Source: Galdieria sulphuraria
Taxonomy: Eukaryota > Rhodophyta > Bangiophyceae > Galdieriales > Galdieriaceae
Assembly (NCBI RefSeq): GCF_000341285.1
Contig: NW_005178465.1
Location: forward strand, 62,001 to 126,000
DNA length: 64,000 bases
Direction: 5' to 3'
Below, piece by piece: positions 1-64,000 of the stretch. The translations under genes were made by a program, and so were the position numbers. The notes under the pieces were generated by a model. That model was not told the origin of the DNA. It saw nothing but the letters and a program-made list of their open reading frames with translations, and searched no databases. Every line of letters begins with the position of its first letter. The stretch's first letter is position 1.

Positions 1-744
<744 letters not shown>

Positions 745-842
745 TTACCCCAAAATAAGCAATATTTGCTTATTCTTTGATCCGTTGGCCAATGTTTCTT
801 CTATCACACTGAGTTAGTCACCATAAGAACCTCAACAAAGCA

Positions 843-2067
843 ATGGAATTTGGTATACATTCTGTTGCTGGAAAACGAAAGCAAATGGAAGATAGGCACT
901 CATCCCAAGTCATTCAGGTAGAAACCAAAAATGGTAAAGAAACTTTGGGTTTGTTTGCCGTCTACGATGGACACGGAGGAGATTTCGCGGTAAGTTACTT
1001 TTGTCTTGTACTTTTGGAAATATATGTTTTAGGCCGACTATTGTGCAAAACATTTTACCGAAACTCTTTTACAACATCCCCTTTTTCCTAACGAGTATGT
1101 TTGTTGAGTATTATCTCCTTCAGTTGTATCGACTGAGGAACCTCGTAGTATTCCCACAGCTTTGAAAGAAACTTGTGAGAATTTTGATGCTCGTCTATTG
1201 GAAGAGTCGTCGAAAGTGAAGACGTATTCTGGTTGTACTCTCAATTATTTACTAGTTGGTTCACAGTGTCTTTACTGTTGCAACGTGGGGGATTCTCGTG
1301 CAGTTTTATCGAGAAATGGAGTTGCTATTGCGTTATCAAAAGATCATAACATTTCTAATGCTGCTGAAGTTTCTCGAGTCAAGCAAGCTGGTGGGTTCAT
1401 TACGCATCGAGGAATCAACGATTATATGTCAGTGACGCGGGCTTTGGGCGACTTGGATTTAAAAGGCCATAAACAGAAAGTGTTTCCTTGTCTAGATTTG
1501 AAAGCAGATTTGGTTATAGCTACTCCTGATATTGCTATGATCGACTTACAACCGGATGATGAATTTCTCATTATTGCAAGTGATGGTTTATGGTGTCGAT
1601 TGAACGACACGGAAGCAGTCAAATTGACTCTCAAGACGTTGAGACAATACGCAAGTCCTAAAATTGCTGCCAAAACACTCATCAAGACGGCACTTTCCAT
1701 GGGTTCAGTGGATAATATAACAGCCATAGTTGTTGTTTTACATAGACAGGAATTGATGAAAGATGTAACTGTACATGGTGGTAATATATTTGGTTCATTT
1801 CAGCGGTCTCGAAAGATGATGGAATATGATTCTTCAGATGATTCTGGACATGGACGTCGTTTATTTCTAAATGAGTTTCAGAATGGCAAAGGGAAAGAGA
1901 TTTCGTTGCTCGGAAAGAACCCATCAAGTCACAATGATGATTCTCGCACCTCCAATAAAGATACTTGTAAAACATCATCTGAAGCAAGTAATCATAAAAA
2001 GGAACCCAATGCTTGGTCCCGTTTTGTGGAGACGTATAAGAACAAATTGAGTAAGCGAAAGGAATAA
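843..2067 (+). CDS. PP2C-family serine/threonine protein phosphatase
   Basis: Metal-dependent (Mg/Mn) protein phosphatase. Three exons are inferred: 843-989, 1033-1094 and from about 1149 to the stop. The first intron (990-1032) is clear. The second is best read as 1095-1148 (GTATGT..TAG), which keeps frame. Visible motifs are RKQMEDRHS, VYDGHGG with the metal-binding Asp, SGCT, NVGDSRAVL, TRALGDLDLK, IASDGLW and DNITAIVVVL, so all catalytic-core aspartates are present. About 90 hydrophilic residues follow the domain and look like a variable tail. No signal peptide or membrane segment is seen. Which PP2C clade it belongs to cannot be told here. Confidence 0.9.
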
Positions 2068-2271
2068 TAATCATCTTGAATCAGAATACTCAGTATTATA
2101 TGATATTTTGTTTGGTGTTTCTTTTTTCATTATGCAACTTGAGAAAAGTATTCACCAATATACAAAACCTATAAAAAGTTCTAAAGCCAAAAGGAAGAAA
2201 CTTTTATCCATTCCATTCTCTATTAGAATAACACACAGCATTGTTCAAACACAATAACACAAAACAAATTA

Positions 2272-4422
2272 TCATTTCCCATACAATTCAATAAGTTGAG
2301 CTACCACTTGTGGCTCTGCCAATGTAGTGATATCTCCAAGTTCCTCTGAAGAAACATGAGTTCCTTTCTCTGCAATTTTACGTAAAATTCTTCTCATAAT
2401 TTTGCCACTTCTTGTTTTCGGAAGAGCAGGAGCCCAATGGATTACATCTGGAGTAGCAATGGCTCCAATTTCCACGCGAACAGTTTGTCGAAGTTCCTTG
2501 CGTAGTTCTTCACTAGGTTCAAATCCATCTCTCAATGTTACATATGCATAGATTCCTTGTCCTTTAATATCATGCGGCATCGGAACCACAGCTGCTTCAG
2601 CAACATAAGGATGTGAGACGAGGGAAGATTCGACTTCCGCAGTTCCTATACGATGTCCACTAACATTAATCACATCATCCACACGACCAGTAAGCCAATA
2701 ATATCCATCTTCATCTACTCGGCAACCATCTCCACTCATATAATAACCTTTGAAAGTAGAAAAATATACTTGCTCCATTCTTGCATGGTCATTCAAAACG
2801 GTACGATGAATTCCTGGCCATGATCTTTTTATGCAAAGGAAACCTTCGCATGGTTTAGACAACTCCTCTCCTTTCTCATTTAAAACCACAGGTTCAATTC
2901 CAAAAAAGGGCAATGAAGCTGCTCCTGGCTTCATTTGAAAACCTCTTACAGGAGGTGGTATAATCATGTGACCGCCAGTTTCTGTTTGCCACCAAGTATC
3001 AACAACAGGACAACACTTATCACCTCCAACATTGAAAAACCTAAAACTGTGATACATATTCACATGAACAACAAATATTCATTCTTACCAATTCCATGCT
3101 TCTGGATTAATAGGCTCTCCAACTGTTCCAAGTACTCGAAGACTATTTCGAGGTATCTTGGTTACGTACTTGTCTCCTGCTCTCATCAAAGAACGAATCA
3201 ACGTAGGTGCTGTATACATTTGGTTGACCTTGTACTTGTCACATATTTGCCAAAGACGACTAGAATCTGGGTGAGTAGGAACGCCTTCAAAAATAACAGA
3301 TGTAGCTCGATTCAAAAGCGGTCCATAAACAACATAACTATGACCTGTGATCCAACCACAATCTGCAGTGCAGAAGAACACATCATTCTCTTGATAATTA
3401 AATGCATATTTGTGAGTAATCGCAGCATAAAGAATATATCCAGCTGTCGTATGCACAAGTCCCTTTGGCTTTCCTGTAGAACCTGAAGTATATAAAACAA
3501 AAAGTGGATCCTCTGCGTCCATCCATTCTACTGGGCATTCAGGTTCTGCCTTGGCTAATGTTTCATGCCACCACTCGTCTCTTTTCGGTTTCATACCTAC
3601 TGGACACTTGTCACCTAATCTTTTAAAAACTATTTGTCGATCCACTAAATGACCATCTCCTCTTTCATAAACTAACTCTTCTGCAGCGTCAGCCAATGCC
3701 TTGAGTTCAATCACTTTATTTCCTCTCATTACACCATCACAAGTTATGAGAACTCGGCACTGAGCATCTAAAATACGACCAGCGAGAGCTTCCGCGGAAA
3801 AGCCACCAAACACTACATTGTGAATGGCACCAATCCTCGCACAAGCCAACATGGAAATGGGAAGTTCTGGAATATTGGGTAAATAAATAGCAACAACGTC
3901 ACCCTTACGTACACCTCGTTTCTTGAGTGCGCTAGCAAGTCTCTTCACTTGGTCCAACATTTGTGCATAAGTGACGGTACGATGGTCATCAACCAAATCA
4001 TTTCCTTCACAATAATATGCAACTTGAGAACCATGCCCATTCTCTACATGCCGATCCAAAGCGTTGTAACAAGCGTTCAGTTTCCCTCCTTTGAACCACT
4101 CGGAATATACTTTGCCTTTGCGGACATCAAAGTTGTATTCAAGCGTCTTTCCTGTCCATAGTTGATGCCAGGAAAGCATTTCCTTTGCTTTCTCAGACCA
4201 AAAGTCGTTGGGAGACTCGAGGGACTTTTTGTACCAATCCAAATATTCTTGAACATCTTTCAAGTGGTGCTTCGTAGCCTTTAGGTAAGTCTCAGGAACA
4301 GGTATCTTAGGTCCTGTTTCTGTCTTCACCTCAGCTAGACCGTCGTGCATAGCACTTATCATGTCTTCTGTTGAACTCATCTTGTCTTTCGAATACCTTT
4401 CGACACACAAAGGAAAACCCAA
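2272..4422 (-). CDS. ACS: Acetyl-CoA synthetase (AMP-forming)
   Basis: Activates acetate with ATP and CoA to acetyl-CoA. There are two exons split by a 48-base intron at 3041-3088; joining gives [13 protein letters not shown], as expected for the family. Visible features are the P-loop-like [11 protein letters not shown], the adenylate-forming region [18 protein letters not shown], the [13 protein letters not shown] hinge and the C-terminal [11 protein letters not shown] containing the acetylatable lysine. Length is about 700 residues, slightly longer than bacterial Acs. An ATG at 4380 (MSSTED) is an alternative start; the 14 extra residues from 4422 do not make a convincing transit peptide, so a cytosolic enzyme is likely. 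It converges on the PP2C gene. Confidence 0.95.
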
Positions 4423-4740
4423 AAACGGAGTAGAAATTCTAAAAAAGGCAAGGAGATGCGATTTCCTTCTTCAAGAAGAATGAATGCCCTTCCGATAATC
4501 CCTTCCACGTGACATTTCAAAAAGACAGCTGTCCTCGATGCTTCTCAATTTCGGGATACTAAAACTATTATCCCATCATTTACGCTTTCTTCAGAGCCAT
4601 ATTTGCCATTTGGTTTCAAAACAAGCAAAAGATTTACTTTTATCACAAAATATAGTATATCGGCATGTTCCCAGTTGAATCTTGTACACATAAAAGTATA
4701 TAAAAATAGCTTCAGAATAGGCTACTTCAACATTGGCCTA

Positions 4741-7700
4741 TTAGTGTATTCTTGTCAACTCCTCCACCTGTTTAGCTAACTCTTCGACTGGAACATTCAC
4801 CTTCTTTGCAACGAGTTCCATCTTATCACGACTCAAGTCCAAGAACCGTTCGATGAGATCCCCGTCCAGAAAATTCTTGGAATCACCTATCCTTCTCTCG
4901 CTTGTGAATCTTCTCCAATCCTCATGTTGAATGCCACCAACACCTTTGATAACTTCGTTCAACGCTGTCTGTAAAGAATGGAGGAACTGAAAGGTCTTTT
5001 CGTCGATGGATGCTATCACACCCAAAGCTCCATTCGCAGTTCCTAAATTGAACCGATATTTATGCATAAATAGCTCCTTTAAGTTATCATCAAAGCATAT
5101 ATACATACCATACAACAACGACTTTAGTATAGAAATTCCTGATTCTGGAATCTGCAAGACCAATCTTCCATGTCTAATACGATTGACGAGTTCCCCTAAA
5201 TGATATTCTCCAACTTTCTCTAATCTAGAGCGTTCTTCTTCGGTCGATGCATCTGAATTCCGTTTCAAAGTGAACAAATTGAAACAATTTTCGGCACTTA
5301 TATAGTAATCAAGGTCAAGCATTTCTATCACAGTTATCCAACTAGGATCGATATCTCGAGCAACATCTTCAATAGTACCATTCATTGGCTAATACTAAAA
5401 TTCAATGCACGAAACTAACAACACAAAGACTACATTACCTTGTACGCAAGTAAGCTAACCGAGCGCACCAAGTCACCAATAAGAATAAAATCTCCCAAAC
5501 ACTTGATCTGTAAAATGAAAATGCTTCCGTGATAAGTGCATTCTTCTGTCAAGGTTCGAGCACCACTTTCGGTTTCCGACCATCTCACAAGTTTCAACAT
5601 GGAATTCACGCTGGCAAGGATTTTTCCATTGAAAGCATCCATAGAATAGAGTGCTCCTTTAAAGGTGCGTTCTGCAACCAAAGTAAGACGCTGCTCTCGA
5701 ACTGCAAAAACCAACATTCTTCCACGCGAAGGTTCAGGTTCATCTATCTCATTCTTCATCTACATCAATCTCAACCAATTAAAAAAACTCACCAGCATAA
5801 GAGTATGCCGTGCCTACAACGAAATAGTCCTGGTTGTCTTTTGCAGCAGCATCGTCGCCAAAATTCACAGTAATAACGGAACAAGGCGTTTCAAACTGTT
5901 CCAATTTGTAGGAATGTACAATCTATGGGAAGAGTCAGCAGACCAAAACTAGTTAAAAAGTAACCATTTACCTCCATCATCGTATCGTCAATGAGTCGAA
6001 CATAACCCTCTTCTGTAGTTTCAGAGAGAGCTTCATTACCATCTTCCGATATTGTGACGACCTGTTTGGTTGTTAAAACCGCAAAGACATGATGTGTATC
6101 TAAATGTGCTATTCTTCTAGGCTGTTCTCCCAATGGAATGGTTCGAATGTGCAACTTTTGTATATTGTCTACTGTACCCAGAAGGAGCGAGCCCTCTGTA
6201 ACTAAGGCCAAACAATCTGGAAACGCTTCCTTTCAAAAACGTAAGCATATCGTTGTGCAATAAGTGAAAAGTTCTTACGGAACTAAAGCTACAGACGCGA
6301 GTCACTTCTCGGAGGTTCACATTGGAGCATAATAACTTTCCACCTCCACTTGAAGAATGAATTACTGTTGGCCGATCGCAAGCAGCAAAAACATGTAAAG
6401 CATTTTGCGTTTCAAAGATGCTTAGGGATGCAGGTTGTGTTCCAATGCTCATTTGGCGCTGATCGTATAAGAACTTCTTTTCACTATCCGTATCTTTGGC
6501 TGACTTATCCAATCTATATGTTAATAGTCGACCATCTCCCAAAGCCGCCAAAAAGTAGTCCTCTCCATCCATGGTAACAAACAAAAGAGACCTCGCAATC
6601 ACATCCAAACCCAACTTTTCTGTATGAATCAGGTCCAAGGAAGGTAAAGAATAGAAACGAATGGAGACTTCTGTCCACATTCCTACCGCAACAAAACTGG
6701 ATGGAATAGCTTGCGATGCCAAATTCATACCCGCTTGCCCTATTCATTCAACTCTGTGATATTCTTACAACTTTCCAATCTAAAGCTTACCCAACGGTGA
6801 AATATCCAATGAGCAAATTTCATACTCCAAACTCTTATACGACTTTTCCATTATCCTTTTTGGATTTGCGTCGATGTCAAAATAAATAAGGTTTCCACCA
6901 GTCGTCGCTATAATCAATTGCATAGAATTTCCACTAGCAACCGAAATTCGAAATCCACTAGGAGGATGCCATTCATTTACGATAGACATGTCTTCACATG
7001 ATATAAGGCGTGCCTTGGAAGGTGTAATCTAAAATTGTCCAAATAAGTATAACAAACGAATATTTCTTCACAAACATACTTGCACAATACAATCTCCGAC
7101 AACATTTCCACAATACAAAGTGGGTTCCTGCATTTCAAATACCGGAAAATTTGCTTCTGCCATTAATTCGGTACTGACGAGCTCCAGTACTCGTGACTCG
7201 GAAGCAAATGACAACAACAACAAAGAATGTTGAGAAGATAGAGAGCTTCTTTTCAATGAAAAAAGTTCCTTTACTCCTGGAACTTCTACAGACGCTTGTT
7301 CGTGAATTCCAATACCATTTCGAATAATTCTTAAACTTCCATCTTTTGCAGCGCCTGAACATGTCACAACTTGGCCTTGACCTTGTCTCTCCGCATCCAT
7401 CACACAAAAGTCAACAATAGGACTCAAGTTAGGATATGTTTCCATCACCTCAAGAAAGGAACCCGTTTCAGGATGAGGTTCAGATAGTAACCTAATCAGT
7501 TGGCTATCACCATGACAACTTCCAATATAGACAAAACCATTGTCTAAATAGTCGATTGTGGAAGGTAGTGAAGTCTCTCCTAAAGTTTGTATTTTCAAGC
7601 CTGTTATTTTTGTTTCAGTTTCGGTAAAGGTACTTAAAGAAGTGGATTGTTCCAAAACAAGTAAATATAATATACCCTTCTCGTCTCCCAGAAGATATCG

Positions 7701-8636
7701 AGTACCATCCTTATCTATTCTGCCGTACTACGCAAGGTGAGAGAAATACAAAACAAATAAAACAACAGCCTACTGCACGGAAAATAGTTGCAGAAACAGG
7801 TATAGAGTGATAGCCTCTCAAACCACTGCCTGAAATATAAGTGACCGTCTCTTGCCCAAGCACAACGACACCACCTATAGGTGTTGGGACAGGAATAAGC
7901 ATCGAGGCTCCAGACTCTAAATTGCCTTGAAAAAGTGGTCCGTTTCCAAAGTCTTTATCTTTCAACTAAACTATTTTCAGTCATCCCAAGGTATTTCCCA
8001 CAAACTGTACTTAACTGATACTGTATAAGTCTTCAAATGTCTGTTTTCTTCACTATCTGTATATAAGACAGCTATGGTAGGTTTGGAGTGTCCATATAGA
8101 AACTGAATATCTAGTACGTCCAGTTCTTCTAATCGTATATTGAAAGCTTCCTTCTTAAAGTCCGTTGGTATGACCTTAAACAGGCCATCGTACAAGTGCA
8201 AACCAAAGCAAGTCATAGAAGGGTCGCAGATACCTTTTATAGTTGAGAAGTACTTTTAACTGTCAAAAGGATCCCTCTTACCAATATGACCTGCTGAAGT
8301 GGGGTGCCCTATTCGATCATGAACATCACCTCCCGCAATAGTGTCACATTCCCCTGTTTGGGTGTTCCACCTCAAGACTGCAAACTTATACTTCTCGGTA
8401 AGAAAGAATAAACTATCTTGGAGGTCATCAGGAAATCTACAAAGCTTCATCACCGATATTCTTCCGTATATCGGCAGTTCTATCACTGGGACAAGACCCT
8501 CTGAAGAAAGAGAATATATCTCCATTCTCGAACACTTTCCGAGTATAAGGTCCCTATTATTTGGGCTAAGGAACGATCCAACTGCTGCATGAGTGACTGC
8601 TGAAGCTTTATGAGCTGTAACTACGTAGTTGTACAT
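4741..8636 (-). CDS. DDB1: DDB1, UV-damaged DNA-binding protein 1 / CUL4 adaptor
   Basis: Adaptor of the CUL4 ubiquitin ligase with three beta-propellers, also acting in nucleotide excision repair. About ten small introns break it. The start MYNYVVTAHKASAV matches the DDB1 N-terminus (MSYNYVVTAQK). The C-terminus matches the helical end of DDB1: GTANGALGVIAS, LNEVIKGVGGI, FLDGDLIERFLDLSR and the terminal VEELTRIH. The middle, read in pieces, gives CPSF_A-type propeller sequence such as LLAYKVMNGTIEDVARDI. An upstream in-frame ATG at 8672 would add 12 residues; 8636 fits the family better. Exact exon edges were not all resolved. Confidence 0.92.
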
Positions 8637-8903
8637 GATAACTTGGATGCCTTGTACCGACAGGCCCTTCAATAACTACAGAAAATTCAAACAATTTAAA
8701 TGTTGATGATTTGTATTGGAAAGGATAAAACATATAATCAGCATGCCACTCTATGGAGATATTCACGTGGACAATATATATCAACTAAAACTGAACATGA
8801 AATGATGCCATAACTACATGTGGGTGTCATTTTCTATCACAACAACAATACTATAAATACTTTCTCGGGAGAGCCGATTTCATTGATTTTTGTGTAAAGT
8901 TGA

Positions 8904-9991
8904 ATGAATTTTGGTTCAGCTCCAGAGTTTCATTTCCGACTCTTAGGAGACTTTGACAGGTCTTCACATAAGTCCGATAACACACTACTGAATGAAATAA
9001 GCACTAAAATAAACTCTCGTCCAGAGGAGCGTTTTGAAAATACAGGTTCTCTTGAACAAACCAGTTGGAGCTGTACCCTACGTTGGTAAGTTTTGTATGC
9101 CCGCAAACCCTATGAGACTTATGGGTCGACAGGTCCAATTTGGGTCCTTTCAAAGGAGTAGGAAGAAACAAGAAGGAAGCAAAGGCGGAGGCTTGTAGAC
9201 TGGCTATGGACGCTATAGAGGAAAGGCGTCGATATTATTTGGACTTGGTCCAGTCAGGAATAAAACAAGTATCCCAGACTGACTCTCGAATGCCACCCTT
9301 TTCAAGTAAAGTGCCAGATACCATCTTACAATACTTGAATGAAACAAAAGCATTGGAGCGAGTTTCAAAACGGGACGCAACCGAAAAGCAACCTGGGAAC
9401 GCTGGTGGAGTTGCGGAAGTCAGTTTTGAAAGTGATTTGTCGGCCTTTGTTGTGGAGAAGCCTTCATACATTTTCATGATCGACCTCGACAACTCCACTC
9501 ATCTGTTAAATTGCTTGATTCAGGACTGCAAGGTAAAAGCTGTCTCCTTGTTGAAATAGGAAATTTGAGCTCTGTCCTGTAGAAATACCGATTAAGAGGT
9601 GTTTTACTTGAAGGCTATGCTGGTCGAGTATATGAAAACCCGAATATTCCGGTTATAATGAAAATTATCAAGACGCAGTCGAGTGTCAAGAATGCCGCAG
9701 ATTTTCTAATGGCCTATCGTGCAGGGATACGTGCTTGTGAATATAAAGACAAAACAGAAAAGCCAACGATTGTCATTATAAGTAAGGACTTTGGGCTTGA
9801 AGCTATCGTTGTTATGTTAAAGGTTCGTCCCATTTGATTTCCAACCAGCATAATGTTTATGAATGTTATGTTAGAAAGAATTATTTGCAGCGTATTATTG
9901 TTGTTCGTCAGGTGAGATTCGAAAACTCTTTGAAAATTGGCAACCACAAAGCAGTGAAGAGGAACAAGCACTCGAACAAACTCGCGACTGA
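8904..9991 (+). CDS. dsRNA-binding domain protein with NYN/PIN-like domain
   Basis: Four exons with introns 9086-9132, 9533-9582 and 9823-9874 (47, 50 and 52 bases) join in frame and end at TGA 9989-9991. The last donor is GTTCGT, which also occurs in IDH. The middle holds the C-terminal half of a dsRNA-binding fold (WSCTLRWSNLGPFKGVGRNK, then KEAKAEACRLAMDAI). After a linker of about 80 residues comes a domain opening YIFMIDLDNS, with NAADFLMAYRAG and TIVIISKDFGLEAIVVML. That layout, a leading acidic beta-strand and a late ISxD strand, resembles NYN/PIN-like nucleases. The nuclease assignment is inference; I recognise no named orthologue. The tail ends in an acidic stretch QSSEEEQALEQTRD. 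Confidence 0.6.
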
Positions 9992-10005
9992 ATTGGAGTC
10001 ACAAT

Positions 10006-11331
10006 CTATCCGTGCGACACATTACTAGTTATATAACGTACGTCTCGTTGTCTCTCTTGCAAACTATTATAAAGTTGTCGAATGCATTCTCGAAAGGACA
10101 TACTATTTGCGGAATTCTTTCTACTTAAGTATTCAGGAACAAACCTTTTAACCAGCAGTCTCCATCTTTCATATACCTGCTCCCTTGTTCGTTGAGGGTC
10201 CAGTTCTGCCCATCTCACTTCTGATTCATCTTCAACATCCAAGTTGCAAAGTCTCTCTACAAGTTCCAAGTCAGACTCCGGGTTCTGGGAAGGAAAACTC
10301 ATTTTCATCGCACGATTGAAATAAAACCGTCGACACTGTCGATATGAACGAGTTCCCATTTTACTTGCAACTTCGGTCCAGTCAATTTCACCATTGTGCG
10401 CTTCTCTGGATTGCATCACAAGCGAAAGCAATAACGCCTCTTCTTCATTAGTAAAACGTCCCTTTCGAATTGCTTGCGGTCTAAATCCAGAGGTTCTGAG
10501 AACATCTCGCCACTTGTCTCTGCAGGCACCTGGAAGTCGACCCAACTCTTCTCCAATTAGGACCCATTTGGTTCCATGTTTTCGGATGAGTCTGGCGAGT
10601 TCTTCAACTTCTTCGTTGGACCATAAGCTCTTATAGTTTTTGGGTTCCAGTCTTCGTTTAGCGTGGTCATACACTGACTGAGCGGAGCGTCCTGGAACGT
10701 GTGCCGCTACTCTCACCCAAAATCTCTTGGGCAACCTTCAAAACTTTTCTTAAAAAGTACAAAATTAACAAAAGCTAGTATAACTTACTGGTTCTTTTTT
10801 CTGGTTACAAATTCTTTTCTAAACTCAAAATCATACGGTAAACCTTCTTCTTGGAGAACCGCAATCATACCAGTGTCTACCAAATCTCGTTCTTTCTTCG
10901 AAAAAGTACCCTTCTTATGCTGTTCCTCATACCAAGCACCACTACGAGTTGTGCTTCGTTTTACGCGAGTTGTTGCTGTGTCGTTAAAATGGGATAAGCT
11001 TGCTTCCAAGTAATCCATCGTAGTCCCTTGCCGCATAGGTACATCGCCATCGTCCGAAGACCGGGAAAATGCTGAACTTAGTCCCGGGAACGGTAGTTGT
11101 TCGACTCTTCCACCCATCTCTACTCCAATTGGTTACCACGTTATTTGATTAGCTAGATAACGAGTACTCACCACTCAAGGGAGAAGCCGAACCACTAGGG
11201 GATAAGGGAGGCATACGAAACGTATTTTCAAACTCAACGCTGTCTCCATAGTTTGGAAGCATTCTTGTCTTTTTCGACTGTTCTACGGCAGAACTTAGTG
11301 ACGAGAAGAGACTATCGTTCCTTAAAGCCAT
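10006..11331 (-). CDS. Myb/SANT-repeat DNA-binding protein
   Basis: Three exons (11331-11172, 11119-10789, 10735-10006) join in frame to about 406 residues. The N-terminal third is low complexity with a Ser/Pro-rich stretch. The C-terminal half carries at least two and probably four Myb-like repeats: KKGTFSKKERDLV, KSLWSNEEVEELARLIRKHG, RKGRFTNEEEALLLSLVMQ and IDWTEVASKMGTRSYRQC. The GxFT-E spacing and the KW-IGEELGR / CRDKWRD helix resemble the REB1, TTF-I and DMTF1 group of Myb proteins, which bind rDNA terminators or promoters. Assignment to that group is tentative. It is convergent with the dsRBD gene, whose stop lies 14 bases away. Confidence 0.7.
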
Positions 11332-11627
11332 GTTTGTTTGAACGCCGTACTCACCACCCCCTCATGAAAACGGATGAAGGTGCGTTACAATGTCCCCCAC
11401 TAGAGAGAGTCGAAGCGCTTTTCGATGTCTTTTGGAATACATCAGAAAAATTATTCATCCTTCCTTTCTACAAGAATAGTTTTGTTCCTATTGTTTGAAA
11501 ACAATCCTGTTTATAAACTCTACTGATTTTCCATTTGACTTGGAGTCTGAATTGTGTCTTTGTTCAATAACGAGTCTCGAATAAGAGATTACAAACTTGG
11601 AAAATATTGAATCTTCATTCTTTTTCT

Positions 11628-14105
11628 TCACTTCTTTCCCGTGCTCTTTTTGTTCTTCCTCATACCTTTTTCCACCGTTTTGGAATTCTTGCTGGATACC
11701 TTCGAAGAGGAACTTGGTCCTTTCGAACGAACCAACTTGGAAGCGATCTCTTCCTCATCATGCAAAGTCATATCTTGAACGTCTTCCTCCTTTTTGACCA
11801 CTTCAGTTTCCTCTTGCATCGACTCTCCTTCTTCCACTAAAGCGCTTTCGTTCACTTTATGTACTCTTATGGCAGAAGCGGTAGAAACTCTATGATCTCT
11901 GCTGTTGTATTCCCTCGTAAAAGCAGTTTTCGTAGCAGTTGGAATTTTATCCAACTCAGTGTGACCTTTTTGTTCTAAACTTAATGACATCAAAGTATCC
12001 CAATCATCCTTGGAGAGATAATATGCGTCTAGCCTCTCTATCACATCTGAAACACCATCTTTGCTATTCACCAATGGTGCCGATAATATGCTTCGCAAAC
12101 AAGGGAGATATTCCAACAGGAATGCATGGAAAGAACCCGATATATTGTTACTCATTCTCATTTGTAACTCCATGGTTAAGCGTTTGTTTTTGGAGCGAGT
12201 AGAATTCTTTCCCAACCACGAAGGAAAGTGAATCATATCTCCAAATGGTCCCTAATAATCATTTATCGAAATTAACTCGAAACGAGGATAACAATAACAT
12301 ACCTGAAGCAACTGTCCAGGATAAATTCCAGAGAATAATGCTTGTACCGGCATCAAGTTCCAAGCTTGTTGGCGACGAATCTGTTGTTTTGTATTCATAA
12401 CACGAAAAAAAAGCAAGGATAACTCAGACTTACCAAATCATTGAAAATATCTCCTTCTGCAATGCTCGTTGAGGCTTCAACAAGTTTCTTTAAATCTGAC
12501 GCTTCTCTGCTAATTATGTAATTTTCTGCAACCATCAAAGGCATCAAATCTGGATCCATGAAATAGTTATCCAAACGTCGACTTAACCACTCTCCAGGCT
12601 ATTAAAACATTACATTCTATCCAATACAAAAGTAATGACAATGCTTACAGAAAAAAGACTTTTCACCAGTTCAAAAATACTCATTTCTTCATAAGTCTTT
12701 CCGTCCTGTTTCATTCTTTCCAAAACATCCGAGTAAGTCAAATTTCTACTGTGCGACCTCCAGCTCTGTAACAAGTTGAGAATCTGTCTCATGTCACCAT
12801 GACAACTCTCTACGATCTTTTCTAAGGTTTGTGTGTCCACGTTTTCAAATCCTTCCTTTTTACATATTTCCAACAAACGACTACGAAGTTGACTTGCCAA
12901 AGGACGTCTCCATTTCAGCTTGAGACAATAATTCGCCAAAGACCGAACCTTTATCTTGATAAGTCCCATTTCGATAATATGTTTCACATGCTTACTTTCA
13001 CACTAGAATCATCATTACAGATACACACTATAGGAACCGAAGTTTTCTTAATCAGTTGAATGAGTTCTTGAATTCCACCTCGATCACCAGCTGACATGCC
13101 ATCCACTTCGTCCATAATGATTACTGAACTAGTAGTCTTATCTTTTCCGAATTGATTGAGAGTTTGATTATTTATGACTGAGCCGACTGTAGAAGAAACA
13201 ATTGCACGATTTCTGGTGTCGCTTGCATTAAATTCCATAGGAAAGTAGCCCAACTCCTTCGATACTAATAATGCTGCTGTCGTTTTGCCAATTCCGGGAG
13301 GCCCCGAAAGAAGCACTGCTTTGGGACTACTCTTTCCTTTGTTTTTGGAGCCTTCCTGAGATAAAGAAGCAGCTTTCCAGTTAACCAACCATTCTTTTAA
13401 TGACTTGATAGCCCCAGGATTGGCACATAACTCTGACAGATCGCAAGGTGCATATTTGTATGTCCACAATTCAGAACAAGTAGCACTCTGAGCAATATTG
13501 TTATCAATAGTTGGCTTCTTTTGTTTGGTCTCCTCCAATTTTGTTTTGGTCTCGACTTGTCCCTTCCAAATGTTTGCTGTTGACCTTGCCCTGATCAAGT
13601 CAAACAGTCCATCTTCATCAATAACTTGAATCTTCAAACTAGCAATTTTCGCCATTTTACTCTCTCCCGGTTCCAACCCTACTACAGCAAAATTAACAGA
13701 TTTGCTGGGCGAAGAAACTACTCTTCCCCCTAAAGAACGAATGAGGTCGGTACATTCTTCGCGTTCTAGAGAATCTAAAACACCAGTTATACAAAAGGTA
13801 AGTCCTTGTAAACTTTCAGGACTACCCGTTGGTACAGCTTTCTTTCCTTTGTTAGGGGGTGAAATGGTGTGCTTCCAAGGACCTTTTTGAAAGTATTTCT
13901 TTGACTTCACAATAGATTCCTTGGGACTGGGTGGTTCCGACTGTTTGGGCTTCTTTTGGGTAACGTCACCAAGTTCTTCTCCTATAACGTTGTCTTCTTG
14001 TCCTGACCAGTTGGCTTCGTCATCGCTTTCGGATATACGTTTATGTATCCTTTTCCTCTTTGCTGGCGCTATCTCACCAAAAGTTGAACTTTTCTGTCGT
14101 TTCAT
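11628..14105 (-). CDS. RFC1: Replication factor C large subunit (RFC1)
   Basis: Largest subunit of the clamp loader that places PCNA on primed DNA. The N-terminal part has a basic region, then a BRCT domain (GLTFCITGVLDSLEREEC, IRSLGGRVVSSPSK). The AAA+ module follows with Walker A LLSGPPGIGKTTAA, FNASDTRNR, Walker B SVIIMDEVDGM and sensor VCICNDD. Later exons give the RFC1-type helical C-terminus and end in a lysine-rich tail with STGKK. Roughly four introns interrupt the second half (near 13000, 12620, 12430 and 12270). The BRCT domain distinguishes it from the small RFC subunits. Confidence 0.92.
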
Positions 14106-14238
14106 AAAATTTCAAAAATAATTCTTTTCATTCCAAGAGTTTTCCTTTATCGACACTCAATTATAACTGTATACATATACATTCATATCCTACTAAGTTT
14201 TATCTATCAGGTTCTACGTAAATAGAATAGAATACTTC

Positions 14239-14838
14239 TCAACTTTCACTATATGCAAGATTCAAACCCAGTATAGGCCATAAAGGAGGAGTCCTTTCAC
14301 GTACAACTTTCACAAACTCTGCGTCAATACTTGCCTCCAGTTCTTGTACTTCTTGTTGAACCCTTTCGGTTTCCAATAGATTAAACGGCAGCTGTAACAG
14401 GGAATCGCAGTGAACACTCTCACTTGAAGAAGGACTGTACCCACGGTTCGTTTTCTTTTTCCACTCGTTTTGTAACTTACGCTTTGACTTGGTTTTCATA
14501 CCAGAGCGGTATGACTTGTTCACAAAACGAACGCTCTTATCTTCCAAGTTAATATTTGGTGAAAAGTGAGATAAAGATTCTGTCAGCTCATGTTGTTCGA
14601 TTGGAAGTTGAGCATTGCCACCACTACTTGTCTGTAGACAACCTGCCAAATAGCCATCGTGGAAACCTTTTTTCTCCAAATCCTGTTCATAGTTTATATC
14701 TACGTTGTTGTTTTCTACACAAAAATAAGGTGAAGTCTCTTGGCCTTCATTGCTGCAAACGAAACTTTGTGTTAGTGGTTGTAACAAAAAAGGTTCCCAA
14801 GTTTTCCCGTTCCATCGACACCAGTAGGTACTTCCCAT
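14239..14838 (-). CDS. Hypothetical protein, 199 residues
   Basis: Single open frame from ATG 14838 (MGSTYWCRWNGKTWEP). I do not recognise the family. It has a tryptophan-rich start, a central motif KKGFHDGYLAGCLQ reminiscent of the G-x-x-x-GY-x-x-G of Yae1/Lto1-type proteins, a basic middle (MKTKSKRKLQNEWKKK) that could be a nuclear signal, and the C-terminal PPLWPILGLNLAYSES. No membrane segment is visible. The Yae1/Lto1 resemblance is only a short motif and should not be taken as function. It sits upstream of RFC1 on the same strand, 133 bases away. Confidence 0.55.
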   Translation of the reverse strand: MGSTYWCRWNGKTWEPFLLQPLTQSFVCSNEGQETSPYFCVENNNVDINYEQDLEKKGFHDGYLAGCLQTSSGGNAQLPIEQHELTESLSHFSPNINLEDKSVRFVNKSYRSGMKTKSKRKLQNEWKKKTNRGYSPSSSESVHCDSLLQLPFNLLETERVQQEVQELEASIDAEFVKVVRERTPPLWPILGLNLAYSES

Positions 14839-15403
14839 CTACTCTTTCAGATAAAAAAGCTTACAAAGGGCAAAGGACATGAACAAAGTTTTCGAATGAT
14901 AACTGAAAAATGCGTTTACCCTGAAAAGGCGAAGAGGGGAATTGACTTTTACATGACTTTCTTTCTATTGCGATCATAGCAATTTGTCAAACACTAATTT
15001 TGTCTTAAAATATCCAATTATGGACTAGATTAGAAGTCAAAGGAATACGTCCACACTCTTCCCATAGTGTGGTTGAAAATATAAGAATCAATAATGCAGG
15101 TAAGACTATTTGAGTATGAGAGGGATATCATCTAGAATGGATGATACACACCATAGAAATGTTACTTGAATGGAACAAAATGCCTTCCATTAGAACTTCT
15201 CATAATTTCTGGTACAAATCATTTTGGGCCACTCACTTTTGCGCATTCATTTGTCGTACAAATTCTTTTGGGCCACTCATTTTAGCGCATTCATTTGTTA
15301 TATATGCTCTTATCATCTACGAATATTTGGTTATTACAGAATTGGTGTTATTACAACCGGTGAAGTTAACGGAATCCAATCCACAGTTTTCGAGTATTCG
15401 TCA
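14839..15403. other. Intergenic, ABCG promoter side
   Basis: No gene seen. It separates the hypothetical gene (minus) from the ABCG transporter (plus), so it should carry both 5' regions. It holds a 44-base tandem duplication, listed separately. Confidence 0.6.
15212..15299. repeat. 44-base tandem duplication
   Basis: Two adjacent copies, each reading GTACAAAT..TTTTGGGCCACTCA..TTT..GCGCATTCATTTGT, at 15212-15255 and 15256-15299. They differ at only a few bases. The pair lies about 105 bases upstream of the ABCG start codon. Confidence 0.85.
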
Positions 15404-17814
15404 ATGAACGAACCACAACTTTCTTCTATTCATATCGATAACGATGAAGAGGTACCTTATCTATCACAAACTTCCAGCTTTGAGCAGCAAAGAATACAAG
15501 TATGTCTCGAATTTCAAGATGTACACTTTGGGGTGCGCCAATCAAAAGGACTTTTCAACAGAAAGTCAATAAATAAGGAAATATTGAAAGGAGTTTCCGG
15601 AATAGTAAAACCTGGTCAACTTTTGGCCATCATGGGCGCTTCTGGTGCTGGAAAGACGACACTTTTAAATGTATTGGCAGGAAGAATGTCTTCTTCTGGT
15701 AACTATTTTGCGAGTGGAAGTGTGAGGTTGAATGGAGAAAAGAGAGAATTTTCTGTTTTCAAAAAGGTATGTGCTATACGGATATTTGTATTTCAGATGT
15801 TGGAGAAAGACAGAATGAATCTCTTTTGTGTGTATTATAGTCTCATACTCAATACTTTTTTTTTGTAGATTAGTGCCTACGTAATGCAAGACGACAACAT
15901 GTTTGCAGAACTTACAGTGGAAGAACAAGTAACCTTATCTTGTTTATTAAGACTACCCAGTAGTATGTCCATAGAAAAGAAGAAACAAAGAGTTCAAGAA
16001 ATCATTCAAGAGATGGGTTTATCCCATGTGAAGAATACCATGATTGGTTCTGAGACAAAGAGAGGAGTGAGTGGAGGTGAAAGAAAACGCGTCAGTATTG
16101 CTACGGAACTGGTCACCAATCCATCTTTACTTTTCTTGGATGGTACGTGGATGGGGAAAAAATACAGTCAGAGTTGCTTAATTATTTGATAATAGAACCT
16201 ACTTCTGGTTTGGATGCCTTTAATGCTCGCAATGTGATGCAAGCATTATTGAAACTCGCACAGTCTGGGAGGACTGTAATTACCACCATTCATCAACCGC
16301 GGAGTGATATTTTCAATATGTTTGATATGTTGATGTTATTAAGTGAAGGCAAGGTAATGTATTTTGGTCCTGCTAAGGATGCTGTATCCTACTTTACAAG
16401 AATTGGTTATTCGTGAGTGACTGGGAGATATAAATTAAGCAATAAACTCATGTTATGTGAAATAGGTGTCCGGAACATTACAACCCAGCCGACTTCTTCC
16501 TAGATACCATATCACGAGATGGCCGTAGTGCCGAAGCCGAGCAAGAATCCGAGAAGAAGATTGAATATCTCTGGCAATGCTTTGAAGAACAGGGAAAGCA
16601 GTTTTCTTTGGAACCTTCAGAGAAGGAGTTAGAAAAAAATGGTATGTGAAAGCTTCGTATTGTCTGAACTCGATTGAGAAGATTCTTAGATGTGCAAGTT
16701 TACATGAAACCCTCCAAAAGTGAGCTGAATAGAGAAAAATTTGCCAATTCGTATATGTTCGAATTCATGTTATTGGCCAAACGTGCCTTCAAATTGGAAA
16801 CGAGAGAAAAAGCTTCCAACATTGCGAGAATCGCACAGACGCTAGTGAGTATCTTGCTTGTCTCTTCAAATGACTCTATAACAATGACATAGTTCTTTGC
16901 CGTGTTTCTTGGTCTCATTTGGTTGAACAAAGGAAGGAACATTTCATATCATGACTATGATGCAATTGCAGGCATCTTGTTCTTCTTACTCATTAATCAA
17001 AGTTTTATCAGTGCATTTGGAACAGTCTTTGTTTTGCCACTGGAACGAACCATTGTATTACGGGAAAGAGCTAGTGGCATGTATCGAGTCTCTGCTTACT
17101 ATTTGTCCAAGACATTAGTTGAGTTACCAAGAAATGCCCTGCTTTGCATAGTCTATATATTACTGGTAAGTTTTTTGTTTGACATTCAGTTGATATTTGT
17201 TTTTGAAGATGTTTTACTAGTTATATTGGATGGTGGGCTTACATGCCACTGCCAGAGACTTTTTCCTCAGTTATGTCATAGTCTATCTGACCATTTTAAC
17301 TGCAGAAGGTTTAGCTTCGGCAGTTGCAGTAAGTTTTACTCTTAGTTAGAATGACAGTTTATTCCTTGTTGACTAGTCAAGTGCTCCCAACCCTCAAGTT
17401 GCATCTGCCATTACTCCTGCCTTTATTGTCGTCTCACTATTATTCGGTGGCTTTTTTCTTAGCAGTGGACAAATTCCCAATTACTTTATCTGGCTTAAAT
17501 ATCTATCCTTTTTCTACTACTCTTATGGCTCTCTGTTGCAAGTTCAATTTGAGGATTGGAGATTCTATAATGGGGCATCATGTCCTGCCGATGGAGTCTG
17601 TACTGGTAGTGCAGTTTTACAAAAGCTGGGTCCTAGTCTACCTCTTGGAGGTAACATAGGTGTGAGTATATTTCTTATCTATCCATGTTTGTCTTATGAA
17701 ACACCATAACTAACGACGAATCTGTAGTTGCTCATTACGTTGCTTATTTCCTTCCGAGTTTTGACTTATGGCATCTTGAGGTTGCGAGGCCCCCGTTTTG
17801 ATCAAACTCTATAG
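15404..17814 (+). CDS. ABC transporter G family half-transporter
   Basis: Half-size exporter with the nucleotide-binding domain first and six membrane helices after. About eight short introns interrupt it. Seen in order: start MNEPQLSS, Walker [19 protein letters not shown]-loop YVMQDDNMF, signature [15 protein letters not shown], Walker [17 protein letters not shown] (split by an intron at about 16141-16194), H-loop [11 protein letters not shown], the linker [11 protein letters not shown], and hydrophobic stretches such as [18 protein letters not shown] and [18 protein letters not shown]. It ends with [10 protein letters not shown] and TAG. The substrate cannot be told from sequence; lipids, sterols and small organics are usual for ABCG. 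Confidence 0.9.
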
Positions 17815-17981
17815 CATAATCATATCTTCTACATTTCCTTCGCGTTGTATATGTAATGGATAGTTGTCATTGAATGAATAGTATTGCTCTCTTTCAACAT
17901 CACCACAACCAAGGTATCAATATATGCCAGTGACTATTCACACATTCTATACCAAAATAACTTTGATACCAATGCCAACAT

Positions 17982-18877
17982 TCAATAGACCGACTTGTCA
18001 AATTGAGCACAACAAAAACAAAATTCAGAAAACTGTTCCTTGAGCCTCCCTTCCCCAAAACCTATCAAAATCACTCTGAATGAAAACCAAGCCCAACTAC
18101 CACTCACCAAAACTCCATATATGATTATTTCCAACATATAATGTGGGCAAACAACATATCGAAATAGTCCTCGGTATGGAATATAATAACGCTTGTTGTC
18201 TGTTCCATCCTTCCGTCTCAGTTGTGCCAAGTGCTGATGACATAAATACTGTTGATAATTGCTCCATACAAAAACAATAAATACCAACGCAAGCCACCCT
18301 TTAGAAAGTGACCAATAGGGATGGTCATCATGCCAACAAAAAGTACAAGCAGCGAACAAATAATAACTTGTACCTGCGAACCAATGCAACAAGTGCATCT
18401 TTCTCTTACTATAGACCTGCATGAACAAAGATTCGTATAACCTTCTACTCGTATGAAGAAGAAATAACCAACTAGAACACACTACATTTCCTTTGAGACA
18501 AAATATGTCAACTTTTTGAGTTTTCTTCTTTCAACACTACCTCTTCTCGCCTTTCCAATCCCATGGAAGTTTTGAAAATAGAATAAAACCAACGAAGCAA
18601 TGCAACCGATGCCATAAAAATGGGTAAATCCTGTACGGTATTCTATTCTAGAAGACAAAAGATAGGATAACAATCCTGACAGTGTCTTTTCCATCAACGA
18701 AAGGTTTCCTTTTTGAACAGTCATATTATTTCTTTGCAATATTTTACACTTTTCTTCTTCTTCTCTATATACTATTCTTCCATAAGATATGATGTGACTC
18801 CAGGTGGGATAAAAATATTTGCAAGCATAAGCAACAAGAGCAACCAACCAGAATATCGTCACCAACTCATCCAACAT
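17982..18877 (-). CDS. Polyprenol reductase-like (SRD5A3/DFG10) steroid 5-alpha-reductase family
   Basis: ER-membrane NADPH-dependent reductase, probably turning polyprenol into dolichol for N-glycosylation. Family signs are TSRRLYESLFMQVYS, the polar WSNYQQYLCHQHLAQLR region, YIPYRGLFRYVVCPHYMLEI and several hydrophobic segments. It is read as two exons. The first runs from ATG 18877 (MLDELVTIFWLVALVAY), the second ends at 17982. The join near 18450-18500 is uncertain: the frames differ and no textbook donor is seen, so a short intron with a weak GT is assumed. The family call rests on the second exon. Confidence 0.72.
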
Positions 18878-18988
18878 TTTTCCATTTGATTTTTCATTGA
18901 CTTGAATGCCTTAGTGTGTCAAGGCTTCGTGCTTCTTTCATCAGTGGATATCAACTTTTAGCACTCGTTTTGACTAACTTTATAGTGA

Positions 18989-20325
18989 ATGCAAAGGGAG
19001 GACGTATTTGATGCCGAAGTATTGGTTCTTGAAAAATCGAAGAGAAAGTTGGAGTCCCGATATGCTCCTTTTGCTGGTGCTTTTTCTGGTATTCTTTCTG
19101 CGTTTGCCACACACCCATTAGATGTTGTGAAAACTAGGCTACAAGTTTGTATTGGCAAAGTTTTATTTGCAGCTTACTTACCTTGGAAACAGGTGCAGTT
19201 TGGCAGACCAAGGTCACAGTCACTAAAGTATTATGGAACTTTTCAGTCCTTGGCGGTTATTTGGAAGGAGGAAGGAATAAGAGGATTATGGCAGGTAATA
19301 TTGTATACGATAATAACTTGTACACTTGGTCCAATAGTATATCTATTCTCAGGGAATCACTCCAACTATTGCAGGTCTCATTCCCACCCAAACAATCTTT
19401 TTTGCGGTATATACTTCCTTAAAAAGCACGTCAATAATCCAATGGAGTGAATGGTTTCCTATTTGGTGCAATTCTCCTGTCATGGTACATGCCTCTTCTG
19501 CAGCTACAGCTTGGCTAGTAACCAGTGTGGTGACCAATCCACTTTGGGTAGTAAAAGTATGCAATCCTTTACTATAGAAGAAATTATTTCAAACCCAGTC
19601 CTAGGTTCGTATGCAGACACAACGATATACTGGTAATCAAACTAGAAAATATGATGGTTTGTTGCGTTCTTTTCAAGTGATATTGAAAGAGGAAGGAATA
19701 TGTGGTTTATATCGAGGAACTTTTGCTGCTATGCTTGGTGCTTTTGGTAAGTTTTTGTTCTCAAGTGAGAAAATGGAATATCCAATGCCATCTTTAGGAG
19801 CTATGGTACAGTTTCCCATATATGAAGCTATTAAGAATACAAGTGATTCCCCTATGCACTATGAGAATCACCAGCTTCGTGATAGGGTCTTGTCTCCCAA
19901 TCTATCTAGAGTAAGTATTTTTGTTGTATTCGATAGTCGTCGATATATATATATATATATAGTTGATCGAACATTTAGATTGCAGTAGCGAGTGGGTTAT
20001 CTTCGTTGTTATCATCGATAACTATTTATCCACTTGAAGTGATTCGTAGTAGAATTCAAGTACAAAATGCTCAAACCAAAAATGGCTATCGTGGAATTAT
20101 GGATTGCATTTCAAGAATGTTGCGACAAGAAGGATTATTGGCATTTTACAAGGTAATTATGGAGATGGTGATATTTGGATACTTTTATACTATTGCGTGC
20201 AATAGGGAATGGGTACAAGTCTTATTCGAACAGTTCCTAATGGAATTATTGCACTATCGAGTTATGAAATGGGTCTTCGATTGGTTCATCAAGTCAATCT
20301 CTACTGGAATGCACTTTATGATTGA
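18989..20325 (+). CDS. Mitochondrial carrier, folate/FAD/NAD/pyrimidine-nucleotide subgroup
   Basis: Six-helix SLC25 carrier of the inner mitochondrial membrane. Six or seven exons join through short introns. The three tripartite repeats carry HPLDVVKTRLQ, NPLWVVKVRMQ and YPLEVIRSRIQ, each followed by the downstream glycine/acid motif (for example EEGIRGLWQ, EEGICGLYRG). The tryptophan in NPLWVVK is typical of the SLC25A32/33/36 and NDT group, which moves FAD, folate, NAD or pyrimidine nucleotides. The last exon reads GMGTSLIRTVPNGIIALSSYEMG and ends at TGA 20325. One intron contains an (AT)n run at 19942-19961. The exact substrate is unknown. Confidence 0.85.
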
Positions 20326-20361
20326 AACAAAACCAGAAGAGAGAATCGAATGGGAACTGTT

Positions 20362-20363
20362 CA

Positions 20364-20399
<36 letters not shown>

Positions 20400-20406
20400 T
20401 ATATAT
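20362..20406. repeat. (CATA)n then (AT)n microsatellite
   Basis: About eight CATA units followed directly by a run of AT, lying between the carrier stop codon and the 3' end of the bL25 gene. Confidence 0.9.
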
Positions 20407-20450
20407 GTATTCGAAGATATAATAGGGACATATATATATGGAATCCTTTT

Positions 20451-21489
20451 CTACGAAGCTTCATCCATAGCTTCCTTGTCTTCTCTTTCAGGTTTCACGA
20501 AGAACATTTCCTTATCTTGCCATTCACAAATTTGTACACCAGGTGGGACAAGAAGGTCGCGTACAAATATTTTCGAATCGGCTACTTTTCCTCCTAAATC
20601 GGCGAAAACCGCAGCTGGTGGACATTCGATATTTTCAGCAATCACATCGACTGCTCGATGATAACGAATCAAATGACCGTTTCTTAAGCCTTCACATTTG
20701 TCGTCATTTAACAACACAACAGGCAGTCGCATTTTGTATAAATGATTGGGAATACATCGAACAAACAAAATAGAATCCGGTCTCAACTGAATATGGTGCA
20801 GATCAAAATGTCGAGCAACTGCACGTTGTTTCCACTCCCGTGAACCATCTTTGGTCATTATTCTCAAATCGTAAACACTGCCACTTAAACAACGGCCTCT
20901 TCTTGCAGCCATAAACTTGCCTAATCCATATATACAGATATATATATCTATTTACTTTTACTGTCAACTCATTACCTGCGTGATAGTCCTCCATAATTGT
21001 CTTGGACGGAACTTGAACATACAATGAACCAAAATACCCTCTAGGAACTGCTTGTTTGACACCAGGAACGCCCATCGATAATATTTGACCAGGACCACCA
21101 ATTATAGCACCTGGAAAACTACAATCCCAAGTCCACTATTCAGATACCAATAACGCAACTCTCTCCAACTTACTAGTCACTACTACGCTTGGCGTACATA
21201 TTGGACCATCTATCCAACTCATCTCGAAGATAAACAGTCAACTCCCGAACATCTGCTTGTTCAAACCCCGATGGAAGCACATCCAACACCCGATTGGTTG
21301 CTTTCCCTTGCTATCCATAACATCATCACTTAACCCACTTCAAAAATATAACAAACCAACCTGAGAAAGTACAAAAGTACCGTCGGATGTCTTTTTAGTG
21401 GGAATCCGGGATGAAAATGATTTCCTTAAAACTAGCTGCCAACAACAAGACAACTGGAAACGAAGGTGAAACATATTCCTAGTTGACAT
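20451..21489 (-). CDS. Organellar ribosomal protein bL25 (TL5/CTC type)
   Basis: 5S-rRNA-binding protein of the large ribosomal subunit, here with a likely mitochondrial targeting start (MSTRNMFHLRFQLSCCWQLV, basic and serine-rich after it). Four exons. The mature part has PGAIIGGPGQILSMG, then the bL25-type fold ending RHFDLHHIQLRPD, and a C-terminal CTC-like beta domain: MRLPVVLLNDDKCEGLRNGH and SKIFVRDLLVPPGVQI match the VPV-L..GV..GG and I-V-DLPLPEGV of bacterial L25. The acidic tail EREDKEAMDEAS is extra. It shares a 48-base divergent promoter with the gene at 21538. Mitochondrial rather than plastid location is inferred only from the presequence. Confidence 0.72.
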
Positions 21490-21537
21490 CACAACGGTAT
21501 CATTCCATTTCCTTTTATAGATTAACGTTCCATCATC

Positions 21538-22008
21538 ATGACTAGCGGCAACGACTATCCAAAACACTTATCTTACTCGGATGGAAAAGAAACAGATTCA
21601 TCAAGCGTTCGATCACGTGCTGCAAAAAACGCTGTACATCAAGCCAATATATTGTTGACAGAACAAAGCAGATTGCAAAGAAAGCAAAGAAAGGTGTTGT
21701 ATAGAACAGAGTTGTTTTTTGCCTTATTATCAGCAGGTCTTGCCTGGAACTTGTGGAAAACTAGACAAACGTATAATCAGTGCAAAGAAAAAACGGAACT
21801 TGAACTGGCACGTTTGAAACAGGAGAGAGATGCAGTGCAGTTTCAATTAACTTGTGTTCGCAGCTCGTTGGAAAGCCAGTTGGAACCCATTGCTGAACAC
21901 TTATTTGATATTGCTTCCCATCAACAAAACACAACATTTCAAGTGCGACAAAAACGCAAGGAAGCTTTATACAAATGGGTGCAACAAGCCGTTTCCCAGA
22001 AACTCTAG
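21538..22008 (+). CDS. Hypothetical small membrane/coiled-coil protein
   Basis: 156 residues, no intron. The first 60 residues are hydrophilic, then comes one hydrophobic segment (ELFFALLSAGLAWNLW), then a charged helical stretch with heptad-like spacing (CKEKTELELARLKQERDAVQ). This suits a single-pass membrane protein with a coiled coil. I do not recognise a family. It is divergent from bL25 and convergent with the next small membrane gene. Confidence 0.55.
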   Translation: MTSGNDYPKHLSYSDGKETDSSSVRSRAAKNAVHQANILLTEQSRLQRKQRKVLYRTELFFALLSAGLAWNLWKTRQTYNQCKEKTELELARLKQERDAVQFQLTCVRSSLESQLEPIAEHLFDIASHQQNTTFQVRQKRKEALYKWVQQAVSQKL

Positions 22009-22030
22009 ATTCACAACCTCCCGTTTGGAG

Positions 22031-22449
22031 TCACTGAGACTTTGTATTTTCTTCCCTTTGAATGGCTTTGGGATGCCAAGCAATCGGAGGAAGAGGGACG
22101 GTTGCTTTTTCTACATGTTCGGGGGACATCTTTTCAGGTCCCAGTTGAGAAAGAACCAACGAAGCGAAAGCTTCTTGTCCTGCTTTAGCATATCTTTGTC
22201 GTTCTCTAGGAGTTATACTGGTTTCTTTTAGTTCCTAGCAAAACTTATGAACGTGGTGGACGATACCCAGTTTCTTATGCTTACGGTAAGTGGCGTCTTT
22301 AACTTTTCTGTACTAGTTTGTGCTAACCAAGCTAAACCTACAAATGTACCTATACAACTTATAGAAACTGCAGTCATCACTTTGGGGTTTCCTTTGGTAA
22401 CCGAAACAATATATCGCCACCATTTGAATTGCCATAAAAGGTCGCTCAT
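22031..22449 (-). CDS. Hypothetical small single-pass membrane protein
   Basis: Two exons from ATG 22449 (MSDLLWQFKWWRYIV). The first ends near KLKTPLT with a GTAAGC donor; the second opens ELKETSITPRERQRYAKAGQ and stops at 22031. The product is about 120 residues with one hydrophobic helix (VMTAVSISCIGTFVGLAWLA) and a hydrophilic C-terminal half containing EKATVPLPPIAWHPKAIQ. The tryptophan-rich start and size recall mitochondrial inner-membrane assembly factors, but no family is recognised. Confidence 0.55.
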
Positions 22450-22582
22450 GGTTGATCCACTACCACTACCACCAATAATCTTATGTTTCCATAATGATGG
22501 ATATCGATTTATATCATCAATCAGCGAGAGAGGAAAAAAAGAGTACAACCCAAGAGAATCACAATTCTATTATTTTTATTTT

Positions 22583-22609
22583 TCTCTCTCTCTCTTTTTC
22601 TCTCTCTCT
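22583..22609. repeat. (CT)n-rich low-complexity tract
   Basis: Run of CT dinucleotides interrupted by TTTTT, between the 5' end of the small membrane gene and the 3' end of the aminotransferase. Confidence 0.8.
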
Positions 22610-22648
22610 ATTTGCTTCATCCACCATCAACCTATTCTCTGTTTTCTA

Positions 22649-24142
22649 TTACATTCTTGTTGACTCTGGATCATTCTTGGAAACAGAAAGCGAGGACATG
22701 ACTTGTTCCACTCTATTCCAAGCAACTTTTGCTGCTTCTGGTGAAGCTGCCGAAAAACAACACCTAAACCATCCAGGTTGTGTACTTTGACAAACTTCAC
22801 CGGGTGTAACAACCACTTTTGCTTTTTCAAACAATGACTGCCAAATTGCTCGTTCATTTTCAAAAGTACGAGACGACATATATTTGTTACAATCCATCCA
22901 AATAAAGAAACCTGCTTCACTAGGAACATATGGAATGCCCATCTTATCTAAACAATCACAGTGCACTCTATATGTTTCATACAATCGATTGGTATTCTCA
23001 CGAATAAAAGACTGCACAAATTCCGAGTCGGATAGTACCTAATGACGTATCAATCAATACATGATCATTCTTCAACAACGACAACAATGAAAGCAGACAA
23101 TTGAGAATACACACCTTGGTCAATGCAAATTGAGTATCTCCTGACACGCCACAGAAATAAGGTAAAAAACGCAACGCATTGCGAATTTCCATATTTTCCG
23201 AGTATATCACTCCAGCTCGTAATCCCGACATACAAAAGTCTTTGGAAAAGGACCATACAAAATGCACATCGTTTCCTAGATGTTCCAAAACGGAACCGAT
23301 GCTCACCATCTTGCTACTTTTAGAGAACACAGATAAACCATATATTTCGTCTACAATCAACTGCAAACCATTTTGTCTGGTCCATGAGACGATGTTTTCT
23401 AACTCTTCTCGACTAAATACAAACCCCAAAGGATTGTTGGGACTACATAATAACAATGCTTTGACCGGTTGCCCTGATTGATGACATTCCGATAGTTTCT
23501 TGTCGAGGTCTGCAAGTTGAAAACGAAAATGATTTCCTGTAGGCTCCACAATAACTGGCTTACAACGAGCTCTACCCTAACAAAAAAACATAAAACTATC
23601 AATATGGAAGTCCCAATCACAGTACAAATAACAACCTCAATATCATGAATAAAACCTGGATAATAAGGTGCAGGTAATAATACACCATCTCCTTCTTCCA
23701 ATAAACAGTTAAACAGCAAATCTAAAGCACAACCTGCTCCAGCACAACAGAATATGCCGTCGGCGTCCACTGAACGATGGAAAAAGTAAGTTTCCAGCAA
23801 GTTTGCAATTTGTTTTCGAAAGGGTTCACTTCCTCTCATATCATCATAACCCAACACACTACCGGGTATATCTCTACAGTGCTTTAGTTTTTCCAATAAA
23901 AGGTCAACACTTAGTTTATTTTCCGCCACTGCAAAGTTGATGTAGCCTATGTGCACAATAAGTAAGTGTCAGTTCGCAAAAGATAACCGACCATTAGTAT
24001 TGTGTATAGGATCAAAAGGGTCCTTCCAGGCAGAAAAGGAAGCTTCTAAATGTGGAGAAAAGGGTTGTAATAAGTGTTGAACTCGAGATGAAACTTGGGC
24101 AACTTGACTCTTCTCCATCAACTGGATAAGACCAAAGGACAT
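22649..24142 (-). CDS. Class I aminotransferase, ACC-synthase-like
   Basis: PLP-dependent fold-type I enzyme. Four exons. In order: MSFGLIQLMEKS start, HIGYINFAVAENKLSVDLL, LGYDDMRGSEPFRKQIANLL, the cofactor-binding GAGCALDLLFNCLLEEGD, APYYPGF, CSPNNPLGFVFSREEL, the PLP-binding SFSKDFCMSGLRAGVIYS with the Schiff-base lysine, and FRCCFSAASPEA with the substrate-binding arginine. The NLA/YxDxxG region and the SKD-G-RxG spacing resemble 1-aminocyclopropane-1-carboxylate synthase and its non-ethylene relatives. Whether it makes ACC cannot be decided. An in-frame GTG lies 18 bases upstream, but the first ATG is taken. Confidence 0.85.
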
Positions 24143-24302
24143 CCCATTTCCATTTTTCACTCTTCAAGAAAACCGTTTTATTCAATCAGTTGCGAAAAAT
24201 GACCAAAAGATCATTTCTACAAAGAAAATAGCATAACCATTTCAAAGTCCTTTTTTACATGAATGTTTCTGTGTATCTATTCTCGAATCCAAAAAGTTGT
24301 GT

Positions 24303-25555
24303 TTAAGAAAGAGGAGGATAAGAATGTTGAACAATTCCTAAAAGTCCATTGCCATTGTACCCCAAAACATTGCGGGAATACTCACATGGCGGAATAAAAA
24401 TAATTCTACGATCACCTTCCAAAGCAAGACCAGCTCTAAATCATATTCTCCTATTCAGAATGTCCACAATTCAAAACATGGTAATACTTACCTATTGCGT
24501 TGAATCAAATAGTCAATAAATGCATTATATCCATCACTATCCATTTCCGTTTCTGGTTCAAAATAAACTCGAGCGGAATCTTGAAGTACAAAGTTTTCAA
24601 GATGAGACACATTGAAACGTCTCTCAACTATAAGTGTTTGTGGCAAATCAGTGGCTCCTAAAGGAGTCCCATCATATTGATGCGCAATGAGATAACAAAT
24701 GAACCTTCCTGTTTTTTGTAATCTGCAACGAACAGACTTTTGACGATACAAAAATGGATAAAGATGCTGCCAACAGAAAGATTCTCCAGGTCTCCAGTTA
24801 TATCCTCGGAAAAGTTTCCAAGCATGCACATCCATTTCAAGAGTGCGCCACTTTCTTATACACAACTCCTTCCATAAGTTACTGTCATTAGCAAGATTAT
24901 TCCACTTCCGACAAACTTTACGAGCACGTGCAAGATCCGGGCCATCCAAGAAACTTAAAATTTGTTTTAAAATCTCGTCAGGTAACAAGTTAAAAGGACT
25001 AAAGTATCCACAACACAAAGGGCACAAATCTTTTTGAAAGTATTCAAAAACTTCTCGTCCTTGAGCAGCTTGGGATAAAACAACAGAATCCGCACAACTC
25101 CGTTCTTTCTCGACAAAAGCTGAAGAGAAAGCTATCAACGTTCGCAAACGATCACGAATGAAGCTGGCAGACCCTCTACAAAGAACTGGCTTACTCGAAA
25201 TATAGGAAATCAACATACGAAGTTCAAATAATAGGTAAGGGACGGAATCTGGGGACTGTTCCGAGGATGCCTTCGCACCAAGCAGCTTCTTTCTATGAGG
25301 ACAACAAATATTACTGGCTTTCCAGCTCTCACATTCTGAGCCATTCACCCAATTGTACATAGTACTCTTACAAAGTCTGGAACATAAAACTCCACTAGGG
25401 TTCTCAACATCCATGGTTTCTCTTTCTTCCACACCATCCACATCGTTAGTCATTTCTACAAACTACCTAAGTCTGTAAAAGATACTATATTCTTTTTACC
25501 TACCATCGATGGGAGAGTCTTCAATACTTGTGGTGGGGTTAGAAGAACCTCCCAT
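24303..25555 (-). CDS. F-box protein with C-terminal SPOC-like domain
   Basis: Three exons. The first is tiny (ATG 25555, MGGSSNPTTSIEDSPID), joined by an intron of about 50 bases to the long second exon; the last codes AGLALEGDRRIIFIPPCEY onwards and ends at 24303. The centre has an F-box, FNLLPDEILKQILSFLDGPD followed by ARKVCRKWNNLANDSNLWKE, which would bind SKP1. Beyond it, WQHLYPFLYRQ is followed by a fold matching SPOC domains of the FPA/Spen group: RLQKTGRFICYLIAHQ, the LPQTLIVERRFNVSHLENF strand pair, ARVYFEPETEMDSDGYNAFI, YLIQRNRAGLAL and IIFIPPCEY. The SPOC call is by eye from pattern, not by search. Confidence 0.7.
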
Positions 25556-27838
25556 GCGCGCCTTTCACGGGAAAACTTTAACAAGAGGGATGAATAAACA
25601 ACAACAACGGTCACGCTGCTTTTGTGAATAAAATTAAATATCTTTCAAGCAGTATCTTGTTAAAGCCCTACACAAAGGTAAACTTTTTTAGCTGCCCCGA
25701 CAACTCCAACAAGCGTTTGACTTTGGACTTGGACGCTCCGTGTTGCGTTCAAGGAAATGTGACAGATGGTTTAATGGTGGGGTGGGGGAAGCATTTCGAT
25801 TTGTAAGCGACAGTTTCGGCAGTCTAAAAGATGCTGACTTGTGGCTAGTGAGACCATGCGAAAACATCTATCTATTTCTATATTTACTTTCGATGGTTTC
25901 TACCATCATAAGAGTTCGAATTCGCTTTTTCAATCGGAAAATAGATATCTCTGTTCAAGCGACAACTTGAGATAAAGCAGTCTATCTGTTGTGGAGTAAG
26001 ACTTCTCTATAAATAGAGATTGTTTGCTATTGTGAAACCTATTGCTGGAAGCGAAAATGATAACCATAGAGCCTTCTGTATATATGAAATTTTCAAATTC
26101 CTCCTCCTAGACCTTGTTTATGTTGCTTTGAAATAACACAAGTTTATCAGAAAAATTTTCACCACAACCTCGAAATGCTGTGGGACAACAACAAGGGAAG
26201 AAGATAACCGAACTCTTATTGGGTGAAGTAATATGGGTATATTCTTCTCCTGCTAATATAGGATGATAACTGTACTTCAACACTTGGAGAAGAACCGAAG
26301 ATGAACAAAGAAGAGGTGTATTTTCAACGGCAGTTTAGCTCGGTTTTCTTAAACCAAAGAGCTCTTAATTCCTGCTAAACAAACAACATTATATTAGGAA
26401 AACGAGTAAAAGCTGAAACGTACTTGTATCCACAGCATATATATATATAGTCACAAGGCAACATGGTCAGAATTGGAGTATGTGTCGACTTGTCAAATAC
26501 TTTGAGAAATCAAAACTGCGTGTAAGAGAATATGACAGACAGCGATCACTCCGTCAGAAGCTCTTTTCTGAATTAGGAAGTAGCACATTCGACAGAGAAA
26601 AAGACACATTTTTCTACGACAAAGATATCTCAGTAGAAATTCTATAAAGTTATACGAAATATGATGCATTTTTTGCAGTAAGCAGTTTAATGTTTATTTT
26701 CCAGCCAAAGTTTAATGTATGAATAAATAAAGGCAAACAATAACTCTTCTCCATTCCCGCTATCAATGTAAAAAGCAATAAGAGAGGCAGTCAAATTCCT
26801 TTTAATCTTAAACAAAGTAACTTTTCCATACCCTTTCAAGGCTTGGACTCAAAGTCATAAATTAAAACATAACGCAATAATCAGTGTTTCCTTTATCATT
26901 CCTTATTACATTTAATTCTCTTAAATGTCATCCTTGTATTAAAACAGACAAAACAAATTCTTTCACACAACGATGACGAATGGCATTTTTTCACATTAGT
27001 AAAATTTAATCAAAATGAATCTACTATCATTTTTAAAAAAATAGCTAAGAAAGTAATATATAAGTTATATGCTTCAGTACTTTGAAAACAAACGATCGAT
27101 GAAAAGTTCAGTAACCTACCCGATTAAATTTTAATTGTCGATGAAACGAATTTTTGATTATTTAAAATTATCAATATAATTTTAATCAATTGTTTACTTT
27201 TCGTTCTGCTTGGAGAGAGTTCCAAGAGTATTTTACAAAAATTAATTCTCTACTTATCGCGACACGAAAATTTTAATTCTTTCTAATTCGGCTTTTTGCT
27301 TTACTTTCTTTTAGCCGTCTCTTTGCGTGGTTTCTCTCATTATAATTTCCATCAAGTGATAAATTTATTATCATTTCCATTGTTTAGACTTCGTTGCTCT
27401 ACGTTCTTGTACTTGCCATTTTTCTACAATCGTTCCAAAGTGCTGTATGCACATTCTCAGTTTTGCTTCTTGCTTAAAAATGCGTCGTTTTCATTATTTT
27501 TACTCATTATTTAAATGAAGAGTTCGCCCAGAAGTTGTCAATTTGGTTCTTTGTTAGGATAACAGATACTTTCGATAAACTGTTTTTGTCTTGAGTTCTT
27601 TGGGACTCAACTACAAATGTTTTTTTGTGTATCTCGTTGTTTTCATTTATTAAGGTTTTGGGTGTTGGCGATACATTGGGCGTGATTTTCATTTTAAAAG
27701 CGCTTTCGACATTGAATAAAATTGCATGGGGATTTTTGTCGACGATGTGTAGTGTCGTCGTCGAGAGTTTAGGTAATTCCTTGAGTTTTGTAACAAATAA
27801 AGGCATTATATTTATATATCAGTGTTTGATTGTTATCG
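25556..27838. other. AT-rich gene-poor stretch
   Basis: 2.3 kb, the longest gap in the window. No convincing gene: the ORFs are short, poorly coding-like and lack family motifs. From about 26600 to 27500 it becomes very AT-rich with A and T runs. A small perfect hairpin (TCTCTATAAATAGAGA) lies near 26003. The right end contains a TATA-like stretch in front of the structured RNA candidate. Confidence 0.7.
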
Positions 27839-28026
27839 GAGACCAAGTGATGCATCGTGGCGTGCACCAGGAAGTACTGTATTCACCGAGGTATTTTCTC
27901 GATGACGTGCGCCTGAAAGGGTTGTTTCTCACCACGTTCTAGGTGCAGTCTCGAGAAAAAGAACCCACCTTTGGTGAACAGGAACTATGCCTGACAAGCC
28001 CCAGTTCATGGAAGTCTGATGGTCTC
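27839..28026 (+). ncRNA. Candidate structured RNA, box C/D-like
   Basis: A GC-richer island at the end of the AT-rich gap. Its ends pair perfectly: GAGACCA (27839-27845) with TGGTCTC (28020-28026). Directly inside are a box-C-like GTGATGC (27847-27853) and a box D, GTCTGA (28014-28019), as in C/D snoRNAs. The interior has clean hairpins: CGAG/CTCG, CACC/GGTG, CACC-TTT-GGTG and CAGG/CCTG. A TATA-like run (about 27807-27819) sits 25-30 bases upstream of the 5' end, and TTTATTTT follows the 3' end, so a Pol III snRNA-type unit is plausible. Which RNA it is, I cannot say. The 3' end is 17 bases from the stop of IDH on the other strand. Confidence 0.4.
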
Positions 28027-28042
28027 ATAGCAATCTTTATTT

Positions 28043-29501
28043 TCACTGAGCGGAAGACGCCATCTTTACGGAGAGCTTGCTGTTGAGTCTTTCTGCAATC
28101 GCGTCCATGAACGCCTCTGTAAGCAAATAATCATCTTCTGATAAGTCATCTGCACCATACACAGCGATGGCCAAGTCTTTGGTCATTTTTCCAGATTCAA
28201 CCAGTTCAATGCAAGCTCTCTCCAAGGAGTCTGCAAAGTCACACAACTCTTGTTGGTTATCCAATTTTCCGCGATGTGCTAAACCCCGCGTCCATGCGAA
28301 GATGGATGCAATGGGGTTGGTGCTTGTTTTTTCTCCTGCCATATACTTACGGTAATGTCTAGTTACGGTACCATGGGCAGCTTCCGACTCCACCGTCTTT
28401 CCATCCGGAGCCATGAGAACGCTGGTCATCATTCCCAAGCTTCCAAAACCCTGTGCAATGACATCACTTTGTACATCCCCATCGTAATTCTTACATGCCC
28501 ATACAAAGTTTCCACTAGATTTTAAAGCCTGTGCTACCATATCATCGATAAGCCGGTGTTCATATTGAACATTTGGATATTGTGCACGGAGTTGCTCAAA
28601 TATTTCGATAAATCTTCCATCATAAGTTTTCAAGATGGTGTTTTTGGTGGAAAGGAACAAGGGTAGGTTTCTAGCTGATGCGAATTCGAAACAAGACTTT
28701 GCGAATCCTCTTATTGATTCATCTGTGTTGAACATACTTAAAGCCACACCACCACCGGATTCAAACTGATGCACAGTCTGAGTGGTTGTCTTTCCATCCT
28801 TTGTTTGACAAACCAACTGTACAACACCGCCTTGAGGTGGAATCGAAACTTCTGTGGCTCGATATTGGTCCCCAAAGGCGTGCCTACCGATGATGATAGG
28901 TTTTTTCCAACCAGGAACCAGTCTAGGGACGTTGTTACAGATGATAGGTTCTCTAGAAAACAAGTTAGCACGATGCAATCATTTGCCAATACACGACACA
29001 CGAACCGAAACACAGTTCCGTTCAAGATCCCACGAATGGTTGCGTTGGGTGATTTGTACATTTTCTTCAGATTGAATTCCTTTACTCTCTGTTGATCGGG
29101 TGTTATAGTGGCACACTTGACGCCGACGTTGTACTTTTTGATGGCTTCTGCAGCTTCTATGGTAACTTGATCTTCGGTCTTGTCTCTGTTGGGTAAACCC
29201 AGATCAAAATACTTCAAATCAATATCCAAGTATGGAAATATTAGTTTGTTTTTAATAAACGACCATATGATGCGGGTCATTTCATCTCCGTCAAGTTCTA
29301 CAATAGGGTTTTTCACACGAATCTTTCCGTTTGTAGCCATTGACGATAGTGCCAACCTGAAAGCTGCTTTAGGATAGTGTCTACTAGGAATACTTGAAGC
29401 TTTTTCATAGTCAGTTTGTATAGGTCTCTAGGAATGAACAACACACATACCCAAAGTTGGAGCATGTAGCCACATTTCTCCCCAAGTCGAGATGTCCACA
29501 T
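28043..29501 (-). CDS. NADP-dependent isocitrate dehydrogenase
   Basis: Oxidative decarboxylation of isocitrate to 2-oxoglutarate with NADP. Three exons. The first gives [17 protein letters not shown] and continues [20 protein letters not shown] into the mature enzyme at [19 protein letters not shown], so an organelle presequence of about 45 residues precedes the domain. The second intron, between TVFR and EPIICNN, starts GTTCGT, an unusual donor. Substrate and metal residues are visible: [45 protein letters not shown] and [14 protein letters not shown]. The end SVKMASSAQ has no peroxisomal signal. Mitochondrial or plastid location is inferred. Confidence 0.93.
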
Positions 29502-29599
29502 TCGAGAGACTCTCAACGATATAGAAAGGGATCCAAAAGAACACAATGGAATGTATTTATTTCTAATTGCATAAAGAGTTTACACAACTCTCTTCTTAT

Positions 29600-32500
29600 T
29601 CACCAACTTTTATCAACAGTTACCGAGGATACATCGCCTTGCTTCCTTACAATATCATGAAAGGCACGAGGAAGATGATTCATAGCTTCATCCATATCAT
29701 GTACAACCACAAAAATGGATTCTTTATCCAACTTTTCCAAAACGTTGGCAACTCTCTTCTTCCCTTCGCTATCTAAATGTTGGAAAACTTCATCTAAAAC
29801 CTGGTTTTTTATCATTCTTGGTTAGTCCATTCTTAATAACTTATTACCTACCATGATATTACAATGAAAGCCACATCTTCGTTCTCCTATATCATGAAAT
29901 GCCAATGCCAATGCAACTCCCAAACGTCGACGTTGTCCACCTGAGAGTTGCGAATAACTTCTATTAGAAAATGAACCATGACTGTTCTTGACAAGTATCT
30001 TCTTATCAATCATTTCTACCATTTGCTCCTTTTTACTCTTTAAACAAGTAAAAGGTCTCAACTCCACTTGGATATGTCCATGGCTGATCATAGATAAATA
30101 GGAATTGATGCGTTGTTGCAGTTCATAAAGTACTTGTTTCAATACAAAATGCTATTCAAATCAGATATCCAATCCATTTCCAACACATTCACTTACCGGT
30201 ATACCTCGAGGACCAAATACTTTATCCAATTGCTGTAAAACTTGTTGGTCTTTTTCTATTCGACGCAATTCTTCATTCCAAGTAGCCAAATATCGGTTCT
30301 GTTGTTCCCAATCTTCTCTTTCCTTTTGAATAAATGAAACAAGAGGATTGTGTGAGTTGAGAATGGCTTCCTTTTCCAACAAGTCCTTTTCTTTCTGTAA
30401 ATATTTGATACGAGCTTCACATTCACTCTTTTCCTTGTGACATTGAGATGCTTTGTTATTCCATTCTTCCAAACGTTGCGATTGTTCTTCATATTCCTTT
30501 TGTAAGTGCTCATATTCTTTCCATTGATTGTCCAACTCTAGTTGATATACTGCTTTCCTCCGTTGCAATGTTTTCATTATAAGATTACTCAAGTGCTCAC
30601 AATTGAACACATCATAGGTTGATTCCTTTGAGATGCCACTTTTACTAGAAACTCTTTCCTCCTCCTCCTCCTTCTTCTTCTTTTCAGTCAACAATTGACC
30701 AAGAAGAATTATCAAATGATTTTTCCAACTTTGTTCTTCATCAAGCTGTTGCCATTCCTTGAAAAGTTGTTTCAATTGCATGATTTGTTGTTGCACATCG
30801 TTTCTTTCTTCCCCTATTCGTTCCTTTTCTATTTGGATATCATTTATTTCTTGTTTGGCTTTGGCCATGGAATTATATACAAGTTGCTGATATTCTTGTT
30901 TGGCTTGGTCCATATGATGTTGAATGTGATTCAATATCTTGGACATTCTTTCTTCTCTTCGTACACTTAATTGATATGTTCTTTGTAAATTTTCGAGTGC
31001 TTTCTTATGATGCGTTGGACTCACAGGTTGTAAACAATAATCACATATCCATTCATCTTCTTCCTTTCCTCCTACTTTTTCCCATTGAGTTTGTAAAACC
31101 ATTTTCTCATTCCATACTTTGGAATATTCCACTTGATATCGTTGATATCTTAATTCCCATTGTTTCCATCTTAAATAGGCCCCTTTTGTTCCATTTCGAT
31201 CCCCAGTTGGCTTTCCTAGTGTCCATTCTTCTTCCCATTGTGTACATTGTCGGGACTTTTGTTTCATCTCATATTGACACTCGTCCCATTGCAGTTGTAA
31301 ACGTTGCAATTGTTCATGGAATTGCTGTTGTGTTGGCTTTTGTTTCAAAATACTTTGTATTTGTTTCTTTCTATCATCTCTTTGTTGCTTCCATCGTTTA
31401 TATTGTTGTTGCCATTCATCATGTTGTTGTTCTATGCATTCCAAATAATTGTACTGATTTCGATGGTTTGCTATTTGTTGTTGTATTGTGGTTATTCCAT
31501 GTTGCAAATCATACAACCTTTGTTTGGTGTCATGTATCTCTTCTTGGATATCTTGTAATCGATCATTCAACTGTTGTAAAACGTCATAATGATCACGTTG
31601 TGGTACACTTGTCACGGAATGACTCGTATGGTGTTCCATTCTATCTAAATGAGATGAATACAAAACATCATTCTCTCTTAAATGGACACGAGTTAATAAA
31701 CGTTGATATTCCATTTGTTGCATTTCTATTCTCGATTCCAATTGCTTGCACCAGTTTTCGGTGGTTTCTATTTGCGACCGCAATCGAAGAATACTTTCAT
31801 CCAACGTCTTGAGCCTGTTTCGAACATAGTGTTTGCAACCTTCCCATATATTCAAAGGAATGAACCGACTCAGTTGTTCCTTCCATTCTCGGTCATTGGA
31901 AGCAAATAAATCATATAGAAAAGTATGCTGTCCAAAGAATACACAATGTGATAACAACCGTGTATCGATCCATCGATCGAGTTGTTGTTGAGTGGCACGT
32001 ATTTCTTGACAAGTCCATTCTTCTCCATCCAACCAAATGCGTAGTCGATGAGAAGCACGTTTTCTTTGTATACAACGAGTTACTTGTAAACTATGTCCAT
32101 TCCATCGACCATAAACGGTGACTTGAGCTTCTTTGCGGTCATCGTGAATCACATGAGAACAAAAAGTCGTGCAAGTAGTGAGACACCACAACGCTGCCAT
32201 CCATAAGGTTGTCTTCCCACTGGCATTGCTTGTACTGGTTATATCATCCTCATTTTCACCAGTTAAGATGACCAGTCCTCGATTGGATAATGGATAAGTT
32301 ACCGAATCACGAAAAGAACCAAAACCATCGATATGTACCCAATCCAAAACTAAATCAATAGAGTTGGATTGTTGACCATCGAAAGATGCATGTTCTTGAG
32401 AAGCAAGTACTTGCTAAGTCATGTTGAGTAGTCATCTATCGTGATTATTCGATATACGTACTTGAATGATTTCCTTTCCAACATCCATTACGGATAAAGA

Positions 32501-33784
32501 CAATTTGTAGACATCTCCATATTGTTGTAATATTCTGATAGGATCTCTCAACTCTGCGGGACTATTCTCGGATTCTATAGAAGAAACCGAGTTTTCCTTG
32601 TCTGGTTCATCAAGAAATGTGAATACTGATGCCTTTTGTTGCCGCACTTGTTCCAGAATGGGTGCAATCTGAGACTCTGGAATATCGGAGTTGACTTGAA
32701 GAAATACTCGGTCTCCAGGTTGTAAGAAATCCAAGGATGAAATGTTCAGAATATCACCGAAATGGTAATAATAATGTTTAGGACCTAATGAAATGGGAAT
32801 GGTTTCCTGTACAGACCAACGATGACTGCGACTTAGTCGTAACAAATACTTTTGTTGTCCACTTTCCATCGCAGAAACTTGATATGGAGAACCAACGTAT
32901 CGAATATGTGTATTGGGTATTTGCTGTGGTTTATGAAAATGACCAGAATATACCGCAACATGGGATGGAAAACAATCCGGTAAAACTCCTTTTGTACAAT
33001 TGAACGAAGAATGGCTTTCATTTCGTATCCATTGAGCACCTTGAATATCGGTATGACAAAAGACTGCGTCTATCTGACTCCACAAGGGAGAGACTGAAGA
33101 GATAACTTTGGTAAACAGATCATCTTCGCGAATAAAAGGAATCCATAAAGCATCCAGAAAAATACTTGGTTGGTCAATGACTAAGGCTGCAGGGTGTTTC
33201 AAAGACACCATAATGGGCAATAAGGAGTGAACCGTTCCATCATAAGAAACTTGGTCGTGATTACCCGGAATCATGATCAACGGCTGTTGCCATCGTTGTA
33301 GTTCTTCAATAGCAGCATTCAAAGGTTCCACTGGTAAAGAACCTCTTCTGTCCCAAAAGTCACCTAAAAATAGAACACCTGCATTCCTTTCATATGCTAC
33401 TTGGTGTACTTGTTTTAATACTTGTATACAAGTTTCTAGGTTATCTTTTCTCAAGTGCAAATCAGAAAACAACACAAATTGGTCGATATTTTCTATTTCT
33501 GGTATTGGAACTAGTTTTTTGACTACAAGGTGTTTGGGTAATTCTGAATTTTCAACACAAGACGATGAGGGAACCTGGTTAGTGGTTGAACGTTGCTGTC
33601 GTTTATGTTTCACAGAATAGCAACTTTTGTCCCATCTTGTTGTGTTGCAAAGTTTTCTAGTTGGGCTGCCAAGCGGACGGAAATGAATATTACTAGGAAT
33701 ACAACTCTTTCCTTGAGTAGTCACCAGCAGAGATAGAAGAAAGAGACACTTGGCACTATGAAATGGCATCCAAAAAGACTGCAT
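29600..33784 (-). CDS. Predicted SbcD-SbcC (Mre11/Rad50-type) fusion protein
   Basis: Exons 33784-32462, 32413-30197, 30151-29852 and 29800-29600 join in frame to about 1,346 residues. The N-terminus is a hydrophobic presequence (KCLFLLSLLVTTQG). Residues about 95-430 are a metallophosphoesterase with FSDLHL, GDFWDRRG, PGNHD, FCHTD and YSGHFHKPQ, the full SbcD/Mre11 ligand set. From about residue 460 it is SbcC: GFGSF, a stretched P-loop (GENEDDITSTSNASGKTTL), long coiled coils, the zinc hook WICDYCLQP, signature YSQLSGGQRRRLGVALALAF and Walker B NIMVLDEVFQHLD. The joining intron is 32414-32461 (GTACGT..TTAG, 48 bases, phase 0). The SbcC half has no ATG of its own upstream of the P-loop. Likely an organelle DNA-end nuclease. 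Confidence 0.8.
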
Positions 33785-33867
33785 TCATTGATATGGATCT
33801 CTATCATGATATAATCTCATAAGCTATTTCTATATTATACATAAATATCTATATTTGTGTGTATGTG

Positions 33868-33890
33868 TATATATATATATATATATATAT
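33868..33890. repeat. (TA)n microsatellite
   Basis: Uninterrupted TA run between the 5' end of the SbcD-SbcC gene and the 3' end of the cytochrome b5 gene. Confidence 0.9.
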
Positions 33891-33984
33891 AATGAATGTA
33901 TGTATATATTCATAAGAGATAATTCACAACCACATTCTACTATTCCTCATCATAGTTTCCAATAGAAGATCCCCAAAAGTAGTT

Positions 33985-34498
33985 TCAAAAATGAAATAAA
34001 AGCAACAATACGGAAATAATTCCCACTAGCAATAACAACCAGTGGAAACTATCCAAAGTAGAAGCAGCCAACGTTCGCAAATACTTTCTCCAAATACTTG
34101 TCTCTGCAGTCTGTTTTAATAAACCGTCACATTCTAAAACACAGTCTCTGGTCACATAACCAATACAATAGTTTTGCAATAATTGTTGAGCTTCTTCAGG
34201 ATGTCCTGCCTTTTCAAATTCCAATGTACCATCATCACCTATATTGGATACTATCAGATTATGTTGTTGTTAGGATGTACATTATGTAAGCTACTACCTG
34301 CATATTGTAACAGTATTTCGTCACCACCAGGATGCGTATCCAAAAATGAAGAGAGGTTGTATACTTTGCCGTGTACAATCACCCACAAGTCTTTACGAGT
34401 ATGGTGCCTTGCAATCTGAGAAATATAGAGTCAAGTAGATAGTTTCTTATGATGATACATACCTGCTCTATGGTATAAATGTGTGTGTTGTCCTTCAT
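33985..34498 (-). CDS. Tail-anchored cytochrome b5
   Basis: Small haem protein that passes electrons to ER desaturases and hydroxylases. Three exons from ATG 34498 (MKDNTHIYTIEQ). The haem-binding core reads KDLWVIVHGKVYNLSSFLD then THPGGDEILLQYAG with the first axial histidine in HPGG. The second axial histidine is in FEKAGHPEEA. A C-terminal hydrophobic helix (FHWLLLLVGIISVLLLLFHF) forms the tail anchor. About 120 residues, normal for the family. An ATG further upstream near 34580 could add a hydrophobic leader through another exon, but is not needed. Confidence 0.9.
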
Positions 34499-34804
34499 GT
34501 ACGACTCTTGCAATCAACAAAACTTTGTATAGTCTCCTCACCCTTCAATCATTCCCACCATGAAGAGGAATACACTCGTCATCCACGTGTGCCGTGCATG
34601 TCCTTGAAATGATCTGTTGTGTCGATGTTTGACTGTTGTCATCTTCTTCTTATTAAAGATATCATGAATTCATCTGTGATACTCAAAGTAATGGATATTA
34701 TATTCAAAAAAAGATAGAGCCATAGATGACTGGGATATTCCTATTCCAACAATGAGATGTAATGAATATTCTTCATATATGTAATAAAGATAGAGGAGTG
34801 AAGG

Positions 34805-36871
34805 ATGACTCAAAAGCAATTCTTTCTCTCTCCCCTCTTATTTTGGAATCATCAGACATTCCAGAAAATAATGCCTCTCCATCCAGTACACTCGAAGCCT
34901 TCTCAACAAAAGGATAATGAAGACTCACTATGTGGATCAGTATTTGCTTCAAGATACATGTCAAAGCCTATACCTACATATCGCATGCCTGAGGAAGCCA
35001 TGCCACCAGAAGTGGCTTACCAGGTTGGTATCAACACTCGTATGCAGTTACTGAAATAAGACAAAAAACTAGTTGATTCACGAAGAATTGGCACTCGACG
35101 GGTATTGAAAGTTGATACTATAATCCTTTGTTGTTCAACGATGATAAATTAGGAATCCACAGTTGAACTTGGCGTCTTTTGTGACCGTATGGATGGAGCC
35201 CCAAGCAGACCGTCTTATGACTGAAAATATTGTATGCTATCTTTGCACTCAATGCTATTGAATATAGAGTTGTCGTTTCATGGTTAGGGTAAAAATTTTA
35301 TTGACTTGGAAGAATACCCTTGTACTGCAGAGTTACAAAAGCGTTGTGTCAATATGATTGCACACCTCTTTCACGTACCTACAGAACAAGGTCAATCGGA
35401 CTCTGTAGGCACAGCTACAGTAGGGAGTTCAGAAGCAATCATGTTGGCTGGTTTGGCTTTCAAGTGGCGATGGAAACAAGCAAGAAAACAAGCGGGATTG
35501 TCAACAGAAAAAGTATTTTGTGTAAAATGGTTCTCTGAATGAATCCTACTAACTCAAATATGTTGACAATCTTAGCCCAATCTTGTGATGGGATCCAATG
35601 TGCAAGTATGTTGGGAGAAGTTTTGTCGCTATTTTGAAGTAGAAGCACGTTATGTACCGGTATCGGAGAATCTTTTGATTATGGAACCAGAAAAAGCCAT
35701 GTCCTATGTGGATGAGGTTTGTTTTGTTTTGTAGTCAACTAGTTGTAATGTTAGGGTTGTAGAATACCATCGGTGTTTGCAGCATTCTTGGAAGCACATA
35801 TAATGGTGCATTTGAAGATGTGAAAAAACTAAATGACTGCCTTTGCAAGTTGAATGAAGAAAAAGGTTGGAACGTTCCTATTCATGTGGATGCAGCTTCT
35901 GGTGGTTTTATTGCACCTTTTCTTTATCCTGATTTGGTTTGGGACTTTCGTCTTCCTCTCGTACGTTCCATCAATGTTTCTGGACATAAATATGGCCTTG
36001 TGGTAAGTTGGTTTTGGAAACAAAAATGGGGACTAGAATGGATAATATTGACAAGTATCCTGGTGTGGGATGGGTTGTATGGAAGAGTCAAGAGGATTTA
36101 CCACAAGGCAAGTGTATTGAAGGGAAGCGGTGATTGAATGCTCTCAATGTATGTTGTTATAGATTTGATATTTCATGTAAACTATTTGGGAGCAGATCAA
36201 GCTACATTTACTCTCAACTTTTCAAAAGGAGCGGGTCAGATAGTAGCACAGTATTATCAATTCATTCCCATGGGACAAAATGGATATAGAGCTGTGTTAA
36301 GTAACCTTCAAAAGATATGTCAGTATTTGAGAAAGAAAGTTGAAGAGAGTGGACGCTTTAGAGTTTATAGTGATGAAGTGAGCGTACCTTTGGTTGCCTT
36401 TGGTTTAAAAGAACCTCAAGCATATGATGAATTTGATATCTCACATCGTCTAAAGGAATATGGCTGGATCGTTCCAGGTATACGAAAATGTTGACTGATT
36501 TCCCAATGGTTTTTGACTCTTGTATAGCATATAATTTTCCTCCCAAGGCTGAACATATCAAAGTTCTTCGAGTAGTGATTCGTGAAACTTTTTCTAGAGA
36601 TTTATGTGATATGTTATGGAGAGACTTGATGTGGACGTTGGAGGAATTGGACAGAAAAACTCCCGACTCTATACGTCACGGCAGAGAATTGCTGATGGAA
36701 AAGAATCGACAAAAGCACAAAGCATTTGCTCACGTGAAAGTAAGAGAGACAAAACTCGTGAAGACGTTCTTTTCTGAGTCTTGTTTAGAGTCAAAAACAA
36801 AAAACCAATGGAGTCTGTTAGTTTTGGGTTTATATTCGTTTAAAGTTTGTGTTGGTATTCCCATTTCTTAA
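34805..36871 (+). CDS. GAD: Glutamate decarboxylase
   Basis: PLP enzyme making GABA from glutamate. About eight exons align with plant GAD throughout: [106 protein letters not shown], the PLP-binding [12 protein letters not shown], and [20 protein letters not shown]. The intron at 36108-36162 is GC-AG (GCAAGT..ATAG); that join gives DLPQDLIFHV, the family spacing. A start at 34871 ([10 protein letters not shown]) is possible. The C-terminal 40 residues diverge and end in a hydrophobic stretch. I see no clear plant-type calmodulin-binding helix. Its stop overlaps that of DBP10. Confidence 0.92.
36108..36162 (+). other. GC-AG intron in GAD
   Basis: 55-base intron with donor GCAAGT and acceptor TTATAG. 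The next GT that keeps frame would insert two extra residues at a conserved spot, so the GC donor is preferred. Confidence 0.65.
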
Positions 36872-39297
36872 TACTTTACAATTGCAAAGCTTCTTCGTCT
36901 CGCTCCTCTGCCTTGTTTACTTGGTCTCGGTTCCTTTCGTCTTCCTTTTGACTTGCTAGATTTTGCAATTCTCTTTCTTTGCAACAATTCCTTCTTTTTC
37001 CGTTCCTTACGTATTTGCTCGGGTCTCTTCAACTCTTGTTTCGCTTTGCTCTCACCATTCTTTTTACGAATTATCCTGTTCACTTGTGCCAAACGAGTAT
37101 TTTCAGGATCAGCTTCTTCTCCTATTGCCTGGATTCGAACTCTTGATTTGGACAACCATTTCATAAAGCGGGACTTGATAGAATCCGTCTCATTCTTCTT
37201 CTTGTTGTTGTCGTTATGGTCGAGCTTTGAAGATGCGTTGGAAGGATGAACGAACCTCTTTCTCTTTCTATCCCATAAAAGTCGTCTTCTTTGAGACTCT
37301 TCAGCGTCCGGATCATCTTGTACAACACTCAAAATTGAGTCCTTTAATGAATCCTTCATTCTTCCTTCTTGAACGACAGAAAGACCTTTTTCTCGAAAGT
37401 AGTTGACATTCCTCGATGAGGACTTTGAATATTGCATTCTTTCCTTGGCTAGTAGCATTTGTCGATGACTCATTTTCTTGCAACCAACCTCATTCTCTCC
37501 CATCTTGTTCCATTTTCTTATCGATGGGGATGATAATAACGACAAAGCTTCATCCTTGGATTGAAGATTCTCATGTTCATGATTATGGTTACGAAGGCTA
37601 CCTTTGCAATTGTTAAAAGTGGGATCAACTACTGCCGTATGAGGACGCCATGATTTTAACTGTTGTACTACATTTTCCACTGTTTTACATTGGTTGTATT
37701 GCAAAGAGTTCATCAACCAAGGGTGTATCCATGGCTTACTATACATAGCAAGCATTTCTTTAGCTCTTTGAATGGATGCTGAACTTGCACAAGGCCGAAT
37801 ACGTTTATACTTTTCTGATCCATTCTTAGCTGCTTGGATTGCATACTGTAAGTCTGTTGAGGTTTCTATATCATTTCGAATGGTATCGACAAGAGGCGAA
37901 ACTGATGCAGATGGAAGCAGACCATAAACATAGGAAGTATCTAGTAACGATTGTTCATCTCCAATATTCTCTATACCCTGGTTCTCTTCTGAAGCTACAT
38001 GAAACTCTCTACTTAGGAACAAAAACAAGTCGAGTGAATAAGGAAGATCATCTGGAGTCACCAATGCCAAAATGACTCCAAAATGTCCAGCTCTCCCTGT
38101 TCGACCTGCACGATGCACAAACAGCTTTGGAGTCGGTGGCATATCAAAATGTACAACTACATCTAAAAAGGGAATATCTAATCCTCGCGCAGCTAAATCA
38201 GTTACCAAAAGGATAGGCACATGTCCATTTCGTAGATTTTCTACAGCCCGTTTTCTAGCAGTCGAATCCTTGTTGCCATGAATACCAGCTACAGGAATAT
38301 TTTGTGATGATAACAACTGTTCCAAAAAATCTACTTGATGACGTGATGCTAGAAAAATAATGGTTTTCGGATATCCATTGGCACTGGATTGATTGCTAGA
38401 AACACTTGTAGGAAGTTTAGGAAGAACGTCCATAATCAAGTACAGTAAACTTGCCAATTTTTCCTCCTCTTGTACTCCAAAAAATGCAAGTGCTACATTT
38501 TGTGATATGATTTGTTCCAAATCCAAGCGTATCAAAACGGGGTCGAGCATGTTCAACTGCACAAAGTCAGCAAGCGCCTGTGGCAATGTTGCAGAAACCA
38601 ACATCTTTTGACAAGTGTGAGAAACCCCAGATGAAGGGGAATCAAAAAATAAATCAACTAGTTGCCGAGTATTCTTTCCAAGATTACCTTCGAATAATCG
38701 GTCTGCTTCGTCAAAAACAATGGTCTCCACAGAGTGTAGACGAAGGTAGCTTACTTGATCCAGTATCTGTAACAGTCTTCCCGGAGTAGCAATAAGAGCG
38801 TCAGGATTGGTCGCAAGAGCGGCGAACTGACTTTCAAAAGGTTCCCCACCAACCAACAAACAAGCTTTCAGATTTGTTCCTTTTGCATATTTCTTAAAGA
38901 AACCAAAAGTCTGCATAGCCAACTCTCTGGTTGGAGAAATGACGACGCATCTTATTCCACTTACGAGCTTCGTACTAGTTCCAATACCTTCCTGATAAAG
39001 CTTGTTCAACGTTGGAAGAAGAAAAGCAGCAGTTTTTCCTGAACCAGTTCTAGCCATTATGATGGCATCTTTTCCTCGCAGCAAAGGAGGTATCGCCTTT
39101 CTTTGTACGGGGGTAGGAAAACTGTATCCCAAATGTCTCAGATTAGAAACCAAAGCATTGTTCAAACCAAGAGATTCAAAGCTTCCAGGACGTACAGTAT
39201 GTTTCTTCTCCGCTTTCTTCTTTGAAAAGTCACGCGAACTTTGTTTTCGGTGTTGTCCACGTGAAGGAGTAGGCAGGTCGAAACCCACCAATTGCAT
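36868..39297 (-). CDS. DEAD-box RNA helicase, DBP10/DDX54 type
   Basis: Nucleolar helicase for large-subunit rRNA processing. Uninterrupted 809-residue frame. Motifs in order: Q-motif FESLGLNNALVSNLRHLGYS, Walker A MARTGSGKTAAFLLP, PTRELAMQ, TPGRLLQ, VFDEADRLFE, SATLP, TIIFLASRHQ, VTDLAARGLDIP and HRAGRTGRAGHFG. Downstream come the DBP10-type C-terminal region and a very basic end (RRKEPRPSKQGRGARRRSF) typical of nucleolar proteins. It is one of the few intronless long genes here. Convergent with GAD. Confidence 0.92.
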   Translation of the reverse strand: MQLVGFDLPTPSRGQHRKQSSRDFSKKKAEKKHTVRPGSFESLGLNNALVSNLRHLGYSFPTPVQRKAIPPLLRGKDAIIMARTGSGKTAAFLLPTLNKLYQEGIGTSTKLVSGIRCVVISPTRELAMQTFGFFKKYAKGTNLKACLLVGGEPFESQFAALATNPDALIATPGRLLQILDQVSYLRLHSVETIVFDEADRLFEGNLGKNTRQLVDLFFDSPSSGVSHTCQKMLVSATLPQALADFVQLNMLDPVLIRLDLEQIISQNVALAFFGVQEEEKLASLLYLIMDVLPKLPTSVSSNQSSANGYPKTIIFLASRHQVDFLEQLLSSQNIPVAGIHGNKDSTARKRAVENLRNGHVPILLVTDLAARGLDIPFLDVVVHFDMPPTPKLFVHRAGRTGRAGHFGVILALVTPDDLPYSLDLFLFLSREFHVASEENQGIENIGDEQSLLDTSYVYGLLPSASVSPLVDTIRNDIETSTDLQYAIQAAKNGSEKYKRIRPCASSASIQRAKEMLAMYSKPWIHPWLMNSLQYNQCKTVENVVQQLKSWRPHTAVVDPTFNNCKGSLRNHNHEHENLQSKDEALSLLSSPSIRKWNKMGENEVGCKKMSHRQMLLAKERMQYSKSSSRNVNYFREKGLSVVQEGRMKDSLKDSILSVVQDDPDAEESQRRRLLWDRKRKRFVHPSNASSKLDHNDNNKKKNETDSIKSRFMKWLSKSRVRIQAIGEEADPENTRLAQVNRIIRKKNGESKAKQELKRPEQIRKERKKKELLQRKRIAKSSKSKGRRKEPRPSKQGRGARRRSFAIVKY

Positions 39298-40105
39298 TTT
39301 TCAATTGATTTTCACACCTTTCAGAATAGTTTAACTTTTCATGCAATTATGGTATACAGAGTGATACTGGAATAATAACGGTTCTTCAAGTAAGCGGATG
39401 TTGAATGAGCAGTATACGTTTGTGACTATTATGCAAGAAACAATGAAGAGCTTCTTCTAGCCAAAATCCTTTACAAGACAATATGCATTCTTTGAAGTGT
39501 ATCCAGAGTTGAAACTTTTCAAGCTTTAGTTAACAAAAGGGAGGTTGTCACTGACAAGACAATGGTAACACTTTAAACAATAGAGCAGTCACCCAGTTCA
39601 ATTTTTATGGAGGAGCGAATCTTATACGCTCTTAAAAAGTCGCAACGAGCGTTTGTTGGACCGTATACGACAAGAAGCGATCATATAATTCGTAAACCAT
39701 GTTGTGGTCTCTAAAACACTGTTCTCTAACTCGAGTAACTTGCCCCGATAGTTTAACCCACCCGACGTGTAAAGCTTTCTATGCCAACGAGAATAAACAA
39801 GTGATACCGAGAGTGAAAGAAAAATTATTCTAGACGCAAGTCCCTAACATATCAACGGAACTTTGGAACATCACTTTCTATGAACATCATTCAACAATAG
39901 CTCCATGTTAAAGAATAATTGTGTACATAGAAGCTTCGAATGGATTGTGGCGCCATTCCACCGCATTTTTCCCCTCCTGTGGGCCGACCAGGACGGTCGA
40001 TGGATCTAGAAGGTACGATTGGTATTTTAAATGAGCACCCATTCCCAAAGTTTCTCTTTAGATTAGAATTGTTGTTTCTGTTGTTTTTTTTGGTGTTGAC
40101 AGACT
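39298..40105. other. Intergenic, HSP70 upstream region
   Basis: 808 bases between divergent genes DBP10 and HSP70. No coding gene seen. It includes a heat-shock-element-like palindrome at 39929-39938. A possible leader intron could end at the GACAG just before the HSP70 ATG (donor GTACGA at 40013). A uORF ATG lies at 39940. Confidence 0.55.
39929..39938. promoter_or_regulatory. Heat-shock-element-like site
   Basis: AGAAGCTTCG fits the nGAAnnTTCn unit pair of a heat shock element and sits 168 bases before the HSP70 start codon. Only two units are clear, so it is a minimal match. Confidence 0.35.
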
Positions 40106-42064
40106 ATGACAAAGAAAGCTGTAGGTATCGACTTGGGAACGACTTATTCTTGTGTGGGAGTATGGATGAATGAGCGAGTGGAAATCATTCCTAACGACCA
40201 GGGAAACAGAACCACTCCTTCTTATGTCGCTTTCACGGACGAGGAGCGACTGATTGGAGACGCTGCAAAGAATCAAGTCGCTCTTAACCCACAGAACACT
40301 GTCTTTGACGCGAAACGCCTTATTGGTCGCAAGTTTTCTGATTCCTCAGTGCAAGCAGATATGAAACACTGGCCTTTCAAAGTGATCGCGAAGGACGGAG
40401 ATAAGCCCTTCATTCAAGTAAATTACAAAGGGGAGACGAAGACCTTTGCTCCAGAGGAGATTTCTGCAATGGTTCTTCAAAAGATGAAGGAAACCGCCGA
40501 GGCATATCTGGGGGCAACAGTAACCGAAGCAGTTGTCACAGTACCTGCATACTTTAATGACTCCCAGAGACAGGCAACCAAGGATGCGGGTGCGATTGCA
40601 GGCTTGAACGTACTTCGAATCATCAATGAACCCACTGCAGCAGCTATTGCATATGGATTGGACAAGGAGGCCAAAGGTGAACGTCATGTGCTCATTTTTG
40701 ACTTGGGTGGTGGCACATTTGACGTTTCTCTTTTATCTATTGATGAAGGTGTCTTTGAAGTAAAGGCAACTGCTGGAGATACTCACTTGGGAGGAGAAGA
40801 TTTTGATAACAGGCTGGTTGACTATCTGGCAAAAGAGTTCAAACGAAAATATAACAAGGATATCACATCCAATCACCGCGCTATGAGAAGGCTTCGTACA
40901 GCTTGTGAGAGAGCTAAAAGAACCCTCTCAAGTGCAACCCAAACAACTATTGAAGTGGATTCTCTCTACGAAGGCATTGACTTTTACACCAGTATTACGA
41001 GAGCCAAGTTTGAAGACTTGTGTATGGATTTGTTCCGCAAGTGCATAGATCCCGTCGAGAGAGTTATTAAGGACTCTGGATTATCCAAGAGTCAAATTCA
41101 TGATGTTGTTTTGGTAGGAGGTTCGACTCGAATTCCAAAAGTTCAACAACTTTTGCAAGACTTTTTCAATGGCAAGGAGCTTTGCAAGAGTATTAATCCA
41201 GATGAAGCAGTTGCGTATGGTGCAGCAGTACAGGCAGCAATCTTGACAGGAGATGCAAGTGAGAAGACAAAGGATCTCTTGCTACTTGATGTCACACCTT
41301 TGAGTCTTGGTATTGAGACTGCAGGCGGTGTAATGACCAAGTTAATCGAAAGAAATACTACTATTCCCACGAGAAAATCGCAAATATTTACTACCTATGC
41401 AGACAATCAACCTGCAGTTACTATTCAAGTGTATGAAGGAGAACGTGCTATGACAAAGGACAATAACTTGTTGGGACGATTTGACTTGACAGGAATACCG
41501 CCAATGCCACGGGGAGTACCTCAAATTGAGGTTACGTTTGATATTGATGCCAATGGTATCTTGAATGTCAGTGCAGTAGAGAAGAGTACCAATAAGAGCA
41601 ATAAGATTACTATTACAAATGAAAAAGGACGTTTATCGCAAGAGGAAATTGAACGTATGGTTAAGGAAGCGGAACAGTACAAGGCGGAAGATGAGAAGCA
41701 GAAAGTTCGCATCGAAGCGAAGAATAGTCTTGAACAATATGCGTATAATCTGAGAAATACTATGCAAGAAGATAATGTAAAGAAGACGTTATCTGAGAGT
41801 GACCGTGAGACTTTGGAATCCAAAGTGAAGGAAACTTTAGAATGGATTGATACGCACATGGATTCATCAAAAGAAGAGTTTGAAGCAAAGCAGAAAGAAT
41901 TGGAGCAAGTTGCTATGCCTATTATGTCTAAGCTATATCAGGGTGCAGAGGGAGCTGCCGGTGCTGCTGGAGCTGCAGCAGGGGGATTTGGTGGTGCTGC
42001 AGGTGGTGGAGCAAGCGGAGGAGATGGTTCCTCATCTGGTCCCAAAGTTGAAGAAGTTGACTAA
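40106..42064 (+). CDS. HSP70: Cytosolic HSP70 chaperone
   Basis: ATP-driven chaperone of 652 residues without introns. Signatures: [60 protein letters not shown], the linker [18 protein letters not shown], then the substrate domain and helical lid. A Gly/Ala-rich stretch ([20 protein letters not shown]) leads to the terminal EEVD, which marks the cytosolic/nuclear form and binds TPR co-chaperones. Codon usage and GC content are higher than in its neighbours, in keeping with strong expression. Confidence 0.98.
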
Positions 42065-42194
42065 GATTGATAATGGTTCTCTCGTATTTTCACAAAAGTA
42101 ACGATATGAAATTTTTCTCTCTCCCCTATTGCCTAATGTAACAAATATTTGCTTTTGCTTGCAATAAAAGTTTTCTTATATTAGCTATTTGTGT

Positions 42195-43331
42195 TTATAA
42201 TTGAAGAACATGTTTGACAACATTTAACACTGCATTATGTAATCTACCATTGGTTGCAATAATGCCACCTCTATTCAACAACTTACGTCCTTTGGAGAAA
42301 TCCAAGACTTGTCCAAAGCCATCTGTCACCATTCCACCAGCTTCGCGAATAATGATCGAACCAGCTGCATGATCCCACACATTTTCTTGATAGCCTTCCT
42401 TTGGAAACCGAAAGTAAATCGAAGCTTCCCCTCTTGCCACAACACCATACTTGCATTGACTATCCATACGAACAGAAGGGTTATTTACACCGAGTATCTT
42501 GGCAATTTCTAATGACAACTCATGAGAAGAATGCCCAGGTTCCCATGACTCACAAAAAGTTGCCCAAGCAGGGTCACTCACATCAGACACTCGAATGGGA
42601 TAACTTTCAGCTCCACGTTCTATTTCTTGGACAAAAGCTCCAACACCTTGTGCAGCATGAAAAATACATCCAACTTTATGGCTATTAGGTGGTACTGAAG
42701 CCAACGGCAAATTGGGACAACCAAGAATACCTACTCGAATAGCACCATCCTTCAAAAGCGCAAGCGCTATACAATATTGGTCACCTCTAAGAAAGCCTTT
42801 GGTGCCGTCGATAGGGTCCAACAACCAGGTACGTTCGTTTGTACCCATATGACGGTTACCCAAGTCCAACAAGTCACAAACCTCTGAATCCGTTAGTTGC
42901 TCGTCGATGGAAAGAACGGAGTTAACAGCGTCTGTAACATCTTTTAAGAGCTTTTCATCTTTTCTCAAAGCAGTGGAGTCTTCTTCTGCAATAAAATGGT
43001 CGTTGGGAAAAGCACGGGTGATCCAGTGAATCACGAGTGCCTGAACTGCAAAATCTGCAATACTGACAGGACTATTGTCTGACTTGGTGATGACCGATTC
43101 TTGTACTAATCGTTTTTGTAACTTGGAACTGAGCTTACAAGCCAAACATAACGCTTGTGGACGAGGTCAACTAGATAATAACAACCAATATGAATATAAA
43201 AACTCACCACATATAGCTACTTGTCTTTCTGCTAACCAACTGGGGGCGTATAAGCTTTTATCCAACTTGTTAAAAGCCATAGAGGAAGAAGCCTCCTCCT
43301 CATCATTTTGTAGAGAATCTTTACCTTTCAT
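42195..43331 (-). CDS. 3'(2'),5'-bisphosphate nucleotidase, SAL1/HAL2 type
   Basis: Removes the 3' phosphate of PAP (and PAPS) and so protects sulfur assimilation and RNA decay enzymes. Two exons; the join gives ERQVAICALCLACKLSSKLQ, as in SAL1. Metal and substrate motifs of the inositol-monophosphatase superfamily are intact: PVSIADFAVQA, FIAEEDS, WLLDPIDGTKGFLRGDQYC and VWDHAAGSIIIREAGG. The first ATG is at 43331; a shorter start MAFNKLDKSLYAPSWL is possible and resembles the family start. No strong transit peptide. A lithium/sodium-sensitive enzyme is expected by family. Confidence 0.92.
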
Positions 43332-43474
43332 TGCTCTCCTTTTTATTGGATTGGAGGAGATGGCAAGAATTGTTGACAATCTTCTTCTTCTTCTTTTTTG
43401 TCTCTCTTTTTCTCACAACATTTTTTCTATACACACACAAACACAGAAGACACCCTATATCGTAGTCCAAATAA

Positions 43475-45634
43475 TCAATTCTCTATCAACTCCAAGTCTC
43501 TTGCAATCAACTTTACTGCAATACTATGATAACGATGACGATTCTCTTCAAATGTCTTTAAAGCCAAGTCGCCTCGGGGATAAATATAATAAAGGTCCTT
43601 GTAAATAGGACGAATATATTTCATTCTTCCTTGTGAAGTGATGAAATCGATGGCATTCTCTACAGAAGGTTCATAATGGTTTCGCAACGACACTCTCAAC
43701 CAAATAAAACGAACTTCCGCATTTCGACTCCATCGACCTTGCGAAAACCGAATTTGGAAATCCAGTTTCTTTACAGCTTCGTAAGTAAGCTTATCACTCG
43801 CAAGTAGATGATTTAAAAATACAACCATCTTTCAAAACAATGTGCTTCAGTTTATAAAAAAAGTCATTCATCTTTCCTTACCTGGGTTGTTTCCCATTCC
43901 TCAACATCGTGCCAAGTGAGCATCTCACATTGGGTATCTAAACACTGTTGTGCCAATTGACGTGCATGATTCACTAAGCTCAAATCGAAACTTGCATACT
44001 CCGGTGGTTCACCAGTACCATATAACCACGTATTCCAATCAAAGTTACTGAGCTCAATGCGATTTTGGGAGTCAAAGTTGGCATCAGGAAATAGAGCATC
44101 GAAATATTCAGAAAAATAGGAAACAAATTCATCCGTCGTGATGCTCTGAAACTTGAAATGCTCAAAATAAGAACGAAGAAAACGAAGCAAACGTTCTTCT
44201 CCACCAATTTCACGTTCCAACTTTAACAACATATTGAAACCTTTCTCGGCAGGAATAACACTAAAAGAGTCATCTGGATCAAATTGTGAATGGACAATAG
44301 GAACAAGACGAGTATAATTGTGCTCTTCGCCATAAAAATGAATAGCTTCTTGTAAAGCATCTCGACCTATACTCGCTTCTAAACCAAAAAAGGCATCCAC
44401 TTTCGCACGACTGGGATTCTGACTATGCAAAACACGGGCAATAATTTTCCTGGCAAGGTAAGTTGCAATACCATCATTCAACCAAAGATGTTCCCAACTT
44501 GCACAAGTTACTAAATTTCCACTCCAAGAGTGAGCAATTTCATTGATAATAACATATACAAGAGAACGATCCCCAACAAGGAGAGTGGAAGTAACAAAAG
44601 CTAAACATGGATTTTCCATGCCCCTTTTGAATAAAATAAAAAACAGAGAAAGGAATTCACAAAGCTTTACTTACCCGTATGGAAAAAAAGGAGGAAGACA
44701 TAATAAATCATATCTCGACCACAAATAAAAGCCTGCAATCGACTCTGCAGTTTTAAGAAATTGTTCTGTCGATCCAAACTCAAAACAAGCACTTTCAATT
44801 ATTTCCGGTTCCGACCAAATACGACAGCGTTCCGATAGTTCTTGAGATTCGAAATCACCAACGGCTAATGAGACCAAATAGGAAGGTACTGGAATAGATT
44901 GTTCAAAGCTAATAAGAAGAATGAATCCATTCAACACTTGTATATAACCATACATACCGATAAATATTTTGAAGTTTTCCCTTTGCCGTCTCAAAATGTT
45001 CCTTTTCATTGACAAGTATGCCACTCATGATAGCTTTAAAACCTGCAGGCACAGATACCGTAGCAAGATAGGGTGCCTTTACACTTGGCGAATCCTAAGA
45101 ACATTTTTCAACCGCAAACTATAGTGTCCTCAAAAGTCTAACCTGGCAAGGAAATAAAGATCTTGCGTGAATGGGTTGCGACTGAGTGAACAAATACGGC
45201 GATTTGCCACTGACAGTTTGTTCAGGGCTCAACCAGCCACAACAGGAACCAGCTGGATGCTTTTCCACCTCCGAACTAGTTTCATAAGTAACAGCAATTT
45301 CAATCAAATGTTCTTGCGCCACTGGCATATCCAAGAAAATCTTCAAAATGTCTCCAAATTTGCCTCCTTTCACTTCTATAAAATCTAACTGCTTTCTGGT
45401 GGTAGTGTTTTCTACGTTTCCTATCTTCAAACCACGAATGTCCAAAGTTATAGGTGCATCTGCATCCATCCTTAGACACTCCAAAACGATGCGAGCGACA
45501 CCGCGAATATGGCGCTGAAATGGGTCGACATCGAGTTCCAACGTAAGTTTGCGAGTAAAATATCGGGTTATATCTGAATAGGTACAAGCGTCACAAACTT
45601 GAAGAGGTGGATGAACAACAATATTTTGTGTCAT
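43475..45634 (-). CDS. Leukotriene-A4-hydrolase-like M1 family protein, probable pseudoenzyme
   Basis: About five exons give the full LTA4H layout: N-terminal beta-domain (MTQNIVVHPPLQVCDACTYS), the Gln-rich turn FTQSQPIHARSLFPCQD, the aminopeptidase core with PPFFPYGGMENPCLAFVT, and the HEAT-like C-terminal domain ending ARDLELIEN. The zinc motif is altered: HEXXH reads NEIAH, and the third ligand in WLNEG is WLNDG. The catalytic tyrosine in the PYEKGF motif is alanine (PAEKGF), and the nearby tyrosine is phenylalanine (DDSFSVIP). GGMEN is kept. Family knowledge says the His and Glu ligands hold the zinc, so peptidase and epoxide-hydrolase activity are probably lost. The frame is intact, so it is not a decayed gene. 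Confidence 0.88.
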
Positions 45635-46653
45635 AACTCTTCAAGTCTTTTTCGGACTAGCGTGGTTAACGAACGGGTCGGCACCCCTTCTTCAGTCACC
45701 ACCGATGTGAGAATATGGACAACGACGAAAAGGAATTTTATCTCCCCCTGTTGGAGATCCTTCTCGTCTCAAGTGGAATCCACAGTAACATGATTGGACG
45801 GTTTCCAGTTGTAGAAAATCCACTAAGATGGCATAAAAATGTTTTCTTGGCATATAGAATCAACCTAAGCAGTTGAGGGGGAGAGAAAAAATATATGTTG
45901 AGCATGACGAGTTGTTAAAAGTAAGATTGTGTTGGTTGCCTTTCTTCTCACTGACTCCAGCAGGTTTGAAATATCTTTTTTTCTATAAAAGAGATAGTCG
46001 AAGAGAAACTATTCAGCACCTCTGACAATGATTTTTTAGAAGAGAATTCTCAAATGTAGTTGAAAAGTGTTCATATGCTATTCCCAAAAAAGATATATTT
46101 GTTAGCGTTGTCATCAAAGGTGAACACTCAGGATTCGCTGAACAAACGGTCTCCATGAATAAAACAGTGAAGTTTGATGGTTGACCTAATATCTTCTTCT
46201 TATCTATACAGTATTATGATATAACTCAAAACTCTTTTGGGAAGGTTCTCGATATTCACAAGTAACGTTCACGCAATAAAACCCAATCATTCTTTCACGA
46301 AAAGTTTCTTAGAAACCTTATGAAGAAAAAGTAGACAAATCCACGGTAACATGACCTATTTATGCATGACAACATGTTTTAAAAGTTTCCACAGGCCAAC
46401 AGAAAATAGAAACAACTCAAGTTCTTGATATAGCAACTACACCAAATGTTGTGCTTGCAACCCAAAAATATATCAACTTGCGACACATTCAAGTCCTTAT
46501 TTTGGACAGTTGTCCAAACATTTGAGACAGTGAAGAAACCCACTCCCGTATATTATTATTTAAGAGTGCTTTCCAATAAAAGAAAGTGAGCTCCTAAGAA
46601 ATGGTCCATCACTCAAAAAATGAGCTTTTTCTTACTGAAAAAAAATTCCCGTT
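45635..46653. other. Intergenic
   Basis: About 1 kb between the M1-family gene and tRNA-Tyr. No ORF, repeat or RNA signal that I can support. Confidence 0.6.
46638..46645 (-). terminator. RNA polymerase III terminator of tRNA-Tyr
   Basis: Eight T on the transcribed strand starting 9 bases after the tRNA discriminator base. Confidence 0.8.
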
Positions 46654-46797
46654 TCCTGACGGCCGGAATCGAACCAGCGACCACTCGATAACTATGTCAT
46701 TCTCGACTTCCAATTAGTTGGGTTTTCCCACTACAGTCGAATGCTCTACCAAGGGCTCAGGATGATTCGATGTTCGTGCCTACTGAGCTACGTCAGG
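46654..46797 (-). tRNA. tRNA-Tyr(GTA) with two introns
   Basis: After removal of two inserts the cloverleaf is complete: acceptor CCTGACG/CGTCAGG, T8 A9, D stem GCTC/GAGC, anticodon stem TTCGA/TCGAG, loop CTGTAGA with anticodon GTA, and T arm GCTGG-TTCGATT-CCGGC. C1:G72 with A73 is the eukaryotic Tyr identity set. The canonical intron after position 37 is 46690-46730 (41 bases). A second insert of 30-31 bases lies in the D-loop (about 46751-46781), between AGT and GGTA. No CCA is encoded. The B-box GGTTCGATTCC is intact, while the A-box is split by the D-loop intron. Confidence 0.9.
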
Positions 46798-46984
46798 AAA
46801 TCTATCAGTAAGGGTCCTTTCAGAACTATAAAGTGAGGTTCTATGAACAATTCATTCTTCCTATAGGTTCTCTTTCTCCCTCCGCTCTCTCTCGTTTTGA
46901 AGAAAGAAAATAGCTTACGTGCTGCAACAAATACAACTTTGATCATACAAATTTTGAAACCTCTCCAGAAAAACTTTCCACTGT

Positions 46985-47194
46985 ATGAATAAATGGAAGA
47001 TTGATAGCTCTAGTTCGCCCAAGATAGTCTTTATCTATGCTGACCCTCATTTTCGGGGAAATTTCCAAAAATTCAATCTACACGAGGATCATCATCTTCT
47101 TGTGAAAGACAGTCCGGAAGTATTGAACGTGAAATACTTATCGAAACTCAAAGTAGGAAGTTTAGAAAGGATAGGCGATAAAGTCCATTTTTGA
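46985..47194 (+). CDS. Small ORF with one beta/gamma-crystallin-like motif
   Basis: 69 residues from ATG 46985. FIYADPHFRGNFQKFNL fits the Y-x4-F-x-G start of a crystallin Greek-key motif, and LSKLKVGSLERIG fits the S-x-x-L-x-V-G strand that closes it. A normal domain needs two motifs (80-90 residues), so this may be a half-domain, one exon of a longer gene, or chance. No upstream or downstream exon was found with confidence. Confidence 0.35.
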   Translation: MNKWKIDSSSSPKIVFIYADPHFRGNFQKFNLHEDHHLLVKDSPEVLNVKYLSKLKVGSLERIGDKVHF

Positions 47195-47458
47195 CTTTCA
47201 ACTTGTGTGTCCATCCAACACAGATTCAACAAAATACTTGAGATCATTTGTAGAAAACAAAAATTCCACAAAAGGCGATCATGCATCGTCGTCACAAGAT
47301 ACAAAATAAACATCTACAACAAAGTGATGAAGGATCTGTAAAATAAGAGTGAAGGTGGCGTAGCTCAATCATGTGACCAGAACAACGACAAGTCTCCATC
47401 ATGTCAAACAAACTGATACAACGCACCAATAGTATTTTATTGTCCAACAAAATCACAT

Positions 47459-49036
47459 TCAAAGAATATCGTCATCTTCCTCATCTTCCTCTGCCAGAGT
47501 ATGGGCTAATTCCTGTTCTTCCTTTAATCTCTCTCGACGTTCTTCTAAGGTTTCGATGTCTTTTTTATCATTTTCCGGAAATCTCATTGCTCGAACAGTT
47601 TCATTGTGAATATCCAAACAGAATCGAATACGTTCATGGAAAGAATGCTGTGGTTCCATAGTCGCATAAAGGTACGTAGACTCTCGAGACTCAATATAAC
47701 CTTCCTTGTGATAGATAACAGCATCAATAACACCATCTCGAATCGCTTTTGCAACAATAAACTCAGCATCTCGCGCAGTGTCCAAATTCAACGACTTGCG
47801 TATATCTTCAATAGAAATTCGAGAATATGCGACTGTAAGCCGCTTCAAACCTGCTTTTATCACATTTTGACGCAATCGAGTTACCAGAGACGCTGTTCCA
47901 TCTCGTTCAAAAAATGGGTAAAAGTTATCGACGACTTGTTGGAAATAATGAAGGTCTCCATTTTTCACTCCACGAGCCAACTGCAAATAGGGTCCAAGTT
48001 CTTTTTGCATTCCTTCTTGTAGGAAAATCCTTCTTTCCGGTACTTCTCCCGTAAGCAACTGTACAAGGACTGCAAACTTTTGAGCTTGTGTGCGAAAACC
48101 AAGTGCAATATTTTGTGGTGCCTTTCGAAGTGCCTGAAGTAAACACCGCATGGCGTCACTATAGTCAAGTTGTATACAACGAATGCGACCCAAATAATAA
48201 AAGTACCGCGCCAGTTGATTATTACTTCTAGTTGCTGGGAACTTGGTCCGACTTACGAGTTTATCAGCTTGGTCATAGAGACGATAGTTGATATAGTTTC
48301 TCAACAATAAGTTTAGAAGCATTGCCTGACCTGCATAGTCGTGTCGCAGTACCGCTGTAGCGTGTGCTGCCAAAAGTGCTTCTCGAATATCTCTCAACTT
48401 GCCTGTACGTTCGTGCGCAAGGGACCAAAAATAATAACCTCTAGCCGAGATTTCGTCCAAAGTTCTACGATTAAAACCCTTCAAATATGTAACTAGCTTT
48501 GTGGTGCAATCGAGTGCCTCTTGCTTTTTCCCTAGGTCCACTAGATGGGCACTTGCAAGTAAATAAAGAAAAGCAATTATTTCAGGAAGCAGCGTCTCAG
48601 TACTCTCTCCAGTACCTTTTCTATGCTGCTTTTCCTCGCGTCGAACGTCGACTTCCATGGCACGACCGTTTTCGTCCATATGGGAACCACTTTCTGGAAG
48701 AAACCTCAAAAGTGATTGGAGCAGCGCCGATGAAGAGGAAGATCTGTTCTGTATTTGTTCTTGGATCACTTGATAGAGAATTTGTTCATTCAACTGTTTA
48801 CGAATCCTTGTAAAATGACGCAAAACACGTGAAATAAGTCTAAGTTCTTTGGTTAACACTGCAACTTCTAACAGGGCCAAATTCTTCCTCAGTCCTTGAA
48901 CAAGGTTATCCTAAAAGTGTGTAAAAAATAAATATAGCTACTTACCGGTGAGGACACTGTCAAGGTCATTGGGCTCTTTCGTGGAGTCTACCATACCATT
49001 CAAGTTGCCTTGGTCCATAGGCACTGCAGTTGCCAT
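47459..49036 (-). CDS. RPN3: 26S proteasome regulatory subunit RPN3 (PSMD3)
   Basis: Non-ATPase lid subunit. A short first exon (MATAVPMDQGNLNG) joins through an intron with an AAG acceptor to a 470-codon exon. The body is helical repeat sequence with EIIAFLYLLASAHLVDLGKK, ISARGYYFWSLAHERTGKL and YGxxA-type pairs, followed by the PCI domain (GLKRLTVAYSRISIEDIRKS, AEFIVAKAIRDGVIDAVI) and the family C-terminus RIRFCLDIHNETVRAMRFP. It ends in an acidic run. Length about 500 residues, normal. Confidence 0.93.
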
Positions 49037-49287
49037 GACGTTGTGTCAACAATTCTCCCGTTATTCTCCTAATTCTATAAGGAAAATGTCAAACACAATG
49101 GAAATAAAAAACTTGGATATTGATCAATAATCACTCTCTACAAATAGCTAAATACCAAATACTCTAAAGTTCTGTTGTAGCCCTTCTGTTGACAAATAGA
49201 GCTTTTCCACTTGGAAGCATGAGAGAAAGATATTCCATGAACAAAATAACTTCTTATTTGATTGATTGATTGATCGATTTGCGTTCC

Positions 49288-51450
49288 ATGACCAACCGAA
49301 AGTTACAAGCAGAAATAGACAAGGTGTTGAGAAAAGTTGAAGAAGGTGCTACTCAGTTTGAAGAAATATGGTTAAAGGTTTACGATTCTTCTTCCTTTGC
49401 ACAAAAGGAGAAACATGAAAACGACTTGAAAAGGGAGATTAAAAAGCTTCAGAGATTGCGCGACCAGTTGAAAGTGTGGCAGAATGACTCTTCGATAAAA
49501 GACAAAAGCAAGATTGACGCGTCAAGAAAACTTATTGAAGAGAAAATGGAAAAGTTCAAGGTTTGTGAGAGGGAAACTAAGACCAAAGCTTTTTCCAAAG
49601 AGGGGCTTTCCTTAGACAGGACGGATCCGAAGAACAGAGAAAAGCAAAGGATACGTGAATGGGTAACGGAATGTATCAATTCCCTTCGTGTACAGTGCGA
49701 TACGATGGAAGCTGAAGTAGAGTCGTTGTCCAAGTCGAAGAAGAAGAAGGGAGACAACGAGAAACTCGCTTCATTGACTCACCGACTTACTCGTCACCGT
49801 TATCATATTGATATGTTGGAACGGCTACTAAGAGCTGTGGATAACGAGAACGTTTCTTTTGAGGATGCAGCAGAATTGAAGGAAAGTGTGGAATATTATG
49901 TATATAATAATGACGACCCAGACTTTGTAGAGGACACCAGCGTTTACGAATCTTTGAACTTGGAAAAAGCTATCAACGTTATGCCTGCTTCAACTATTTC
50001 GTTAGAAAGTGGAATTATTTGCAAACCTGAAGATTCGAGCTCTTCAAGAACTTCAGAAGAGCTTACAGGGAAGACGAAAGCTACTGTGACGGACACAAGT
50101 GCTTCTCATTCGTCGAATCAAAAGATTTCAAGCACACAGCAGCCAACCGGAAATAAGGAAGTTTCTCCGAAAACAATTCTTTCCACAAAGGATAGCAACA
50201 ATAATAACAAAGGAGTTGGAAGTTCACCTCGTCCAAGTCAACCTTTTACAGCAAAGAACTATGCGGCGACCAAGAACAGCGGAACAAGTAATCCAGCAGC
50301 TACTAGTTCTCGTTCAGAAGGGAACGTATCTGTATCCAGCGCTTGGGGAAATGTTATCAATGCTGCAGGCAAATCACTAAACTCCGTAAACCAGTCGTTG
50401 AAGACTAGTCCTCCCAGAAGACCTTTTGCAGCTGCAGTGCTTGAAGGATTGCAGTCTTCTAAGAAGGACGAACGTTCTTCCTCTTCCGAAACTCCTGAAG
50501 AAGAGAATTTTTCTGTACAGAAACAGAATTCATTTGGGTATTCTACAGCAAACAAGTCTTCCTTTGCAGAATCAGAGAAGAAGGATGAAACAGGAAAGTT
50601 TTCCTCTCAGGTGAAGTTGGATCGATCCGCGAATTCCTCAAAATGGGTTCCACGCTCACAGGCATTGTCCTCCAGTGAAGAGTCGATAAAACTGGCAAAC
50701 AGAAAGACGAAACAAAGGATGGACGAGAATGTATCAAGCACATTAGGTCAAGAAGGTAGTGCTGAAGTTTCTGCTGAAGTATCGGAAGGAACACCGACAC
50801 TTTCAGGATCGAATGATAGTGATCGCTCGGATGGAGGAAAGGAAGTGGCAAGTAGTAGACTGTCTATGAGTTCTTCTCCAAGTAGTCCCAGTATTCAAGG
50901 TTCTTATCCTCCGAGCAAGCACTCGACTCCGTTTATCCAAAATGACACTAGTTTGACGGAAGGAGTTTTAGGTGGTGCATTTCGTCAAGAAGAAAGAGCT
51001 GCTACTCAAACTCTGTTAGATGCATCTTTGCGTTGTATGCCGGAACCTTTAGATGTTGATTTGCCAAAGAATTACATTCCTAGAAATCCCAGCAAATATG
51101 TTCCAACCTGTTTTCCCACTGCTCCTCCTCCTATGTTATTGAGTCCTTCATTATTTCAACATTTTGACACAGATACGCTATTTTTTATCTTTTATTTTCA
51201 GCCTGGAACCTATCAACAATATTTAGCGGCGAAAGAGTTGAAGAGACAGTCTTGGAGGTTTCATCGTAAATATATGACTTGGTTCCAACGACATGAGGAG
51301 CCTCAAGTGGTTGAAAGTGATTATGAACAAGGCACTTATGTATATTTTGACTATGCTTTGAATGATGACGCTGGATGGTGTCAAAGGATTAAATCAGAGT
51401 TTACTTTTGAATATGCTTACTTAGAAGACGAGTTACCCATAGATTCCTGA
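49288..51450 (+). CDS. NOT3: CCR4-NOT complex subunit NOT3/5
   Basis: Scaffold of the mRNA deadenylase complex. Intronless 720-residue frame. The N-terminal coiled coil matches CNOT3 closely (RKLQAEIDKVLRKVEEG, KLQRLRDQLKVWQNDSSIKD, ERETKTKAFSKEGLSL). A long Ser/Thr-rich disordered middle follows. The C-terminal NOT box reads DTDTLFFIFYFQPGTYQQYL, LKRQSWRFHRKYMTWFQRH and FEYAYLEDEL. The ATG at 49288 is chosen because the next residues TNRKLQAEIDK match the family start. The start is preceded by a short (GATT)n run. Confidence 0.95.
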   Translation: MTNRKLQAEIDKVLRKVEEGATQFEEIWLKVYDSSSFAQKEKHENDLKREIKKLQRLRDQLKVWQNDSSIKDKSKIDASRKLIEEKMEKFKVCERETKTKAFSKEGLSLDRTDPKNREKQRIREWVTECINSLRVQCDTMEAEVESLSKSKKKKGDNEKLASLTHRLTRHRYHIDMLERLLRAVDNENVSFEDAAELKESVEYYVYNNDDPDFVEDTSVYESLNLEKAINVMPASTISLESGIICKPEDSSSSRTSEELTGKTKATVTDTSASHSSNQKISSTQQPTGNKEVSPKTILSTKDSNNNNKGVGSSPRPSQPFTAKNYAATKNSGTSNPAATSSRSEGNVSVSSAWGNVINAAGKSLNSVNQSLKTSPPRRPFAAAVLEGLQSSKKDERSSSSETPEEENFSVQKQNSFGYSTANKSSFAESEKKDETGKFSSQVKLDRSANSSKWVPRSQALSSSEESIKLANRKTKQRMDENVSSTLGQEGSAEVSAEVSEGTPTLSGSNDSDRSDGGKEVASSRLSMSSSPSSPSIQGSYPPSKHSTPFIQNDTSLTEGVLGGAFRQEERAATQTLLDASLRCMPEPLDVDLPKNYIPRNPSKYVPTCFPTAPPPMLLSPSLFQHFDTDTLFFIFYFQPGTYQQYLAAKELKRQSWRFHRKYMTWFQRHEEPQVVESDYEQGTYVYFDYALNDDAGWCQRIKSEFTFEYAYLEDELPIDS

Positions 51451-51754
51451 TAACTGTGATTGGGATACTTCATATATCAACTTTTGAGTATCTACGAAGC
51501 ATTCAATAAATAGATAGTCACTGACAAGTTTCCAAGTTGCTTGGAAAAAAAGCTTGTTTCCCCTATTTCTCACACGACCGAAACCAGTGGAGTAGTAGAA
51601 TATAAGTTGTCGTTTTCCTACTTGACACTTAAAACTGTATACGAGTGTTCAACACATGGCAACTACACGAGTATCACCTGTCTATCATGGACACTAGAAC
51701 AAGACTCCGAGAACCGATGATAAAACAAAACAGATCATAACCTTGACTTTCACA

Positions 51755-52276
51755 ATGAATTTTGATCCAAAGCTGACATGTCATTCAGTAGAAGCAAATG
51801 ATTATTGTACCACTTGGCATTTCACACATCAAAGGAGTGGTCGGGAATTTCATATCTCAACCGATAAAAAATCTTTCCGTTGGGCAAAAGGTGTTGCGTC
51901 TTTTTTCTCTCATTCCACTCAATTGCATTTGGTTTTATACTGTTCTGGGCAATCGTGTATTGAAATGATCGTCTTCAACGCGATGACTTCTGAAGGGACA
52001 GCAGCTCGAGTAACATTAATGAAAAGAAGAAATAGTGACTCGTTATTACCATCACAAGCAGAAAGGTTGGTTATTGAAATATAGGGAAAGTCTATGTGTT
52101 GACTTTTGATGTCCAGCTTAAAGGAAGGCTTCAAAGAAGTAGAAGAAGAGCACAAAGAAGCCTTGAAAAGATTAGAGAAACGATATAAAAATGCTTTTAG
52201 ACAATTACACTTGAAACATAGAGTTTGCAAAGTATTGAAAACAAAGAGTTGTGAAGGGGCAAGTAAGGAAGGATAG
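51755..52276 (+). CDS. Hypothetical protein with beta-rich head and coiled-coil tail
   Basis: Two exons from ATG 51755 (MNFDPKLTCHSVEAND). The donor GTTGGT follows AERL's first two bases; the acceptor CAG precedes LKEGFKEVEEEHKEALKRLE. Joined in frame it gives about 155 residues: a head of about 105 residues with alternating hydrophobic strands (ATQLHLVLYCSG-like, CIEMIVFNAM) and a charged helix to the end. The head-plus-coil shape recalls XRCC4/PAXX-type proteins, but no diagnostic motif is present, so function is unknown. Confidence 0.5.
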
Positions 52277-52479
52277 TAACGCTACTAGAGTCTGAGGAAG
52301 AGGTGGTTGGGTGAATAATGTGTCTTCAACCTTGTTTTTCTGAGTTTCAGAAGAGAGTGATTGAAGAAGGAAACATTATCTTGATAAGTATTATTATTTG
52401 TATATAGGAATAGTTGTGGTTGTCGTGTGGTTGGAAATTACTTATCATAGATGAATTGCATTTCTATATAAATGTGGGG

Positions 52480-55400
52480 TCATAATTTATTGACAAGTTT
52501 CCACAAAGTAAGAGAGTGTTGAACAAGATACTGTTGCAACTGTGTTTGAGCGGAAAATGACCGATACTTGAAACAAACTCCAACTTCTCGAGCGACTGGT
52601 GCTAACCAACATGAAGACGTTTTCTTTCGTTGCAACAGCCTCTCTGCAGTGCACCTAGTCACAACACACCAGTAAAATTCCACAACCGGAGGTACCTTTT
52701 TCACTTACTTAAAAGCAAATAAACAAAGGTCACCAACCAATGACCAAGAAAGGGGAAAGGTACAGTCCACAGAACGAGCAACGTCACAAGTTGCCCTAGA
52801 GCGCACCAACCGTATCATACTCGGACAACAAGTATCCACTATGATTGGGAAACAAGGAACTTGCTGTTGGATGTCAAAACTTCTCTTTTGGAATAAAAAT
52901 ATTTGCCTTGAAAGGTGTGACGAGAGTTAACGAGTCCTCCCTTTTTGTGTAGCGACAAACTCGCACTTACCCGAAATACTTTATCGCAAATAGAAGACTC
53001 GCTTGAAATATGTTGAGAATGATTGTTCGCTGACTGTTGATATTAGCATCAATAAGTATAGCGTGGAACTAGTGAGAAGGAAGTGAACTGTATGTCTTGT
53101 AGAGAGCTAGTTTAACTCACCTTCATAGAAAAGACTTGTTGTGCTCTATGCAACAAAGTCTCCCTACATGATTCGGAAGCTTTACAAGATAGCGTGTCGT
53201 AGATGGACGACTCAAAATAACGTGAATAGTCAACAGTAATCTATATTTTGCCAATATGAAACCCTATATATATATTGATGGGACATATGGTTATTGATGA
53301 AACTTACCTCAAGGTTTTGACAGTGTATAAGTAGTCCACACCATGGCAACTGAATAACATTTCTTCTTGAGAATTGTTTTGATAGACCCTGTTCATTCGT
53401 CGTTTCTTCTCCTAGATGAGTACGAGTCTTGTTGCTATTGATACAAAGTCCATATTGGGGCGATCCATTGTTCATGACTTGAAGAAATTGTAATATCTTT
53501 TTCCTATCAGAACTAACATAGAGGAAGTCATCTACGAGCCGTAGACTCAAATGAACCTCCTTTTCTTGTTCAGTTGTTGAAAGATAAGGACTAAGACAAT
53601 GACGTTCGAAATGACCATAATAAAGGGAAGCGATTCTAGAAGAAAGCGTCATTCCTTGAGGTATTCCTTGTTTTTGATGATAAAGTCCATTTCGGAAAAG
53701 GACTATATTATTCATCAAACGTTGTTTCAACACATGTAGTATCGTTTCTCGTGAGAGAACAATTCGTGATACTTGATCGGTAATAATAGCCTTTCTGAAT
53801 TTGTTGGCAATCTTATTTCTGCATAATAATAGAAAATGAGACTCTTCAAGTGGATCGTTACAAACCACCTTCTCAAATTTGGTAAGAAAAGGATTGGCAT
53901 TTTGATGAGTCCTTATGCAGTTAATAAAACAGGATAATCGCTGTACAGCAGTAACTTACCTGAAAGTTGCACAAAAACGAAGAATAACATATTCATCTTC
54001 TTGGAAAAGTTCCGAAAGAATCCTTTCAGTTACAAGCCCAAGTTGAATGGTATCAAAAGCATTAGAAATATCTACGGCTGCCATATACATATGAGGCTTT
54101 CCTGCTGCTTTCCATTCTCGTTTTAGTTTCAACCACGCAAGATAAATCTCATCGAGTGACAATACACACGATGCGAAAAGAAGAGAGTTTTTTCGTCGTT
54201 CAAATTCCATGATGGCTTGTATATTCGTTAAAACATGATTGGTCAAGTTGGAGGTGTTTCTTCGTAATCGTATTGTTTTTCCCTTTTGCTTGAAACTCGA
54301 TTGGATTGGAATTTGTATTTTGCGTAGCCCTGAGGTTTTGGGAAGTAGTCGAAGTTGAGAAATGGTTGCAGACTCCTCCTTGAAAAAAATATAGAGTGAA
54401 TTCAGAATAACACCTACAAACCTACCTCGGAAATTAGTTGCACGTTGGAATGTAACCGTTGAAAGGAAGAAGAAGAAGCATGAAGAGAAGAATGAAAGAG
54501 ATTCTCAATACGTCTCCATACATCTACTCGATAATGTAAAATTCTTTTGCGGAACATTTCAGAGTCCGTGCTATAGAAACATGCAGTTAGAATAGGCTTC
54601 AGGATTGAAAAAACAATCCATCGTAGGAATAGATAGAATCTTCTTCGATTATACTGATATTGGGTTGGATTGCTCGTGTTCTAATGAATGGTCAACATAT
54701 TAATAACGAAAAAAAATGACTTACTTTGGATGCAATCCATGGTAAAGAGTAGAGATCCATCGATTGCATTAGTTGCTGAATGGAGAGTTCATCATCTCTT
54801 CTCAATCGAACTAACTGTGCCAACCATTTGTTGAATATATTTCTATTCCTAGTTGCACCCCAAAGTTGTTGTGGAATAATAAATGAACAGAGAGTAGCTA
54901 AAAATCTGGTAACTTGTCGTGGTCGCGAGTACCAATGCACCAAACGAGCAAAAAGCTCTTGCTGTTGCTGAGCATCATATGTGCCATTATTAATGAACTT
55001 GTCTTCTTCAAGGGACTTGTTGACAGATTCCACTCTTTTACAACTACCTTCAGATGCCAAACGAGCTCTCTTGCCAATAGGAATATCATACATTGGATGG
55101 TGCTTCCTTTTAAAACCACCTGTATGGGACTTGCTAGCAATAATATTGAAAGCTTGTGACGGCAAAGGACAACATCTTTTCAAGATTCCAAGAAGTTTGC
55201 ATTTCCTGCAACGTCGAATTACTTTCAACAACAATGGAAGAATTCTTCTGTTATGTCGAGAGATTCTCTGCTTCTTCATTATATTCAAGGTCTTTCTACT
55301 CTCACAAGTATCACTAGTGAGAGTCCATTTCTGGAAAATACTTTGATACAATATTCTTGCACCAGAAATGGTTGGTGACAACCTAGGAAACAATATGGGA

Positions 55401-56227
55401 GATTTTCCTCTTAATTGCAAAGGAGAATAGCGGCCTTTGTAAAGAATGGACTGAACTGTCCAACGGTCATTCTGTGAGGAGTCACATATTCGCTCTTTCC
55501 ACTGATTATACATTGTCTTGCAGCAGTCTTTAGATTTGTGTATGTTGTCACTGTGATTAGAAAGACTAACAATTGGTTCTCCACAAAGTTGTACCAAACA
55601 TCGATTCTTTCCGACTGGAAACAACAAAGTACATTTTGTCAACCAATATAACATTATTTCATCCCCAACAAATGCCAAAAGTTGTTGCCAAGGAGTGCTT
55701 TTTAGATGCTTAATAATAGTATTGGATGTCCATTGTTGCTGTAACGCAGCGGAATAATGATTGGCTGTCTTTCTTCCATACAATAGAACGTTTGTACTCG
55801 TGGATTTGGAAAGTTTGAGTACAGCGAGATCTACCAACTAGATAACATTTGATAGTCAACGAGAATAAATATGCAATCATATTCAACACTGTACCTCTGC
55901 TTGAGTTAAATATTGGCATCGATCTATTGCTTTGTCAGTTTTAGGATAACTGCAATTACTACAAATGATCAGGTTCCGACGTAAGTTTTCAAACTTTGGG
56001 TTTTTGTTATTTAGAGATGAGGGAGAGGTTGTCTTCATATAGAGCTGGTTACTTTGCAGTTGTTTCTTTCTTCTCTGTCGTCGCTTTTTGGAAGAAGATA
56101 AATTCGAATGGGACGGTTGTCTTGTAGATTCTAGAAAACTAGAAACACTATATACATATTGGAAATATTTTCTAGCTTCTTTTCGAAGCCTTCGCAAGGA
56201 TGTATTCGTTCTTCCATCCAATACCAT
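52480..56227 (-). CDS. TERT: Telomerase reverse transcriptase
   Basis: Catalytic subunit of telomerase, about 1,000 residues in nine or ten exons. TEN domain: RKYFQYVYSVSSFLE, LLAFVGDEIMLYWLTKCTLL, NRCLVQLCGEPI. RNA-binding domain: LATLCSFIIPQQLWGA and motif T ACFYSTDSEMFRKRIL. RT motifs: 1 LRLLPKTSGLRKI, A VDISNAFDTI, B' QGIPQGMTLSSRIASLYYGH, C LRLVDDFLYV, D INSNKTRT, E WCGLLIHCQNLE. The C-terminal extension continues ITVDYSRYFESSIYDT, NINSQRTIILNIFQASLLFA and ends KLVNKL. All three catalytic aspartates are present, and LVDD rather than the F/YxDD of retroelements confirms TERT. Introns of about 48 bases, such as 53914-53961, restore frame. Confidence 0.93.
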
Positions 56228-56258
56228 TTTGCTTGCGTATCTTCTTCACCCATCCATC

Positions 56259-56278
56259 CAGTCAGTCAGTCAGTCAGT
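56259..56278. repeat. (CAGT)5 microsatellite
   Basis: Five perfect CAGT units, 32 bases upstream of the TERT start codon, preceded by two CATC units. Confidence 0.9.
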
Positions 56279-56480
56279 CGTAACAAATTCAAAAAAAAAT
56301 ATGCCGCTCAAAGGCATTTTCTGATGACAAAACGAAAACTTTATTCAACGACGAGTAAAACAATGTCGAGTCACATATTTCCCACATTTCTTTCCTTTTT
56401 CCCAACTGCCAACTCAACCTTGAATATTCTACAAAAAAATAATATATGAATAACTGGTGTTGAGCAAAGTCGAATCAATC

Positions 56481-56895
56481 TTACTTTCCACCCATCTTCA
56501 TGATACGTTGTTGTTCGGCATACCAAGAAGAAAACGGAACCAACTTGGTGGTATAAACGTTTTGCAACTCTCTTCCACTGAAACCTCTTGACTAGAAAAT
56601 GGTGACAGAGTTTGTCGCTTCCTTGTCCATGCAACTTTCATACCTGACTAGGCTGACAATAGGTTATCTTAAAACAACGACCATCATTGGCAACCCCAGA
56701 GTTTTTATACTTGACACCGCCTAGAGTACCTAAGCTCGAACCATTCATGCCAAATGAAGAAGCCAGTACAGTAGCTTTCTTCATATAATTATTGTGGGAT
56801 TTTAGTTTGCTGGGACCACTGGGAGAAACTATAAAATGGCCTTTTGATATCTTAGTATGGCTAAAAGGACTCACGAGATGTACAAAAGCAAACAT
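56481..56895 (-). CDS. Phycobilisome small linker (CpcD/ApcC-like), plastid-targeted
   Basis: Two exons (56895-56644, 56591-56481) code 120 residues. The first 50-60 are a plastid transit peptide starting MFAFVHLVSPFSHTK, the red-algal type with an early phenylalanine. The mature part reads RCFKITYCQPSQ, then RELQNVYTTKLVPFSSWYAE and QQRIMKMGGK, matching the 7.8-kDa core linker of allophycocyanin (FKVTACVPSQ, RELQNTYFTKLVPYDNW, QQRIQKMGGK). It stops just after GGK, so the short final strand of cyanobacterial ApcC is missing. It caps or organises the antenna complex. This gene is the best marker that the host is a red alga. Confidence 0.88.
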
Positions 56896-57019
56896 GTTAT
56901 GGATAGAAAAACTAATAACAACTACACAACAGGGGAGGTTGAAGGGGAGATTGGCTCGAGTCTCTTCCCACCACAACAAGAAAATGACGATTCATCAATG
57001 TTCCATGAAAAATGGCCTT

Positions 57020-58466
57020 TTATTCAAATACAATGGAAACCGAGGAACCGAGTTTTTCCTTCAAAGCCAATTCAATTCCATATTTCTAACCTTATTCAAT
57101 CTTGTATCTTACAATGCATAAAACAACAAACTTACAATCTTATCAGGTCCTTGGTATAATAGAAACACTTGATTATTCTCTACACGACTGACCGAGATGG
57201 ACCCTCCCAAGCCTATGATTGCAGGTCTAATTTCTTCCAGTAAAGACTCACAACGCTCTTTTCTCATATAAGCATATTTCAAAAATCGAAATTATCATAC
57301 CTTCCAATGGAATAGTGGTCACGGAAGCCACTTCTGACTGCGCTACTATTTCTCCAATATTGGGAAACCGCTGTCTCAATATCCGTTCTATACCCAGCTT
57401 CATAGTGGTCGTTGAACTTGGACAAGTACCACAAGCACCTTGAAGTAATAATACAACATTACGATTGGTATCCACTGATAGTACTTTTACATTTCCTCCA
57501 TCCGACTCCAAATAAGGTCTCACCTCATCCAACACAAGATTCACATTCTCTACGGTCAGGAAACTACCACTTTCAGCTGTATTTGAGTTGGATCTTTCGT
57601 CAACTCTATTATTGTTCGCTACAACTTCGACTGACTCAAAAGGACTGGTCACTGCGTCCTGAAGAACCTTGTTGCTCTGTTGTTCGATCACTTTACTCCA
57701 GTCTCCTTCCGAAATAGCATGAATAGTGGGATCTCTTTCAAATATTTCCCGAGATTCTTCATCTATAAGAGAAGGATCAGCCATCGCCTTTCTCAATTTG
57801 AACTTCTTTTCCTCATAAGTAGACTTTCTTTCGGGTTCCACGTCACTTGCAACAAGCTGGGTTGCTTCCTTTATACTTTTGGCCCAAAGTTTAGACTCTT
57901 CATTAGTTGTTATGTTTCCTGGAGGCGTGAATCCCAATTCTGCGATCCAATCTTTTTGACACTGTTCCATTTCCACGCGCCGAGGAAAGTCCCAAGTCTT
58001 GAGTCTTAGCCACGCAACATCTCTATCTGAAAGCGCTTCTCGGTGTGCTTTCAAAGCAAAACAAACATCTCTAGATATTCCAATGAATCGAATATCACGG
58101 TTTGCATCATAAACTGCGTAAACTGCACCCACTTTCTCGTCTTCCATTCCATTAAGAAACAGGTCTACAGGCAACCAATTGGAACCATCCGACCGAAACT
58201 TGACTTGCTGCTTGCTTGGAGTTTTATGCTCTTCTTCTCCGCGTGAGTAAAGAGTTTCGTGTAGTGACCTGTGACCTTCTGGTATAGAGTTGTCATCTAT
58301 GATATAGTTGGAACTAAAGGGTGCATCTTTAAAGTCCTTATTCACACTTGCTTTCCAACATTGCGGCACTACTAGAAGTTTTCCCTTTTTAGTGTGTGAA
58401 ATGTTTCTAGTGCGGTAAAAACAACCAACTTGGATAGGACCACAGCTATGAAGAAACAACAACATA
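57020..58466 (-). CDS. GIY-YIG / NifU (NFU) fusion protein, organelle-targeted
   Basis: Three exons from ATG 58466 ([20 protein letters not shown], a transit-like start) to TAA 57020. Residues about 110-190 are GIY-YIG-like: [20 protein letters not shown], then [16 protein letters not shown] charged linker follows. The NFU domain carries [20 protein letters not shown] and the cluster-binding [20 protein letters not shown] with its CxxC. The last exons add a second, CxxC-less NFU-like unit ([41 protein letters not shown]). It probably hands Fe-S clusters to plastid or mitochondrial proteins; the role of the GIY-YIG part is unknown. Confidence 0.85.
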
Positions 58467-58527
58467 TGTGGCAACTGTTATCTCAAACCAATGAATCCAA
58501 ATCTCAATTTCATCATACGAATGATTT

Positions 58528-60260
58528 TTATTCAGTTCGAATGGTAATGGCCTCCTCCTCCTCCTCATCATCATCATCTTCTTCGTCCTTTTCTCCATCT
58601 CCATCTTCATCAAATGCATCTTCAGGAACAGAATAAAGTCTAATAATTGGCTTGTTGGGATCTTTCATAATAACTGCTTTGCTTTCTTCATCCATGTGCT
58701 TGAAACAAAGCTGAATCAATTGATGGAATATACCCCAACTATTATTCAAGTTCAATCCAATCTGCGCTGCAAATTCTCTTGGCTTATATGTCTGAATACC
58801 CAATATGACATGATTGGTATTATCTCTAGGTGAGACTCGGGAAACAAAACCTAGTTTTAGTTGATCCGCGCCACATAAAAATGAACCAAGAGTCCAACGA
58901 GTAAGCTTTGCTGCATTATTTTTCAACTCTGTTGCAAATACTGCTCCTCTTTGAGAATCTAATTTGTTTCTCCAATCGCTACCACTACCAGGTTTCGTAT
59001 TTAAATCAGGTACTTCATTCAGAGCCTTTAAAGATAGGAATAAAGGACTTTCTTCTTCTCTAGCTGGTTTCAATACTGCGTCGAATTCCGTACGTACTAC
59101 AACTTCATATTCTCCCATAGTCCATTTTCTATAACGATAGCCAACTGAAGCAACGCGTTCATCTTCTTCGGCAAAAGGATTGGGACGTTCCAATTCATGT
59201 CTAAAGAATAGATGATCATGATCAGCCCAATAATAGTATTCCACTCACTTACTTTTGAGAAGAGTTGAGAACTGCTTGTGAAAAGTTTTGATTCACCAAG
59301 GTTGCTTCGATGGTCAATGACTGCATAGAGTTGACTTGTTCCTCGCGAGGAAGATTCTTTTCATCTTTAGGAGGATCATGAGCCGTTTCATTCACTGTTA
59401 GCATATCAATCATGGAACCTTCTCTTTTATCGAAGAACAGTTTGTCACCAACGCGGTGTACAACAATATCCCAAGAATAAACGGAACGAGAAGCAGACAT
59501 CAACAAAGAAAGGATAGAGGCAGTAATATATATTCTTCCACGTCCCTGACTGGCAATCTCTCTAATAATTGGATCATCCGTAGTGCTTACATAATGAAAA
59601 GTTCTGTCTTCAAATCTTTCCAAATGTTTTTCTGATTTTACACTGACACGATCGTTTGCCTTATCATAATATTCTAAAACACCACAGGATACAATATCTT
59701 GGGCTTCCGATATATTGGAAAAGGATAACTTGGACATTTCTGAAAACTGGAGTTCCTCTTTGAGTACCCAATCAGCTTGCACTTCTATACTAGCTTTGCG
59801 TAGTTCTCTTCTACGGTCGTCAAAACGACGACGAAAAGCATGATCCTTTCGGTCCCTTTGCAGAATGTGAGTGACAAAGAATAGAGAAAGTAACAAGAGA
59901 CTACCATTTCCTTGAACGTTCCCTTTCTTCTTGGTTACGGCCACGAAAGTCTCTAAAGTTGGAAGTTGTCCGTGCCAAGAAAGGAACTCGGACGTTTCTT
60001 CCGTGTGAGGCTGCAGTAAATTTGGAGTTGCTTCTGCCTTCTACCATTTGAAACAATCCATCTTCATCTCCATCCACACTATATCTATCCAAAGGCTTTC
60101 CCGTTCGTACATTGGCAGTCCAGTCAGCTGCCTTTCCTAATTTATCCGTCTTACTAAACGCTGCATAAGGAATGTCACGAAATTTGGTTGGAGGCAAGTC
60201 TACAGGTGGACCCCAACCTTCAAGATTATCGTTTATTTTAGGTGCTACAAAGTGGACCAT
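58528..60260 (-). CDS. EIF3D: Translation initiation factor eIF3 subunit D
   Basis: Cap-binding subunit of eIF3. Three exons; introns near 59893-59939 and 59194-59245 restore frame (SRKWDRKDHAF, SSQKHELERPNPF). Start MVHFVAPKINDNLEGWGPPV matches the family, as do FRDIPYAAFSKTDKLGKAADW, LLMSASRSVYSWDIVV, ELKNNAAKLTRWTLGSFLCG and FVSRVSPRDNTNHVILG. The C-terminus is an aspartate/glutamate run coded by a GA-rich low-complexity stretch. Confidence 0.94.
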
Positions 60261-60307
60261 TCAACAATACTTTCAACACTTGGAAATGCCCAATCCAAAA
60301 GGTAAAG

Positions 60308-62200
60308 TTATTCACGATTTCCCACCCAACCTTGTTGACGAGCTATTGCTGTGATTCTTTTCTTTTTGTCAAGTTGTTGATGTTTCTTTCCGTTGTTATT
60401 TTGTGTTTGTACGTTTCTAGTTGGCTTCTTATTAGATGAAACTTCCATGGGAACATTGGATGGTTCCACAATAACTGTCTTCGATTCTTCACCATCGGAT
60501 ACTCCATCTAGATATTCATCATCCATATCTATATTCTCTACATCTTCCCATGTTTCAGCATCTTCCAATTCTTTTATCCATTGATCAAGCTGTGCCTCCA
60601 TTTCCGGTATTCTAGGTAATGATTTGTCTCGATGGACCTCATTAGGAGGTAATAAATTGCTGGTTTCAAACACCCATTCCCTGCCTTTACTAAATATCTT
60701 ATTATTCCTGATCTCCACAGAATGAATGGTAATATTCAAAGCCTTTGAAAACTTTCTCATCACAAATTGATATTCTGGAGATACAATCGAAAAACAAAAA
60801 CCAGTTACACCTGCTCTACCACACCTTCCAGCACGATGTAAATAATGTTGAGCATCGGTAGGCAATTCCAATTGAATGACATGAGAAACAAAAGGAAAAT
60901 CCATTCCCCTCGCCAATACTTCTGTACATACCAATATGGGATACTTGAGTTGGCGAAAATCTTTCAGTACCTTGGCACGTTCCATTTTAGTTTGATTGCC
61001 TTGCATGTAGGTCACCTTTAATTTAAATTCCTGTAACTTGGAAGCTATCACTCCTGCTCGATGTTGATCATTCACAAATATGATTACAGCACTAGGCAAC
61101 GGATGGGCAAATAAAATACTTCTTATCGCTTCCAAATGTTTATGTTTTGAAGTGGTTATCATAAAATGATGGATATTTTGAGGCACACCATGAGGAGTCC
61201 ATTCAGAACCCAATACGACTGCATTGTTTTGATATCTAAAGTAGATTAAATATGGCTCTATAGATGTAAACATAAGCGATGAATGCAATAGCTACCTTTT
61301 AGATGCTTCAACAACACATTGCGATGAACAAGTAGCAGAACAAAATATGGTTTGTTTTCTGGATGCACAACGTTGCAACAAAGCTTCCAATTTCTCTCCA
61401 TTGCTGGGCATATCCAAACAGTGGTCCACTTCATCGATTACGACGATAGAAACTTGAGTAGCATTCAAAATATGCCTCCTAAATGAATGCAGTTACGTTG
61501 TATAAATATCAATATAATATTACACCACTCACTCTATTAACAACTCATAAAGTCGTCCAGGCGTACCCAACACGATGTGAGGTTGCCTTTCTTTTAGACT
61601 ATCGATCTGACGTTGAATATTGGCTCCTCCAATAAGAGATATACTTCTAATGCCCATATTGCTAGCAAGTGACTCACATACTTTGGCTATTTGTACACAC
61701 AATTCTCTAGTGGGTTCAATAATGAACACCTGAGGTTGCTTATGTTGAACGTTGATTCCCTCCAAGATAGGAAGAAGAAAGGCCTAACATAAAAAATCAA
61801 TTGGTCTATATTGGAATGATTGTTGTACTGTACAACTTACCAAAGTCTTTCCACTACCTGTGTGGGAACCAAGCGTCACATCAAGACCTCGTTTGATGTA
61901 AGGAATGGCACTACTTTGTATGGGAAGTGGGCTCTGGAATCCCCATCTTTCAATATTTTCTAACAGTGTTTTGTTTTCAATCAACGAACAAAAGTTGGCA
62001 GTAAGATGAAACCGAAAAATATATCGTTGAGGAACAGTTACTCGAGAGGTATGGAAACGAGGTCTCCCAAGGTATTGTCTACGATAAGGTGACACACAAA
62101 CATTAGAAGAGATATATCGGTGTTGATGAAATAGAATAGAATTGGATGAACTACAACCCCAAATATAGCCAAGAACAAAACTGTAAACAGAATCAGGCAT
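60308..62200 (-). CDS. DEAD-box RNA helicase, probably organellar
   Basis: Four exons from ATG 62200 (MPDSVYSFVLGYIWGCSSSN) with a basic, hydroxyl-rich presequence of about 60 residues. Motifs: GFQSPLPIQSSAIP, LGSHTGSGKTLAFLLP, IEPTRELCVQ, GTPGRLYELL, motif II as DEVD (VVIDEVDHCLD), SAT, AVIIFVNDQ, CTEVLARGMDFP and HRAGRCGRAG. The C-terminal tail is acidic and then basic. DEVD is a tolerated variant of DEAD. Location is inferred from the N-terminus. It is divergent from the EVE gene, with 42 bases between start codons. Confidence 0.88.
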
Positions 62201-62242
62201 ATTGTATCCAAACACAACACACAACAATCATTATTGAATTGA

Positions 62243-62839
62243 ATGACCAAACGAAAGCGTACTATTACTACCTTATCACAATCGAAAAGACGAGGAACGA
62301 AGGGAAACGAAGAACGTGTAGAAATAGATCGGAATAACTCTTGTCAGTTCTTTCTACTCAAGTCAGAACCTGAGTCAAGACTGGAAAACGGGGTAGACGT
62401 TCGTTTTTCGATACAAGACTTGGAAAATGAACCAGAGCAAAGTGCCATATGGGATGGAGTTAGAAATTATCAAGCTAGAAACATTCTCAAGTCTATGAAA
62501 GTAGGAGACATGGCTTTCTTTTATCATTCCAACTGTAAAGAACCTGGAATAGTAGGCGTAACTCGGATAACAAAGGAAGCCTTTCCTGACCCAACTCAGT
62601 TTGACCCAGAAAGTCCTTATTACGATCCTAAAAGCTCAAAAGAAAGTCCAACTTGGTACGCTGTACAAGTTAAACTGGAAGAAAAGTGGAACAGAAAGGT
62701 ATCACTTGATGAATTGAAAACTTATCAGACGAAGCAGTTGAGCGATATGGACTTGTTCAAACGTTCTCGGCTTAGTGTACAAAGAATACTTCCACATAAC
62801 TGGGATTTCATTATGACGCTGCTCAAAAAAGAAAAATAA
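62243..62839 (+). CDS. EVE-domain protein, THYN1-like
   Basis: 198 residues, intronless. The first 30 residues are basic (MTKRKRTITTLSQSKRRG), probably a nuclear signal. The EVE domain follows: FFLLKSEPES, FSIQDLENEPEQSAIWDGVR, NYQARNILKSMKVGDMAFFY, HSNCKEPGIVGVTRITKEAF and DPTQFDPESPYYDPKSSKES. EVE domains are PUA-like and bind modified bases in DNA or RNA. All expected core residues of the pocket (SEP, WDGVRNYQARN, FYHS) are visible. Confidence 0.92.
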   Translation: MTKRKRTITTLSQSKRRGTKGNEERVEIDRNNSCQFFLLKSEPESRLENGVDVRFSIQDLENEPEQSAIWDGVRNYQARNILKSMKVGDMAFFYHSNCKEPGIVGVTRITKEAFPDPTQFDPESPYYDPKSSKESPTWYAVQVKLEEKWNRKVSLDELKTYQTKQLSDMDLFKRSRLSVQRILPHNWDFIMTLLKKEK

Positions 62840-62907
62840 AGCTAAAAAGAATCTTTATGACAAACGCAAACAACTATCTTACTAAAGCAACACGAGTTAA
62901 CAAAGAA

Positions 62908-63771
62908 TCACATCATACGACAAGGCCGCTCATCCTTGCGCACGTTGGTAAGGTTATGGAATCCCTTGGGTTTATATTGCTCCAAGAATAAAAGCTGACG
63001 ACTGTTGATTGCACCTCGACGACGAGCACGAATATAGCCAATAGCATCGAGAGCATCCATACCCATTTCAATAAGCGCAATAGCAACCATAACTGGTGCT
63101 CTTCCTAAACCAGTCTTGCAATGAAGTGCGATGCTTATTTTGGATGAATTATCCCCAACTTCTTCCTTACGAAGAGCAACAGAAGACGACTTATTCAGCC
63201 CTTGAAAGCCTGCTCTCTCCATAGTTTTCGTAGTATTTTCATTGTCTGTCACACAACTCAACAACGAAAGCCATTTCTGTATAATTTCCCCAGAAGGAAC
63301 TCCACCATCTTCAAAAGGCCAGTCATGATGCTTGAAACCTGCATCAACCAACTTTTCGGCATTGTATAATGACTCACATAGCCGAACAACATGTTTCACT
63401 CCAGCTCTCTTTAATGTATCCATATAATTGTTCAAACAGTCGTCTGAAGGAGAGCCGGTGATAAGGAAGACATAACGTCCAAACTCAACAAAAGTTGGCT
63501 GTTTAGAGGCTAAACCACGACGAAAAGTTTCAGCATTTCTCTCACCAAGACTCAGCACACCTTCCAAATCCTTCATTGCTGCAACCAATATTTGTTCCTT
63601 CTTGTCTCCAGAAGAGGAGTTATTGCGCGAACGAAAAGCGAGTGACTGTTTGGCAACGGCAATTCGAACAAGTTTCTTGTCCACAGCTTTAGTGCGATTA
63701 TTCAAATACACAGAATTGTCCCCGTGCAGTTCTCCGGCAGACAGACTTCGGGTTATCGTACTCGTGGTCAT
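62908..63771 (-). CDS. PRL-type (PTP4A) tyrosine phosphatase with CaaX-like end
   Basis: Dual-specificity phosphatase of the PRL group. Active site ALHCKTGLGRAPVMVAIALI has the catalytic Cys and Arg of HCxxGxxRAP, and the general-acid loop reads WPFEDGGVPS. The end is CRMM, a possible CaaX prenylation box, as in animal PRLs. It is longer than PRL-1 (about 288 against 173 residues), with about 90 extra N-terminal residues and an insert of about 30 residues before the active site. Intronless. The first ATG is at 63771. Confidence 0.88.
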   Translation of the reverse strand: MTTSTITRSLSAGELHGDNSVYLNNRTKAVDKKLVRIAVAKQSLAFRSRNNSSSGDKKEQILVAAMKDLEGVLSLGERNAETFRRGLASKQPTFVEFGRYVFLITGSPSDDCLNNYMDTLKRAGVKHVVRLCESLYNAEKLVDAGFKHHDWPFEDGGVPSGEIIQKWLSLLSCVTDNENTTKTMERAGFQGLNKSSSVALRKEEVGDNSSKISIALHCKTGLGRAPVMVAIALIEMGMDALDAIGYIRARRRGAINSRQLLFLEQYKPKGFHNLTNVRKDERPCRMM

Positions 63772-63928
63772 CTTGAGGAGTAATACCAAACAAAACAAAT
63801 AAACTATTAACTGTTTGACAGAAAAAGTGAGTAAAGGTAAACTTCAAACCTGCCAACAGTTCAGTTCTCTGGACACAATATGTAAAACTTCAAAACTGAG
63901 ATAGAGAGCGAGGCGGGAAACCAATTAG

Positions 63929-64000
63929 GGATCCAGTCGATGAGCTAATCCTTCGTACTCGTAAACCTCCTCAGTGGCTGTCACCATACAGTGTCTAATA
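63929..64000 (-). CDS. Possible 3' end of a further gene
   Basis: The minus strand is open from the window edge to a TAA at 63929-63931, reading HCMVTATEEVYEYEG then LAHRLDP. It looks coding-like but is only 23 codons, and the plus strand is also open here. No family can be named. Confidence 0.25.

Follow-up and report, generated by a model that had tools for sequence, protein, structure and literature searches.

A predicted single-chain SbcD-SbcC gene of phage type, with a stop-containing intron at the seam between its two halves

Gene organization and genomic setting

The minus strand of the window (the whole stretch of DNA that was analysed, 64,000 nucleotides) carries both an SbcD and an SbcC frame, found in the ORF list at 29600-33784. 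In our gene model both belong to one minus-strand gene, which starts at 33784 and ends at 29600 and whose product after the removal of three GT-AG introns (48, 45 and 51 bases, all three in phase 0) would have 1346 residues. From its N-terminus, the predicted chain consists of an extension, the SbcD/Mre11 nuclease, a short linker, and the SbcC/Rad50 ATPase with its CxxC hook. The features of the model are the following:

32462..33784, minus strand: exon 1, residues 1-441, based on the gene model, motifs, family matches and the fold match to SbcD
33784-33500, minus strand: N-terminal extension within exon 1, residues 1 to about 95
Within exon 1, minus strand: SbcD/Mre11-type nuclease, residues about 98-441
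32414..32461, minus strand: intron 1, the seam intron, 48 bases, phase 0, containing the SbcD-frame stop
30197..32413, minus strand: exon 2, with the linker, the SbcC/Rad50 N-terminal ATPase lobe and its P-loop, and the coiled coil with the CDYC hook
30152..30196, minus strand: intron 2, 45 bases, phase 0, based on the intron scan and the phage SbcC alignment at the join
29852..30151, minus strand: exon 3, SbcC C-terminal lobe with the LSGGQ signature
29801..29851, minus strand: intron 3, 51 bases, phase 0, based on the phage SbcC alignment at the join
29600..29800, minus strand: exon 4, Walker B region (VLDE), SbcC end and stop codon

The last base of the stop codon is 29600. A complete SbcC half requires the removal of both intron 2 and intron 3; once they are removed, the alignment to a phage SbcC runs without gaps across the two joins.

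Pfam matches on 10 of the 26 long ORFs of the window comprise acetyl-CoA synthetase, BRCT plus AAA domains (RFC1-like), F-box, isocitrate dehydrogenase, DEAD helicase, HSP70, PSMD3, NOT3, a telomerase RNA-binding domain and NifU. The flanking genes are thus eukaryotic and, judged by them, the region is a eukaryotic nuclear one. Third-position G+C in two exons of the fusion gene is 0.30-0.31, slightly under the 0.33-0.42 of seven neighbours. The short introns and a G+C content of 39% are in keeping with Cyanidiophyceae. Among the neighbouring genes, the ORF at 54695-55837 (minus strand) with a Pfam Telomerase_RBD match (1.2e-13) is a candidate telomerase reverse transcriptase gene, and the one at 12987-14111 (minus strand), with BRCT and AAA domains, resembles the large subunit of replication factor C. 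A TA-rich simple repeat, recognised by eye, lies at about 33861-33893, directly upstream of the gene start.

The seam intron

A sequence-only reading of this DNA had proposed a one-chain gene, whose two frames are joined in phase 0 by a 48-base GTACGT...TTAG intron at 32414-32461 that holds the SbcD stop. Both proposals were borne out by the open gene model, the motifs, an intron scan and an enumeration of the possible splice pairs at the seam, splicing itself being the predicted step. On the coding strand, intron 1 runs from 32461 to 32414 in the form GTACGT...CTTAG, with the SbcD-frame stop at 32434-32432. The SbcC frame is open from 32413, its homology starts near 32338, and the P-loop (SGKTT) is found at 32221, ahead of the first in-frame ATG at 32200, as had also been claimed. 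The sole other start-like codon among those checked is a TTG at 32347, ahead of the SbcC homology. The length of 48 bases is divisible by three, so the unspliced halves share one register, which is interrupted by two in-frame stops, both inside intron 1.

Around the seam, 7 of 31 GT..AG pairs leave an open joined frame, each of them linking SbcD to SbcC, and in only one of the seven (32461-32414) does the donor follow the form GTRNGT. The intron scan covered the whole window and two reversed controls, and its criteria were the pattern GTRNGT...YAG, a length of 38-80 bases, and flanking frames that are free of stops over 70 codons or more. As a result, 11 candidates (10 distinct donors) were obtained in the window versus 0 and 0 in the two controls. 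Two of the 11, the seam intron and intron 2, fall in this gene; intron 3 is missing because its downstream frame, too close to the stop codon, is shorter than 70 codons. From these patterns we infer that intron 1 is spliced in vivo, while its retention would, going by the ORF, yield an SbcD of 450 residues.

Motifs, domains and predicted structure

The chain contains the motifs DLH, GDFWD, GNHD, FCHTD, GHFH, NASGKTT, LSGGQ, VLDE and CDYC, which we take to be complete nuclease and ATPase sets. The meanings of these motifs are given in part by PMC3175470. With its motifs intact, the fused chain would be expected to have nuclease and ATPase activity. The CDYC hook, at residues 898-901, is located midway between the ATPase lobes (marks at about 628 and 1174), as a folded-back coiled coil requires.

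The SbcD half was modelled with 17 relatives. In the model, residues 1-79 have no confident structure, most of residues 80-392 are confidently predicted, and a low-confidence helix at 415-440 ends at the splice junction. A fold search of this model against the PDB gave E. coli SbcCD heads and SbcD as the best matches (best E 3.2e-14), and the only eukaryotic-titled Mre11 among the fold matches at E 0.001 or better was that of S. pombe, ranked 31 of 32. No eukaryotic Mre11 was found among the PDB sequence matches. An identity with nuclear MRE11/RAD50, which are alike only in the general kind of nuclease and ATPase, was ruled out by these sequence and fold matches. C. merolae carries a nuclear MRE11 of its own, as stated in the available part of PMC6606799; thus, if the source organism is a relative of C. 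merolae, the fusion would be an additional system.

The linker, counted from residue 441 up to where the homology to SbcC begins (460-467), has about 18-25 residues, some of the starts being taken from a profile seeded with the window and its nearest relative (L001, see below). A linker of at least 9-12 residues is reckoned necessary between fused halves in the part of PMC3175470 that deals with it; the longer one seen here makes a normal head with both halves tethered feasible.

Pfam assigns Metallophos to the SbcD half and SbcC_Walker_B to the C-terminal part, both above the cut-offs, and the Pfam scan of the exon-2 part gave no match. The score of the SbcD half against TIGR00619 (SbcD), 50 bits versus a curated cut-off of 77.65, does not reach that of a bacterial SbcD. 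Better matches were obtained with the PHROGs, namely phrog_100 (SbcD-like, 5.3e-24) and phrog_77 (SbcC-like, 7.1e-22 and 4.1e-21).

Of the N-terminal presequence of the earlier reading, the gene model supports an extension of about 95 residues ahead of the SbcD domain. Residues 1-95 include 14 K/R versus 3 D/E, with a hydrophobic stretch at 11-23. More tentatively, the extension may import the protein into the plastid or mitochondrion; given the hydrophobic stretch, secretory as well as organelle targeting is possible. An organelle repair role, suggested by this basic N-terminus, which is predicted to be unstructured, is likewise more tentative.

An unfused phage-type sister

A scan of viral contigs identified L001, a locus of the IMG/VR record 2716884848 (42,722 bases), at E 2e-51. 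Identity to L001 is 35% over 274 columns for SbcD, and 37% and 34% for the two SbcC lobes. Among 257 fetched loci (redundant ones included), its record scored 180 (SbcD) and 241 bits (SbcC) and the runner-up 117 and 159, with profiles whose seeds included the window and L001 themselves. In L001, sbcD and sbcC are separate genes that overlap as ATGA, and they lie in a block with a primase, ssb, a UvsX-like recombinase and a RuvC-like resolvase. Among seven further scanned proteins of the record with no replication role, no structural genes were recognised. Since the window protein is just 33-34% identical to it, L001 marks the lineage and not the donor. The same record also encodes a second phosphoesterase-type "DNA repair exonuclease" (L182:3366-4844; phrog_704, 2.5e-47) and an ADP-ribosylglycohydrolase-like gene (L182:1733-2878).

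Outside this record, SbcD matches on plasmids had an identity of about 24-27%. A single-sequence SbcC scan of the viral contigs and a first genome scan were both unproductive. The second genome scan gave five loci, of which L107 alone scored strongly, with a profile that has the window and L001 among its seeds. Within the Myxococcota phylum, 7 of 37 genomes match the phage-type profile; the match is strong in the seed genome and weak in the other six. L107 (5983-8420) is from a Myxococcales genome record and has matches to phage-type SbcD and SbcC, perhaps as a prophage.

Phylogenetic placement of the two halves

Before tree building, nineteen locus ids, for the most part loci fetched twice or near twins, were dropped by hand, followed by weak or short matches; rows at least 75% identical were then removed, which left 91 of 157 rows for SbcD and 73 of 117 for SbcC. 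A joined tree was built from 47 hand-picked rows having both halves (711 columns), and a larger joined tree has six fused rows more. In the labels of the SbcD tree, some loci from bacterial genomes (L108-L111, L155, L165, L166 and L171) were tagged "phage" by default, and "prophage" for L107 is a guess. All trees were built without eukaryotic, archaeal and cyanobacterial SbcCD/MR sequences and without the fusions reported in 2011 (see below).

The window and L001 group together with a support of 96 in the SbcD tree and 99 in the SbcC tree, with fused phage proteins as their neighbours (81 and 83, respectively) and within a phage clade supported by 99 (25 rows) and by only 87 (24 rows), respectively. 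In the joined tree, support is 100/99 for the window with L001, 95/91 for their union with six fused phages, 96/94 for the phage clade and 100/100 for six bacterial pairs. The larger joined tree retains the window with L001 (100/99) and the clade (99/98), with the union with the fused phages down to 95/78. In the SbcC tree and both joined trees, the window is a long row (end branch 1.3-1.5), and its letter make-up was flagged as odd.

In topology tests, for which the groups were chosen after the tree had been seen, grouping the window with the six bacterial SbcCD pairs was rejected (p 0.0009), and so was grouping it with the six fused phages to the exclusion of L001 (p 0.0027). Ordinary bacterial SbcCD as the source is ruled out by the former test, as far as sampled. 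The gene had been described earlier as bacterial-derived, for which "phage-type" is the better term, with both halves inside the phage clade and apart from the sampled bacterial SbcCD. A tree of each half against cyanobacterial and other bacterial SbcC/SbcD had been proposed as a check; the trees place both halves away from the six bacterial pairs and within the phage clade, cyanobacterial rows being absent from them.

Fused SbcD-SbcC proteins elsewhere

Taken together, the two profiles (with the window and L001 among the seeds) detected fused ORFs in the fetched loci, 16 in all and 15 of them distinct, as L125 equals L137; two (L114 and L252) extend to the edge of the fetched stretch. The motif GNH followed by D, E or S is present in all 15, and three of them (L087, L114 and L252) gave no match to the signature SGG followed by E or Q. 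Twelve fused phage rows in the larger joined tree require at least four state changes, two of them forced by well-supported branches, so in these viruses the fusion (or splitting) of the pair seems to have happened repeatedly. The nearest relative of the window gene is unfused, not fused. The fused ORFs of L119-L125, L132, L184, L196, L205 and L209, from uncultivated viral contigs, are single ORFs of about 975-1415 residues from stop to stop and are spread over several tree positions. A further one, of 1072 residues (L087:4399-7614), lies on a long branch outside the phage clade of the window.

Thirteen Mre11/Rad50 fusions were described, and viral sources argued for them, by Yoshida, Claverie and Ogata in 2011; those named in the accessible part of that paper are from a moss, a diatom, two Micromonas (prasinophytes), slime moulds, bacteria, a phage and Mimivirus (PMC3175470). 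The earlier statement that SbcD and SbcC are separate genes in bacteria overlooks these cases, as well as the fused viral ORFs found here. The main text of PMC3175470 makes no mention of Galdieria, Cyanidioschyzon or chloroplast, and we found no literature joining Galdieria with SbcC, or titled on a red-alga SbcC fusion, nor any title on such fusions besides the 2011 paper, in a search with preprints and most subscription journals outside its range.

The window protein agrees with this fusion kind in having both domains, the nuclease before the ATPase, in one chain, given the predicted splicing of intron 1, and in the length of its linker; the reported fusions also occur in photosynthetic eukaryotes (PMC3175470, in part). 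As a member of that kind, the window gene lies outside ordinary cellular SbcCD in the present trees. It differs from the reported fusions, as far as these are described in the part available, in having an unfused phage sister for both halves and a stop-holding seam intron. With the phage SbcD/SbcC pairs (phrog_100 and phrog_77; T4 gp47/gp46) it shares the best family matches and its tree placement; unlike them, it is nuclear, intron-bearing and fused, with an extension of about 95 residues. Motifs, order and fold are common to bacterial SbcCD, from which it is set apart by the SbcD score below the TIGR00619 cut-off and by the rejected grouping with the six bacterial pairs.

Origin of the fusion and rival explanations

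What the sequence supports directly is an open gene model, intact motifs, the placement of both halves in the phage clade, and an unfused sister. The explanation that we consider probable is that a phage recombination nuclease was captured by the nucleus, both halves descending together and becoming joined via the seam intron. Its source would be a phage sbcD-sbcC pair, T4 gp47/gp46-like in kind and most like the unfused pair of IMG/VR 2716884848. A second cistron is not normally translated when the gene is nuclear; an intron spanning the SbcD stop would join the two cistrons into one nuclear-encoded chain. The resulting head would hold two nucleases and two ATPases in a fixed 1:1 ratio, with the coiled coils meeting at the hook, and, by analogy with SbcCD, it may open and trim DNA ends and hairpins. 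A more elaborate version, which we regard as doubtful, is that the phage pair was domesticated for organelle DNA maintenance, the stop-bearing seam having been made an intron whose splicing or retention would choose between the fused chain and the free SbcD.

Alternatively, the fusion may predate its arrival, the source being a fused phage, eukaryote or giant virus, with the seam intron a later addition and L001 a split or never-fused cousin. This we judge unlikely. Fused phage ORFs are indeed the next group out in the joined tree (95/91), fusions do exist in moss, diatom and Micromonas (PMC3175470, in the part available), and one fusion plus one split equals two fusions in the number of steps; however, a grouping of the window and the six fused phages that excludes L001 was rejected (p 0.0027, for a group chosen after the tree was seen), the union with the fused phages weakens in the larger tree (95/78), and the intron is located in the short linker between the halves.

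The remaining alternatives concern the gene model itself. A separate SbcC gene was ruled out by the absence of an ATG before the P-loop. That SbcD ends at its stop and that SbcC begins in a 5' exon of its own or at a non-ATG codon would fit the stop at 32434-32432 and the TTG at 32347, yet there is no ATG from the opening of the frame to the P-loop and a well-formed intron links the frames in phase, so that we hold two separate genes to be very improbable. A broken gene was likewise ruled out, by the intact motifs, the gap-free phage SbcC joins and the hook position. Least credible to us is a decaying or misread gene, its two in-frame seam stops being mutations or errors: although the unspliced halves are in one register broken by these two stops, the motifs are intact, the hook is at the midpoint, the stops are flanked by a GTACGT donor and a TTAG acceptor, and the gene has two more introns of similar length.

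Implications

The fusion kind itself is known but sparsely sampled, and the gene is well-formed. For two of its features, the phage-type sister of both halves that is unfused and the stop-containing seam intron, we found no earlier description in the parts of the literature available to us. Viral sources were proposed in the 2011 survey, which in its available part does not single out an unfused viral sister of the eukaryotic fusions (PMC3175470). Here, both halves independently share one unfused phage-type sister, which gives a route from virus to nucleus a concrete, testable form, and the stop-holding seam intron is a readable candidate for the step from a two-gene operon to a single eukaryotic gene. 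Plant organelles use an RNA polymerase, a primase-helicase and single-strand-binding proteins that are T-odd-phage-like, as outlined in the accessible part of PMC7699545. Should the fused protein be located in an organelle, a break-processing nuclease would join this phage-like organelle replication set of plants.
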